This document shows, one piece after another, positions 1 through 42,619 of a stretch of DNA of 42,619 nt (position 1 is its first letter; every line of letters begins with the position of its first letter). The notes under the pieces are model-generated. The model saw nothing but the letters and a program-made list of their open reading frames with translations, had not been told where the DNA came from and did no database searches. This DNA is from Phycisphaerae bacterium. Its GTDB lineage: Bacteria; Planctomycetota; Phycisphaerae; UBA1845. The translations under genes and the position numbers were made by a program. The stretch covers positions 1 through 42,619 of the forward strand of contig JAJDDT010000054.1 of NCBI GenBank assembly GCA_029260165.1, in the 5' to 3' direction.

Positions 1-2
1 GA

Positions 3-119
3 TGGATTGGCCGTTACCGTCGGATGAGCAAAGATTACGAAATGTTGCCCGTCAGCAGCGAAGCCATGGTGCTATTGACCATGATCAATCTGATGATTCA
101 CCGGCTAAAACCAGGATGA
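3..119 (+). mobile_element. IS5-type transposase, C-terminal end only
   Basis: Reading from base 3 gives 38 residues ending at TGA 117-119. They include RYRRMSKDYEMLP followed by SSEAMVLLTMINLM, which matches the usual C-terminal end of IS5-family DDE transposases (arginine-rich segment, then S-K-D-Y-E and S-E-A-M). The rest of the gene lies left of the window. Homology to a truncated dockerin gene resumes by base 142, so the right end of the element must lie within about 25 bases of this stop. I could not define the terminal inverted repeat because the left end is not visible. Confidence 0.75.
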
Positions 120-141
120 TCTTGCTTCTCACACACCCTCT

Positions 142-546
142 GAGATCGAACCGGACGTGCCACACACATACCGGTTGGAGCAGTATGCTGTCAATGAATA
201 TTTTCTCTTTATTGATGATGTGCTTGTAGACGAGGGCACGCCGGAGGGGCCATATCCATCTTCTTCACCCGAATTAGCCTTTCGTGCGAGATCTGTTTTC
301 GTCGACAGCGTCACCGAATGGGACTACATTCGCTGGGGTGAGATACCCACGCCCGGCTCGGGGGATTTCGACTCCGAAGGCGATGTCGACACCCGCGATT
401 TCTTCTATTTTGATGAATGTCTTAAGAATGGCGGCCCGGAAGCAGACGCAGGCCCCGGTTGCACATGGGCGGATATGGATCAGGATGGTGATGTGGATTT
501 CAGAGACTTCGCCGAATTCCAACTCATATTCAATACAACTGAATAA
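142..546 (+). pseudogene. 5'-truncated dockerin-tailed surface protein
   Basis: This frame encodes about 134 residues homologous without gaps to the C-terminal part of the gene at 1058-1879. It carries the YRLEQY segment of a lectin/LamG-like beta-sandwich (FLFIDDVLVDEG, then WDYIRWG), a PTPGSGDFDSEGDVDTRDFF motif and a second DMDQDGDVDFRDFAEF motif. The paired Asp-rich loops followed by phenylalanines are the dockerin-like Ca-binding arrangement common at the C-terminus of planctomycete secreted proteins. The N-terminal half and signal peptide are missing, and a transposase tail ends at base 119, so an insertion or related deletion most likely removed them. ATG 157 is internal to the domain and unlikely to be a real start. 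Confidence 0.7.
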
Positions 547-622
547 ACAAACAGGTTAAACAGAATTGCCAGTCAGCGACGACCGCCCCGTCCACCCCAC
601 CGCCGTCAGGTCGAGCGAGCCG
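142..622 (+). repeat. Direct repeat, copy A
   Basis: Bases 142-622 match 1475-1955 at a constant offset of 1333 with no indels visible. The match covers the dockerin tail, the intergenic bases after its stop, and the C-terminal codons of a convergent minus-strand gene. Because non-coding bases match too, this is a DNA duplication and not only protein homology. The match ends abruptly at about 622. Confidence 0.8.
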
Positions 623-993
623 ACGTTCGCCGCCCCCGCCTTGCGACCATTTTGCAACGTCACTTCAAAATCGTCTGTGGAAACCGATGGGTCAAGCGAG
701 AGTGAGCCAATGTTCGCTGGCACCAAAGTCGCCACAACCTCCGACGACACGATCCAACCGAGATTGCCGGTAATGAGCTCAATATCCGGGTTTGACGCGT
801 TCGAGAAGTCGACACGAAAATCAGTGTCGAGTACCGGTGCAACAACGTCGCTCCATTCCACGCACACTTCAATCGTGCCGGTCCCCTCCTGGACGCATTT
901 CTTGCCTCCTGCGTTCGCAATTCCTCCAATCGCGAGTGCTACTATCAGCCATCCGTTGACCGTCCGAAATCCCTCGATCTGTTTGACTTTCAT
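556..993 (-). CDS. Small exported protein of unknown function
   Basis: A 145-residue protein. The start at 993 is chosen because GGGAGG lies about 7 bases upstream; an earlier in-frame start (1023) lacks this. The N-terminus MKVKQIEGFRTVNGWLIVAL followed by AIGGIANA reads as a Sec signal peptide cut after ANA. The mature part is acidic and beta-rich, with repeated phrases such as IGSLSLDPSV and VGSLDLTAVGW that suggest a small beta-sandwich. No family is recognised. It converges on the truncated dockerin gene with a 9-base gap. Its last 20 or so codons are duplicated at 1889-1955, so the gene marks one edge of the local duplication. Confidence 0.65.
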   Translation of the reverse strand: MKVKQIEGFRTVNGWLIVALAIGGIANAGGKKCVQEGTGTIEVCVEWSDVVAPVLDTDFRVDFSNASNPDIELITGNLGWIVSSEVVATLVPANIGSLSLDPSVSTDDFEVTLQNGRKAGAANVGSLDLTAVGWTGRSSLTGNSV

Positions 994-1057
994 TTGGCAA
1001 CCTCCCTGGGTAGAATGAAGCAAGTTTAACGAATCCTCGATTGAATGGAGAAGCGAG

Positions 1058-1879
1058 ATGCCCCTCCTTTATCGCACCTTGGCGATGCTTTCTGCGTCTC
1101 TCTGTGCAGATGTGAGCGTATATGAAGCAACTAGCTTTCCTGTTGAGGATAACTGGTTTGTTGTACAGAACTTCTGCAACACACCGGAAGCCGTAGAAGA
1201 CGGCATCTTCGTTCAGACGGTTGATACCTGCACTGAGATACAGCCGCCTGAGGGTCAGCAGTCCACATATCGTCGACTACTCGATGATTTTGCCGGTTCG
1301 GAAACATTCTTCCTTGAATTTTGAATGAAAACCAGCGGCGATAGCTCGGAAATTCCTTTCACTGCTCCAGCGTCGATTGCGTTGGGAAGTCTTGGACCAA
1401 CTGCGTATCTTCTGGTGATTTCATCCGACACTGTGAAGCTAAATCGAGACAACCAACTGCCGATTCCTTTTTTTCAAATCGCACCCAGACTCTTTCATCA
1501 GTATAGGCTTGAGCAGTACGGCGTCAATCATTATTTTCTGTTCATTGATGGTGAACTCGTCGATGACGGCGTGCCAGAGGGGCCTTACCCCGCTGATTTT
1601 CCGAGCGTTGTGTTTCGCGCGAAATCCGAGTTGGTTACAAGTATGACAGAGTGGGATTACATCCGCTGGGGCGATATACCAACCCCCGGCTCGGGGGATT
1701 TTGACTCCGAGGGCGACATCGACACCCGCGACTTTTTTTACTTTGATGAATGTCTCAACAACGGTGGGCCGGACTCCAATGTTGGCCCCGGATGCGTATG
1801 GGCAGACATCGACCAAGATGGCGACGTCGATTTCAAAGACTTCGCCGACTTCCAACTCATATTCAATACAACTGAATAA
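1058..1879 (+). pseudogene. Dockerin-tailed lectin-like protein with in-frame TGA
   Basis: Two open stretches, 1058-1321 and 1325-1879, lie in the same frame and are separated only by TGA at 1322-1324. Read through, they give about 273 residues: a short hydrophobic N-terminus (LLYRTLAMLSASLCAD), a beta-rich part (DNWFVVQNFCNT, FAGSETFFLEF-stop-MKTSGDSSEI), the YRLEQYGVN/FLFIDGELVDDG lectin-like segment and a dockerin-like tail with DFDSEGDIDTRDFF and DIDQDGDVDFKDFADF. CGA to TGA is the simplest cause of the stop. It is the intact-length relative of the truncated copy at 142-546. It could be a nonsense pseudogene; stop-codon readthrough or a sequencing error are alternatives. ATG 1327-1329 has no ribosome site of its own that I can see. 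Confidence 0.65.
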
Positions 1880-1955
1880 TCAAACAGATTAAACAGAATT
1901 GCCGAGCAGCGACGACTGCCCCGTCCACCCCACCGCCGTCAGGTCGAGCGAACCG
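1475..1955 (+). repeat. Direct repeat, copy B
   Basis: Second copy of the 481-base unit at 142-622, offset 1333. The two differ by scattered substitutions, so the duplication is not recent or has been diverging under relaxed constraint. Confidence 0.8.
1889..1955 (-). pseudogene. C-terminal relic of the 556-993 gene
   Basis: Reading the minus strand to the stop at 1889 gives GSLDLTAVGWTGQSSLLGNSV, nearly the same as the end of the protein at 556-993. Similarity stops just upstream of GSLD, so only the last 20 or so codons were carried by the duplication. From 1956 to about 2175 I see no convincing gene. Confidence 0.75.
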
Positions 1956-2175
1956 GTCTTCCACATCCTGCAACACATGCAGCGCGTCCAACGTTGCGCC
2001 CACATGTTGCCTGATATGTGATTCGTGCGGATTGCCCGACCATCCGTGCATATCGACGTCACGCATCGCTTCCCGCTATCGGACGCAACGGTACGCGCGG
2101 CGCGAAGCCGTTTTTCTGCCCTTCCAACGAGGGGCGACACACCGGAAGCGGTTTCCTATTGACTCGAACGGACGC

Positions 2176-2703
2176 CTAGCGGCTGTCGACCTGGTCAACC
2201 TGCAGGTCGTATCGGATCGTGGTGTCGTCCACGCCGAGCAGGTTGAAAATCTCGAACACGCCGCCGGGAAGACTGCCTTCGGACGCGTTGACAAGCTCGA
2301 AAGTCACTCGGCCATCACTCTGGGCGGTGAAGAAGTTGGTCGGTGTCAGCGAAAGACCGGGTGTCTGGAAACCGCCGCGGTCGTTTCGCAGGGACAGGCG
2401 TTCCATGAGGGGATCACCGGTGATCAACAGTTCGATTGCATTGCCTGAGGGAATGAAGCTGGACGTGCCAATCGCGATGGACACGCCGTATTGTGTGCCG
2501 GCGACGACATTGAGGGTGGCTGTAAACGTCTGTCCGCCACCCCCAAGTGAACCGCTGACCTTTTGGCTGAGTGTCAGCGTCGTCGGGGCCGACGGGGGCG
2601 TGGGCTGTGTGCCGGTGTCCCCGACGACAAGGGGTTGACATCCAACCACGGATAGCGAAACCAATACGAGACCATACGCAAGACTGTGTCGAACGATATT
2701 CAT
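2176..2703 (-). CDS. Secreted lipoprotein, beta-rich, unknown function
   Basis: A 175-residue protein. ATG at 2703 is preferred because CCGGAGG lies 9-10 bases upstream; the in-frame ATG at 2736 has none. The signal sequence ends in a lipobox (LSVVGC, lipidated Cys near residue 22), so the protein should be anchored in a membrane. A Pro/Thr linker (TQPTPPSAPTTLTL) follows, then a beta-rich domain with GGGGQTFTATLNV and AGTQYGVSIAI, typical of small extracellular beta-sandwich domains of the pre-peptidase C-terminal or bacterial Ig kind. That family idea is an inference from texture only. It is divergent from the solute-binding lipoprotein gene at 2903. Confidence 0.7.
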   Translation of the reverse strand: MNIVRHSLAYGLVLVSLSVVGCQPLVVGDTGTQPTPPSAPTTLTLSQKVSGSLGGGGQTFTATLNVVAGTQYGVSIAIGTSSFIPSGNAIELLITGDPLMERLSLRNDRGGFQTPGLSLTPTNFFTAQSDGRVTFELVNASEGSLPGGVFEIFNLLGVDDTTIRYDLQVDQVDSR

Positions 2704-2902
2704 TATATAAAACCTCCGGAAAAATGACCTGGGCAAGGCTCGCCTGGACCACGATTGTATTCTGATAGCCGGCTCGCGTCAAACGGGAGCGATCCCCGGC
2801 CACGGCGAATTGGCGAAACGCGTGGGTATTCGGGCGTCGTTGTGTCATTGTGCGACGATGGTCGAGCGGCTAGGGTGGCGTCGCTTCTGGACGTTAGGGA
2901 CC

Positions 2903-3904
2903 ATGAACCGATTCGCTTTCATTCTTGTGTTGTTGCCGGGTTTGCTCTCCGGCTGCGAATCGCGCACCACGCCATCCACGCAACCGAAATCGGGATTCAT
3001 CGCGGTGGTTGGGGTGGGACAGGATGATCCGTATTGGCCTGTGATCCGTGGGACGGCTTTGCGGACGTTTCACGAACTGGAATCGGTCGGATTGTCCATT
3101 CGCGTTGAGGCGCCCGCAACATCGTCCGTCAACTCCCAGCGCAAAATTCTCGAACAGCTTCGCGATAAGGGTGTTCGCGGGGTCTGCGTTCAGGTGACCG
3201 ACGGGTTGGCGTTGAAAACCACCCTGGAATCGATGGCGGACCGGGGTATCCAGATCACGACGATGTTCGGAACGGTGGCTACTTCCAAGCCGATCAACCG
3301 CATCGTGATCGACGAGGATGCCGTCGGCAGGGCGGTGGCGACGGCGCTCATTGACACACTCGACGGCAGGGGAAATATCGCCGTACTCCACGCCGACTCG
3401 CGTGGAAAATCGTGGACTGATCGTTGGAAAGCATTTGAACGCCAAATGTCTATGCAGCAGGGAATCCGAACATTGCTTCGGTATGATTGTGGGGGTGATC
3501 CGGTCAGGGCGGAACGCATTGTCCGGGACACGATGGAGCGATATCCGAGACTGGTTGGTTGGGCGGTGATGGGAAACTGGCTTTTGATTGATCAAGAGAA
3601 CAAGCCGTCGCCGTCGCCGTTGCCGGATGGATGTCGGATGGTCGCGTGCGATCCCGCGCCGGCCGTCTGGCCCGGTTTTTCGCGTGGTGAATGCAGCGCC
3701 ATGGTGGCAGGGAGGTACGATGAACTGGTCGAGCATGCGGTGACGGGATGCATCGGGTCGGTTCTGAACATGAATCGTGCGACCCATCGCGTAGCCGTCG
3801 GCGTCCGAATCGTGACCCGGGAGGATCTGACACAATTCAAACGCGATTGGGCTGACTGGTCTTCTGTCGAAGCGACACATGACGCAACGTCCGGGGACCG
3901 ATAG
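2903..3904 (+). CDS. Periplasmic sugar-type solute-binding lipoprotein
   Basis: A 333-residue protein. ATG 2903 is chosen because it gives a clean lipoprotein signal (MNRFAFILVLLPGLLSGC, lipobox LSGC). The mature chain follows the type I periplasmic binding protein (ribose-binding/LacI) pattern: an early strand FIAVVGVGQDDPYWPVIRGT, the helix with QRKILEQLRDKGVRGVCVQV (equivalent of the usual Q...i..li..gvdgi), IDEDAVGRAVATAL and GRGNIAVLHAD. Ligand unknown. No permease or ATPase genes are adjacent, which is unusual for an ABC system, so it may be a sensor-type binding protein. It ends 3 bases before hemL, with which it is probably co-transcribed. Confidence 0.75.
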   Translation: MNRFAFILVLLPGLLSGCESRTTPSTQPKSGFIAVVGVGQDDPYWPVIRGTALRTFHELESVGLSIRVEAPATSSVNSQRKILEQLRDKGVRGVCVQVTDGLALKTTLESMADRGIQITTMFGTVATSKPINRIVIDEDAVGRAVATALIDTLDGRGNIAVLHADSRGKSWTDRWKAFERQMSMQQGIRTLLRYDCGGDPVRAERIVRDTMERYPRLVGWAVMGNWLLIDQENKPSPSPLPDGCRMVACDPAPAVWPGFSRGECSAMVAGRYDELVEHAVTGCIGSVLNMNRATHRVAVGVRIVTREDLTQFKRDWADWSSVEATHDATSGDR

Positions 3905-3907
3905 AAA

Positions 3908-5215
3908 ATGGCGAAGGTTGACCCTGACAACATCACCCGATCGTCGGCGGCGCATGACGAGGCTTCTGCGTATCTGGTCGGTGGGGTCAATTCGCCGGTG
4001 CGAGCATTCGGAGTAGTGGGGGGGAAACCTCTGTTCATCGCCTCCGGCAGCGGGGCGACGATTACCGACGTGGATGGTCGGTCGTACATCGATTACGTCG
4101 GTTCGTGGGGACCGTTGATTCTGGGGCATGCGCATCCGCGCGTGGTGCAGGCCGTCGTCGCGGCGGCCCATCGTGGAACGAGCTTTGGTGCTCCGACGGA
4201 GCAGGAGACGACGCTTTCGCGGATGATCGTCGAGCGCGTGCCTTCGATTGAGGCGGTCAGACTCGTTAACTCCGGGACCGAAGCCTGCATGAGCGCTGTT
4301 CGTCTCGCGCGGGGATTTACGGGTCGATCCAAGATCATCAAGTTTGCCGGTTGCTATCACGGGCATGTGGACGCGTTGCTGGTCGACGCGGGCAGCGGAG
4401 CGTTGACATTGGGGACACCATCATCGGCGGGCGTGACGCGTTCGGTTGCGGCTAACACGCTGGTGGCTCCGTACAACGATCGTGAAGCCGTCGCGCAGAT
4501 ATTCGCAACGAATGGATCGGACGTCGCAGCGGTGATCGTCGAACCGATTGCGGGCAACATGGGGTTGGTGTTGCCGGCGGACGGGTTTCTTTCGACGTTG
4601 CGTGATCTTTGCAGTCGGCATGGGGCGGTCTTGATCTTCGATGAGGTAATGACCGGGTTTCGCGTGGGGTTGGGCGGCGCTCAGGTATTGCATGGCATCA
4701 GGCCTGACCTGACGTGTCTTGGCAAGATCGTTGGCGGGGGATTGCCGTTGGCTGCTTATGGCGGGCGTCGGGAGATCATGGACCATCTCGCACCGACAGG
4801 TTCGGTGTATCAGGCTGGGACGTTGTCGGGCAATCCGATCGCGACGGCGGCTGGGATTGCGACGCTTTCGGAACTGAATGATGCGGTGTATCGCGATCTG
4901 GAGGAACGATCAGAGCAGTTGGCTGACGGACTGAAACGGGGTGCGGAGGACGCAGGGGTTGCGGTGCGAATTGCTCGGTGTGGCAGCATGTTGTGCACGT
5001 TTTTTTCAGACAAACCGGTGACTGATCTGACGTCGGCGAAGGCGTGCGACACGAGTGCATTTGCGACGTTTTTCCATGCGATGCTGGAACGTGGGATTTA
5101 TCTCGCTCCATCGCAGTTTGAATGTGCCTTCGTGTCAGCCGCCCATGGTGAGGATGACATCGCTCGAACCGTCGAGGTTGCCCGTGAGAGTTTTGCAGTG
5201 GTTGCGCGGTCGTGA
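3908..5215 (+). CDS. hemL: Glutamate-1-semialdehyde 2,1-aminomutase
   Basis: A 435-residue cytoplasmic PLP enzyme of the usual HemL length. It converts glutamate-1-semialdehyde to 5-aminolevulinate in the C5 haem pathway. Visible signatures are GGVNSPVRAFGVVGG near residue 25, NSGTEACMSAVRLARGFTGR at 121-140, the PLP-binding Asp in FDEVMTGFRVG (about 245) and the Schiff-base lysine in CLGKIVGGGLP (K273), followed by the YQAGTLSGNP segment. Aminomutase features outweigh a plain class III aminotransferase call. It begins 3 bases after the binding-protein gene. Haem supply fits the haem-rich operon further along, though the two are not linked transcriptionally. Confidence 0.95.
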   Translation: MAKVDPDNITRSSAAHDEASAYLVGGVNSPVRAFGVVGGKPLFIASGSGATITDVDGRSYIDYVGSWGPLILGHAHPRVVQAVVAAAHRGTSFGAPTEQETTLSRMIVERVPSIEAVRLVNSGTEACMSAVRLARGFTGRSKIIKFAGCYHGHVDALLVDAGSGALTLGTPSSAGVTRSVAANTLVAPYNDREAVAQIFATNGSDVAAVIVEPIAGNMGLVLPADGFLSTLRDLCSRHGAVLIFDEVMTGFRVGLGGAQVLHGIRPDLTCLGKIVGGGLPLAAYGGRREIMDHLAPTGSVYQAGTLSGNPIATAAGIATLSELNDAVYRDLEERSEQLADGLKRGAEDAGVAVRIARCGSMLCTFFSDKPVTDLTSAKACDTSAFATFFHAMLERGIYLAPSQFECAFVSAAHGEDDIARTVEVARESFAVVARS

Positions 5216-5285
5216 CAGGCTGGGCATGGCGAATTTGACGCCGGCTGGTACCGTCTGATTCGGAGTTTTGACAGGAGCGATCCGG

Positions 5286-6620
5286 ATGCGAACAACCTGG
5301 TTACCGCTGACGTTTGCAATTTTGTTGAGTTTCGTTGGATTGCGCATCAGCGGCGAGATGGTCCAAAAGCACATGGGCAGGTCTTCGGGCTGGCTTGCGT
5401 CGTTGTGCGAGAGCGATTCGGACAACGTCAGTTGCGACGTTGTTTTGTCGAGCGAATGGGCGTATTTCCCTCCGAAGAAACCCAGCTCGATCGGGGTGCA
5501 CTATCCGGTCGCGTGGCTTGGGCAAGCCTATTTTACGTTCCTGCTTGCGTGGTATGTACTGGTCGGTCGGACGAGTCGTGATCGGCTGGTTTGGCATCTC
5601 CTGCCGCTGGGGTTGAACACGGTCGGGGTGCTCGGTTCGGTCTGGTTTGTCTATATCATGAAGACACAAATCGGGGTGTGGTGTCCGCTTTGTCTGATGT
5701 CGCATGGCGCGAATGTGTTGTTGCTCGTCAGTTCTGTTTTGCTTTGGCCTCGAAAACCGTTGAAAACAGGTGATGAACAGATTGCAACTGCGGCGACTCG
5801 TGTGGGTGGTTATCCATCCGGACGGCTTGCGATCGCGACGATCCTGTTGGCCTGGGCGATGGGCGTCATTCAACTGAACGGCATGACGAGTGGATCGCTC
5901 AAGGCGCAAAACAACCGGCTGACCAAACACCTGAAAGACATTCAGAAAAACGTTGAGGGGCTGGTCGGGCTTCACGCGGCGGGCAAACGACAGGAGATTC
6001 GAATTCGTGGGGATGATCCGTCACGATTTGGGGCGGCACACAACCCAGCCATTGTTGAGTGGAGTGATTTTCAGTGTCCGGGTTGTCGGAGATTTGCGGA
6101 ACAGTTTGATGCGACGTTCGCGGGGTATTTCGATGGGGCGATGCGGTTGGTTTTCAAACACTATCCTCTCGATCCTGCCTGTAATCCGTATGTGAGTCGG
6201 GCGATTCATGGCGATGCCTGCGAGATGGCGAGGATGGCGGAGGCGGCGAGATTGGTCGGTGGTGATGATGCGTTTTGGAAGGCGCACGATATCCTGTTTG
6301 CCGCGCAGAAATCGCCGGACGAGCGAACGACGGCTGTCGTGGTAGAGAAGCTTGGCCTGGACCTGGAGGCCTTCACCGCGGCGATGGGGTCAGGTGATGT
6401 GACCAGACGCATTCGTGAAGACATCGAGCAGGCCCATGAATTGGGTGTGACGGGGACACCTTCCATTTTCCTCGACGGTCGGAGGGTGGACTCGCTGACG
6501 CGCGGCGTGTCGGGATTCTGGCAGAGCATGGGTCGCGCGTACCAACGTGCACGAGCGATGAACGCCACACGCCGGAAAGCGGCTACTCCAGATACCCAAG
6601 GTCCGCCAATCGCTCCGTAA
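5286..6620 (+). CDS. VKOR-DsbA fusion disulfide-forming protein
   Basis: A 444-residue membrane protein. ATG 5286 has AGGAG about 8 bases upstream. Residues 1-200 are a vitamin-K-epoxide-reductase-type domain: hydrophobic helices, the loop pair C41 and C50, and the active-site CPLC at 133-136 followed by a helix. A further helix near 181-198 and a charged linker lead to a DsbA-like thioredoxin domain with WSDFQCPGCRRF (CPGC 264-267), FKHYPLD and the cis-Pro segment GVTGTPSIFLDG. VKOR reoxidises DsbA using quinone, so the fusion is a self-contained oxidative-folding machine in the envelope. The end overlaps the convergent hydrolase gene by 38 bases. Confidence 0.9.
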   Translation: MRTTWLPLTFAILLSFVGLRISGEMVQKHMGRSSGWLASLCESDSDNVSCDVVLSSEWAYFPPKKPSSIGVHYPVAWLGQAYFTFLLAWYVLVGRTSRDRLVWHLLPLGLNTVGVLGSVWFVYIMKTQIGVWCPLCLMSHGANVLLLVSSVLLWPRKPLKTGDEQIATAATRVGGYPSGRLAIATILLAWAMGVIQLNGMTSGSLKAQNNRLTKHLKDIQKNVEGLVGLHAAGKRQEIRIRGDDPSRFGAAHNPAIVEWSDFQCPGCRRFAEQFDATFAGYFDGAMRLVFKHYPLDPACNPYVSRAIHGDACEMARMAEAARLVGGDDAFWKAHDILFAAQKSPDERTTAVVVEKLGLDLEAFTAAMGSGDVTRRIREDIEQAHELGVTGTPSIFLDGRRVDSLTRGVSGFWQSMGRAYQRARAMNATRRKAATPDTQGPPIAP

Positions 6621-8265
6621 GAATACGCTGTTCCTCCTCCGAAAAAGCTTCGGTGGCAGAATCTTCGGGCGAGACCACCACGGCAGGTTCGGTTTCGGTT
6701 TTGATGGGTGGATCGAACAACTCCGTCAGAACCCTGCCTTCCATATCGTCTGGAACGCGCAAACCCAGCATGGCTAGCAACGTCGGTGTCGAGTCGATGA
6801 TGTTCGCACGCATCGTCCTGCCGTGAACAATACCGCTGCCACCGGCGGCGAACATGCCGTCCAACCGGTGCGTGCCCTCGATCTTTCGCCAGGGAAGCCA
6901 GCGAACCGGCGACGCGCCCCGGATTTTTCGCACGACCGACAACCCGTCGGCGGGAGCGAGCAGCAAATCGGGCATCCAGACCTGCTCCTCACGCGAGCAG
7001 CCATACAATTCCTCCGGCTTGAGCACCTCGGGAAACAGATTGAACGTGCCACGACCGGGCCAATCCGATTTGACGGCGAGCAGTTGGTCGCGAAGTTCGT
7101 CGCGCAGGGATTCGTAATCGCCCGGTTCGACGATGCCGTCGGGCTGCCTGCCTTTCAGATTCAGATACAAAAACCCGTACATGCCCGCGTGCATGACGCA
7201 GGCGCGGGTTTGGGAAAAATCAACCGCAAGGTCGTCGTCTATCTGATATTGATTGTTGAACCGCCCCTTCTTCTTGCGATTGGCACGGCGGAGGATGTGC
7301 CGCATTCTCGTTTGCGTTTGGGCTCCGCCATCCTTGATCGCAAGGTATCCCCATTCCTTGAGCAGCAGGTTGGGCTGGGTTTTGCCCTCGAGACTACCGT
7401 GGCCATGGTCGGACATGATGAAGACGCCGGCTTCGTTCCTGTCGGCGTATTCAAACAGTTTGCCGAGCGCGACGTCCAGTTCGTCGAATGCTTTTCGGAC
7501 GACTTCCGTTCGTTTTTCGTGTCCCCTGTTGAAACGCGGATCGAGATATTTCCACGTCTTGTGCTGCAGGTTGTCCACCAGTTTGAACACGACCATCAGC
7601 AGGTCCCATCCAAACTGATCCCCGCAGTGCATGGTAACGTCCGCACCCTCATGAAAGCTGTTGGCCATCGCGGCAACGTTTTCCCGGAACAGCGCGTCTC
7701 CACCCATCGTCCTGCGTCGCCAATTGGTCTTGAACGTGTATTCAGGCCAACGCTTGAGAATGTCGTCTTTCAATTCGGGCGGATGCGTGAACGAAACGTT
7801 CGTGCCGGGGGTCTCGAATCCCGTGATCAGAAACCCATTGACAGGCCTGGGCGGATAGGTCATCGGAACGTTGACCGCACCGACCTTCAATCCCTTGTCA
7901 CCTGCGATCTGCCACAAACTACGGACGTGCCCGACCGCCTGCGTGCTGTTGAAACTCAGCGTGTTCGTATGCACGTCGTAGCGCTCAAAATCGACAATAC
8001 CGTGCGTGCCCGGACTCTTGCCGGTCATGAACGTCGTCCACGCAGCCGGTGTGATGGGTGGCCTGGTCGATTCCAACGCACCGGCGACACCGCGCTCGAC
8101 GAACCGTTTCAGGTTTGGCATCCGCCCGGCGTCCATCAACGGATTGAGCACGTCGAACGTCGCCCCGTCCAATCCTATGACCAACACGCGCTTCGACACC
8201 GAGGGCAAATCGCGAACGACACACCCCGTCGATAATTCCGTATCTGTGATATTTTTGTGAATCAT
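6583..8265 (-). CDS. Alkaline-phosphatase-superfamily phosphodiesterase
   Basis: About 560 residues from ATG 8265. The start is uncertain, as no clear ribosome site is seen and an in-frame start exists at 8343. The family signature is strong: VLVIGLDGATFDVLNPL with the metal-ligand Asp and nucleophile Thr, GRMPNLKRFVERGVAG, TPAAWTTFMTGKSPGTHGI, and the distal metal site FIMSDHGHGSL. This is the type I phosphodiesterase/nucleotide pyrophosphatase group. Its substrate (phosphodiester, nucleotide or lipid head group) cannot be told from sequence. No signal peptide is evident, so it may be cytoplasmic. It converges on the VKOR-DsbA gene. Confidence 0.85.
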   Translation of the reverse strand: MIHKNITDTELSTGCVVRDLPSVSKRVLVIGLDGATFDVLNPLMDAGRMPNLKRFVERGVAGALESTRPPITPAAWTTFMTGKSPGTHGIVDFERYDVHTNTLSFNSTQAVGHVRSLWQIAGDKGLKVGAVNVPMTYPPRPVNGFLITGFETPGTNVSFTHPPELKDDILKRWPEYTFKTNWRRRTMGGDALFRENVAAMANSFHEGADVTMHCGDQFGWDLLMVVFKLVDNLQHKTWKYLDPRFNRGHEKRTEVVRKAFDELDVALGKLFEYADRNEAGVFIMSDHGHGSLEGKTQPNLLLKEWGYLAIKDGGAQTQTRMRHILRRANRKKKGRFNNQYQIDDDLAVDFSQTRACVMHAGMYGFLYLNLKGRQPDGIVEPGDYESLRDELRDQLLAVKSDWPGRGTFNLFPEVLKPEELYGCSREEQVWMPDLLLAPADGLSVVRKIRGASPVRWLPWRKIEGTHRLDGMFAAGGSGIVHGRTMRANIIDSTPTLLAMLGLRVPDDMEGRVLTELFDPPIKTETEPAVVVSPEDSATEAFSEEEQRILTERLADLGYLE

Positions 8266-8472
8266 GATTGTGGTGTTATTGCAACATCTTGTTCTTGGAG
8301 AAGTTCCTGACACACGGACCGGGCAACCACCGGAATTCAACAACGTCGCAGGTGATTATTGACGTTGAACTTCGCCGACCGACCGGGTATTTTTGAACCG
8401 ACCGTTGCGAATTCATACGTCCCGGCGTGTCATCATCCACGCCCGCACCTTAACAGTACGACCGATCCTACC

Positions 8473-8760
8473 ATGAAGATCATCCGCGAACCATCCGTCT
8501 ATCTCGTAGGCCGGCAAATCACCGACGACGCCGAAATCGACCGATTTCTGGCAGACCATGACGTCTCCGGTTGGTCAACCGACGCCACGGTGGCCGGCGA
8601 AAAACTGTGCGAAATCGCAGGCAGGGTCTGCTACATGAGTTTCGCCAAACCGCGCCCCGGCGGAAACAGTGCCTACCTCGACCGCATCATCGGCGTGCGA
8701 CACGGCTCCGTGCTGGAACACTGTGTTTTCAACTTCATCATCACCGGCGTGTCGCGATCG
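8473..8760 (+). pseudogene. thyX: thyX 5' fragment
   Basis: From ATG 8473 the frame gives about 96 residues of flavin-dependent thymidylate synthase: CEIAGRVCYMSFAKPRPGGN, YLDRIIGVRHGSVLEHCVFN and FIITGVSRS. In intact ThyX the next residues carry the RHR-x7-S motif that binds dUMP and FAD; here they are missing. Homology stops at the codons for GVSRS (about 8757) and the frame then runs into unrelated residues to a stop at 8827-8829. The product would be inactive. No other thymidylate synthase is visible in the window. Confidence 0.85.
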
Positions 8761-8762
8761 AA

Positions 8763-8999
8763 ACCCCCGAAGCACGCGCCAAAATGGAAGAACTCGGTAT
8801 CATCGCATTCAAAGCCGACTTCACCCTGAAAAACCCCGACATCGCAGCGCAACTGAAAGAATTCAAACGCGCGGGTGTCCCCATGAACATCATCTACTCC
8901 GCCAAAGACCCCAACAACCCCATCCTCCTCGACGCCAACCTCACCCTCGAATACCTCATCCAAAAACTAGAACAAGCAGGACCGTCGCTTTACAGATAG
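8763..8999 (+). pseudogene. dsbD-like thioredoxin-domain 3' fragment
   Basis: In the frame +2 relative to thyX, bases 8763-8999 encode TPEARAKMEELGIIAFKADF, then TLKNPDIAAQLKEFKRAGVP and LTLEYLIQKLEQA. This matches the C-terminal thioredoxin-like domain of DsbD-type disulfide transporters, downstream of their CxxC (pattern aDwT..d..i...L..f.r.GvP..vlY....LT...vl..L). The membrane part and CxxC are absent. The fragment begins exactly where thyX homology ends, so a deletion or recombination fused two genes out of frame. Confidence 0.7.
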
Positions 9000-9097
9000 T
9001 TTTCACTCACTCGCCGGCCTTCAGCGTGAAATAGACCGCGCTAACGATGTTCGCTACCATCCTCGATTAGATTCCTCCGTGTGGAGTGGTGTAGAGA

Positions 9098-10093
9098 ATG
9101 TATGAAATAATGCCCCGAATTGAACAGCTCGAATCAATTGCCAACTTGCTGAATCATGGGACAGCATCATCGGCCCGCCTAGCCGTAATCGTCGCAGACA
9201 ACTTTGCCGAAATCATCATGCAAGACAAGGTTCGACATGAATTCGCGCAGGATCAAGTATTTCGCAAATTCGCGGCTGCCGTCAGTTTTTCAAATCTCCG
9301 CTGGCCGATCCCAAAACGCGACAAAGCTTTGGGTGGATTTGATAGTACAGTCAACTTCTTGACAAACGATCTCAAACTGCTCGATCTCGATGACGCCGAG
9401 TTTTTCAAGTTCGCCCACTCCGTTAGAAATCGAGCCTACCACGCCGACAAATACCATCGCGACACAATAACCTCGATAGCACGCACATACTTCGGGAAAA
9501 TCTGCTCCCTGTATCCCAAATTCCGCTTTCCAGGTGTTGCATCTTCGCGCAATGAACGCGAAGCGACGTTCTTGAAACGTCACGCGCTCGCTGACTCGCG
9601 TGAGTTGATGGATGGCGCCCTGGAGAAAATCTGCGAACAACTCGCAGCTCCTTACGATTGTGCAACAGAAACCCTCGCACAGGATTTGGCACACAACCTT
9701 TCGCGTAGGATCCAGGAGATCCTTGGTACTCAGGAAGAAACTGGATTGCTCGACGCCTTGCTCGATGGTGCAGGCGACACTGACGCTCACAAGGACGACA
9801 TGCTCAAGCGCATCCAGTTTCGTCATGACTACAAACGCGATCCCAGTTCAACCAACTCCGAGAAAGACTTCAGCAAGTCGATCAAGATGTGGAAATCGCA
9901 ATTCGCCAAATTTCGGGCCAACGTAAATGTCCGAACACTGCAAAAGTGGGCGAGTTCCGCGACCACAATTGCCCGCGAAACAACTACTGGTAAAGCCTCG
10001 CAACGATTTCGGTCCATAGACGAGCAACTGATTCGCATCGAAGGCCTTGTTCACGACGCAGTTGCGGAGCGTGAAGACTGGGTCGACTCTTAA
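9098..10093 (+). CDS. Orphan protein with HEPN-like R-x4-H motif
   Basis: A 331-residue soluble, largely helical protein. No family is recognised with confidence. The most telling segment is FFKFAHSVRNRAYHADKYH, with R110-N111-x3-H115. R-N-x3-H inside a helix is the catalytic signature of HEPN-domain RNases found in toxin-antitoxin and abortive-infection proteins. The flanks (early helices, then a central YPKFRFPG segment and a charged helical C-terminus) would allow a HEPN bundle in the first 150 residues. The start is uncertain: ATG 9098 and ATG 9110 both lack a strong ribosome site. It stands alone between the thyX/dsbD scar and the lexA promoter. A plain uncharacterised helical protein remains possible. 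Confidence 0.5.
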   Translation: MYEIMPRIEQLESIANLLNHGTASSARLAVIVADNFAEIIMQDKVRHEFAQDQVFRKFAAAVSFSNLRWPIPKRDKALGGFDSTVNFLTNDLKLLDLDDAEFFKFAHSVRNRAYHADKYHRDTITSIARTYFGKICSLYPKFRFPGVASSRNEREATFLKRHALADSRELMDGALEKICEQLAAPYDCATETLAQDLAHNLSRRIQEILGTQEETGLLDALLDGAGDTDAHKDDMLKRIQFRHDYKRDPSSTNSEKDFSKSIKMWKSQFAKFRANVNVRTLQKWASSATTIARETTTGKASQRFRSIDEQLIRIEGLVHDAVAEREDWVDS

Positions 10094-10633
10094 ATATGAC
10101 CCACAATCCCAAGCTCAATTCGTCCGCCGACGGATTCCCAGTCTTCCCAACCACAGGCCTCTAAGGAAGTTAGGCAAAAGTTTGGATTTTTCTCGGATTT
10201 CGATTGACGTTCGGGAATTGTTAGCGTATATTGTACCAGACAAACGCCGAACGCATCGCGACACGGACGTCGCGAAACACCTCGGCGGACCGTGGCGACT
10301 CCGCATCCGTCGCCGGACAACTTAAACCAGTCATGGACGACGCTATGACAACCAAAACAATCGCACCGTTGTGTGCGTTCGGCCCTGGAGGTGATTACCG
10401 GACTGCGTGGCCTCCAGGGTCGAACCGAAACCTGTCGCCATCCGGCAATTTCGGGGAAACCGTCTGGCGAATGGTTCGATCGATTATGGGTCGTTTTCAA
10501 CCCCCGGACCGGTCGGCCAACACAACGGCAGCGCTAACCAGGAAAGCCCTGCTCAAGGCGCGAGAGCAGAACACGCTTCCAATCCTCGCCATCGGACCCA
10601 ACGCGCTCGCAAAACTGCAGGAGAAGCTTCAAC
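10094..10633. other. Long gap upstream of lexA with possible leader ORF
   Basis: No firm gene. It holds a good promoter (10204-10232). A plus-strand reading frame can start at ATG 10333 (MDDAMTTKTIAPL) and includes a helix-like LTRKALLKAREQNTLPILAI, but stays open to 10887, about 250 bases into lexA in another frame. That overlap argues against it being a complete gene. A leader peptide, a frameshifted gene or a long untranslated leader are all possible. Confidence 0.35.
10204..10232 (+). promoter_or_regulatory. Sigma-70-type promoter upstream of lexA
   Basis: TTGACG (10204-10209), a 17-base spacer, and TATATT (10227-10232) form a near-consensus pair. Transcription would begin near 10240 and read towards lexA, leaving a leader of nearly 400 bases. 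I found no LexA operator palindrome I would trust. Confidence 0.55.
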
Positions 10634-11263
10634 ATGACACGCAATCGAAAGAACAACACAGGACCGAGATTGACACCAAGGCAACTGCAAATCCTCACGC
10701 GAATCCGGGACTACCAGCGCAGCCATGGCTATTCCCCGACGATGCAGGAGTTGGCCGACGAACTCGACATCACAAAAGTCACCGTGTTCGAACACGTCGA
10801 AGCCCTCATCGCCAAAGACCTCCTGCGTCGCGCAGCGCACAAGGCTCGCTCTTTGGAAGTGACCTCCAACGCGCATTTCCCCGATGAGCGCCCGTCTCTC
10901 ATCCCCATCGCAGGAAGAATCGCCGCCGGCGTCCCCATCGAAGCCATCGAAAACGCCGACACCGTCGATCTCGAGGACCTTTTCACCACCCGCCACAAAC
11001 GCTTCATCCTTGAAGTCGAGGGCGAGAGCATGATCGACGAACACATTCGCCCCGGCGACTGGGTCGTCGTGGAACAACGCGACAACCCAGGCAACGGCGA
11101 CACTGTCGTCGCCCTCCTGCCAAATGGGGACGCAACATTGAAATCGTTTTACAGGGAAACCAACCGCATCCGCCTTCAACCCGCCAACCCGAAGTTCAAA
11201 CCCATCTACACCAAAGAGGTCGATATCCAGGGCGTCGTCATCGGCGTTATCCGAAAATATTGA
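10634..11263 (+). CDS. lexA: LexA repressor
   Basis: A 209-residue transcriptional repressor of the SOS response. It starts at ATG 10634 with AGGAG about 10 bases upstream. The N-terminal winged helix reads LTPRQLQILTRIRDYQRSHG with recognition region ELADELDITKVTVFEHVEAL, followed by a linker and an S24 autopeptidase domain. The cleavage bond is A98-G99 in GRIAAGVPIEA, the catalytic serine is S132 in EVEGESMID, and the lysine is K170 in ATLKSFYRE. All three are in place, so the protein should self-cleave on RecA filaments. The next gene is convergent, with a 46-base gap. Confidence 0.93.
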   Translation: MTRNRKNNTGPRLTPRQLQILTRIRDYQRSHGYSPTMQELADELDITKVTVFEHVEALIAKDLLRRAAHKARSLEVTSNAHFPDERPSLIPIAGRIAAGVPIEAIENADTVDLEDLFTTRHKRFILEVEGESMIDEHIRPGDWVVVEQRDNPGNGDTVVALLPNGDATLKSFYRETNRIRLQPANPKFKPIYTKEVDIQGVVIGVIRKY

Positions 11264-11309
11264 ATCCCGGTTCGCGTACCGGATTAGCCGCCTTGTGAAG
11301 GCATGACGG

Positions 11310-13144
11310 TTATGTCTTGAATTGTCCGACCAGTGTTTGAAGTTCGCGGGCGAGCGTGTCCAGCTCTTTCACTGTCTTGCTGGATCGGGAAAGGCTTGCA
11401 ACAGAACGCTCCGCCGCCTGATTGATATCGTGGACACCGGTGCTGACCTGGTCGCTGAATCCGGCGGACTCGTCGATTTGTTGTGACACAAACGAAACCG
11501 ACGTGGAGCCATCCTGGACGCGATTCGAGATTTCCTTTGCAACCGCGCTTTGTTCCTCGACGGCGGCTGCGATCGTTCTGGAGGCTTCTGTCACGCTTTG
11601 TATTCCATCGTTGATTTCCGAGATTCCCGTGACCGCGTCTCCGGTGGATTCCTGAATTCCATGGATCTTGTCCCGGATCGTGTGCGTCGCGTTGGCGGTC
11701 TGTTTGGCCAGTTCCTTGACCTCGGTTGCAACCACGCCGAAACCTTTTCCAGCTTCGCCGGCTCGGGCGGCTTCGATCGTCGCGTTGAGGGCCAGCAGGT
11801 TGTCTGGTCGGCGATATCCTGGATCATTTCGATCACCGTTTGGATTTCCTCCGACGAGGCCCGAAGCGTTTCGAGTCGCTGCTTTGACGCGTCGGCTTTC
11901 TGGAGCGTTTCACTGGCGGTTTGCGCAACGTTTGATGTGTTTTTCGCAATTTCGTGGATGCTGGTGGTCACTTCGTTTGCAGCATTCGCAAGACCGTCGA
12001 GTGACGTGGAAACCTCATCTGGGGATTCGTTGAGCGCCTGAACACGTTCGTGCATGTTGCGCGCCGCCTCGGCCATTTGTTCTGTTTTTCTTGTTGTTTC
12101 ATTGGTGTTGGTGGTCAGTTCCTCTGATGCTGATGTCAAATCCGATGAAACGGAAACGAGTCTTGTCGTATCGGAATGAACACGGCTGACGATGTTCTGG
12201 ATTCGTTCGACGAACTTGTTGAAATATTGCGCCAGCTCACCCATTTCATCCTTTGAGTTGATATCGAGTCGCTGGGTGAGGTCGGCTTCTCCCTCGGAAA
12301 TTTCCCTGAGCCTGCTGGTTACCGCGCCGAGACGTGTTGACAGGGATCTGCCGCCGATGAGTCCCAGCACGATCGCGAATATGAATCCACCAACAATTGC
12401 GAGGATCAGGTTTCGATTTGTGGCTGCCCTTGTCTCGGACAACTGTTGGCCTATCGCTTCCGCGCGAGCGAGCGGGACTGTTGTGACAACAGCACCCATC
12501 ACGTCACCCAGCTCAAACACCTTCGGGGAGGCAGCGCCTCTTTGGGCAAGAATCTCCGGGGAGGCTTCAAGTTTGTTATGACACGAGACACAGGCTGGCG
12601 CGCTGGCGAGGTCGGCGGTCATGATCTTCATCACGGGCACACCGTTCTCGACCGATCGAAACGAGAAAGGTTTGTACTTTGCAGCCCGGTTGCCGGGTTC
12701 GACGGATTGCAGGTCTTTCTCCTGCGTGAGCAGACTCTCCCAGCCTTTTTGTTCAAAATCCGTCGTGATTCCCTGTTCCCTGTTGAGGTTCCAGCCACTG
12801 CGTAATACGAAGGTGGTTCCCTCATCGCCGACGGTGCTTTTCAGTTTTTCGGCGATGCCGGTAACAAATACGGCGGGTAGTGGTGCCTCGCCTTCCCCCG
12901 GGTGTTGCGAGAATTTGACACCGTGAGGTTTGAGTGCGGCGACGATCTGTCTGGTGTAGGTGGATCGCGTGGCAACCACCTGCCGGGCTGCGCCGACGCC
13001 CATGGCGACGGCCTGCATTTCGACGAGTTCGTCCTGCTTTTGTGCGAACTTCTCGTCGGAGTATTTCCAAGCAATCAGCGTACCCACGCCGACAAACAAG
13101 ACACCGACGATGGAGAACACTGCGAATCGCGTACCGATTTTCAT
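11310..13144 (-). pseudogene. Haem-c-sensing chemoreceptor, one-base frameshift
   Basis: One methyl-accepting chemotaxis gene split into two frames. Residues 1-27 form the first membrane segment. The periplasmic part is a Tll0287-like (DUF3365) haem-binding domain with RSGWNLNREQG, a KPFSF segment and haem motif CVSCH at 185-189. A second membrane segment lies near 241-262, then HAMP and the signalling hairpin. At the hairpin tip [12 protein letters not shown] is expected; the sequence reads [11 protein letters not shown] because one base is missing near 11802. The frame resumes at [13 protein letters not shown] and ends at 11310. The second chemoreceptor in the window (22832-25342) shows the intact tip. 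A genuine mutation or a sequencing error fits equally well. Confidence 0.85.
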
Positions 13145-13369
13145 ACGACCAGCCCTGCTGAAATGGTAAAACTCCGGAGACCGGAACCAGTGTGACTATT
13201 GAAAAATTCCCAACCCATTCCCAAGATCGTCAATCGCCGCCGCCCGGTTTATTTTTTTCTTTGAGTCAGTCTGTTCCAGAATAATCGCGCGTGGACTTCA
13301 GGGATGGGAAATCGCGTTTTTTGGGGTCCTTCGTTTGAATCGCGGTGTCACGACTGCGAGACGGTCCTG

Positions 13370-14095
13370 TCACGAACCCTGATGGTTCGATTGTCGCTGA
13401 CGTTTTTCCCATACTTCCTCGGCTTCCGGGCGTCTTATATAGATGGGGATCAGTTCGTTGGGGTTGTCGAAATCGTTTCGCACTGCGCGGGCGGCGCCCA
13501 ACTGGTAAATGATCTTGGCGCGGGCGCGGGAGGTTTCGGGGTCGAGGATGGGCAGACGGCTGCGGTCGATGACGGTTTGGTGGTAGGGGATGCCTTCGCC
13601 GAGGATGGCACACGGTCGCGGGATTGACGCCAGGAATTGATCGGGATCGCGTTCGGCGGGAGGTTCGATGGCGACGTACCTGTCGTTTTCGCGTTGGTAG
13701 GCAGTGGCGAAGACGGCTTTTCGTTTGGCGTCGAGGATGACGCCGACGTGGTCGGGCGGATCGTCCGTGCGCAGGGCGTTTTGAGCGATGGCATCGAGGG
13801 TCGGGACGCGGATCGTCTTCGCACCGGTGGACCACGCGAGGGTGCGTGCGGCTGTGATGCCGATGCGCAGACCTGTGAAGCTGCCGGGGCCTCCTGAGAC
13901 GAAGACGGCGTCGAGATCGGCGGGGGCGAGATTTGATTCCGTGCACAGGCGATCGATGGTGGGGAGCAGTTCGACGGCGTGGTTGAGGTCGGTCTGGAAG
14001 ACGGCGGCGTGGTGGATGTTGGGGCCTGTTCCGATGCAGACGCTGCCGACACGTCCCGAGGTTTCGATGGCGAGGTAGTGTTTTCCGGTTGTCAT
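13370..14095 (-). CDS. tsaB: TsaB, tRNA threonylcarbamoyladenosine partner
   Basis: A 241-residue cytoplasmic protein, slightly longer than typical TsaB. It scaffolds TsaD in making t6A37 on ANN-decoding tRNAs. Visible features are LAIETSGRVGSVCIG at the N-terminus, HAVELLPTIDRL, the family hallmark VSGGPGSFTGLRIGITAART at about 66-85, and an Asp-rich central segment GVILDAKRKAVFAT (TsaB's usual D-A-R-x-x-x-v). ATG at 14095. The C-terminus ends in IPIYIRRPEAEE, the usual P-x-Y-x-R-x-x-E of TsaB. It stands apart from tsaD and tsaE, which are not in the window. Confidence 0.92.
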   Translation of the reverse strand: MTTGKHYLAIETSGRVGSVCIGTGPNIHHAAVFQTDLNHAVELLPTIDRLCTESNLAPADLDAVFVSGGPGSFTGLRIGITAARTLAWSTGAKTIRVPTLDAIAQNALRTDDPPDHVGVILDAKRKAVFATAYQRENDRYVAIEPPAERDPDQFLASIPRPCAILGEGIPYHQTVIDRSRLPILDPETSRARAKIIYQLGAARAVRNDFDNPNELIPIYIRRPEAEEVWEKRQRQSNHQGS

Positions 14096-14179
14096 GGCGG
14101 GGGCATTTTATGGTGCGTTGTGTCGATCGAAAACCTGCGGTCCGCTTTGCTTCTGGTGGAATGGTATGCCGATGGTGAC

Positions 14180-14199
14180 GGCAGGTGCGAGCACCTGCC
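14180..14199. repeat. GGCAGGTG hairpin
   Basis: GGCAGGTGCGAGCACCTGCC is a perfect inverted repeat between tsaB and the secreted-protein gene. It looks like a dispersed intergenic palindrome rather than a classical terminator, as no T tract follows on either strand. Confidence 0.55.
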
Positions 14200-14208
14200 C
14201 TACGTCAA

Positions 14209-14793
14209 CTATTCCCGTCGTTGGGCACCAGTGTGCGAATCGGATTCCTTGCTTGTTTCGCTGCCCAGCTTCCCCGCGACCTGGAGCGCAACAATCTGCC
14301 CCGACATGACGCCACCGTATTCCGCGCCGAACCATGTGCCGCCGTAGAAATCGCCGTCGATCATGACGTGTGCGGCGTACGTCCCCAATCCCGGAAGGTT
14401 CATTTTGTCGAGCGTGATGATCGGCAGCTCCTCGGCCCACACGACGCGAACCGGCACCGGTAGCGTCACATCCTTGTCACCATATTGGACACGGGCATGG
14501 ACAAGCCAATAGTCGTTGGCGAGTTTGGTCACCTTGCTGATTGTGTATTGATCCGTCTGTGGCTCACTCAGCTTCGCACCCGACGGTTTTCCGTCGGTCC
14601 TGGTCATCTGCCAACTGCCTCGCAGGACAGCGTTCGTCAGTTTCCGGCGGAACGCCTCCTCGAGCGCGGGCTTGTCGATGGTTTTCTTTTTCGGTGGCGC
14701 GTGTTTGACTGGTTCGGATTTGCCCTCGCCAGCCAACGCGACAAGACCACCGAGCACCGTACAGAGGATCAGAACGCGCGGAAAAACAGACAT
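14209..14793 (-). CDS. Exported protein of unknown function
   Basis: A 194-residue protein from ATG 14793, which has AGGGAG 8 bases upstream and gives a signal peptide (MSVFPRVLILCTVLGGLVAL, cut near ALAGEGKS). Upstream in-frame codons are an artefact of an open frame through a repeat. A lysine-rich linker (KHAPPKKKTIDKPAL) precedes a globular part with LRGSWQMTRTDGKPSGAKL, DYWLVHARVQYGDKDVTLPV and AHVMIDGDFYGGTWFGAEYG. These strands resemble lipocalin-like or nitrile-stress-type beta barrels common in planctomycetes, but no family is certain. Confidence 0.65.
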   Translation of the reverse strand: MSVFPRVLILCTVLGGLVALAGEGKSEPVKHAPPKKKTIDKPALEEAFRRKLTNAVLRGSWQMTRTDGKPSGAKLSEPQTDQYTISKVTKLANDYWLVHARVQYGDKDVTLPVPVRVVWAEELPIITLDKMNLPGLGTYAAHVMIDGDFYGGTWFGAEYGGVMSGQIVALQVAGKLGSETSKESDSHTGAQRRE

Positions 14794-14928
14794 GGAATCG
14801 CTCCCTTGTTTTGGCTTGCCTGACGGTTTGAATAACCGCTTGTTGGGGAAATGCCAAGCTTGAGCAGGATGGGAGGGTGCATGACAGAATCGGCGGGTAC
14901 GATCGTGGTGTTTTACAGGTGCCCATTC

Positions 14929-15010
14929 TGTAGCGTCGCCCCTTGCGGGCGTCGCGATTGCAAGCGGACGTCGTTTCGCGTTCCCGCCACCCACGAGGGG
15001 TGACGCTACA
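14929..15010. repeat. TGTAGCGTC inverted-repeat element
   Basis: TGTAGCGTCGCCCCT at 14929-14943 and AGGGGTGACGCTACA at 14996-15010 are near-perfect inverted copies around a 52-base GC-rich core. The layout is like a REP/MITE-type intergenic element. It lies between a secreted-protein gene and the recombinase gene, and no coding sequence crosses it. Confidence 0.6.
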
Positions 15011-15057
15011 TCGATCGATGGCGCGTCGCCGAAACGGTCATGCACCCGGATGGGATG

Positions 15058-15993
15058 CTATTGCCGGGGATGGAAGCGCCGATGCACTTCCTTGAGCTTT
15101 TTGGGGTCCACATGCAGATACACCTGCGTCGTGGATGGACTGGAGTGTCCCAGTAATTCCTGAACGACGCGAAGGTCGGCTCCGCCATCGAGCATGTGCG
15201 TGGCGAAACAATGTCGCAGGGTGTGCGTCGAGAATTTTTCAGCGATCCCGGCTGCCCTGGCATACTTTTTCACGAGCCGCCAGATGTTCGTTCGATCCAA
15301 CACCCTGCCCGTGCGCGACAGAAAGACAGCCGAGTCGGATTCCTCGTTCTGCAACGCGGGTCGAAGATGGGCCAGATAATCCGACAACGCCCTGATCGCA
15401 TCGCGACCGATCGGCACGATGCGTTCCTTGCTTCCCTTGCCCATGCAACGAAGATACCCGACGCGAATGTTCAGGGCACCCAACGTCGCAGTGGCTACCT
15501 CCGACGCACGCATTCCGGTCGCGTACAACAGCTCCAATAGCGCCTTGTCACGCAGGTAGAATTCATCGGAAGGATCCGGTGCCTTGAGCAGCGCATCGAT
15601 TTGCGAGATGGACACCGACCTGGGCAGCAACTGTGGGCGCCTCGGCAACTCGATCAGTACAGCCAGGTCGCGACGCAGCATACCACCCGAATGCTGAAAC
15701 CGGAGGAACATCTTGATGGCAGCCAATCGCCGGGCAATGGACGACGTCGCCAAACCGCGGCGATGCAGGTTGATCAAATGTCCCTGAATGTCGTCGATAT
15801 CCAGAGCGACACGCCATTCTCCGTCTGGAGCAACATCATCCCAAAACGCGCAAAGGTCCGTCGAATACGCAGCCACCGTTGAACCAGCCAACCCGCACTC
15901 AACGAAGAGATAATCCAGGAACCGCTTGACGGGTCTGGTGGGTGTTGGTCTTGACCGGCTAACAGTCACTGGGTTTTGAGCGATGAGTGTCAT
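15058..15993 (-). CDS. XerC/XerD-type tyrosine recombinase
   Basis: About 311 residues from ATG 15993 (earlier in-frame codons are low-quality). The N-terminal SAM-like core-binding domain reads FLDYLFVECGLAGSTVAAYS. The catalytic set is complete: R162 (TGMRASEVA), K186 (CMGKGSKER), H257 and R260 (STHTLRHCFA), H283 (LLGHSSPSTT) and nucleophile Y292 (TTQVYLHVD). Length and motif spacing fit a chromosomal Xer protein that resolves dimers at dif, more than a phage integrase. XerC and XerD cannot be told apart here. Confidence 0.88.
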   Translation of the reverse strand: MTLIAQNPVTVSRSRPTPTRPVKRFLDYLFVECGLAGSTVAAYSTDLCAFWDDVAPDGEWRVALDIDDIQGHLINLHRRGLATSSIARRLAAIKMFLRFQHSGGMLRRDLAVLIELPRRPQLLPRSVSISQIDALLKAPDPSDEFYLRDKALLELLYATGMRASEVATATLGALNIRVGYLRCMGKGSKERIVPIGRDAIRALSDYLAHLRPALQNEESDSAVFLSRTGRVLDRTNIWRLVKKYARAAGIAEKFSTHTLRHCFATHMLDGGADLRVVQELLGHSSPSTTQVYLHVDPKKLKEVHRRFHPRQ

Positions 15994-16081
15994 TTGTGTT
16001 ACCAGGGGAGCGGTTGACCCAACCCATTGCGTCGTTGCATGGAAACCCACTGTAATGAATTTCAATGGCTGGTCAATAGAA

Positions 16082-17266
16082 TTACGCGCGTGTGGTTTTC
16101 GTATCGGACGCTCGTTTCTTTGGAGCGAAGACCGCATTGACTCGTGCCAAAAACTTATCGGGCGTTGGCAGATCATTCGCGTTGAGAAACAGCATGCGCG
16201 TAGTCTTTTGTTTCATAAGGAAATGCGCAACGAGCCAGACGTGTTCGCTGCGAATCTGGTTCGGGATATCGGACGTTAAAGCTCCCCGCCTTGCGCGTTC
16301 AAACCACGGTTCAACGTGATCACAAATTTCCCTGACACGCACCGCATCACCACGTTCGATAACCCCCTTGTCCACGAAGAACGGCACGACTCTGCTTCGC
16401 GTCGGCCCGCGCTGCATGACAAGGTATTTGAAATTCTCGAACGTTACGCCATAACGTCCGGGCGCTTTCGCAAGCGTGTTGGCTTGTCCAACAATTTCAC
16501 GACAGCGCGCTGCTGCAACGTAGTCACGCGCTGCAGCCGCCTTGTTCATGTCGCAAGTCGTACGATCAATGAACGGCGCAACATCACCCGTCGCAAAACG
16601 GGCGGAAGCAGCCATCATCTCGCGATAACGATCCAATGAAATCGAACCATTGCATGGCGCGGGGCATCGTCCCATCTCGTGGTAAACGCAAGGCTGACCG
16701 TGGGGCAATTTCTCAAGAATGCTGTAGTCGCGACACAGCTCAAACAAGTGCTCAAGGTCAGCCACGAATTCTGTCGCACGTCCACGGCGATTAAACGGAC
16801 CGACATTGAGAATCGAAGGCTCGACCACGGACGTCACGCGCCATTTCGGGAGCGGCTGCTTCAAATCAAGCACCGCGAACCAGGCTGGTCCGAACCGGAT
16901 CATGCTGCGGTAGTCGTTCGGTCGAAGACTCCGCATCACCGACAGATAGACGAGGTCCGCCTCGAATGTCGAGTAGGCAGGTGTCCACCAGAGTTTGCGC
17001 ACGATATCACACAACTGAGCACGCGGCGAACGTGTTTCGTCAGAGGTCGTCAACCTGTATCTGACCGATTGTCGAATGTTCTGTGACGCGAGCGTGATGA
17101 TTGGCTCATCATCACCGGTCGAATACGTGAACACACCACCGTGACTCGGAACAGCCTTGAAATCAAAATCCGGAATGTCGTCAGACAGATCCAGGAACGA
17201 CGCATGAACGGCAGCCAGTCCCGACGCTGATTTCGGTTCGTATCCGGATGGTTTTCGCGTCCCCAC
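16082..17266 (-). CDS. UvrC-like protein, N-terminal half only
   Basis: A 394-residue protein, about two thirds the length of UvrC. GTG 17266 is the first plausible start. Its order follows the UvrC N-terminus: GGVFTYSTGDDEPIITLASQ near 43-62 in place of the GIY-YIG core, an acidic/helical FEADLVYLSVMRSLRPNDYR, then the Cys cluster C193...C201...C205 (PCVYHEMGRCPAPCNGSISL) and a UvrB-contact-like helix with RFATGDVAPF. The RNase H-like 5' nuclease and helix-hairpin-helix ends are absent. The YIG-like second motif seems lost (IIT). It may be a Cho-like or non-catalytic relative. It lies 88 bases upstream of the recombinase, same strand. Confidence 0.75.
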   Translation of the reverse strand: MGTRKPSGYEPKSASGLAAVHASFLDLSDDIPDFDFKAVPSHGGVFTYSTGDDEPIITLASQNIRQSVRYRLTTSDETRSPRAQLCDIVRKLWWTPAYSTFEADLVYLSVMRSLRPNDYRSMIRFGPAWFAVLDLKQPLPKWRVTSVVEPSILNVGPFNRRGRATEFVADLEHLFELCRDYSILEKLPHGQPCVYHEMGRCPAPCNGSISLDRYREMMAASARFATGDVAPFIDRTTCDMNKAAAARDYVAAARCREIVGQANTLAKAPGRYGVTFENFKYLVMQRGPTRSRVVPFFVDKGVIERGDAVRVREICDHVEPWFERARRGALTSDIPNQIRSEHVWLVAHFLMKQKTTRMLFLNANDLPTPDKFLARVNAVFAPKKRASDTKTTRA

Positions 17267-17414
17267 GACGGCGTCAGTCTATTCATCAGCCATTTCGACC
17301 GCAACCGCCGCCCGGTTGCGTCCCCTCAAGCAACACCGTAGAATCCGGTTTCTGCTCCGACAGGGCGAAAGCGCTGGCCAAGGCCCGGGACGGACAAAAC
17401 ATGATCGACCAGCA

Positions 17415-17487
<73 letters not shown>

Positions 17488-17522
17488 TTATCACCCATCA
17501 GAAAAAATTTTTCTCGACAAGC

Positions 17523-17993
17523 CTAATCTGACGGATTGGCAGGTTCGGGCATGGAATCTGCCAGTTCACAAATGGCATCGTAGAACTCGTCGCGGTCCAT
17601 GCCGAGCAACGTCGATCCGAAAAGCTCCGCCTCCTCGTGTGAAGCGACATCGCCATAGTTGATTCGCACAATCTGGTACGCAATCAACATGGGCAGCGCC
17701 TCGGGACGACTCGAAAAGCATGGGTGAATATGGAGCGTGAACCCCTCGCCGGGCTGCCGGCCCCTCGGTTCGGGGAAGGCAAATTCGCCGGGGTTGAGAA
17801 GTCGATCGTCGAATACCAACGTCACGGGGTACCGAACAATCTCGCGATCCTCGATAATTCTCAGAATGGCCGCGTGGTCAATTTGTGGACCATACCGCTG
17901 GCGCGCCGTCGCAGCCACCGCGAGGATATGGTCGCGCAATGCGATCGCGCCATCGCGAACGGTGGGTTTGTGCTTACGGAATCGCCTGGCCAT
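17523..17993 (-). CDS. Small unknown protein, tail of octahaem operon
   Basis: A 156-residue soluble protein that I cannot assign. It is basic at the N-terminus (MARRFRKHKPTVRDG) and acidic at the C-terminus, with a central HIHPCFSSRPEALPM and a helical end DEFYDAICELADSM. No signal peptide, membrane segment or haem motif. Its ATG is 24 bases after the stop of the octahaem cytochrome gene on the same strand, so it is probably the last gene of that operon. It could be an accessory or maturation factor, but nothing in the sequence proves this. Confidence 0.6.
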   Translation of the reverse strand: MARRFRKHKPTVRDGAIALRDHILAVAATARQRYGPQIDHAAILRIIEDREIVRYPVTLVFDDRLLNPGEFAFPEPRGRQPGEGFTLHIHPCFSSRPEALPMLIAYQIVRINYGDVASHEEAELFGSTLLGMDRDEFYDAICELADSMPEPANPSD

Positions 17994-18017
17994 GACACGC
18001 TTTCGATTACGCCTGAA

Positions 18018-19487
18018 TCACTTTTTATACCGTTCGCGGAACTCCTTCGCCGCTTTCGCGCGTCGTTCGCGTTCCTTGTCGTCCATGCGGTTTGTGTACC
18101 AGAGGTGCTCGGGTGCGTCGAGAACTTCAGTGATCTTGGCCTGAAGCGCCTCGGCAGCCTTCTTCTTTTCCGGATCGTTCGCGTGCAGGTTGGATTCGAC
18201 AAGTTCCTCAAGCTCGGGAATGTATTCGGTGTAAAAGTGCTTTGCGATTTCGTACGTTCCATGCCAGTGTGTGTAATCGGGACCCATCATGGACGCACCA
18301 TGACGCGCACGTCGTCCTTCGTGGTGCCAGATCTCAAACCATGTAAAGTCGATCTTGTTCGAGAATTTGGCGGGTTTGAGGAGCGGTTTGGCGGCTGCGT
18401 AGAGTGCGGCACCGGGTTTGGCGAACTTATTATTGTACAGCTCGATAAGTTCATCATACTGTACATAAAAATTATGAACCCAGTTCGGGCTGTGGCAGTT
18501 ATGACAAACGTTCTTCATGTTCTCGCGTCGCACCTGCCAAGGCACGTCTTTTCCCGGCAGGCCCATCTTCGCATCCGATACTTCCGGGCGAATAGAAACA
18601 ACCGGGCGATTGTTCCAACTGATTCGCATACCAACATCATGCGTTACCGGCTGATCCTTCGTGGCTGACATGTGGCAGGTTGCACAAGTGGGCGCCGCCC
18701 AATAGTCCTCACCGACGACCCATTTGTTATTCTCCAGATTCATCTTGTGAATGTTTGCAAAAAAGGCGATTCCGTGCTTGGATTCCTCATATATTTCCTT
18801 CTGTGGGTGGTCCGGTCCCATATGACATTTGCCGCAGGTACTGGGATGCCGTGCCTGTGCCGCCGAAAACTCGTGACGCGTATGACACGCCGCACACGCC
18901 CCTTCGGAACCGTCGGGATTAAGACGACCAATGCCGCTGTTGGGCCAGGTCGCGGGATCGAGTTCGCCGTCGGCAAGCACTTTCACCTGGGATCCGTGAC
19001 ATTGCCAGCAGCCCAGGACGGCTGAAGCGGCGTTGCCATCGGGAAATCCCGGACTGACGAAACTGCGGTTGCCCTCGACGACCTCAGCCAGGATGTTGTC
19101 CAGCGACCCGAGAATACGTCCGGCTTTGGCGTGATGGGAATGCACGAATTCCCGAACTTCACGGCTGTGACATCTGGCGCAGTCTTTGGGACTGACGATG
19201 GTGGCAATCGTGTAACTGAAGTGCTCGAACGCATCGACGTCGTCCTCCTCGGCTCCGTGACATTCAAAACAACCGATGTTGGCGCGATAGTGTTTGCTTT
19301 CGCCCCATTGTTGGTACAGACCGCGACTCTCGCGTTTGTGACATTCGACGCACTCTTTGCTTGCCTTGCTGATCTCCGGCAAACCAATCGCCTGCGCCAT
19401 TGCGGAAAGCGGCATGATTATTGTCATGCCGGCCACGAGTGTTCTTGTTTGCAACATCGATCGTAGAAGACTCTGGAATACCGTCAT
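18018..19487 (-). CDS. Octahaem cytochrome c, hydroxylamine-oxidoreductase family
   Basis: A 489-residue exported protein. ATG 19487 is preferred to the overlapping ATG 19502 because AGGAG lies 8 bases upstream. Its signal peptide ends near AMAQA. Eight CxxCH motifs are present (CVECH, CFECH, CARCH, CWQCH, CAACH, CGKCH, CATCH, CHNCH), the count and spacing of HAO-type octahaem cytochromes. The family-like C-terminal block is HNFYVQYDELIELYNNKF, then GASMMGPDYTHWHGTYE near 398-414. The family includes oxidising enzymes (hydroxylamine, hydrazine) and reducing ones (nitrite); whether the cross-linking Tyr of the oxidising type is present needs an alignment. It is coupled to NrfD by a TGATG overlap. 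Confidence 0.87.
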   Translation of the reverse strand: MTVFQSLLRSMLQTRTLVAGMTIIMPLSAMAQAIGLPEISKASKECVECHKRESRGLYQQWGESKHYRANIGCFECHGAEEDDVDAFEHFSYTIATIVSPKDCARCHSREVREFVHSHHAKAGRILGSLDNILAEVVEGNRSFVSPGFPDGNAASAVLGCWQCHGSQVKVLADGELDPATWPNSGIGRLNPDGSEGACAACHTRHEFSAAQARHPSTCGKCHMGPDHPQKEIYEESKHGIAFFANIHKMNLENNKWVVGEDYWAAPTCATCHMSATKDQPVTHDVGMRISWNNRPVVSIRPEVSDAKMGLPGKDVPWQVRRENMKNVCHNCHSPNWVHNFYVQYDELIELYNNKFAKPGAALYAAAKPLLKPAKFSNKIDFTWFEIWHHEGRRARHGASMMGPDYTHWHGTYEIAKHFYTEYIPELEELVESNLHANDPEKKKAAEALQAKITEVLDAPEHLWYTNRMDDKERERRAKAAKEFRERYKK

Positions 19488-19501
19488 TATTGATCTCCTC
19501 A

Positions 19502-20740
19502 TCAGCGAGTCGGTGCCGTGGCGGAAACGCCCTGCGGCTTGATGTCATCGTCGGCGGTCACCCGCCCGGTTAATACGGGAACGGAAATGCGTACGAAAAT
19601 AGTATACAGGAGCAGGCCAAATGCCCAGATACCCAGGCACACCAGTGTCTCATTCAAAGTCGGTTGATACTCGACAAGTTCACCCAGCGGGGACGGAATG
19701 AACGCGGGAATAACCAACCCCATCCCCTTTTCGATCCAGATGCCAATGATCAAAAAGACGCAAGCGACATTCATGAAACGCAGGCTCTTGGTGAACGGAA
19801 GATAGAGAATCACCAACGCAATCGTGTTCAGCACGATCGCGGTCCATATCCAGGGCACCAGCCCGTGATGGCCATGCAAACCGAGATACAAATACTTTGT
19901 GGACACAATGTGTGCGGAGTCGGCGTAGAATTCGGTGAACAATTCGCAGACGAACAGGAACATGTTGACGGTCATCGCAACCGTGACAATGTTGCGCAAC
20001 AGCTTCAGCGCGTCATCACTCACATGGTATCCGGCAAAACGCCGGATCATCTGCAACGTGATGATGATGAAAGCGGGTCCCGCGGCAAATGCCGACGCCA
20101 GAAACCGGGGTGCGATGATCGCGGTATTCCAAAACGGCCGCCCTCCCAATCCAACGAACAGAAAGGCGGTGACTGTGTGAATACTGATCGCCCAACCGAT
20201 GGCGACAAAGACAAATGGAATATAGAACCGTGGACTGGGCTTCACCTTCCGGTAAGCACAGTAAATCAGGTATCCACAAATATGCAGGTTCAGCAGGAGG
20301 TAGCCGCCAAGGGCGACCACGTCCCAGGTGAGCATGGACATGGGAAAATTGAACCGCCAAAACATATGCATGAATCTGTCGGGTCTTCCGAGGTCCACCT
20401 GCACAAACAACAAACACATCGTGATTGACGCAACAGCGAACAGCTCACCAAAAATAACCAAATCGTGCAACTCATGTCGCCGGTAAATATAAACAGGGAT
20501 AACCACCATCACCGCCGCGGCTGCCATGCCCACGAGGTAAACGAAATTCGCAATATATAGACCCCAGGAAACGTGATCGGTCATTCCGGTCGTGACCAGG
20601 CCGTGGACGAGCTGCTTCGCATAGGCGTTGACGCCGAGCAACACAAAAACGGTGAGCATGAGCATCCACGCATGGTATCGCCAATCACCCACGAAGCTCA
20701 GCCGAAAGCACCGCCAGAGAAAACGCAGATACAGTTTCAT
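19502..20740 (-). CDS. NrfD/PsrC-type membrane quinone subunit
   Basis: A 412-residue integral membrane protein with about nine or ten hydrophobic helices starting near residue 24. The N-terminal part (GLYIANFVYLVGMAAAAVMV), the charged loop YIYRRHELHDLVIFGELFAV, LGRPDRFMHMFWRFNFPMSM and the C-terminal IIGIWIEKGMGLVIPAF are typical of the NrfD/PsrC/DmsC-like family, which carries quinone redox chemistry and no haem of its own. Its ATG overlaps the end of the iron-sulfur gene by 4 bases and its stop is shared with the next gene's start, so all three should assemble as one complex. Confidence 0.9.
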   Translation of the reverse strand: MKLYLRFLWRCFRLSFVGDWRYHAWMLMLTVFVLLGVNAYAKQLVHGLVTTGMTDHVSWGLYIANFVYLVGMAAAAVMVVIPVYIYRRHELHDLVIFGELFAVASITMCLLFVQVDLGRPDRFMHMFWRFNFPMSMLTWDVVALGGYLLLNLHICGYLIYCAYRKVKPSPRFYIPFVFVAIGWAISIHTVTAFLFVGLGGRPFWNTAIIAPRFLASAFAAGPAFIIITLQMIRRFAGYHVSDDALKLLRNIVTVAMTVNMFLFVCELFTEFYADSAHIVSTKYLYLGLHGHHGLVPWIWTAIVLNTIALVILYLPFTKSLRFMNVACVFLIIGIWIEKGMGLVIPAFIPSPLGELVEYQPTLNETLVCLGIWAFGLLLYTIFVRISVPVLTGRVTADDDIKPQGVSATAPTR

Positions 20741-21750
20741 GCGTGATCACCTCCCGGGATCACAGGAGAAGACATCCCATGCTCATTGCGCGGATAGTCT
20801 TCATCGAAGTAATAGAAGAAACGCGGCAGGGTGCCAACCTCCTGCTTCAGCACGAAGACGTGCTTGTTCCTGAGGATTTGCGAAACCTCGCTCTCCGGAT
20901 CGAGAACGTTTCCAAACTTTCGCGCGCCGACCGGGCATACCTCGAGACACGCAGGCATGCGACCTTCACGCGTGCGCTGCAGACAAAAATGGCATTTCTC
21001 CATCACACCCTTCTTGCGAGGCCGATTGGAAAGATAGGCCATGTCCGGATTGATCTTGTCGCGGGGAATTTGCGGTTCGGCGTAGTTGAATCGTCGCGCC
21101 CAATAGGGACAAGCTGCCTCGCAATACCGACAGCCGATGCACCAGTCGTAATCGATCACAACAATACCGTCCTGTTCCTTCCAGGTGGCTTCCACCGGGC
21201 AGACCTTGACGCATGGCGGGTTGGCACACTGATGACACTGAACCGGCATGTAATAGTGATCGGGATCGGGAACCGTCGGATGATCGTAGTCGTGACGCCC
21301 CTGCTCGAGGTCAATACTGCCCCTGGGCATTTCGAGCACGCGGATGTACTGAATCTCAGGCGACCGGCTCGTGTTGTTTTCCTGTGCACAGGCGTGCACG
21401 CATCGCCGACACCCGATACACCGCCCCAGATGCAGGGCGTACACAAATTCCACCCCGTCGTTCGCCTTGATATCCCGTAATTCAGGCCGAACCGCGTAGC
21501 GTTGCTCAACCTCCACACGAATCCGATCGAGGACCGCCTCCATGTCCTCCGGGGTCATTTCCTTGTAGTGCTTCTGAAGAAACTTCTCGATCGTGAAGTC
21601 TTCGGTGTCCAGAAAACGAAGCGGACTAAGCGCAGCTCCCAGTGCAGCCACACCGCCAGCCGCTCCGAGGCTGCCACGCAGAAAACTCCGACGCGAAAGC
21701 TTGTCACGCTTGCCGCATTCTTCAGTTGGCTGTTGATCCGCAGGATTCAT
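20737..21750 (-). CDS. Tat-exported four-cluster iron-sulfur protein
   Basis: A 337-residue electron carrier. The N-terminus has a twin-arginine signal (LSRRSFLRGSLGAAGGVAAL), so the folded protein should be exported. Four Cys groups suit four [4Fe-4S] clusters: GRCIGCRRCVHACAQEN, CHQCANPPCVKVCPVEATW, DWCIGCRYCEAACPYWARRF and CHFCLQRTREGRMPACLEVC. This order is that of the DmsB/PsrB/HybA/NrfC group. It would move electrons between the NrfD-type subunit and the multihaem cytochromes. It overlaps its neighbours by 4 bases at both ends (20737-20740 and 21747-21750). Confidence 0.92.
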   Translation of the reverse strand: MNPADQQPTEECGKRDKLSRRSFLRGSLGAAGGVAALGAALSPLRFLDTEDFTIEKFLQKHYKEMTPEDMEAVLDRIRVEVEQRYAVRPELRDIKANDGVEFVYALHLGRCIGCRRCVHACAQENNTSRSPEIQYIRVLEMPRGSIDLEQGRHDYDHPTVPDPDHYYMPVQCHQCANPPCVKVCPVEATWKEQDGIVVIDYDWCIGCRYCEAACPYWARRFNYAEPQIPRDKINPDMAYLSNRPRKKGVMEKCHFCLQRTREGRMPACLEVCPVGARKFGNVLDPESEVSQILRNKHVFVLKQEVGTLPRFFYYFDEDYPRNEHGMSSPVIPGGDHA

Positions 21751-22544
21751 CCCTCATCCTCCAGTTCCTCGTCCGAATCCGCCTCGTCATCGGTCGGTCG
21801 GTTGACCGAATCCCCATTGGCACGATCCCAGGCAGTATGATCCCGGATTGCACGACGGAGCGGATCGCGCAACCCGTCGTCGTGTTTGTCGGGTTCGTTC
21901 TCTCGGTGGACGATGTGGTCACGCCCCATGCGCAGTGTATCAGGCCCGGGCAACGGCACCACCGGATCCATGGCGGGAACACGCGGATTGTGGGGGTCGT
22001 GACATTCGGTGCACCGGAGGCGACGCGCAACACCGCGTGACGCATCCCAGTAGCCGTTGGTTCGACCGTGGGCACCATGCTGCCAGTCACGATAGGTTGG
22101 CCCGTGGCACTTGGCGCAAAGCACCTCCACATCATTGTACCCGATCATCTCACTACCCCGCAGCACGAGCCGATTCCGGTCTTTGGTGTCGTGGCAATTT
22201 CGACATTGCTTGTTAATGCCGTGGTTGAGGACGACGTCACTGTGTTGCAGGAGTGCCCGAGGCGGATCGTCGCGCGGGGGGAACATCTGATGGCAATCCT
22301 TGCAGGTACGGTCGTATCCGTCGATGTTGATCGTCGGAGGGTCGTGCAGAATTTTTCGCCGCGGAGCGATGGAGAGATGGGCAGGGTCGATCGGGACGAC
22401 CTGCTTGTCCGGAATGTCGAGCAATTCGGGGCCGACAGCAAACCAAACCGCCAGGCCGAAAAAAAACGGTCCGATCCCGAAGGCGACCCAACCGGGAATG
22501 GCTGGCCTGGGACCGGGTTCTGAGCTGTCTGCCGTGTCGGACAT
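21747..22544 (-). CDS. Membrane-anchored tetrahaem cytochrome c
   Basis: About 265 residues from ATG 22544; a GTG at 22559 is an alternative. A single hydrophobic segment near residues 18-38 (PGWVAFGIGPFFFGLAVWFA) anchors it. The exported part has four CxxCH motifs (CKDCH, CRNCH, CAKCH, CTECH), with many extra histidines as likely axial ligands. The C-terminus is very acidic (DDEADSDEELEDEG). It is the first gene of the operon and may link the quinone-side complex to the octahaem cytochrome. Not NrfH or NapC by size or motif order that I can recognise. Confidence 0.82.
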   Translation of the reverse strand: MSDTADSSEPGPRPAIPGWVAFGIGPFFFGLAVWFAVGPELLDIPDKQVVPIDPAHLSIAPRRKILHDPPTINIDGYDRTCKDCHQMFPPRDDPPRALLQHSDVVLNHGINKQCRNCHDTKDRNRLVLRGSEMIGYNDVEVLCAKCHGPTYRDWQHGAHGRTNGYWDASRGVARRLRCTECHDPHNPRVPAMDPVVPLPGPDTLRMGRDHIVHRENEPDKHDDGLRDPLRRAIRDHTAWDRANGDSVNRPTDDEADSDEELEDEG

Positions 22545-22758
22545 CGCTCGATTCCACAAGCAAAAGAGGCCGATTTTGCGACCCGAACAACCGAATCGCG
22601 AGGTACCTCTAATTCATCGACCACTTCTCTATAGATGGATAGCATATACGGTCGTGGTTGTAAAGCGCGGTAGCCCGAAAACAGCGGACTTCTGCGCGAA
22701 TCTGATCACAACACTCTTATTAGTCGGGACGAATCGGGTGTGTGGTTGACCAGAACCA

Positions 22759-22801
22759 TCGATCGGCTTTGGTACACCGAAATGCGCACAAAGCCGATCG
22801 A
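22759..22801. other. Stem-loop between chemoreceptor and redox operon
   Basis: TCGATCGGCTTTG (22759-22771) and CAAAGCCGATCGA (22789-22801) are perfect 13-base inverted arms around a 17-base loop. It sits 31 bases after the chemoreceptor stop on the minus strand. No T tract follows, so it may be a structural 3' end rather than an intrinsic terminator. Confidence 0.5.
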
Positions 22802-22831
22802 GGGTTTATCTCCGGCTTATCCCGGGCAGGT

Positions 22832-25342
22832 TCAGATCGTGAACTTACCAACGAGGGACTTGAGATCGTTGGACAGCCTGGACAATTCAACACCAGCCTC
22901 CTGCGTCTGAGCAGCATCTTTGGACGCCTGACGGGCACCCTGATCCACACTGGTGATATTATTCGTGATTTCTTTCGCCGCGTCCGCGGATTGCCCCACG
23001 CCGCTCGAAACGGTCTCCGCCGCCGTCGCGGTCCTCGCAATATTCTGGGCGATTTCTCTGGTGGTGATGCTCTGCTCCTCCACTGCAGCCGCAATCGTGC
23101 GTGACACTTCGTTAACCTTGTCGATCACGTCGCTGATCTGTCCAATGGACGAAACCGCGATGCCCGTCGAATTCTGGATGCCCTCGATCCGCTGACGGAT
23201 GTCCTCGGTGGCTTCAGCCGTCTGTTTGGCAAGCTCCTTGACCTCGGTTGCAACCACGGCAAACCCCTTCCCGGCATCACCCGCTCGGGCAGCTTCGATC
23301 GTGGCATTCAATGCGAGCAGATTGGTCTGCTCGGCGATATCCTGAATCGTTTCGATCACCTTGCCAATCTCGTCCGCGGCTGAACCAAGCTGGCCGATGT
23401 TTTCGTTACTGGTCCTGGCGAGACCGGAAGCCTGTTCGGCGACGCCGGCAGCCTGCTCAGCACTCTTGGCAATTTCGCCGACGGTCGCGGTCATTTCCTC
23501 TACCGCCGCCGCCACCGTTTTGACGTTTGACGACATCGCTTCGGTAGAGTTGGCCATCGAGCCCATGTTCGCGGACATCTCCTCAGCCGCAGCCGCAACA
23601 GACGCCGATTGTTCCGTCGTGGCTTCTGCGCCGCTGGCAAGTTGCGTCGCGGTGGCGGTTAGTTCGCTCGACGATCCTCCCAGTGTTTCAGCATTGGAGG
23701 CGAGGTTCTGCATCGTCTTGCGAAGACTGTCCGCCATACCGTTGAGCGCCCTGGCCAATACCCCGATCTCGTCGTTCTGATTGATGTCGACCTGGTGCGT
23801 CAGGTCACCCCCGGCAACCGTTTCGGCGAATGCCACGCTCTTGAGAAGAGGCCCGACAATGCCACGCGTGATACAGAATGCGAACAACGAACCAGCCAGC
23901 GCAATGACGAGCATGAGTGCGATCGAAGCCTGGTGCGACTCCCTCTTCGCAGCCATCGCGAGGTGTTCGCTTCGCTCCGCAAGCGCCTCGACCGACTGTA
24001 AGATCTGCTCCATTCCTTCGGCACAATCGATCAGTATGGCAGCCACGATCAGCTTGTTCTCAACGACTTTCGTCAGAAGACTCTGGTACCTGTCAAGTTC
24101 GTGTTCGACCCTGGCGAGAGCAGCCAGGTCTTCCGCCTCTTCGGATTCGTCACTGGCGCAGCGGGGGATCAGTTCCTCGACAGTCTTCAACTCAGCGCGC
24201 AGGCTGCCAAGCTCCTGCTCCAACACTCCGACCCGTCCAATCCTGCCATCCAGGAGAAACCCCGCCTCCTCCTTTGAAATCCTGACCGCCAGCAACTCAC
24301 AATCGAGCAGTTTTTTGGTCAACTCCGTTTGCAACGCAATCTGCGCGTCGGAAGCCCCGTTCGACTGCAATGATACCAAATCAGCCTCGTGCTCATGGAC
24401 GACATGCCCAAGCTGCTCATCCACCCGTTCACCAAGTGTGTCAAGCTTCGCTTTGTCCTTCCCAATCTCTTGAAATTTCATAGCAAGATCGGCAAAGGAC
24501 GTCTCATACCGATCGATCAATTCCTGCATTGATGACAAGGTTGCAAGCTCTGTTTCATCGAGGTCGAATGACGTACGGATACTCTTGAAGTCCGTGCCAT
24601 ACTCATCAACCACGGCTGCATGCTCTTTGAGGATTTCTTCGCCATGCGCCTTGTTTTCGAATCCGAACGTGATGAATTCGTATTGCAGTTTACTCATTTC
24701 CGACCCCATCACGCTCAACTCCAGGGTGGCCAACGCCATGTCAGACTCCTCGCTGACCTGATCGAGGAAGCGACTGCCAAACCATCCACCCGCCACGCCC
24801 AACGCCACGACGACCCCGAAACCCCCGTACATTTTGCGCGAAATGCCCAAGCGGCCCAAAACACCACTCTTGACCGCCAGCCAGCCACCGCCACCGGCAA
24901 TCGCCAGGCCGATCAATATTTTTGTGACAAGACTCATTCCCTCCGCAGGTAGCGGCATGGAAAGGGCGGCCGTGTGAACCTCGCGGTTGCGTGCCTGATC
25001 CAGTCCGGCGAGTCTGACGGGATCGACCAGCGTCACCGGCGCTGCCTGGACCGTCGCGGCAGTGCGTACAGAATCACCGTGCCCACTGTCGTGACTGCCC
25101 ACAGCCTCATGGCTGGCTGTCGCGCTGGCATCTTTATGTCCACCGTCCTGGGTGCCCTCAGCATGATTGCTGGTTACTGCGTTGGTTTCTTCGTGTTCGC
25201 CACCATCGTGCGGTTGATCAACAGCTTGCGCTGGTGGAGTTACCACAACCGGCTCAATTGCATATGCGATTTGGTTTGCATAAAAAACGAACAGGCTGCC
25301 ACACAAGACCACAAATATCGATTTTCCCTTGGTATTCATCAT
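22832..25342 (-). CDS. Chemoreceptor with His-rich exported N-terminal segment
   Basis: 836 residues from ATG 25342, with GGAG about 6 bases upstream. A signal-peptide-like N-terminus ([19 protein letters not shown]) is followed by a low-complexity His/Gly/Asp/Ala region near 40-90 ([14 protein letters not shown] and similar), a linker, two membrane helices near 138-190, a long helical sensory part, a third membrane helix ([18 protein letters not shown]), HAMP and a complete signalling hairpin ([20 protein letters not shown]). The His-rich part is unusual for a chemoreceptor and may bind metal ions. No CheA, CheW or CheR genes are nearby. It lies 270 bases upstream of the redox operon's far end on the same strand. 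Confidence 0.85.
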
Positions 25343-25673
25343 GACACGCTCCACTTGCACAACGCGCAGCTGTTTCCGCCGCTGGTTTTAGAGATTTGCT
25401 ACGAATCCTCCTCGCTGCATCGGTGTGAAGCAGCGACACAACACGTCCTGACACGAGCAGTGACCCTTACCTCGACATGAATCCACGGTCGAATTAGCTC
25501 CAAGACGACCGAAATAGTGCCTACCCATGGCTGAAAAACCCGTAAATCACTCGACAAAACCCGGTTTTGCACCCTGGCTTTAGTTGATGGAGGGGATGGG
25601 CCGGGCCGGCTGCGGAATTTGGGGTTGTTTTGCCATTCATGTCTCACGGTAGAGGTGCCTGGGGAGCGATAAC

Positions 25674-26024
25674 GTGCACCGAGGTGTCCTCGACAGTACT
25701 CTCGACGTCGCAGGCACGGGTCTCCTGACGCAGGAATCGGGTCACGACAAGCACGAGCAGGGTCAGCCCCACGGCGAGCCGGCTGCGCACGATGCGGATC
25801 ATGGGACCGACACCGGGCATCATGATCCGGCGAACCAGGACGCCGGGCATGAAAAAACGGGACACGATAACAAGGGTCACGACAACGCGGGACATGGCGA
25901 AGACGGTGGACATCACGCCCACAGACCGGTGACCAACTTCTCCTGCGAAGACGCGACTTTTGCATTGAGTCTGTCGGCTCTTTTGAAGACAATAGGGTGG
26001 GATTTTCAACGAGGAGGAAGGAAC
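25674..26024 (+). other. His-rich open frame upstream of a secreted protein
   Basis: The frame from GTG 25674 (GGGGAG 8 bases upstream) encodes a run of Gly-His-Asp units: TGHHDPANQDAGHEKTGHDN, then KGHDNAGHGEDGGHHAH. It runs in frame into the secreted protein at 26025. The composition echoes the His-rich part of the chemoreceptor just to the left, which suggests shared origin. The minus frame here is hydrophobic and looks like its shadow. It may be a small His-rich protein, an N-terminal extension or a relic; a promoter-like pair inside it argues against extension. Bases 25343-25673 hold no gene I can see. Confidence 0.4.
25965..25993 (+). promoter_or_regulatory. Possible promoter for 26025 gene
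   Basis: TTGAGT (25965-25970), 17 bases, GACAAT (25988-25993). Moderate match to a sigma-70 pair, 32 bases before a strong ribosome site and ATG 26025. Confidence 0.3.
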
Positions 26025-27581
26025 ATGTCGACACGCACACCCATTTTTCGTTCTGTTTCCGCACTCACTATTATCGGATGTTCGATGGCAGCCGCTCAGT
26101 GGACGGAGAATTCTGACGAGAATCTCGTCATCGCAAACCGCACCGGCGAACAAACACAGCCCAAAATTCACGTCAACGTTGACGGCAGCGCGTACATCAG
26201 TTGGTTTGACAACAATTCGGGCGGATTTGACGTCTATCTGCAGCGGCTGGGCGCCAACGGCGACGCACTTTGGGCGGACGACGGCGTTCTTATCGCCGAC
26301 CGCGGTTTCAGCTCAACACAAGACTACGATCTCGACGTAGACCCAGCCGGCAACGCTTTTCTGACGTTTCGCGATGATCGCGTCGGGAGCACGCAAATCA
26401 CGGTGACTCGAATCAATCGGGACGCCGTGCAAACATGGGGCAATGGCGGTGTTCAGGTCACATCAGGCAACAACTTCGTGGCTGCTCCAAAAGTGGCGGT
26501 CATGACCAACGGAGACGCGGTTGTTGCATGGACGGACAATGGCGATGTACGCCTCCAAAAACTCAGCCCAACGGGGCAGCCATTGTGGGGCGAGGGCGTG
26601 ACAGTACCAGCCATTGGTGGCGATAGCACATCGGCGAGCGATCTGGACGCGACAAGTGACGGCGGTGCGATTTTATCGGTGGTTCGTGGGTTCCTCGCAC
26701 CGAAACATCTGCATGCTCAAAAATTCGATGCGAACGGCAACGCGCTGTGGGGAGAAGTTCCGCCGGCGGTCTTCGATGGCGGATCGCTTCAAACCGCCAA
26801 CTTTCCACAATTCGTGACCGACGGCGATGGCGGAGCGGTGTTCGCATGGTACAGCGTCGGTCCGCTTCAGTCCCATGCCCAACGGATACTCTCGGACGGA
26901 TCAGAGGTATTTCCGCACAACGGAATCGAGGTAGCCACCACCGCGCGCAGCCGGACCGCCCCGGACGTTTCATTCAACCGTGCAACCGGCGAGACATTCG
27001 TCTTTTGGCGTGAAGAAACCGGCGGCCCATTTCCCGAATTCGGTGTGTTCGGGCAGAAACTCGACCAGACCGGGAATCGAATGTGGACCGACGCGGGCCT
27101 CGAGGTAGAAGCACTCAGGACCCTCGAGCTATCACAAATAAGGCAAGTGCAGCGGGGTGATGGAGCCATGGTGTCATGGGTCGAGACGTTGTCGTTCGGC
27201 GATCAGCATGTTCACGCATCACGCGTGGATTCCGATGGAGTCCCGGGATGGGGAACTTCAGCAATCGACGTATCGTCCGTGGAATCAGGCAAATCGCGAC
27301 TGACCGTTGCGGGAGGTCCGTCCGGATCGGGAATTCTGCTGTGGGCAGATGGCCGAAACGATGCCAACGACATCTACATCCAAAACATCGATGCGAGTGG
27401 ACCGCTGGGGCCAACCTGTTTTGCAGACCTGAACGATGATGGGGTGACGAATCCGGATGATTTTGGAGTACTGGCCGATTGCGTCGCCGCGCAATGCGGA
27501 AACGTTGACATCAATGACGACGGTATCACCGACTGGGCGGACGTTCAGATGTTTATGCTTCTGTTTGGTGGTTGCCCGTAG
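26025..27581 (+). CDS. Secreted repeat protein with dockerin-like C-terminus
   Basis: A 518-residue exported protein. ATG 26025 has AGGAGGAA directly upstream, and a signal peptide (SALTIIGCSMAAAQ) follows. The body repeats a pattern of about 45-60 residues with A-x-x-W-x-D and L-Q-K-L motifs (AYISWFDNNSGGFDVYLQRL, AFLTFRDDRVGSTQITVTRI, AVVAWTDNGDVRLQKL), which suits a beta-propeller. The last 50 residues have two Ca-loop motifs, DLNDDGVTNPDDFGVL and DINDDGITDWADVQMF, the dockerin-like end seen elsewhere in the window. It converges on the cohesin-like gene with 29 bases overlap. Confidence 0.8.
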   Translation: MSTRTPIFRSVSALTIIGCSMAAAQWTENSDENLVIANRTGEQTQPKIHVNVDGSAYISWFDNNSGGFDVYLQRLGANGDALWADDGVLIADRGFSSTQDYDLDVDPAGNAFLTFRDDRVGSTQITVTRINRDAVQTWGNGGVQVTSGNNFVAAPKVAVMTNGDAVVAWTDNGDVRLQKLSPTGQPLWGEGVTVPAIGGDSTSASDLDATSDGGAILSVVRGFLAPKHLHAQKFDANGNALWGEVPPAVFDGGSLQTANFPQFVTDGDGGAVFAWYSVGPLQSHAQRILSDGSEVFPHNGIEVATTARSRTAPDVSFNRATGETFVFWREETGGPFPEFGVFGQKLDQTGNRMWTDAGLEVEALRTLELSQIRQVQRGDGAMVSWVETLSFGDQHVHASRVDSDGVPGWGTSAIDVSSVESGKSRLTVAGGPSGSGILLWADGRNDANDIYIQNIDASGPLGPTCFADLNDDGVTNPDDFGVLADCVAAQCGNVDINDDGITDWADVQMFMLLFGGCP

Positions 27582-29166
27582 TCGGCTTGAATCTGACCAG
27601 AATGGCCATCACCATCGCCAAAACGAGAATAGCCCCACCCTGACGGGACAACGTGGGTACGCAGATGATGTTTGGATCGCGGGGATCGATGAAAACCGGT
27701 GGTGCGCAGGTATCCTCGACGTCGATGTCGGCGTTGTTGCAGGCGGACGGAATGAGTTTGCTGCCGTCGGGCTGACCGAACAATGTGCGCGGGTTGTTGG
27801 TTCTAAAGCAGATGTCCTCTGTTTCGCAGGTGCCGATCGCCCGAAACCGCAGCCGCGCGATGATGCCCGGCCCCATAGTTGCGTTGGCACATTGACTGAA
27901 AATGTCGTCACCGATCGCGACATCAATCGTGCCCGCATCGTCATCCACGTTCAGCATGAGCAGCGTTCCGAAAACCTGCCCACCCGGATTACCGGGAATG
28001 TCGGATCCCGGGGTCAGGTCGAAGAATTCGAAATCGAACGGGCTGTAACGCAGGAAAAACTGCGCCGCACAAACGGGTGTGTCGGTCGCGGTGAGTTCGA
28101 CATCCACCGTGACGATGCTGAACTGACTGAGCTGTACGAATCCGGTGGAAACATCGATCACGCCCGTCGTTGTCAAACACAAACCCGGTGGCTCGACACA
28201 TTCACACGAGCCGTCAACGTTGCAAACGTCACCGCCCATTGATTGACAAAAAGCATTCGGATCAGCCTCTGCGGTACAATCGAAATGGTCAACCGCCGGT
28301 TGCGGTGGGGGGTCGGTGATGTCGGTGTTGAAGATCACGCCGTCGAAACATTGATCGAACGTACAGCGCAAACCATCCCGTCCGTCGGCACCGGTGAGAC
28401 ATTCAGCACAGGAATCGGTGTTTTCATTACACATCGGCAACGCTGCCGTCTCACAGGAGTCGGTACCGGGGCGACAAACCATATCGACACATCGCTCGTC
28501 GCCATCGCAAAATCGTTCATCATCGCAATCGGTGTCAATTTCGCAGGGGCATGGATCAGCACATACAACTTCATCAGACCGCGGGATGATGCGAAGTGGT
28601 GGAGCACACGTCCCTGCAACCGGTCCGGGACCGAAACATGATGTCGGCAGCACCTTGCTCCCGCCGGTGGCAGCCAGGAGCGTGGGCGGTTGGTTTCCCC
28701 GAAAACAGACCCCCCACGATTCACAGGTCCCGCGAACAAGAAACTCAAGGCGTGCGATAACAGCAGGCCCGTGGGTCGCATCATTGCAGCCCGCGTCAAG
28801 GGCACCGCCGGCTGCGAAACTTATCGCACCGGTGAAAAACTCAATCTCCGAAATCAGAACCTGTGAAAAAATCGCGCCTTCGGGGTTGCCCGGCAATTCC
28901 GCACCGGGCGTGATGCTTTGCAGCACCAGTCCGACCGTATCATATTCCAGGAAGAACTGAGCACCACAAATCGGCAAAACCGACGGTCCGAGGACAACGT
29001 CAACGCTGATCGTGGTCCCCTCGACAGGACAGGAAACGCCGGATGGATTTCCGGGAATGTCGTATTCCAGACACAACGTCGGTGCGTCGCCAGCCATCGC
29101 CGCCGACCCCGCCGCCGTCATTGCCCACAATACTGCCAGAGCGCAACACCCCAGCCGCTCACCCAT
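27553..29166 (-). CDS. Secreted protein with two cohesin-like domains and IPTL tail
   Basis: 537 residues from ATG 29166 (AGGAGG 7 bases upstream) with signal peptide ending near AMAGDAP. Two similar modules lie at about 30-165 and 310-470. Each has a C-x-A-Q-F-F-L-x-Y strand (ICGAQFFLEYDTVGLVLQSI; VCAAQFFLRYSPFDFEFFDL), G-N-P-x-G, and AVIARLEFLVRGTCES / GIIARLRFRAIGTCET. This is the cohesin pattern. Between them is a Cys-rich stretch (CPCEIDTDCDDERFCDGDERC). The end VPTLSRQGGAILVLAMVMAI is an IPTL-type sorting helix with basic tail. Its convergent neighbour carries a dockerin-like tail, which suggests possible partners. Confidence 0.75.
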   Translation of the reverse strand: MGERLGCCALAVLWAMTAAGSAAMAGDAPTLCLEYDIPGNPSGVSCPVEGTTISVDVVLGPSVLPICGAQFFLEYDTVGLVLQSITPGAELPGNPEGAIFSQVLISEIEFFTGAISFAAGGALDAGCNDATHGPAVIARLEFLVRGTCESWGVCFRGNQPPTLLAATGGSKVLPTSCFGPGPVAGTCAPPLRIIPRSDEVVCADPCPCEIDTDCDDERFCDGDERCVDMVCRPGTDSCETAALPMCNENTDSCAECLTGADGRDGLRCTFDQCFDGVIFNTDITDPPPQPAVDHFDCTAEADPNAFCQSMGGDVCNVDGSCECVEPPGLCLTTTGVIDVSTGFVQLSQFSIVTVDVELTATDTPVCAAQFFLRYSPFDFEFFDLTPGSDIPGNPGGQVFGTLLMLNVDDDAGTIDVAIGDDIFSQCANATMGPGIIARLRFRAIGTCETEDICFRTNNPRTLFGQPDGSKLIPSACNNADIDVEDTCAPPVFIDPRDPNIICVPTLSRQGGAILVLAMVMAILVRFKPTTGNHQTEA

Positions 29167-29309
29167 GACGTGCCCTCCTCGCGGACAAGCTGCGACATTT
29201 CGCACATCCGCATGCCCTTCACCCCGGTATTGTAGCAAGAAACGTTGTCAGGCGGCAAACAAACCGCCCAAAACGTCGAAAGTCCAGGCCCACAATGATG
29301 TTACAACCC

Positions 29310-30173
29310 CTACCGACCAGCCTGGCGATCAAGCCAGTGGCTCATTTCGAGGAATTTGAGGCGGCTTTCCGCTCGATGCCAACTGTCCGAGCCGGTCCAC
29401 CAGTCGGCGAATCGGTCACTCGCGACAAACGAGGCGTGGCCATCGCGGTACGAGACACTGACACCGGTTCGATGTCTTGTCTTGACGCTGTCAGGCCAAA
29501 GCGCGTCACTGGCGATCGTGATTCCGCTGCCAATCCGATCCCAAAGGACGCCGGTGAGCGCCGCCCGACGCTCGTAGCTTGATTCCGTATGGTTGGCAAT
29601 ATTGGAGTTTCCCGGTTGACCCGCCGTCTCCACCCGCGGTGGCCAGGGGTTCAGGGGTGTGTTCCAGGACTGATCGGGATCGCGCTCGCTGGGACAGAAA
29701 AAAACGCGCGGATCGCTCAACGCACCAGAAGACCACAACAGACCGAAATTCCGCCAGTCACCGACACGTTCCGGCATGCTCCAGTGGAAAATCTTGTTGC
29801 GATGGTAAATCTGCAACCACTGTTGCCCGTGAACGTTCAGCGCGTCAAACGTCTCAGGGCCAAAACCATGGACCTCGATTCGTCGCCAGGAGGTTCCCTG
29901 TCTGCGGTAATTGACGTCGATACTCTGCGGCGTCGGGGTGGTCGCGTTGAAGAAATGGGTCAGCGGCGGGCTGTAACGATGGTCAATCGCATAGATTTCC
30001 CACGCGTTGCTCAGTCCGCGGAGATGGGCCATGCAAACCGTTCGTTTGGCCTGCTCCCGTGCCCGCTTGAGCGACGGCAGCAGAATCGAGATTAACAGTG
30101 CCACAATGGAAACGACTACGAGCAGTTCAATTAGTGTGAACGCCTTGCATCGACGGTGTAACGAATCTGACAT
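29310..30173 (-). CDS. Type II pseudopilin-like protein (H-X9-DG class)
   Basis: 287 residues from ATG 30173. After a short basic leader the N-terminus reads CKAFTLIELLVVVSIVALLI, the prepilin peptidase site (after A, before FTLIELL) and hydrophobic helix. The rest is a Gly/Trp-rich globular part with CPSERDPDQSW and SYRDGHASFVASDRFADWW, where a Y-R-D-G-H motif recalls the H-x9-D-G class of planctomycete major pseudopilins (GspG/DUF1559-like). Many planctomycetes carry dozens of such genes. No secretion genes adjoin it. Confidence 0.85.
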   Translation of the reverse strand: MSDSLHRRCKAFTLIELLVVVSIVALLISILLPSLKRAREQAKRTVCMAHLRGLSNAWEIYAIDHRYSPPLTHFFNATTPTPQSIDVNYRRQGTSWRRIEVHGFGPETFDALNVHGQQWLQIYHRNKIFHWSMPERVGDWRNFGLLWSSGALSDPRVFFCPSERDPDQSWNTPLNPWPPRVETAGQPGNSNIANHTESSYERRAALTGVLWDRIGSGITIASDALWPDSVKTRHRTGVSVSYRDGHASFVASDRFADWWTGSDSWHRAESRLKFLEMSHWLDRQAGR

Positions 30174-30424
30174 GGCAAAGGCCTGTATTCCAACACGACA
30201 CCGGCTCGCACGGGCAGTAGCACAGCGCACCGCAATGTCTTCATTCTACGCAAGGGTGTGTCTTGATTTCAATGGCGCAGAGGGGATTTGCGATTGTTTA
30301 GGATGGGAAAGAATTGCATTGGCCCACAATGACGAATCTTGGCGAGAACGGCGAATCGTCTAAACAACGCCTTCCCTTCGGTCCGCCGGGCAAGGGACTG
30401 GGGCAACTGCAACGCAACCAAGGG

Positions 30425-30709
30425 CTAGTGGTGCTCGCCCGATGCCCCGACAGGCACGTTTGGGTCGTCACCTTCCTGTGGAGAGTTGTTCTCCCGTAAA
30501 GAACCGATCTTCGATTCCCGTGCCCGAAGATACATGTCATATAGCTCTGGGGGGTAACCTGCGGGGGGAAGATATTCCGTCGTCACCCCGCGCTTCCCTG
30601 TTTCCGAGCCGTTCTCGATTCGTCGCGAAACCACTGGACCTGCCGACATCGCACATCCAACACACACCAACATTCCGCAAACAATACCCATTTTCATCGA
30701 TTTTTGCAT
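30425..30709 (-). CDS. Small candidate lipoprotein
   Basis: A 94-residue protein from ATG 30709, with GGGAGG about 6 bases upstream. MQKSMKMGIVCGMLVCVGCAM is a lipoprotein-like signal, although the residue three before the lipidated Cys is Cys, which is atypical. The mature part is short and charged (EYLPPAGYPPELYDMYLRAR), ending in a His-His. Function unknown. Confidence 0.6.
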   Translation of the reverse strand: MQKSMKMGIVCGMLVCVGCAMSAGPVVSRRIENGSETGKRGVTTEYLPPAGYPPELYDMYLRARESKIGSLRENNSPQEGDDPNVPVGASGEHH

Positions 30710-31043
30710 AGCTAACCTCCCTGACTCCATGACAAACAATACGATTTGTACAACAAAGCTCATGCCCCCCCGGCAGTGTCAAGGGTTTTTTGGGGGCGGT
30801 AGCGCGAAAAATTTCCAAGTTTGGAACAATACACAAATGTTCCCACTACAACAACGGCTCATACGGGACATGGTTCTCACGCCGCCCGACACCTGTTAGG
30901 GTGGCCCACCTCTTTAGAGGTGGGGGACTCGATTGCTGGTTGGGATTCGACTCCCCCACGGCTAAAGCCATGGGCCACCCAACCATCAGGCGACAAGTGA
31001 CGAAGTACCGGCTTAGCTGATATTGGAACGAAAATTCAATGGA
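30710..31043. other. Gene-free stretch holding a repeat
   Basis: No convincing gene in 30710-31043. The right half is taken up by the GGGTGGCC inverted-repeat element at 30899-30980; the left half is upstream sequence of the small lipoprotein gene. Confidence 0.6.
30899..30980. repeat. GGGTGGCCCA inverted-repeat element
   Basis: GGGTGGCCCA (30899-30908) and TGGGCCACCC (30971-30980) are perfect inverted arms. Inside are CCTCTTTAGAGG, TGGGGGACTCGA and TCGACTCCCCCA, so most of the 82 bases can fold back. It resembles a dispersed REP-like unit; variants with GCCGGGTGG occur near 34732-35097. Confidence 0.7.
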
Positions 31044-31874
31044 TTACCGCGCGGAGGGCAGTGAAATGACAAATGTCGTTCCGTTTCCCGGTGTTGATTC
31101 AACCGAGATCGAACCACGATGCTCCTCGATAATCTCGTGACAGAGCGCCAAACCCAATCCGCTGCCACCCGATCCGGGCTGCCCGTTTTTGGTCGAAAAG
31201 AATGGATCGAAGATGCGATCGATGACGTCGGCTGGTACCCCCGGGCCGGTATCGGTGAAACGGATGACAACCCGATCGTCGTCGACATTGGCTGACACCG
31301 TAATCTGCCCGGACCGCTCCGCCATCGCATCGCGTGCGTTGAGAAACAGATTCACAAAAACAAGTTGGAGCTGCTTCGCGTCTGCCAAAACACGAATGTC
31401 AGCCTCAAAGTCACACTTCAGTTGAAGACCGTCTTTTTCGAGATCCCGGCAAAGGGCCTGCGAGGATCCCTCGATAATGTCACCGAGTGGCACTGACCCA
31501 AACGCGATCGGCTCGTCTGCGGACATGTTCAGAATGCGCTGTGACATGGTCCGGGCCAACTCCGCCTGCGTCATCGTTATTTCCAACGCCTTGACCATCA
31601 TCTCGGGGTCTTTTCGATTGAGCGCAAACTGTGCGTAACCCATGATCGGGGTCATGATGTTGTTGAATTCGTGGGCGAGCATCGCCGCGGCGGTGCCAAG
31701 GGTTGCCAGTTTTTGAGCGTGACGCAACTGGAGCTTCAATTGCTGCAAATCGCGCTGGAGTTTCTCGAGTTGATCCGAGACGAGCCGCTCAGCCTGCGGG
31801 GTGGTTTTGACGGTTTCGATCATGTTGGTTGTGCCATCCGGAGTAAAAGTGTGTGCATACGACACTGTGATCAT
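31044..31874 (-). CDS. Orphan soluble sensor histidine kinase
   Basis: A 276-residue cytoplasmic kinase from ATG 31874 (ATG 31823 is an alternative start). A coiled coil (QLEKLQRDLQQLKLQLRHAQ) leads to the phospho-acceptor H-box MLAHEFNNIMTPIMGYAQF. The ATPase domain has N-box FVNLFLNARDAMAE, G1 FTDTGPGVPADV, F-box IFDPFFSTK and G2 GSGLGLALCHEI. No input domain and no response regulator gene are seen, so its signal and partner are unknown. Similar short kinases often take part in chemotaxis-like or phosphorelay networks. Confidence 0.85.
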   Translation of the reverse strand: MITVSYAHTFTPDGTTNMIETVKTTPQAERLVSDQLEKLQRDLQQLKLQLRHAQKLATLGTAAAMLAHEFNNIMTPIMGYAQFALNRKDPEMMVKALEITMTQAELARTMSQRILNMSADEPIAFGSVPLGDIIEGSSQALCRDLEKDGLQLKCDFEADIRVLADAKQLQLVFVNLFLNARDAMAERSGQITVSANVDDDRVVIRFTDTGPGVPADVIDRIFDPFFSTKNGQPGSGGSGLGLALCHEIIEEHRGSISVESTPGNGTTFVISLPSAR

Positions 31875-31955
31875 CGGCCTGTGGATTGAATGGACTTGAA
31901 AACGCGTACGACCGGGGACACAGTTTACCCAATCAGCCCAAATAACCTTGACTTC

Positions 31956-34577
31956 TTATGGCCCCTGTATTGCCGACTGGAACCACGCAAAATCCAGCAG
32001 GCTGACGTTTTGATCGGCATTTGAATCGAAGCAGCGGCACCGCGGTGGCGGCTCCGCCATCGGTGAGGAGACGGTCAGGCCAAAACATGCCTGAAACGAA
32101 CCGAGGTCGAGCAGATCGATCGACAGATCGTGGTTGGCGTCGCCCGGGGTTGGACAGGAGCCGCAGAAATTGGTCCGACCCGGTGTCGGGAGCGCTAAAC
32201 CGTCGGTGCCGTCGTCCGTGTCCGACAATGCGCAGAAGTCGTCGGGCGAATTCGCGTCGCGTCCGTCACGGCGACGAGCGACACCGTTCGTGGCTGACGA
32301 TGGATCGCCACCGATCACGACCGCGTTTAGATAGACGCGATCTTCAAATTTCCCCTCGCCATCGACGATGGCCAGCGCGTCAACAATCGTGCCGATCTCG
32401 AAAGACGGGTCAACCACGCCGTCATTGTCCACGTCCACGTCCGTACCAGCCGTCACATCAACCGCATTAAACCCGCTGATCAGAGCGTATGTGGCGGATC
32501 CGTTTTCCAGGGTGTTGTTTTGGCCGATGACGAGATCTACGTCGGACAGAATCGCGTCACCGAGGACGAGAAACCCGTCGGTGGGGATGGTGACGGATGT
32601 CAGCAGGAAGGCGTGGTCGATCCGCCCCTCCTGCCCCACGAGTGTTGTGTCCCCTTCGATTTCGATGAGACCAAAACCGTCCAGCGACATGCCACCGGGG
32701 CCGAAGATCTCGATAAACTCGCGATCGTCGATACCCGGGTCGTTGCGGGAGATTTCGTTGATGACGACGGAGGCGAGTGGTCCGCAGTTTTGTGTGTTGC
32801 AGCTCGTGCCGTTTCCACGAAACACGCCGCCAAGCGATTCGCAATCGATCACATCCTCAGCCACGCAACCACCTGCCGCGACACAGCATGCACCAATAGG
32901 CGGAGATGGACATGCGGGAATTCCGATACAGTTGACCCCGTTTCCGAAATAGAGGCCATTCGCGTCGCCACACTCGTCGGCCGAAACCGAGACGCAGTTG
33001 CCACCGGGTAAACAACAGGCACCGGTTGTGCCAGGACAGTCGATGCCGCAGTTGGTTCCATCGCCTTGATAAACGCCACCCTGCCCATCGCATCCGATCC
33101 GTTCCAGAGGCCCCAGACAGGTTCCGACGGGCAGACAACATGCACCACGAACAGCGGGAAAGGGCAGTTCGTTAATCAACCCCGGTGTACCATCAGGCCC
33201 CAGTCCATCATCGCTCGTAGCCACCCAATCCCCGAAAACGTTGGGCAATCGCTGCAACGACACCTCCGCAGACAAATCCTGATTCGCAGAGACCTGGTCG
33301 GTGACACCCATATCGACGAACGTCACACCAGCCGCCGGACCGGCTGCCCCGACAAACGATCCGCCGTACGAAATCGCCTGCACAACGATGTCCTCGAATG
33401 GGGGCGTCTCGGCGGGTTTTGTCAGAACGATACCGTTGGGCGCGTCGTTTTTGATCGCATCCACCGTCCACGCCACCTGCAGGACGTTCGGCACCTGTGC
33501 GGAACCGACCACAAAATGCTCATCGCCGGGGATGAATCCTGCCAACGGAACCTCGCGATACGGCGAGCGATCGTCGGGGGAACCGTCGTAGAAAATCAGC
33601 TTGTGTCCAAAAATTGATTGGCCCGCCGGTCCGTAGAGTTCGACATACTCCCCGACATCGATACCGAGTTGGTTGTAGTCTACCTCGTTGATCACGACGC
33701 CCGACGTCGAATCGCACGCCGATTCGCATGTACTCGTTGACGTGGAAAAACTACCCGACGCACGCTGGCAGGTGTAACTGTCCATCGCAAGACAAGCACC
33801 GCCGGGCGTACAGCAGTTTCCAATCTGCGGCGCGGGACAATCGGGAATGGCTGAACAAAACACGAGATCGCCCGAATAGTCGCCACCGCGGTCCTCGCAG
33901 CCATCCTCGGTGAGCGCCACGCAACGCCCATCCGGAATGCAACATCCACCCTTCGGTTCAGCCACACAGATTTGCTCCGGCTGAAAGTCATCGTTCAGGC
34001 CGGCAGGTATAAATCCCGGACTGCCCAATCCCACACCACTGGTTGATGTCCGTATCCCCAGGAAGTTTTTGGGGCCAATATAAGGCCAGACAATGATCGG
34101 GTCGTTGGTCCGTTCGTTGAGAGGCTGGCCGAAGAGAAAGGTTTGGTGAACCGCTTGCGAGTCACCCACGCCTGGGTCGGAGGTCCAGAAGTCAGGCGGG
34201 AACAGATTCACCGCGTCCAACAGCACATTCGACTCGCCAAACAGGAGCAACCTCGAGCCGCTAAACATGTTTTCAAATTGATCGACCGGAATTCGAATGA
34301 TATCGTTTTCCAGGAGTTGCCATTCACAGCGAAAATCCTCGTCAGACGTCGGCTTTAGTCCACCCGGCGCGATGATCCGCATGGTCCTCGGTGGCATAAC
34401 GATCGGACCCGACAGACCAACGAGGTTGTGGGTTGTGTTAACGGTATTGTTGGTGGTCGTGTCAAGTCGCGTGAGCGCGATGTTATCATTTGTATCATTG
34501 AATATTTCGACATATTCATAAATCCGTTGGTTCTGCGGGCTTTGCGATGTGCCGGGGCTGTGCATGATCTCGATCAT
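31956..34577 (-). CDS. Large lamin-tail protein with Cys-rich repeats and dockerin-like end
   Basis: 873 residues from ATG 34577. Three lamin-tail domains are visible: the start (YEYVEIFNDTNDNIAL), one beginning VVINEVDYNQLGIDVGEYVE and one with VVINEISRNDPGIDDREFIE. Between and after them are five Cys-rich units of the form GACC-P-G-C...C...G-Y-G-x-G-x-x-C (for example GACCLPGGNCVSVSADEC). The C-terminus has a dockerin-like pair (GDANHDLSIDLLDLGSF; FDSNADQNVSLLDFAWFQ). Cell-surface or exported role expected, but no signal peptide is found: the first residues already lie inside a lamin-tail domain. The 5' end may be lost or frameshifted. Confidence 0.75.
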   Translation of the reverse strand: MIEIMHSPGTSQSPQNQRIYEYVEIFNDTNDNIALTRLDTTTNNTVNTTHNLVGLSGPIVMPPRTMRIIAPGGLKPTSDEDFRCEWQLLENDIIRIPVDQFENMFSGSRLLLFGESNVLLDAVNLFPPDFWTSDPGVGDSQAVHQTFLFGQPLNERTNDPIIVWPYIGPKNFLGIRTSTSGVGLGSPGFIPAGLNDDFQPEQICVAEPKGGCCIPDGRCVALTEDGCEDRGGDYSGDLVFCSAIPDCPAPQIGNCCTPGGACLAMDSYTCQRASGSFSTSTSTCESACDSTSGVVINEVDYNQLGIDVGEYVELYGPAGQSIFGHKLIFYDGSPDDRSPYREVPLAGFIPGDEHFVVGSAQVPNVLQVAWTVDAIKNDAPNGIVLTKPAETPPFEDIVVQAISYGGSFVGAAGPAAGVTFVDMGVTDQVSANQDLSAEVSLQRLPNVFGDWVATSDDGLGPDGTPGLINELPFPAVRGACCLPVGTCLGPLERIGCDGQGGVYQGDGTNCGIDCPGTTGACCLPGGNCVSVSADECGDANGLYFGNGVNCIGIPACPSPPIGACCVAAGGCVAEDVIDCESLGGVFRGNGTSCNTQNCGPLASVVINEISRNDPGIDDREFIEIFGPGGMSLDGFGLIEIEGDTTLVGQEGRIDHAFLLTSVTIPTDGFLVLGDAILSDVDLVIGQNNTLENGSATYALISGFNAVDVTAGTDVDVDNDGVVDPSFEIGTIVDALAIVDGEGKFEDRVYLNAVVIGGDPSSATNGVARRRDGRDANSPDDFCALSDTDDGTDGLALPTPGRTNFCGSCPTPGDANHDLSIDLLDLGSFQACFGLTVSSPMAEPPPRCRCFDSNADQNVSLLDFAWFQSAIQGP

Positions 34578-34946
34578 GCACACACATGCCACCAACGGTT
34601 GCGGTCTTCGTCGAAATGCGAGCCAGTGAGAAACAGAGTGAAACTGGCGAGATGTCGCGAAAAAAAGGGGGCAAGAAAAGCGGGTGACCGAGAAGGCTTG
34701 GCTATCCCGCAGGACACGCTGGGAACTTCCCGGCCACCCAAAACGACGATTTGCCGGGTGGCACGTTGGTGGTCGTCTAGTCGCAGTTCTCACTCATGAA
34801 GTCAAGCTCGAACGCCGTGATGTTCAGGCGTTTTTTTGTCATTTCATCCTCAGCCACACGCCACCACACGATCCTCGAATGCGGTGTCTTTCGGCTTGAC
34901 CTTTCCACGACGAATCGGTAGCGTCGACTTTGACAATTGAGCAAGT

Positions 34947-35061
34947 CCACCCGGCAAGGTGAAAAGGGCGTATCGCCCTTTTTCTAGACACGTCAATCGC
35001 CCCAGTTCCATGGCCAGTGGCCAGATGGGCATGCTTGGCGAACGCTTACCTTGCCGGGTGG
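34947..35061. repeat. CCACCCGGCAAGGT inverted repeat
   Basis: CCACCCGGCAAGGT (34947-34960) and ACCTTGCCGGGTGG (35048-35061) are exact 14-base inverted arms 87 bases apart. They enclose the terminator-like hairpin. Related GGGTGGC/GGCCACC arms lie on both sides, so this looks like a short non-autonomous element or REP cluster. Confidence 0.65.
34962..34983 (+). terminator. Rho-independent-type hairpin
   Basis: AAAAGGGCG-TAT-CGCCCTTTT forms a 9-base stem with a T run, the shape of an intrinsic terminator readable on both strands. It lies upstream of both flanking genes, so it ends no obvious transcript and may be part of the surrounding repeat element. Confidence 0.55.
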
Positions 35062-35201
35062 CTACGCTGGGACTCATCTGGCCACCCTATCTAACCGGCA
35101 GTCCACCCCTCGATTTCGCCAGATTAGTTCCTCCTCATTTGCGAACGTCCACATGCAGCGTTGCATGTGACAAGCGTGGTCTCTGGTTTGAGGAGCGAGC
35201 C

Positions 35202-35606
35202 ATGAAGCATTTCAGTATTCTTCTCTCGATTGCAATTCCATTCAGCTTGGCGGGTTGTGCCACGATTGTGAGCGGCACAACAGAGAGCATTTCGATCACC
35301 AGCCAACCAAGTGGTGCAAACGTCTTCATCGACGGCAGCACGCATGGAAGAACCCCCATGTCGGTGGAACTAAAACGCAGAAAGGGCCATTCCGTCCGCG
35401 TTGAGATGGATGGCTACGAGGCGTTCGAGAGGGCCATCACCACCAAGGCAAACGGTTGGGTCTGGGGCAACATCATTTTCGGCGGAATACCAGGACTGAT
35501 CGTCGACCTTGCGACCGGTGCGATCCATGATCTCGAACCCAACCACATCATTGCGAATCTGACACCAAACAAGACCAACTCGTCGATGACTGGTTCGCAA
35601 GATTGA
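35202..35606 (+). CDS. PEGA-domain lipoprotein
   Basis: A 134-residue protein. ATG 35202 follows GAGGAGCGAGCC, a strong ribosome site. Its signal MKHFSILLSIAIPFSLAGC ends in a lipobox (LAGC). The PEGA domain, a small beta module for surface or carbohydrate contact, reads SGTTESISITSQPSGANVFI then DGSTHGRTPMSVELKR and VRVEMDGYEAF. A glycine-rich hydrophobic segment (WVWGNIIFGGIPGLIVDLAT) near residues 86-106 follows, as in many PEGA lipoproteins. First of a run of five close plus-strand genes. Confidence 0.85.
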   Translation: MKHFSILLSIAIPFSLAGCATIVSGTTESISITSQPSGANVFIDGSTHGRTPMSVELKRRKGHSVRVEMDGYEAFERAITTKANGWVWGNIIFGGIPGLIVDLATGAIHDLEPNHIIANLTPNKTNSSMTGSQD

Positions 35607-35625
35607 CCAGAAAGGAGTTGGATCG

Positions 35626-35799
35626 ATGAAGAATGTCTTCAGAACTGGCGTCTACTTGCTCGTAACAAGCGTTCTCATTTCGTTTGGGGCATGCAATTTC
35701 GTTGTGCGTGAACTGGTCTGCGGATCACGTAGCTCGTGCTTTGACGAAGTCGTTGACTGTGTTCGGTTTGGATCAATCGCGGACTGTCTGGGACTGTAG
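35626..35799 (+). CDS. Small Cys-rich candidate lipoprotein
   Basis: A 57-residue protein too short for an automatic cut-off, with AAAGGAG directly upstream of ATG 35626. The N-terminus MKNVFRTGVYLLVTSVLISF then GAC looks like a lipoprotein signal (FGAC). The mature part has five cysteines in about 35 residues (ELVCGSRSSCFDEVVDC and others), which suggests disulfides. It follows the PEGA gene by 19 bases. Function unknown. Confidence 0.55.
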   Translation: MKNVFRTGVYLLVTSVLISFGACNFVVRELVCGSRSSCFDEVVDCVRFGSIADCLGL

Positions 35800-35806
35800 G
35801 AGACGA

Positions 35807-35995
35807 ATGATGTTTCGACGCTTATTGAGTTGGCAGTATCTCATTGTTTTGGCCATTTTTCCGCAAATTTCGCAGTGCGGCTTGGGCCCCGAAAGCCTCA
35901 TTCTAGAGGACATCGTTCGGGAAGAGGCAGGAATCACGCTCTGCAATGAGTCACTCACCGTATGCATCAGCGAACGCAAGGAGGTCTTACCGTGA
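35807..35995 (+). CDS. Small exported protein, unknown
   Basis: A 62-residue protein from ATG 35807 (ATG 35810 also possible), with AGGAG just upstream. MMFRRLLSWQYLIVLAIFPQ then ISQCG resembles a signal ending at a Cys. It starts 8 bases after the previous stop, and its stop overlaps the next GTG start (GTGA). It is similar in design to the previous small protein, but no family is recognised. Confidence 0.5.
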   Translation: MMFRRLLSWQYLIVLAIFPQISQCGLGPESLILEDIVREEAGITLCNESLTVCISERKEVLP

Positions 35996-36540
35996 AATAC
36001 CGAAAAATCGTCACCGTGATTTTGGTCCTCGCGTCAGCACTGGCATCTGCGGGTGAAGTAGGTCTGGATTACCAAACTGACGATGAGAGCGTCCGGGAAT
36101 TGCAACGCAGTATCTTCACTGAGATAGTCGAAGTGTGTTCCAGCCTTGGTGACCGCATCTTGACAATTCACTCGCGGCGTTCATCGAATGATGTCCTTCA
36201 GATTCTCGGCGGGTCCTTTCAGGGGACGGCAATCCTTCATTATTTTAGTGGGCTCAAGAGCGAGGTAGACGTGGCGTCCAAGCGAGGCTTTTTTTTCTCA
36301 GTGAACCCTGCCATGATTCGTTCAAAGTCAGGCCAACAACTTATTGCTCGAATGCCGCGAGAGCTTGTCCTCACTGAAAGTGACGGACCGTTTGTGAAAC
36401 ATGGCAATCGGCCATCTGAGCCAAAGGACGTTGAATTGGTGCTACACCATTTGGCACAAGCATGGGAATGCTCTGTTGATGAGGCGTCCGAAAGTGTATT
36501 CGCAAACTTTGAGCGGGCAGTGGGAATGCGAGTAATTTGA
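35992..36540 (+). CDS. Exported protein of unknown function
   Basis: A 182-residue protein. GTG 35992 is chosen because a perfect AAGGAGGT precedes it by 7 bases and the resulting N-terminus (MKYRKIVTVILVLASALASAG) is a signal peptide. The mature part is soluble with mixed helices (ELQRSIFTEIVEVCSSLGDR) and a short VFANFERAVGMRVI end. No motif is recognised. It overlaps the gene before it by 4 bases and the one after it by 1, so they are one transcript. Confidence 0.6.
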   Translation: MKYRKIVTVILVLASALASAGEVGLDYQTDDESVRELQRSIFTEIVEVCSSLGDRILTIHSRRSSNDVLQILGGSFQGTAILHYFSGLKSEVDVASKRGFFFSVNPAMIRSKSGQQLIARMPRELVLTESDGPFVKHGNRPSEPKDVELVLHHLAQAWECSVDEASESVFANFERAVGMRVI

Positions 36541-37085
36541 TGTCCATGCGGAAAATGAGAGAAGGCGTGAGACTTAAGGGAGCGGCCGAATCGTATCTCA
36601 GCCTCAGCGAAACATTTTTAAGGTTTGGCGGGAACCGATTTGTTATGGGAGAAAGGCCAATTATCTTGAAGGATGTCGATCGGGCTACGTATGTACGCGT
36701 CGTCGAGATTGCCATCGAGAAGGGACTTGATCCCGGAGAAGTGATCACGGAGGCCCTTAATCGATGGGTCAAGTTCCAAGGCGAACCGTTTCATCTGAAG
36801 TCACGCGAATCCCTTCGCGAGGAGGCGAACGCCATCACTTGCTACGCGTTTCGCAACGGCTTTCTTGAGGAATTGCATGCTGGAAATCGATCGAAGCTCT
36901 TGGAGGACAAGAGTCTCTCGCGGATTACTGATACCGAGATGAAGAAGCTGATGGTCGAGGCGTCCGACGTCGTCGCCAAGCTTCTGGCGTTGAAAGAAAC
37001 AAATCCCGATGCGTATTGGAACCAGATTGAGTTCTGCTCACGAACGTATACGAAGGACTGGGACAAGGGTGATGTTTCTCTTTAA
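36540..37085 (+). CDS. Conserved-looking cytoplasmic protein, unknown
   Basis: A 181-residue protein, start ATG 36540 in a TGATG overlap. The N-terminal half includes FVMGERPIILKDVDRATYVR and EIAIEKGLDPGEVITEALNR. The C-terminal 90 residues (NAITCYAFRNGFLEELHAGN, ITDTEMKKLMVEASDVVAKL) have a well-ordered helical texture of a type seen in other bacterial hypothetical proteins, in my judgement without a firm name. Last of the run of five. Its end overlaps the minus-strand relic by 4 bases. Confidence 0.55.
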   Translation: MSMRKMREGVRLKGAAESYLSLSETFLRFGGNRFVMGERPIILKDVDRATYVRVVEIAIEKGLDPGEVITEALNRWVKFQGEPFHLKSRESLREEANAITCYAFRNGFLEELHAGNRSKLLEDKSLSRITDTEMKKLMVEASDVVAKLLALKETNPDAYWNQIEFCSRTYTKDWDKGDVSL

Positions 37086-37392
37086 GAAGTATACGTCATC
37101 TGACGTCGATGAATCGTGCTTAAGAGTTGATCATGCAGCCCACGAAGCGTTTCATCCTCCTGCAATGCCAGTCGTCGCCGTTCCCTGTCCACATCTCGAA
37201 GCCGATCCCGCAGTCTACCACGCTCGGGCAGCCGTGGATCGTCATAAACCGGTTCGGGGGTTCTCGTTGGAGGATTTCGGTGCTGAGGTAGCACTCGTGG
37301 CGGAGCAGGTTTCGGTGAAGGTTTCCGTGGACGTCGTGAACGCTGTCGATGTGGCTGACGGAACGATTCTGCAACAGAACGAAAAAGTCCAC
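37082..37392 (-). pseudogene. Frameshifted relic of the coiled-coil gene
   Basis: On the minus strand one frame gives SHIDSVHDVHGNLHRNLLRH then ECYLSTEILQREP, and the next frame continues with EPVYDDPRLPERGRLRDRLR and RERRRLALQEDETLRGL. Together these match the protein at 39562-39987 (SHIESARDLHANLRRGLLRQ, YDDPRLPERDKLRDRLRDVD). One base is missing in a C run near 37256-37260. The N-terminal third is also absent. It is a dead copy 2.4 kb from its intact relative, on the same strand. Confidence 0.75.
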
Positions 37393-37586
37393 ACAAAGAT
37401 AGGGTTGACTTCATATCCTCACCGATAGTACTCTTGAATACAGGTAGTGGAAGCCTTGATAGGGTTGCGGTTGTGTCGGCGTGAGCAATTGCGGCCGTAA
37501 TGCAATTTTGGCACTCCCGCTTCTTTTTTGGAGGGTATTTCGTGTGTCGCGTGATTAGTGTCGTCTAATAGGGGCTGGTAAACAGC

Positions 37587-38258
37587 ATGTCTGATCGGTT
37601 GGAGTTAAGCTCCCTCAATCTTTCACGAGCTGGTAAGCTCTCCGAGGCGTTCTTGGGCGATCTTGGGGCTTTTTTTTCCCTTGATGCTGAGGGGCGGCGA
37701 GTACTCGTAGAATTCGTGGCAAAAAGGGATGCTAGCACCAACAGAGAAGGAATGAAAAATGACCTTCCGGTCATCGGCGATATTTCGCGTGAGGAGTTTG
37801 CGGCGGTTGCGGAAATGGTATTCTTCGCCGCCAAAGCAATTGCTTTAGAATCTGTCACATTTGAGGATTTGCACCAGGATCTGGAAAAGCTTGAATATTC
37901 CGAGCCTCAACAATCGGATTTCTCGGAGTGTATTCGCCAGTTAATTGACTTGCGACCGCAGATTGGAGCAGAAACGAGGAAAGTGTTAGCGACAAGTGAT
38001 GTCGTTGATACGCTTACCGGAATTGGTGTGGCAATTGACATGCGTGCCGTATACAAAAAGAATACACTAGAAGATGTCGTGCCAGTTCTCCTTATGCGAC
38101 TCCGTTTTGACGTACGCGATCAAGTCGTCTGCCAAGTCGATGAAGAATCGTTAGGTCGCTTAATTGATGATCTGAAGAGAATGCGAGATGCTATGGCAGT
38201 GGCAAAGCGTCGTATCAGGTTGATGGATGATTGCGATGACGACAAACATGATGACTGA
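37587..38258 (+). CDS. Unknown acidic protein
   Basis: A 223-residue soluble protein from ATG 37587. No ribosome site stands out. Helical text dominates (LSEAFLGDLGAFFSLDAEGR, EEFAAVAEMVFFAAKAIALE). The C-terminal part VVPVLLMRLRFDVRDQVVCQ followed by LIDDLKRMRDAMAVAKRR looks like a strand-strand-helix unit. The last residues are Asp-rich. No family is recognised. It overlaps the next gene by up to 32 bases depending on start. It is richer in A+T than the surrounding chromosome. Confidence 0.5.
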   Translation: MSDRLELSSLNLSRAGKLSEAFLGDLGAFFSLDAEGRRVLVEFVAKRDASTNREGMKNDLPVIGDISREEFAAVAEMVFFAAKAIALESVTFEDLHQDLEKLEYSEPQQSDFSECIRQLIDLRPQIGAETRKVLATSDVVDTLTGIGVAIDMRAVYKKNTLEDVVPVLLMRLRFDVRDQVVCQVDEESLGRLIDDLKRMRDAMAVAKRRIRLMDDCDDDKHDD

Positions 38259-38727
38259 ACTAATTCCTGAGGCATACGTTCTTCGCAGAGTTGAAGAATT
38301 ATGGCGTTTGCGGGAACCATACCCTTCTGCGACGAAAACTATAAATATTAGGCTTCGCTCCAAAAACGGTAAGAGGAAGAAAGAAGCCATGATGCACGGA
38401 TGCCAGTATTCATCAGATGAAGAAGATGTGGAGAGGGGTAGCGGTAGTGCTTTGCAGCGGTATGAAGAACAAATGCGAAACGAGGACTGCTGGTTCAAAG
38501 CCAATGTTGATCGCCTGATATCTAAGTATGGACGAGCTTGCGTTTGTATTTTTGAGCAACGAGTTGCATCCGTGGGCAAGAGCGTTGATGATGTTATAGA
38601 CGAGATGCATAGGAAGGTGGGTGTCGGAAGCTTCTATATTCGCGACTTGGTAGGCGAGGATTCTGGCGATGACGACTTTCCGCTGTTTCCAGCGTTTGCA
38701 AATGAAGATGACAAATATGTGGATTAG
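38248..38727 (+). CDS. DUF5678-like protein
   Basis: About 159 residues; ATG 38248, 38239 and 38227 are all possible starts. The first half is charged and low in structure. The second half (DRLISKYGRACVCIFEQRVA, SVGKSVDDVIDEMHRKVGVG, SFYIRDL) follows the DUF5678 pattern: a helix, a strand of the lia.yGkwvavv type, a turn with VasG, a helix and a final strand. This small alpha/beta module has no known chemistry and often sits beside aspartyl-protease-like genes. Assignment is tentative. Confidence 0.5.
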   Translation: MMTELIPEAYVLRRVEELWRLREPYPSATKTINIRLRSKNGKRKKEAMMHGCQYSSDEEDVERGSGSALQRYEEQMRNEDCWFKANVDRLISKYGRACVCIFEQRVASVGKSVDDVIDEMHRKVGVGSFYIRDLVGEDSGDDDFPLFPAFANEDDKYVD

Positions 38728-39208
38728 GAGCACAGCCGGTAGGTCCTTCCCTAGATTTTGTACCTCGTTCTCGTTTGACGGTTCTGCTTGGCATGATCAT
38801 GTTGGGCTGCTTTCCACGGGAACCCGGTATCTAACCCTTCCAGGTGGGTGTGATGAGGAACCGAAACCGAAGATGACTCCTGGCGGCAAGGTTCTGTTTC
38901 TGTGGAATTGTTGGGTGGACCAACTCGATCCATCCTTACCTCCGATTCGACTTGAGCTCGAAGCAATCGCACCCGGCTATAGAGGTCATAGAACGTTTCA
39001 GCTTTTGTTCAAAGTTGAGGGAAGGCAATGGGCCAGAAGGCGTATTCCGGTAATATTCTTGGATAGCGATTATTCCAAATATATTACGATAGGGAGCGAA
39101 TTGCTCTTCGCAAATGGCGGATGCTGCTTTGATGCAAAGGGAAAGAACTTTCGCAGAGAGCTACCTTTGCTTGAGCGGTGGTCTCCATTAAGGCTTTTGT
39201 CAAGATAG
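38702..39208 (+). CDS. Possible degenerate retropepsin-like protein
   Basis: Up to 168 residues from ATG 38702 (38717 also possible), overlapping the previous gene by 11-26 bases. HDHVGLLSTGTRYLTLPGG resembles the retropepsin active-site strand (usually L-D-T-G-A...lP), but Asp is replaced by Ser. Later IPVIFLDSDYSKYITIGSEL recalls the partner motif (pvllGrd). If right, the protein has the fold without the catalytic Asp. A different fold cannot be excluded. Its position next to a DUF5678-like gene supports the idea weakly. Confidence 0.4.
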   Translation: MKMTNMWIRSTAGRSFPRFCTSFSFDGSAWHDHVGLLSTGTRYLTLPGGCDEEPKPKMTPGGKVLFLWNCWVDQLDPSLPPIRLELEAIAPGYRGHRTFQLLFKVEGRQWARRRIPVIFLDSDYSKYITIGSELLFANGGCCFDAKGKNFRRELPLLERWSPLRLLSR

Positions 39209-39233
39209 GTCTTGGAAAAATTCCAATCACGCA

Positions 39234-39530
39234 TTGTCGCACATCATACACTATGGGGAACTTGTCGAAGACAGTAGGCAAGCCAACAAGGATGTTCTTC
39301 TCGAAGCAATGCTCCTGATTAAGATCAGGCGGTATCGCTGGACCGACGAAATCACAATCGTGGCTCAAATGGAGCGGCGGCTCCGATGGGGCGAACAGGA
39401 ATTCGGGGTCGATTCGGGTGAGGTGCGTTCAAGCCTATCGAAGCTTCGGCAACGATTCGATGCATTAGTTCGTGCAGGTGTCCCGGGTCTGAGCAGTGAT
39501 AGGACTCGTCATATTCCACTGCTTCTCTGA
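39234..39530 (+). CDS. Short open frame, unknown
   Basis: A 98-residue open frame with only a TTG start (39234) and no ribosome site. Its text (MERRLRWGEQEFGVDSGEVR, LSKLRQRFDALVRAGVPGL) is helical and plausible, but nothing identifies it. It may be a real small gene or the tail of a broken one. Confidence 0.3.
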   Translation: MSHIIHYGELVEDSRQANKDVLLEAMLLIKIRRYRWTDEITIVAQMERRLRWGEQEFGVDSGEVRSSLSKLRQRFDALVRAGVPGLSSDRTRHIPLLL

Positions 39531-39561
39531 AGATAATCTGAGCGTCGGGAGCTTGCGAATC

Positions 39562-39987
39562 TCAATCCAGAATGGGAGTCGTTCGGTTGAGTCCCGTCAG
39601 CAGTCGATCATTCAGATTTCTCAAAGTTTCGTTCTCCTGCAAAGCCAACCGCCGCCGTTCCTTGTCCACATCGCGGAGTCGATCCCGTAGTTTATCTCGT
39701 TCAGGCAGCCTTGGATCATCGTAGACGGGTTCGCGGGGTTCTCTCTGCATGATCTCGGTGTCAAGGTAACATTCCTGCCGTAGAAGGCCGCGACGCAAAT
39801 TCGCATGCAAGTCCCGAGCGGACTCGATGTGGCTGACCGTCAAGGCCAACTCACGTTCCAGGGCTGAAATTCTACCACTTCGCCCTTGCTTGTTTTCCGC
39901 GTGCTTCACAAGATCCCTGGCTTGTTGCTCTAGCTGCTCAGCAAACGTCAGCATTTTCTCTTTCTCGATTATTTTGATTCTTGCCAT
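39562..39987 (-). CDS. Coiled-coil protein, last gene of methyltransferase operon
   Basis: 141 residues from ATG 39987 (TTG 39993 would overlap the previous stop as TTGA). It is almost all helix and highly charged: FAEQLEQQARDLVKHAENKQ, ALERELALTVSHIESARDLH, DKLRDRLRDVDKERRRLALQ. This predicts a long coiled coil, with a central YDDPRLPERD break. No family is recognised. It follows the XF1762-like gene with overlapping or adjacent codons. A frameshifted copy lies at 37082-37392, showing this gene was once duplicated within the element. Confidence 0.6.
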   Translation of the reverse strand: MARIKIIEKEKMLTFAEQLEQQARDLVKHAENKQGRSGRISALERELALTVSHIESARDLHANLRRGLLRQECYLDTEIMQREPREPVYDDPRLPERDKLRDRLRDVDKERRRLALQENETLRNLNDRLLTGLNRTTPILD

Positions 39988-39989
39988 TT

Positions 39990-40487
39990 TCAATTCAATG
40001 ATGGATCATGATTCTGGTCCTGCAGTTCCCAACGGTATTTCCAGTGATCGTTTGCGGGCTGCCAGTTGCTCTTTCTTCCCTTTCGATTCCACATACCAGG
40101 AGGTGTCTTGGCAACTTGTCGGGCATTGACCGCTCGCAGCGACGAGCCTGATTCCTCCTTGAGCGTGTAGGTGATGATTTTCTCGTAGCCCATGAGTTGG
40201 GCGATGTTCTTCAATCGGGCGAGCAATTTGGAGCAGGCGTTTTTGTAACCCGGAAGAACGCAGACGCGGCGGATTTCAAATGTCTTGCCGTCGTCGAGCA
40301 TTCGGGCGATTGGCTGGGCACCGATGCCGACGCCGATGAGTTCATCCCCCTTCCGAAGCCCGATCGAAACCTTGTGGGTGACGACCTTGGTGTTGTGCCG
40401 ATGATGTTCCACGACGAAGGCATTGGCTTCCTTGAGGCTGATCGGGACGATCCTTGATTTTTCGGGCTGGTGAATTCGGGTGGCCAA
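39990..40487 (-). CDS. XF1762-like GNAT-type phage/plasmid protein
   Basis: 165 residues from TTG 40487, which directly follows the methyltransferase TAG; a GGGAGGT in the end of that gene supports this start. The text VPISLKEANAFVVEHHRHNT, IGLRKGDELIGVGIGAQPIA, RMLDDGKTFEIRRVC, NACSKLLARLKNIAQLMGYE and IITYTLKEESGSSLRAVNAR matches the XF1762 family pattern (P-I-S-L-x-x-A-n-x-F-V...H-R-H; E-x-x-R; N-A-C-S; I-x-T-Y-T-L), a GNAT-like fold found mostly in phages and mobile DNA. Substrate unknown. Confidence 0.75.
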   Translation of the reverse strand: MATRIHQPEKSRIVPISLKEANAFVVEHHRHNTKVVTHKVSIGLRKGDELIGVGIGAQPIARMLDDGKTFEIRRVCVLPGYKNACSKLLARLKNIAQLMGYEKIITYTLKEESGSSLRAVNARQVAKTPPGMWNRKGRKSNWQPANDHWKYRWELQDQNHDPSLN

Positions 40488-41201
40488 CTACGCGACCTCC
40501 CGCAACCGCTTTTCCGCCATCGCGATGTAATCACCCTCGCGTTCAAAGCCGATGAATTTTCGGCCCAAGTTCGCAGAGGCGACGGCAGTTGTACCCGAGC
40601 CCATGAACGGATCGACGACAAGATCTCCTTTGTTTGATCCGACCTGGACCAGTCGTTTGATAAATGCGAGTGGCTTTTCGGTTGGGTGGGTTGATTGCTT
40701 TTTGCCAATGGCGTACGGAAACACGTTCACGCACTCCTGCTGGGACAGAAAGTTGAACTGCCCCGCCTTGCCCTTGGTGAAATACACGCACAACTCGAAC
40801 GCATTTCGCCAGTTGTTGCTGTTGAGCTGTGGGAGTGGGTTCTTCTTGATGATCACCAAGTGGTTGCGATAGACGAATCCTCGCTCGATGGCCTTTCCTA
40901 TCAGCAATCCCTGCTGCTGGAGGGCCGCAAACAGGTAGAGCGATCTTCCGGGTTTCAAGACACGGTAGGCGTGGGTGAGCGTCTGGAGCATCAAGAGTTC
41001 ATGATCGAATGGATGTAGGGTGTCCCAATGCCCGAACTTTTCGGACGTGCGAACCGGCTTGCCACGGGAGAATGTTCGCCGATGCGGGCTGGCGACGTTG
41101 TATGGTGGGTCTGTGATCATGAGATCGACGGAGCTGTCCTTGATCTTGCGGAGACCCTCGATGGCGTCCATGCGGTGAACGGTGTTGATTGCAAGCGTCA
41201 T
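40488..41201 (-). CDS. Beta-class DNA methyltransferase
   Basis: A 237-residue enzyme. Catalytic motif IV (TDPPYNV, 30-36) precedes HPTEKP (172-177) and the AdoMet loop DPFMGSGTTA (197-206), the order of the beta class. DPPY favours N6-adenine over N4-cytosine methylation. It has a small target-recognition part and no restriction gene beside it, so it may be an orphan methyltransferase for regulation or anti-restriction. Its ATG overlaps the winged-helix stop by 4 bases. Confidence 0.9.
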   Translation of the reverse strand: MTLAINTVHRMDAIEGLRKIKDSSVDLMITDPPYNVASPHRRTFSRGKPVRTSEKFGHWDTLHPFDHELLMLQTLTHAYRVLKPGRSLYLFAALQQQGLLIGKAIERGFVYRNHLVIIKKNPLPQLNSNNWRNAFELCVYFTKGKAGQFNFLSQQECVNVFPYAIGKKQSTHPTEKPLAFIKRLVQVGSNKGDLVVDPFMGSGTTAVASANLGRKFIGFEREGDYIAMAEKRLREVA

Positions 41202-41776
41202 CGCCGCACGCTCCAGTCCGCCTGTTGCAGGAGTCGTTGGTAGTGAAGGCTCTCGTCTGTGAGTTGGTAGGCCGGGTGAGGCTGCCCCGGCAATTCGACA
41301 GGGCGTACGATTCCGCGACGTCGCATGTCACGAACCACTTCGCGACAGTTGCCGTTACTCATGCGAAGATCGGGATTTTTCTGGAGAGCGGTGCGTTTTA
41401 TGCGAGGTGGCGGCAATGGCCTCGTGAGTGCCTTGATGACAGACTCACGGTGTCGATTGCAGGTCCAACCATACTGGGGCCAGTTAATCTCGGGAAAATC
41501 ATGAACGATCGCTTCCAGTGCCTTGTTCGGCCCTCCGGACAACTGAGCGTCCCGGCCCTTATCCGTCAGCCAGTACAACCGATTCTGACGAGATTGAGGA
41601 TTTAGGCATTTTAGTAAACCGTGCTTGGCGAGGGACCGGACCAGACGACTGGCCTGTGACAGTGATACTTCTAGGCGGCGGGCCAACTGCACGGAGGTCA
41701 GGGGCTGTGTGAACTGCTGCAGGGCACGCACGCGGGATTCGTTCTGCGTAGGCAAGCTTGGATTTTTTGTAACCAT
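41198..41776 (-). CDS. Winged-helix DNA-binding regulator
   Basis: 192 residues from ATG 41776. A MarR-like winged helix reads LTSVQLARRLEVSLSQASRL, VRSLAKHGLLKCLNPQSRQN, RLYWLTDKGRDAQL. A second similar unit follows near the end (GNCREVVRDMRRRGIVRPVE, AYQLTDESLHYQRLLQ). It heads a four-gene operon with a DNA methyltransferase, so autoregulation is likely. Upstream there is a frame with KMTSASVVHGYKKSKL that might extend it, but a frameshift would be needed. Confidence 0.7.
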   Translation of the reverse strand: MVTKNPSLPTQNESRVRALQQFTQPLTSVQLARRLEVSLSQASRLVRSLAKHGLLKCLNPQSRQNRLYWLTDKGRDAQLSGGPNKALEAIVHDFPEINWPQYGWTCNRHRESVIKALTRPLPPPRIKRTALQKNPDLRMSNGNCREVVRDMRRRGIVRPVELPGQPHPAYQLTDESLHYQRLLQQADWSVRR

Positions 41777-42004
41777 GTACTACTGAGGCTGATGTCATTT
41801 TTATTGTGGGAGCCGAATCGCTCTCTGTTTTTTCTTTCATGTTGTTCACCAAATTGTGGACTGCTCCTGGGAACGACTCCACGAGTAAAAAGCATTGCGG
41901 TGGATGCTGGATATCAAATGGGCGGTTAATCGTTTTCACGGCGTTTACCGCAAGGGTTAAATAGGAGCGATGCGTTGTTGATCGATTAGAAAATCATACT
42001 CACG

Positions 42005-42619
42005 ATGGACTCGCTTCAAGACTTCCAAAAAAGTGAACCAATTTGTTCTACGCCCTCTAGGGGCTTTGAACAAATAGGTTCCGAAAAACCCAAACCGCAG
42101 GCTTACGATACGGCTCGTACCTTAATTAGTCCGAGTACCAAGCCGAGCGGTATGGGATGGAATCGATATGTGACCGCCAAAGCGAAACTCCTGAACGATG
42201 AGACGATCTGTTCGGAGAACCGTGACATCTTTCGGCAGTTTCTTGACCATCGGGAGTACAAGCTGAAACGGATCAATGGCTTGGCAAAGCTGGACGCAAA
42301 CTCGATCAAAACGGTCTACTCCTACGTCACGCGACTTCGGACCGTGAATCGCTGGTTTGACAACAAGCCGTGGGCCGAGTTGACGAAGGACGACATCAAG
42401 CAGATTTACGATGCCATCGAAGATGGCCGCATCACAACACTCGATGGCCGACCGTTTCGGGATCGCGAGACACTCTATACGAAAGTGTTGCTGGGCAAGC
42501 CGTTCGAGCTGGCCGGTAAGAAGGAAATTGTTCGTGAAGCTCTGGAGTTTCGGGCCAAGCCGAAACCCACCGAAGTGCGATTTATTCGCGAATCCGCCTT
42601 TCGCCAGATAGTCGAGTTA
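42005..42619 (+). CDS. Tyrosine-recombinase-like integrase, N-terminal part
   Basis: The frame from ATG 42005 stays open for 205 codons to the window end, so the gene is incomplete. Residues 75-145 (NRDIFRQFLDHREYKLKRI, SIKTVYSYVTRLRTVNRWF, PWAELTKDDIKQIYDAIEDG) have the SAM-like core-binding text of phage and archaeal-type integrases (helix, T-x-x-T-Y-x-x-x-L-x-x-x-x-x-F, W-x-x-L-t-x-d-D). The first 55 residues are low in homology and include an inverted repeat, so a later start is possible. It is divergent from the methyltransferase operon. Confidence 0.65.
   Translation, partial: MDSLQDFQKSEPICSTPSRGFEQIGSEKPKPQAYDTARTLISPSTKPSGMGWNRYVTAKAKLLNDETICSENRDIFRQFLDHREYKLKRINGLAKLDANSIKTVYSYVTRLRTVNRWFDNKPWAELTKDDIKQIYDAIEDGRITTLDGRPFRDRETLYTKVLLGKPFELAGKKEIVREALEFRAKPKPTEVRFIRESAFRQIVEL
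42035..42081. repeat. Inverted repeat at the start of the integrase gene
   Basis: GAACCAATTTGTTC (42035-42048) and GAACAAATAGGTTC (42068-42081) are inverted copies with one mismatch, around an inner CCCTCTAGGG. It may be an operator, a recombination core-type site or part of a leader hairpin. Confidence 0.5.

Follow-up and report, generated by a model that had tools for sequence, protein, structure and literature searches.

Two ammonifying thermophiles that convert nitrate to ammonium without NrfA carry, beside nap, a locus of four genes for a HaoA-homologous multihaem cytochrome, an NrfD protein, a 4Fe-4S protein and a transmembrane cytochrome c (PMC5276818). Reduction of nitrite by this locus is put forward there as the authors' hypothesis, and PMC4911364 places the complex on the cytoplasmic side. 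A second point of reference is an octahaem cytochrome of orange Beggiatoa (BOGUAY_0691, soluble by description), which turns nitrite into ammonia in vitro (PMC6052272), clusters with Thiomargarita proteins and was weakly active in recombinant form (PMC6449678); judging by the title of a cited paper, it oxidizes hydroxylamine and hydrazine as well. Candidatus Thioglobus autotrophicus has a homologue of the octahaem cytochrome, yet is described as not growing on nitrite (PMC6449678).

Here we analyzed a five-gene operon in a 42,619-nucleotide stretch (the window) from a Phycisphaerae bacterium. The first-pass annotation of the window knew of no standard name for this gene order; the arrangement is not unknown, however, because the four-gene locus described beside nap matches it (PMC5276818, PMC4911364). 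The likeness is one of gene content as described, and there is no nap in the window. We propose that the operon probably encodes a quinol-dependent periplasmic nitrite reductase, with ammonium as the most likely product and the octahaem cytochrome (OCC) in the role of NrfA.

Operon layout and conservation of gene order

All five genes (cyt4, FeS, NrfD, OCC and a small gene) lie on the minus strand (Table 1). The first-pass annotation set the operon at 18018-22544, a range that covers four genes and leaves the fifth outside, although the small gene was correctly noted 24 bases behind the end of OCC. Of the 1- to 4-base overlaps it saw at all three junctions, two stand, at 4 bases each (cyt4/FeS and FeS/NrfD). 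The NrfD/OCC junction, a 1-base overlap as annotated, is uncertain: AGGAG lies upstream of an ATG at 19487, and in a relative with 84% identity (L031) OCC begins at the equivalent Met, 29 bases past its NrfD, so that OCC may start at 19487, in which case the junction becomes a 14-base gap.

Table 1. Features of the operon in the window
Feature	Position	Strand	Remarks
cyt4, tetrahaem cytochrome c, 265 aa	21747..22544	-	4 CxxCH; PF14522 1.4e-06
FeS, Tat-exported 4x[4Fe-4S] protein, 337 aa, DsrO-like	20737..21750	-	PF13247 4.7e-19
NrfD-family membrane quinone subunit, 412 aa, DsrP-like	19502..20740	-	PF03916 1e-35
OCC, octahaem cytochrome, HAO family, 494 aa	18018..19502	-	8 CxxCH; PF13447 2.4e-23
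OCC Asp231-His232 codons	18807..18812	-	align with NeHAO Asp267-His268
OCC Trp413 codon	18264..18266	-	aligns with NeHAO residue 467
Small conserved protein, 156 aa	17523..17993	-	no assigned family; HMM matches in relatives

The first three products form a quinone-type membrane module, as had been claimed; PF03916, the DsrP and DsrO scores, the Cys groups and the Tat-like motif all support this. The haem motifs, Cys clusters, Tat signal and NrfD-type subunit seen at first pass were likewise found again. Cyt4 has one N-terminal hydrophobic segment (approximately residues 20-44), a membrane anchor, and four CxxCH motifs were present in 43/43 of the relatives scored. It occupies the place of DsrJ or NrfB. 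Of the 17 Cys of FeS, 16 can be read as four clusters with four members each. Its Tat-like motif, SRRSFLR, stands at residue 19, and such a motif was present in 37 of 47 relatives. The hydropathy of NrfD peaks all along the chain, and the pairing of an NrfD subunit with a 4x[4Fe-4S] partner places the module among the NrfD-family quinol complexes. By NCBIfam scores it is nearer to DsrO/DsrP than to NrfC: FeS scored 179.5 bits against DsrO, below the cut-off of 200, and NrfD 405 bits against DsrP (NF045798), above the cut-off of 350, so that automatic annotation could wrongly imply sulfate reduction. Membership in DsrMKJOP was rejected, since the cytochrome has four haems instead of three, the operon has no DsrM or DsrK frame and the genome no dsrA.

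Relatives of OCC were collected with two peptide patterns of its subfamily, and the best 80 of at least 573 confirmed loci were compared. The module accompanies OCC at 49 of these 80; at two of the 49 (L087 and L133) NrfD is partial, at a contig end, and L118 was excluded from the NrfD count since its 21% match belongs to another complex. Absence of the module at the other 31 loci is uncertain, because at least six of them have less than 3.5 kb upstream of OCC. On a quick tree the label "module upstream" changed 9 times, compared with a mean of 27.6 after shuffling, and the starred branches force at least 3 changes. Window-type NrfD was present in 16 of 60 related genomes, OCC in all 16, and the two were adjacent in 15. 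The survey of gene order that had been proposed thus found the order conserved both in relatives and in other records; this recurrence, together with the family E-values, allows a chance arrangement to be dismissed.

The small fifth protein had no match in Pfam or NCBIfam up to 0.01, nor in the PDB with E up to 0.001; its AF2 model has a pLDDT of 95.6. HMM matches to it were found at 26/49 of the module-OCC loci and 0/31 of the other OCC loci (among the best 80 of at least 573), three of the 26 lying behind nap genes and not adjoining OCC. Our guess is that it may be an accessory or maturation factor.

Family and active-site residues of the octahaem cytochrome

Alignment could have placed OCC outside the HAO family; instead, membership was borne out. 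PF13447 was matched over the cut-off, and the best PDB profile matches were 4qo5 (263 bits), 6h5l (150 bits) and NeHAO (149 bits). In a comparison of the predicted OCC model, which is of moderate quality (pLDDT 72.5), with 302 chains, nine HAO-family entries came out on top with Z from 13.3 to 8.3 and 187-221 residues aligned, a result that covers only OCC residues ~211-446 and should be read knowing that helical proteins can give unspecific Z values below ~13. For the family assignment, the evidence from sequence is stronger than the fold comparison. OCC thus combines the eight haem motifs, the fold of solved relatives and an Asp-His pair typical of the family.

Residues were counted in 78 sequences, i.e. 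the window and 77 of the best 80 of at least 573 loci, after exclusion of L077, L099 and L103, whose reading is broken or incomplete. Eight CxxCH motifs were present in 77/78 sequences and seven in the remaining one. The positions of Asp231 and His232 hold D in 77/78 and H in 78/78; they align with the active-site pair of NeHAO. The check for the cross-linking Tyr, which had been suggested at first pass, showed that Trp413 sits where NeHAO has Tyr467, its cross-link residue, although the underlying match is weak (E 0.0024). OCC therefore lacks at this position the Tyr expected of an oxidative HAO or HDH. Trp413 and Met405, eight residues earlier, were each present in 78/78 sequences, an invariance that holds for close relatives, because the loci were picked by subfamily patterns. 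Hao of Campylobacterota also has Trp at the Tyr position and Met eight residues before it (PMC8940962), and OCC thus carries the residue pair of this reductive type.

Three other identifications were rejected. Tyr410 is not a candidate for the cross-link residue, as its position holds Y in 66/78 sequences and otherwise I, F or W, and the Tyr467 column falls at 413. OCC is not an NrfA, since it has no CxxCK and no match to PF02335 up to 0.01. It is not an MccA/SirA either: SirA has one atypical haem site according to a published abstract, whereas the eight motifs of OCC are regular CxxCH.

Proposed nitrite reduction and its alternatives

For the electron path and its direction, the substrate, the product and the formation of a complex, we infer the following. 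NrfD would oxidize quinol, and might move protons as well; FeS would receive the electrons, and membrane-anchored cyt4 would hand them onward to OCC, which would reduce nitrite, perhaps also hydroxylamine, most likely to ammonium in place of NrfA. The nitrite itself might be external in origin or be supplied by an Nxr-type enzyme whose gene lies in another part of the source genome. A link to a characterized protein runs through Thiomargarita: in its best segment, the OCC at locus L137 shares 62% identity with that of the window, and its ends resemble those encoded by the published primers. BOGUAY_0691 is tied to the window OCC through this locus. No module was found in the available flanks of L137 (3.8 kb in all) or of Thioglobus locus L122.

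Genes for nitrate and nitrite reductases bear on this reading. Among the best 80 of at least 573 loci, NapA was found in the flanks of 12/49 module-OCC loci and 8/31 other OCC loci. It also lay beside the OCC-less module with NrfD of the 51-59% identity class at 13/13 loci fetched, out of 20, but not at a fourteenth OCC-less locus, L169 (NrfD 45%). These NapA calls come from tblastn. When nine loci were scanned with NCBIfam, four (L036, L086, L094 and L165) fell below the NapA cut-off, L165 being the only one of the 13 covered by that scan; at L166, NapA runs into a contig end and is only fragmentary. Since OCC-less modules adjoin NapA, the module may feed nitrate reductase.

NrfA was encoded in 1/45 genomes with OCC and 7/15 without it in the order sample of 60 genomes (p 0.0001), and in 0/12 genomes with the OCC-type module compared with 13/20 with the 51-59% OCC-less module in the phylum sample (p 0.0004), although all p-values given here overstate the significance because the genomes are related. 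The two-class comparison leaves out 17 of 49 NrfD genomes (41-46% identity), which fit neither class: 11 have OCC, 6 NrfA and 4 both. Across 244 phylum genomes the exclusion was not significant (NrfA in 16/77 with OCC and 50/167 without, p 0.16), and became so only once 13 OCC-bearing genomes of the family f54 were removed (7/64 vs 50/167, p 0.002).

The first-pass annotation had left it open whether the complex reduces nitrite or hydroxylamine or works in the oxidative direction. Its membrane-linked reading is retained, and the direction is now narrowed: the Trp at the cross-link position, the NapA linkage and the NrfA pattern together favour nitrite reduction over oxidation, short of proof.

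The same quinol-linked complex might stop at nitric oxide, making this a denitrification step instead of ammonification, which we consider unlikely, though deserving of some weight. For Kuenenia kustc0458, nitrite reduction is reported to stop at nitric oxide. Second among the profile matches of OCC is 6h5l, an anammox HAO-like protein of the reducing kind; NirK over the cut-off was found in 0/60 related genomes, and PMC11266412 suggests an Onr-type conversion of nitrite to NO or ammonium in Phycisphaerae without nirK and nirS. The NrfA pattern, however, indicates an ammonium former, and ammonium is what the thermophiles with the matching locus make (PMC5276818).

The linkage to NapA, at all 13 fetched OCC-less loci of the 51-59% class as well as at the 12 module-OCC loci, would also fit a module that chiefly serves as quinol dehydrogenase of a Nap-type nitrate reductase, with OCC as a side client or independent neighbour. 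This is distinctly less likely, as the adjacency of module and OCC is kept in 15/16 genomes although NapA is scarce there, and L169 has the module without NapA. Against our main reading, a candidate nitrate reductase was found in only 5 of the 16 module genomes (NarG in G014, sub-threshold TIGR03479 matches in G000, G027 and G048, and a NapA-like protein in G054), and G054 alone had a NapA-like match better than 1e-64. Counting likewise against the main reading, the source genome yielded no NapA at 1e-150 and no NarG at 1e-50; nothing exceeded the TIGR03479 cut-off in the 60 genomes, and the sub-threshold match of the source genome is NxrA-like. Oxidation of hydroxylamine or hydrazine, with electrons entering the quinone, is suggested by the HAO family and by such activities of the orange Beggiatoa protein, but is improbable given the Trp in the cross-link column and the NapA linkage. 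Least probable is a sulfur-compound reductase of the MccA/SirA, Otr or Dsr type: NrfD scores as DsrP, MccACD shares the three-part design (PMC8076601), tetrathionate or polysulfide is offered as an alternative in PMC5276818, and dsrA occurs in 2/60 genomes (G040 and G041), both with the module, but all eight OCC haem motifs are plain CxxCH, dsrA was not found in the source genome or in 14/16 module genomes, and in G041 it adjoins a separate 45% NrfD copy.

Comparison with known systems

Similar gene sets are found in several further bacterial phyla, where they may replace the usual nitrite-to-ammonia enzyme. More broadly, and tentatively, at slightly less than even confidence, we suggest a modular, NrfA-independent respiratory nitrite ammonification, in which a DsrJOP-like quinol module would serve periplasmic nitrate and nitrite reduction, the terminal enzyme being either NrfA encoded elsewhere or an HAO-family octahaem cytochrome in the operon. 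It would be spread over about ten phyla, by the record labels of metagenome-assembled genomes, one label being that of a Scalindua contig. Neither the breadth of the arrangement nor the NrfA pattern was found in the open-licence literature searched. If the proposal is true, nitrite reduction may be a capacity of genomes that are scored as lacking a nitrite reductase or are called hydroxylamine oxidizers on the strength of a "hao" model. The probable product, ammonium, retains nitrogen in the ecosystem, and OCC with the quinol module would be one testable cassette.

Hao of Campylobacterota and Kuenenia kustc0457/0458 (6h5l) are HAO relatives considered reductive. The known partner of the kustc0457/0458 type is a small cytochrome, not an NrfD module. 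Campylobacterota Hao has the Trp and Met pair in common with OCC (PMC8940962), but its known partner is the membrane tetrahaem CycB (PMC5276818). MccACD/SirACD likewise joins an octahaem enzyme to FeS and NrfD-type partners (PMC8076601), whereas the window enzyme belongs to the HAO family and has eight plain CxxCH. DsrJ-DsrO-DsrP of DsrMKJOP offers the same cytochrome, FeS and NrfD-type subunits, with the DsrP cut-off passed and that of DsrO narrowly missed, but the window cytochrome has four haems, not three, and OCC is attached. E. coli NrfABCD follows the same path, from quinol through NrfD, an FeS protein and a multihaem carrier to a periplasmic multihaem enzyme (PMC12285233, PMC8076601); in the window, however, the carrier has four haems instead of five, and catalysis would fall to an HAO-family octahaem cytochrome that has no CxxCK.

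Operon layout and identity of the octahaem cytochrome

The first-pass annotation described four tightly packed genes on one strand, and all four indeed lie on the minus strand. Of the overlaps of 1–4 bases that it gave for the three junctions, two hold at 4 bases each, and the third measures 1 base only if the octahaem HAO-family cytochrome (OCC) starts at 19502; with the alternative start at 19487, a 14-base gap to NrfD takes its place. Among 40 relatives with the same gene order, NrfD–OCC spacing ranges from overlap up to 325 bases. The small fifth gene is present 24 bases on, as described.

Features of the window and of related loci
Feature	Location	Strand	Match or description
cyt4, tetrahaem cytochrome		minus	Cytochrome_C7-type tetrahaem protein (domain family match)
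FeS, Tat-exported protein		minus	4Fe-4S dicluster protein (domain family match); DsrO at 179.5 bits, just below the NCBIfam cut-off of 200
NrfD, membrane quinone subunit		minus	NrfD family; scored as DsrP by NCBIfam (405 bits, cut-off 350)
OCC	18018–19502	minus	Multi-haem_cyto family (domain match)
Small protein			no match in family search
Chemoreceptor	22832–25360	minus, as operon	MCPsignal and HAMP; upstream of operon
NxrA-like protein, 1174 residues	L156:5958–9482 (G000:C66, own genome)		Kuenenia nitrite oxidoreductase subunit A (7b04), near full length, 1761 bits; FeS-subunit-like frame adjoins
Molybdopterin-type protein, 924 residues, and adjoining 978-residue frame	L153:6968–12671 (G000:C5, own genome)		33% to NapA; 978-residue frame with 10 CxxCH motifs adjoins
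Different small protein family, OCC-first locus	L105:10438–10809		between OCC and module
Different small protein family, OCC-first locus	L128:10455–10901		between OCC and module
Different small protein family, OCC-first locus	L130		between OCC and module

In a single-sequence search, the top solved structure for OCC was 4qo5, which we take to be the Ignicoccus octahaem cytochrome, with Nitrosomonas HAO (NeHAO), HAO relatives from Kuenenia and Brocadia, and HDH ranking after it. A profile built from 25 relatives scored 263 bits with 4qo5, 150 bits with 6h5l and 149 bits with NeHAO. When an AF2 model of moderate quality (pLDDT 72.5) was compared with 302 chains, nine HAO-family entries led, and NrfA and an octahaem nitrite reductase ranked lower (Z about 4–5). 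The Asp-His pair is retained in 77 and 78 of 78 sequences (77 OCC loci and the window). The family match, structure ranking, profile scores and this pair bear out the earlier HAO-family assignment. The cross-linking tyrosine, which that annotation proposed to look for, is replaced by Trp413, aligned with NeHAO Tyr467 (presumably the cross-link residue) in a weak match (E 0.0024). Trp in this column and Met405, eight residues ahead, occur in 78/78 sequences, and Arg299, in the column of the residue we take to be NeHAO Tyr334, is Arg in 76/78. PMC8940962 gives the Trp and Met pair as a trait of Campylobacterota Hao. We file OCC in the HAO family, as the kind without the cross-link tyrosine.

Conservation of the gene set

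The gene set is real and conserved. OCC matches were found in 47 of 60 related genomes and window-type NrfD in 16, all with OCC; the gene-order survey suggested earlier showed adjacency in 15 of these, the exception is G024, whose genome is 67% complete and contains a partial OCC remote from NrfD. Other close OCCs (67–74% identity) occur without the cyt4–FeS–NrfD module.

The module is present in 49 of the best 80 named OCC loci, drawn from at least 573 confirmed places: upstream of OCC as in the window in 42, downstream in 6 and divergent in 1. By unchecked record labels, its carriers are Planctomycetota (one Scalindua), Verrucomicrobiota, Hydrogenedentota, Myxococcota, Thermodesulfobacteriota, Acidobacteriota, Aminicenantes, Bdellovibrionota, Campylobacterota and Cloacimonadota; it is absent from the gammaproteobacterial and Nitrospirota loci among these best 80. 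The small protein accompanies 26 of the 49 module loci versus 0 of the other 31. Of 17 additional loci, one (L171) has it, and OCC is present there too. In two of the three OCC-first loci tabulated, the intervening protein has 123–148 aa.

Within an OCC group of about 47% identity, a cytochrome b family gene lies nearby in 8 loci, on the strand of OCC in 7 (one member identified), and NapA occurs in 4. Such a gene adjoins OCC in place of the module at loci L051, L053, L054, L055, L056, L058 and L067. Genome G076 has, besides a close copy, a second, diverged cyt4–FeS–NrfD–OCC operon (L170 on C19; OCC 53–54%). On contig G006:C215 (L062), OCC is present twice, the two copies scoring identically and lying in opposite orientations; this may reflect an inverted duplication or an artefact of assembly.

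Association with NapA and NrfA

Among the best 80 loci, NapA lies within the available flanks of 12/49 module loci and 8/31 others; several of these score above the NapA cut-off of NCBIfam, the highest at 1468 bits, and others fall short. NapG and NapH were identified at L103 and a sub-threshold NapB candidate at L101; module, OCC and NapA occur together at L117, and L171 (G112) reads cyt4–FeS–NrfD–OCC–NapA–tetrahaem–small on a single strand.

NrfA was scored as PF02335, and none of the NrfA comparisons is corrected for kinship. In the 60 related genomes (OCC at E up to 1e-50), NrfA occurred in 1/45 OCC-bearing versus 7/15 OCC-less genomes, the lone genome with both (G040) being a module carrier. 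Over 244 genomes of the phylum (OCC 77, NrfA 66, both 16), mutual exclusion was not significant (p 0.16); with 13 OCC-bearing genomes of family f54 set aside, NrfA occurred in 7/64 OCC-bearing versus 50/167 OCC-less genomes (p 0.002). In this sample, the 12 genomes with NrfD of at least 67% (plus G278 at 58%, OCC adjoining) all carry OCC, adjacent in 11, and none has NrfA; in G132, NrfD stands at a contig end. NrfA is present in 13 of the 20 genomes with NrfD of 51–59% and no adjoining OCC, and NapA adjoins the module in all 13 loci fetched from them. The remaining 17 genomes, with NrfD of 41–46%, break the pattern (OCC 11, NrfA 6, both 4), which slightly lowers the odds of a nitrite-reductase reading; the single OCC-less locus fetched from this class (L169) is without NapA.

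Proposed function and relation to described systems

The most plausible interpretation of the gene set is a quinol-linked nitrite reductase of the HAO type, in which electrons would, most parsimoniously, pass from quinol through NrfD, FeS and the tetrahaem protein to OCC and nitrite. The own genome gave no NapA at 1e-150, NarG at 1e-50, NrfA at 1e-10, NirK at 1e-30 or dsrA at 1e-30; its NxrA-like protein could be a nitrite source or consumer.

According to PMC5276818, two thermophiles grow by nitrate ammonification without NrfA, a matching four-gene locus adjoins nap, and nitrite reduction is proposed for it, with sulfur compounds as the alternative. The orange Beggiatoa octahaem cytochrome converts nitrite to ammonia in vitro (PMC6052272) and clusters with Thiomargarita (PMC6449678). 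The OCC at Thiomargarita locus L137 shares 62% identity with the window OCC, and its termini are similar to those encoded by the primers for the orange Beggiatoa gene. Against a nitrite role, PMC6449678 reports that the recombinant orange protein was weak and that Ca. Thioglobus autotrophicus, which has a homologue, did not grow on nitrite.

A matching locus is already known from the two thermophiles. The cluster was noted earlier, with a guessed cytoplasmic orientation (PMC4911364), and such Phycisphaerae proteins have been termed Onr-like (PMC11266412). Other NrfD clusters are described in PMC10732223, and the NrfD review PMC8076601 covers NrfABCD, MccACD and DsrMKJOP, the word 'octaheme' being absent from its available text. 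To these, our analysis adds the breadth of the gene set and its dedicated module, together with the assignment of Trp413 and the pattern of NrfA occurrence.
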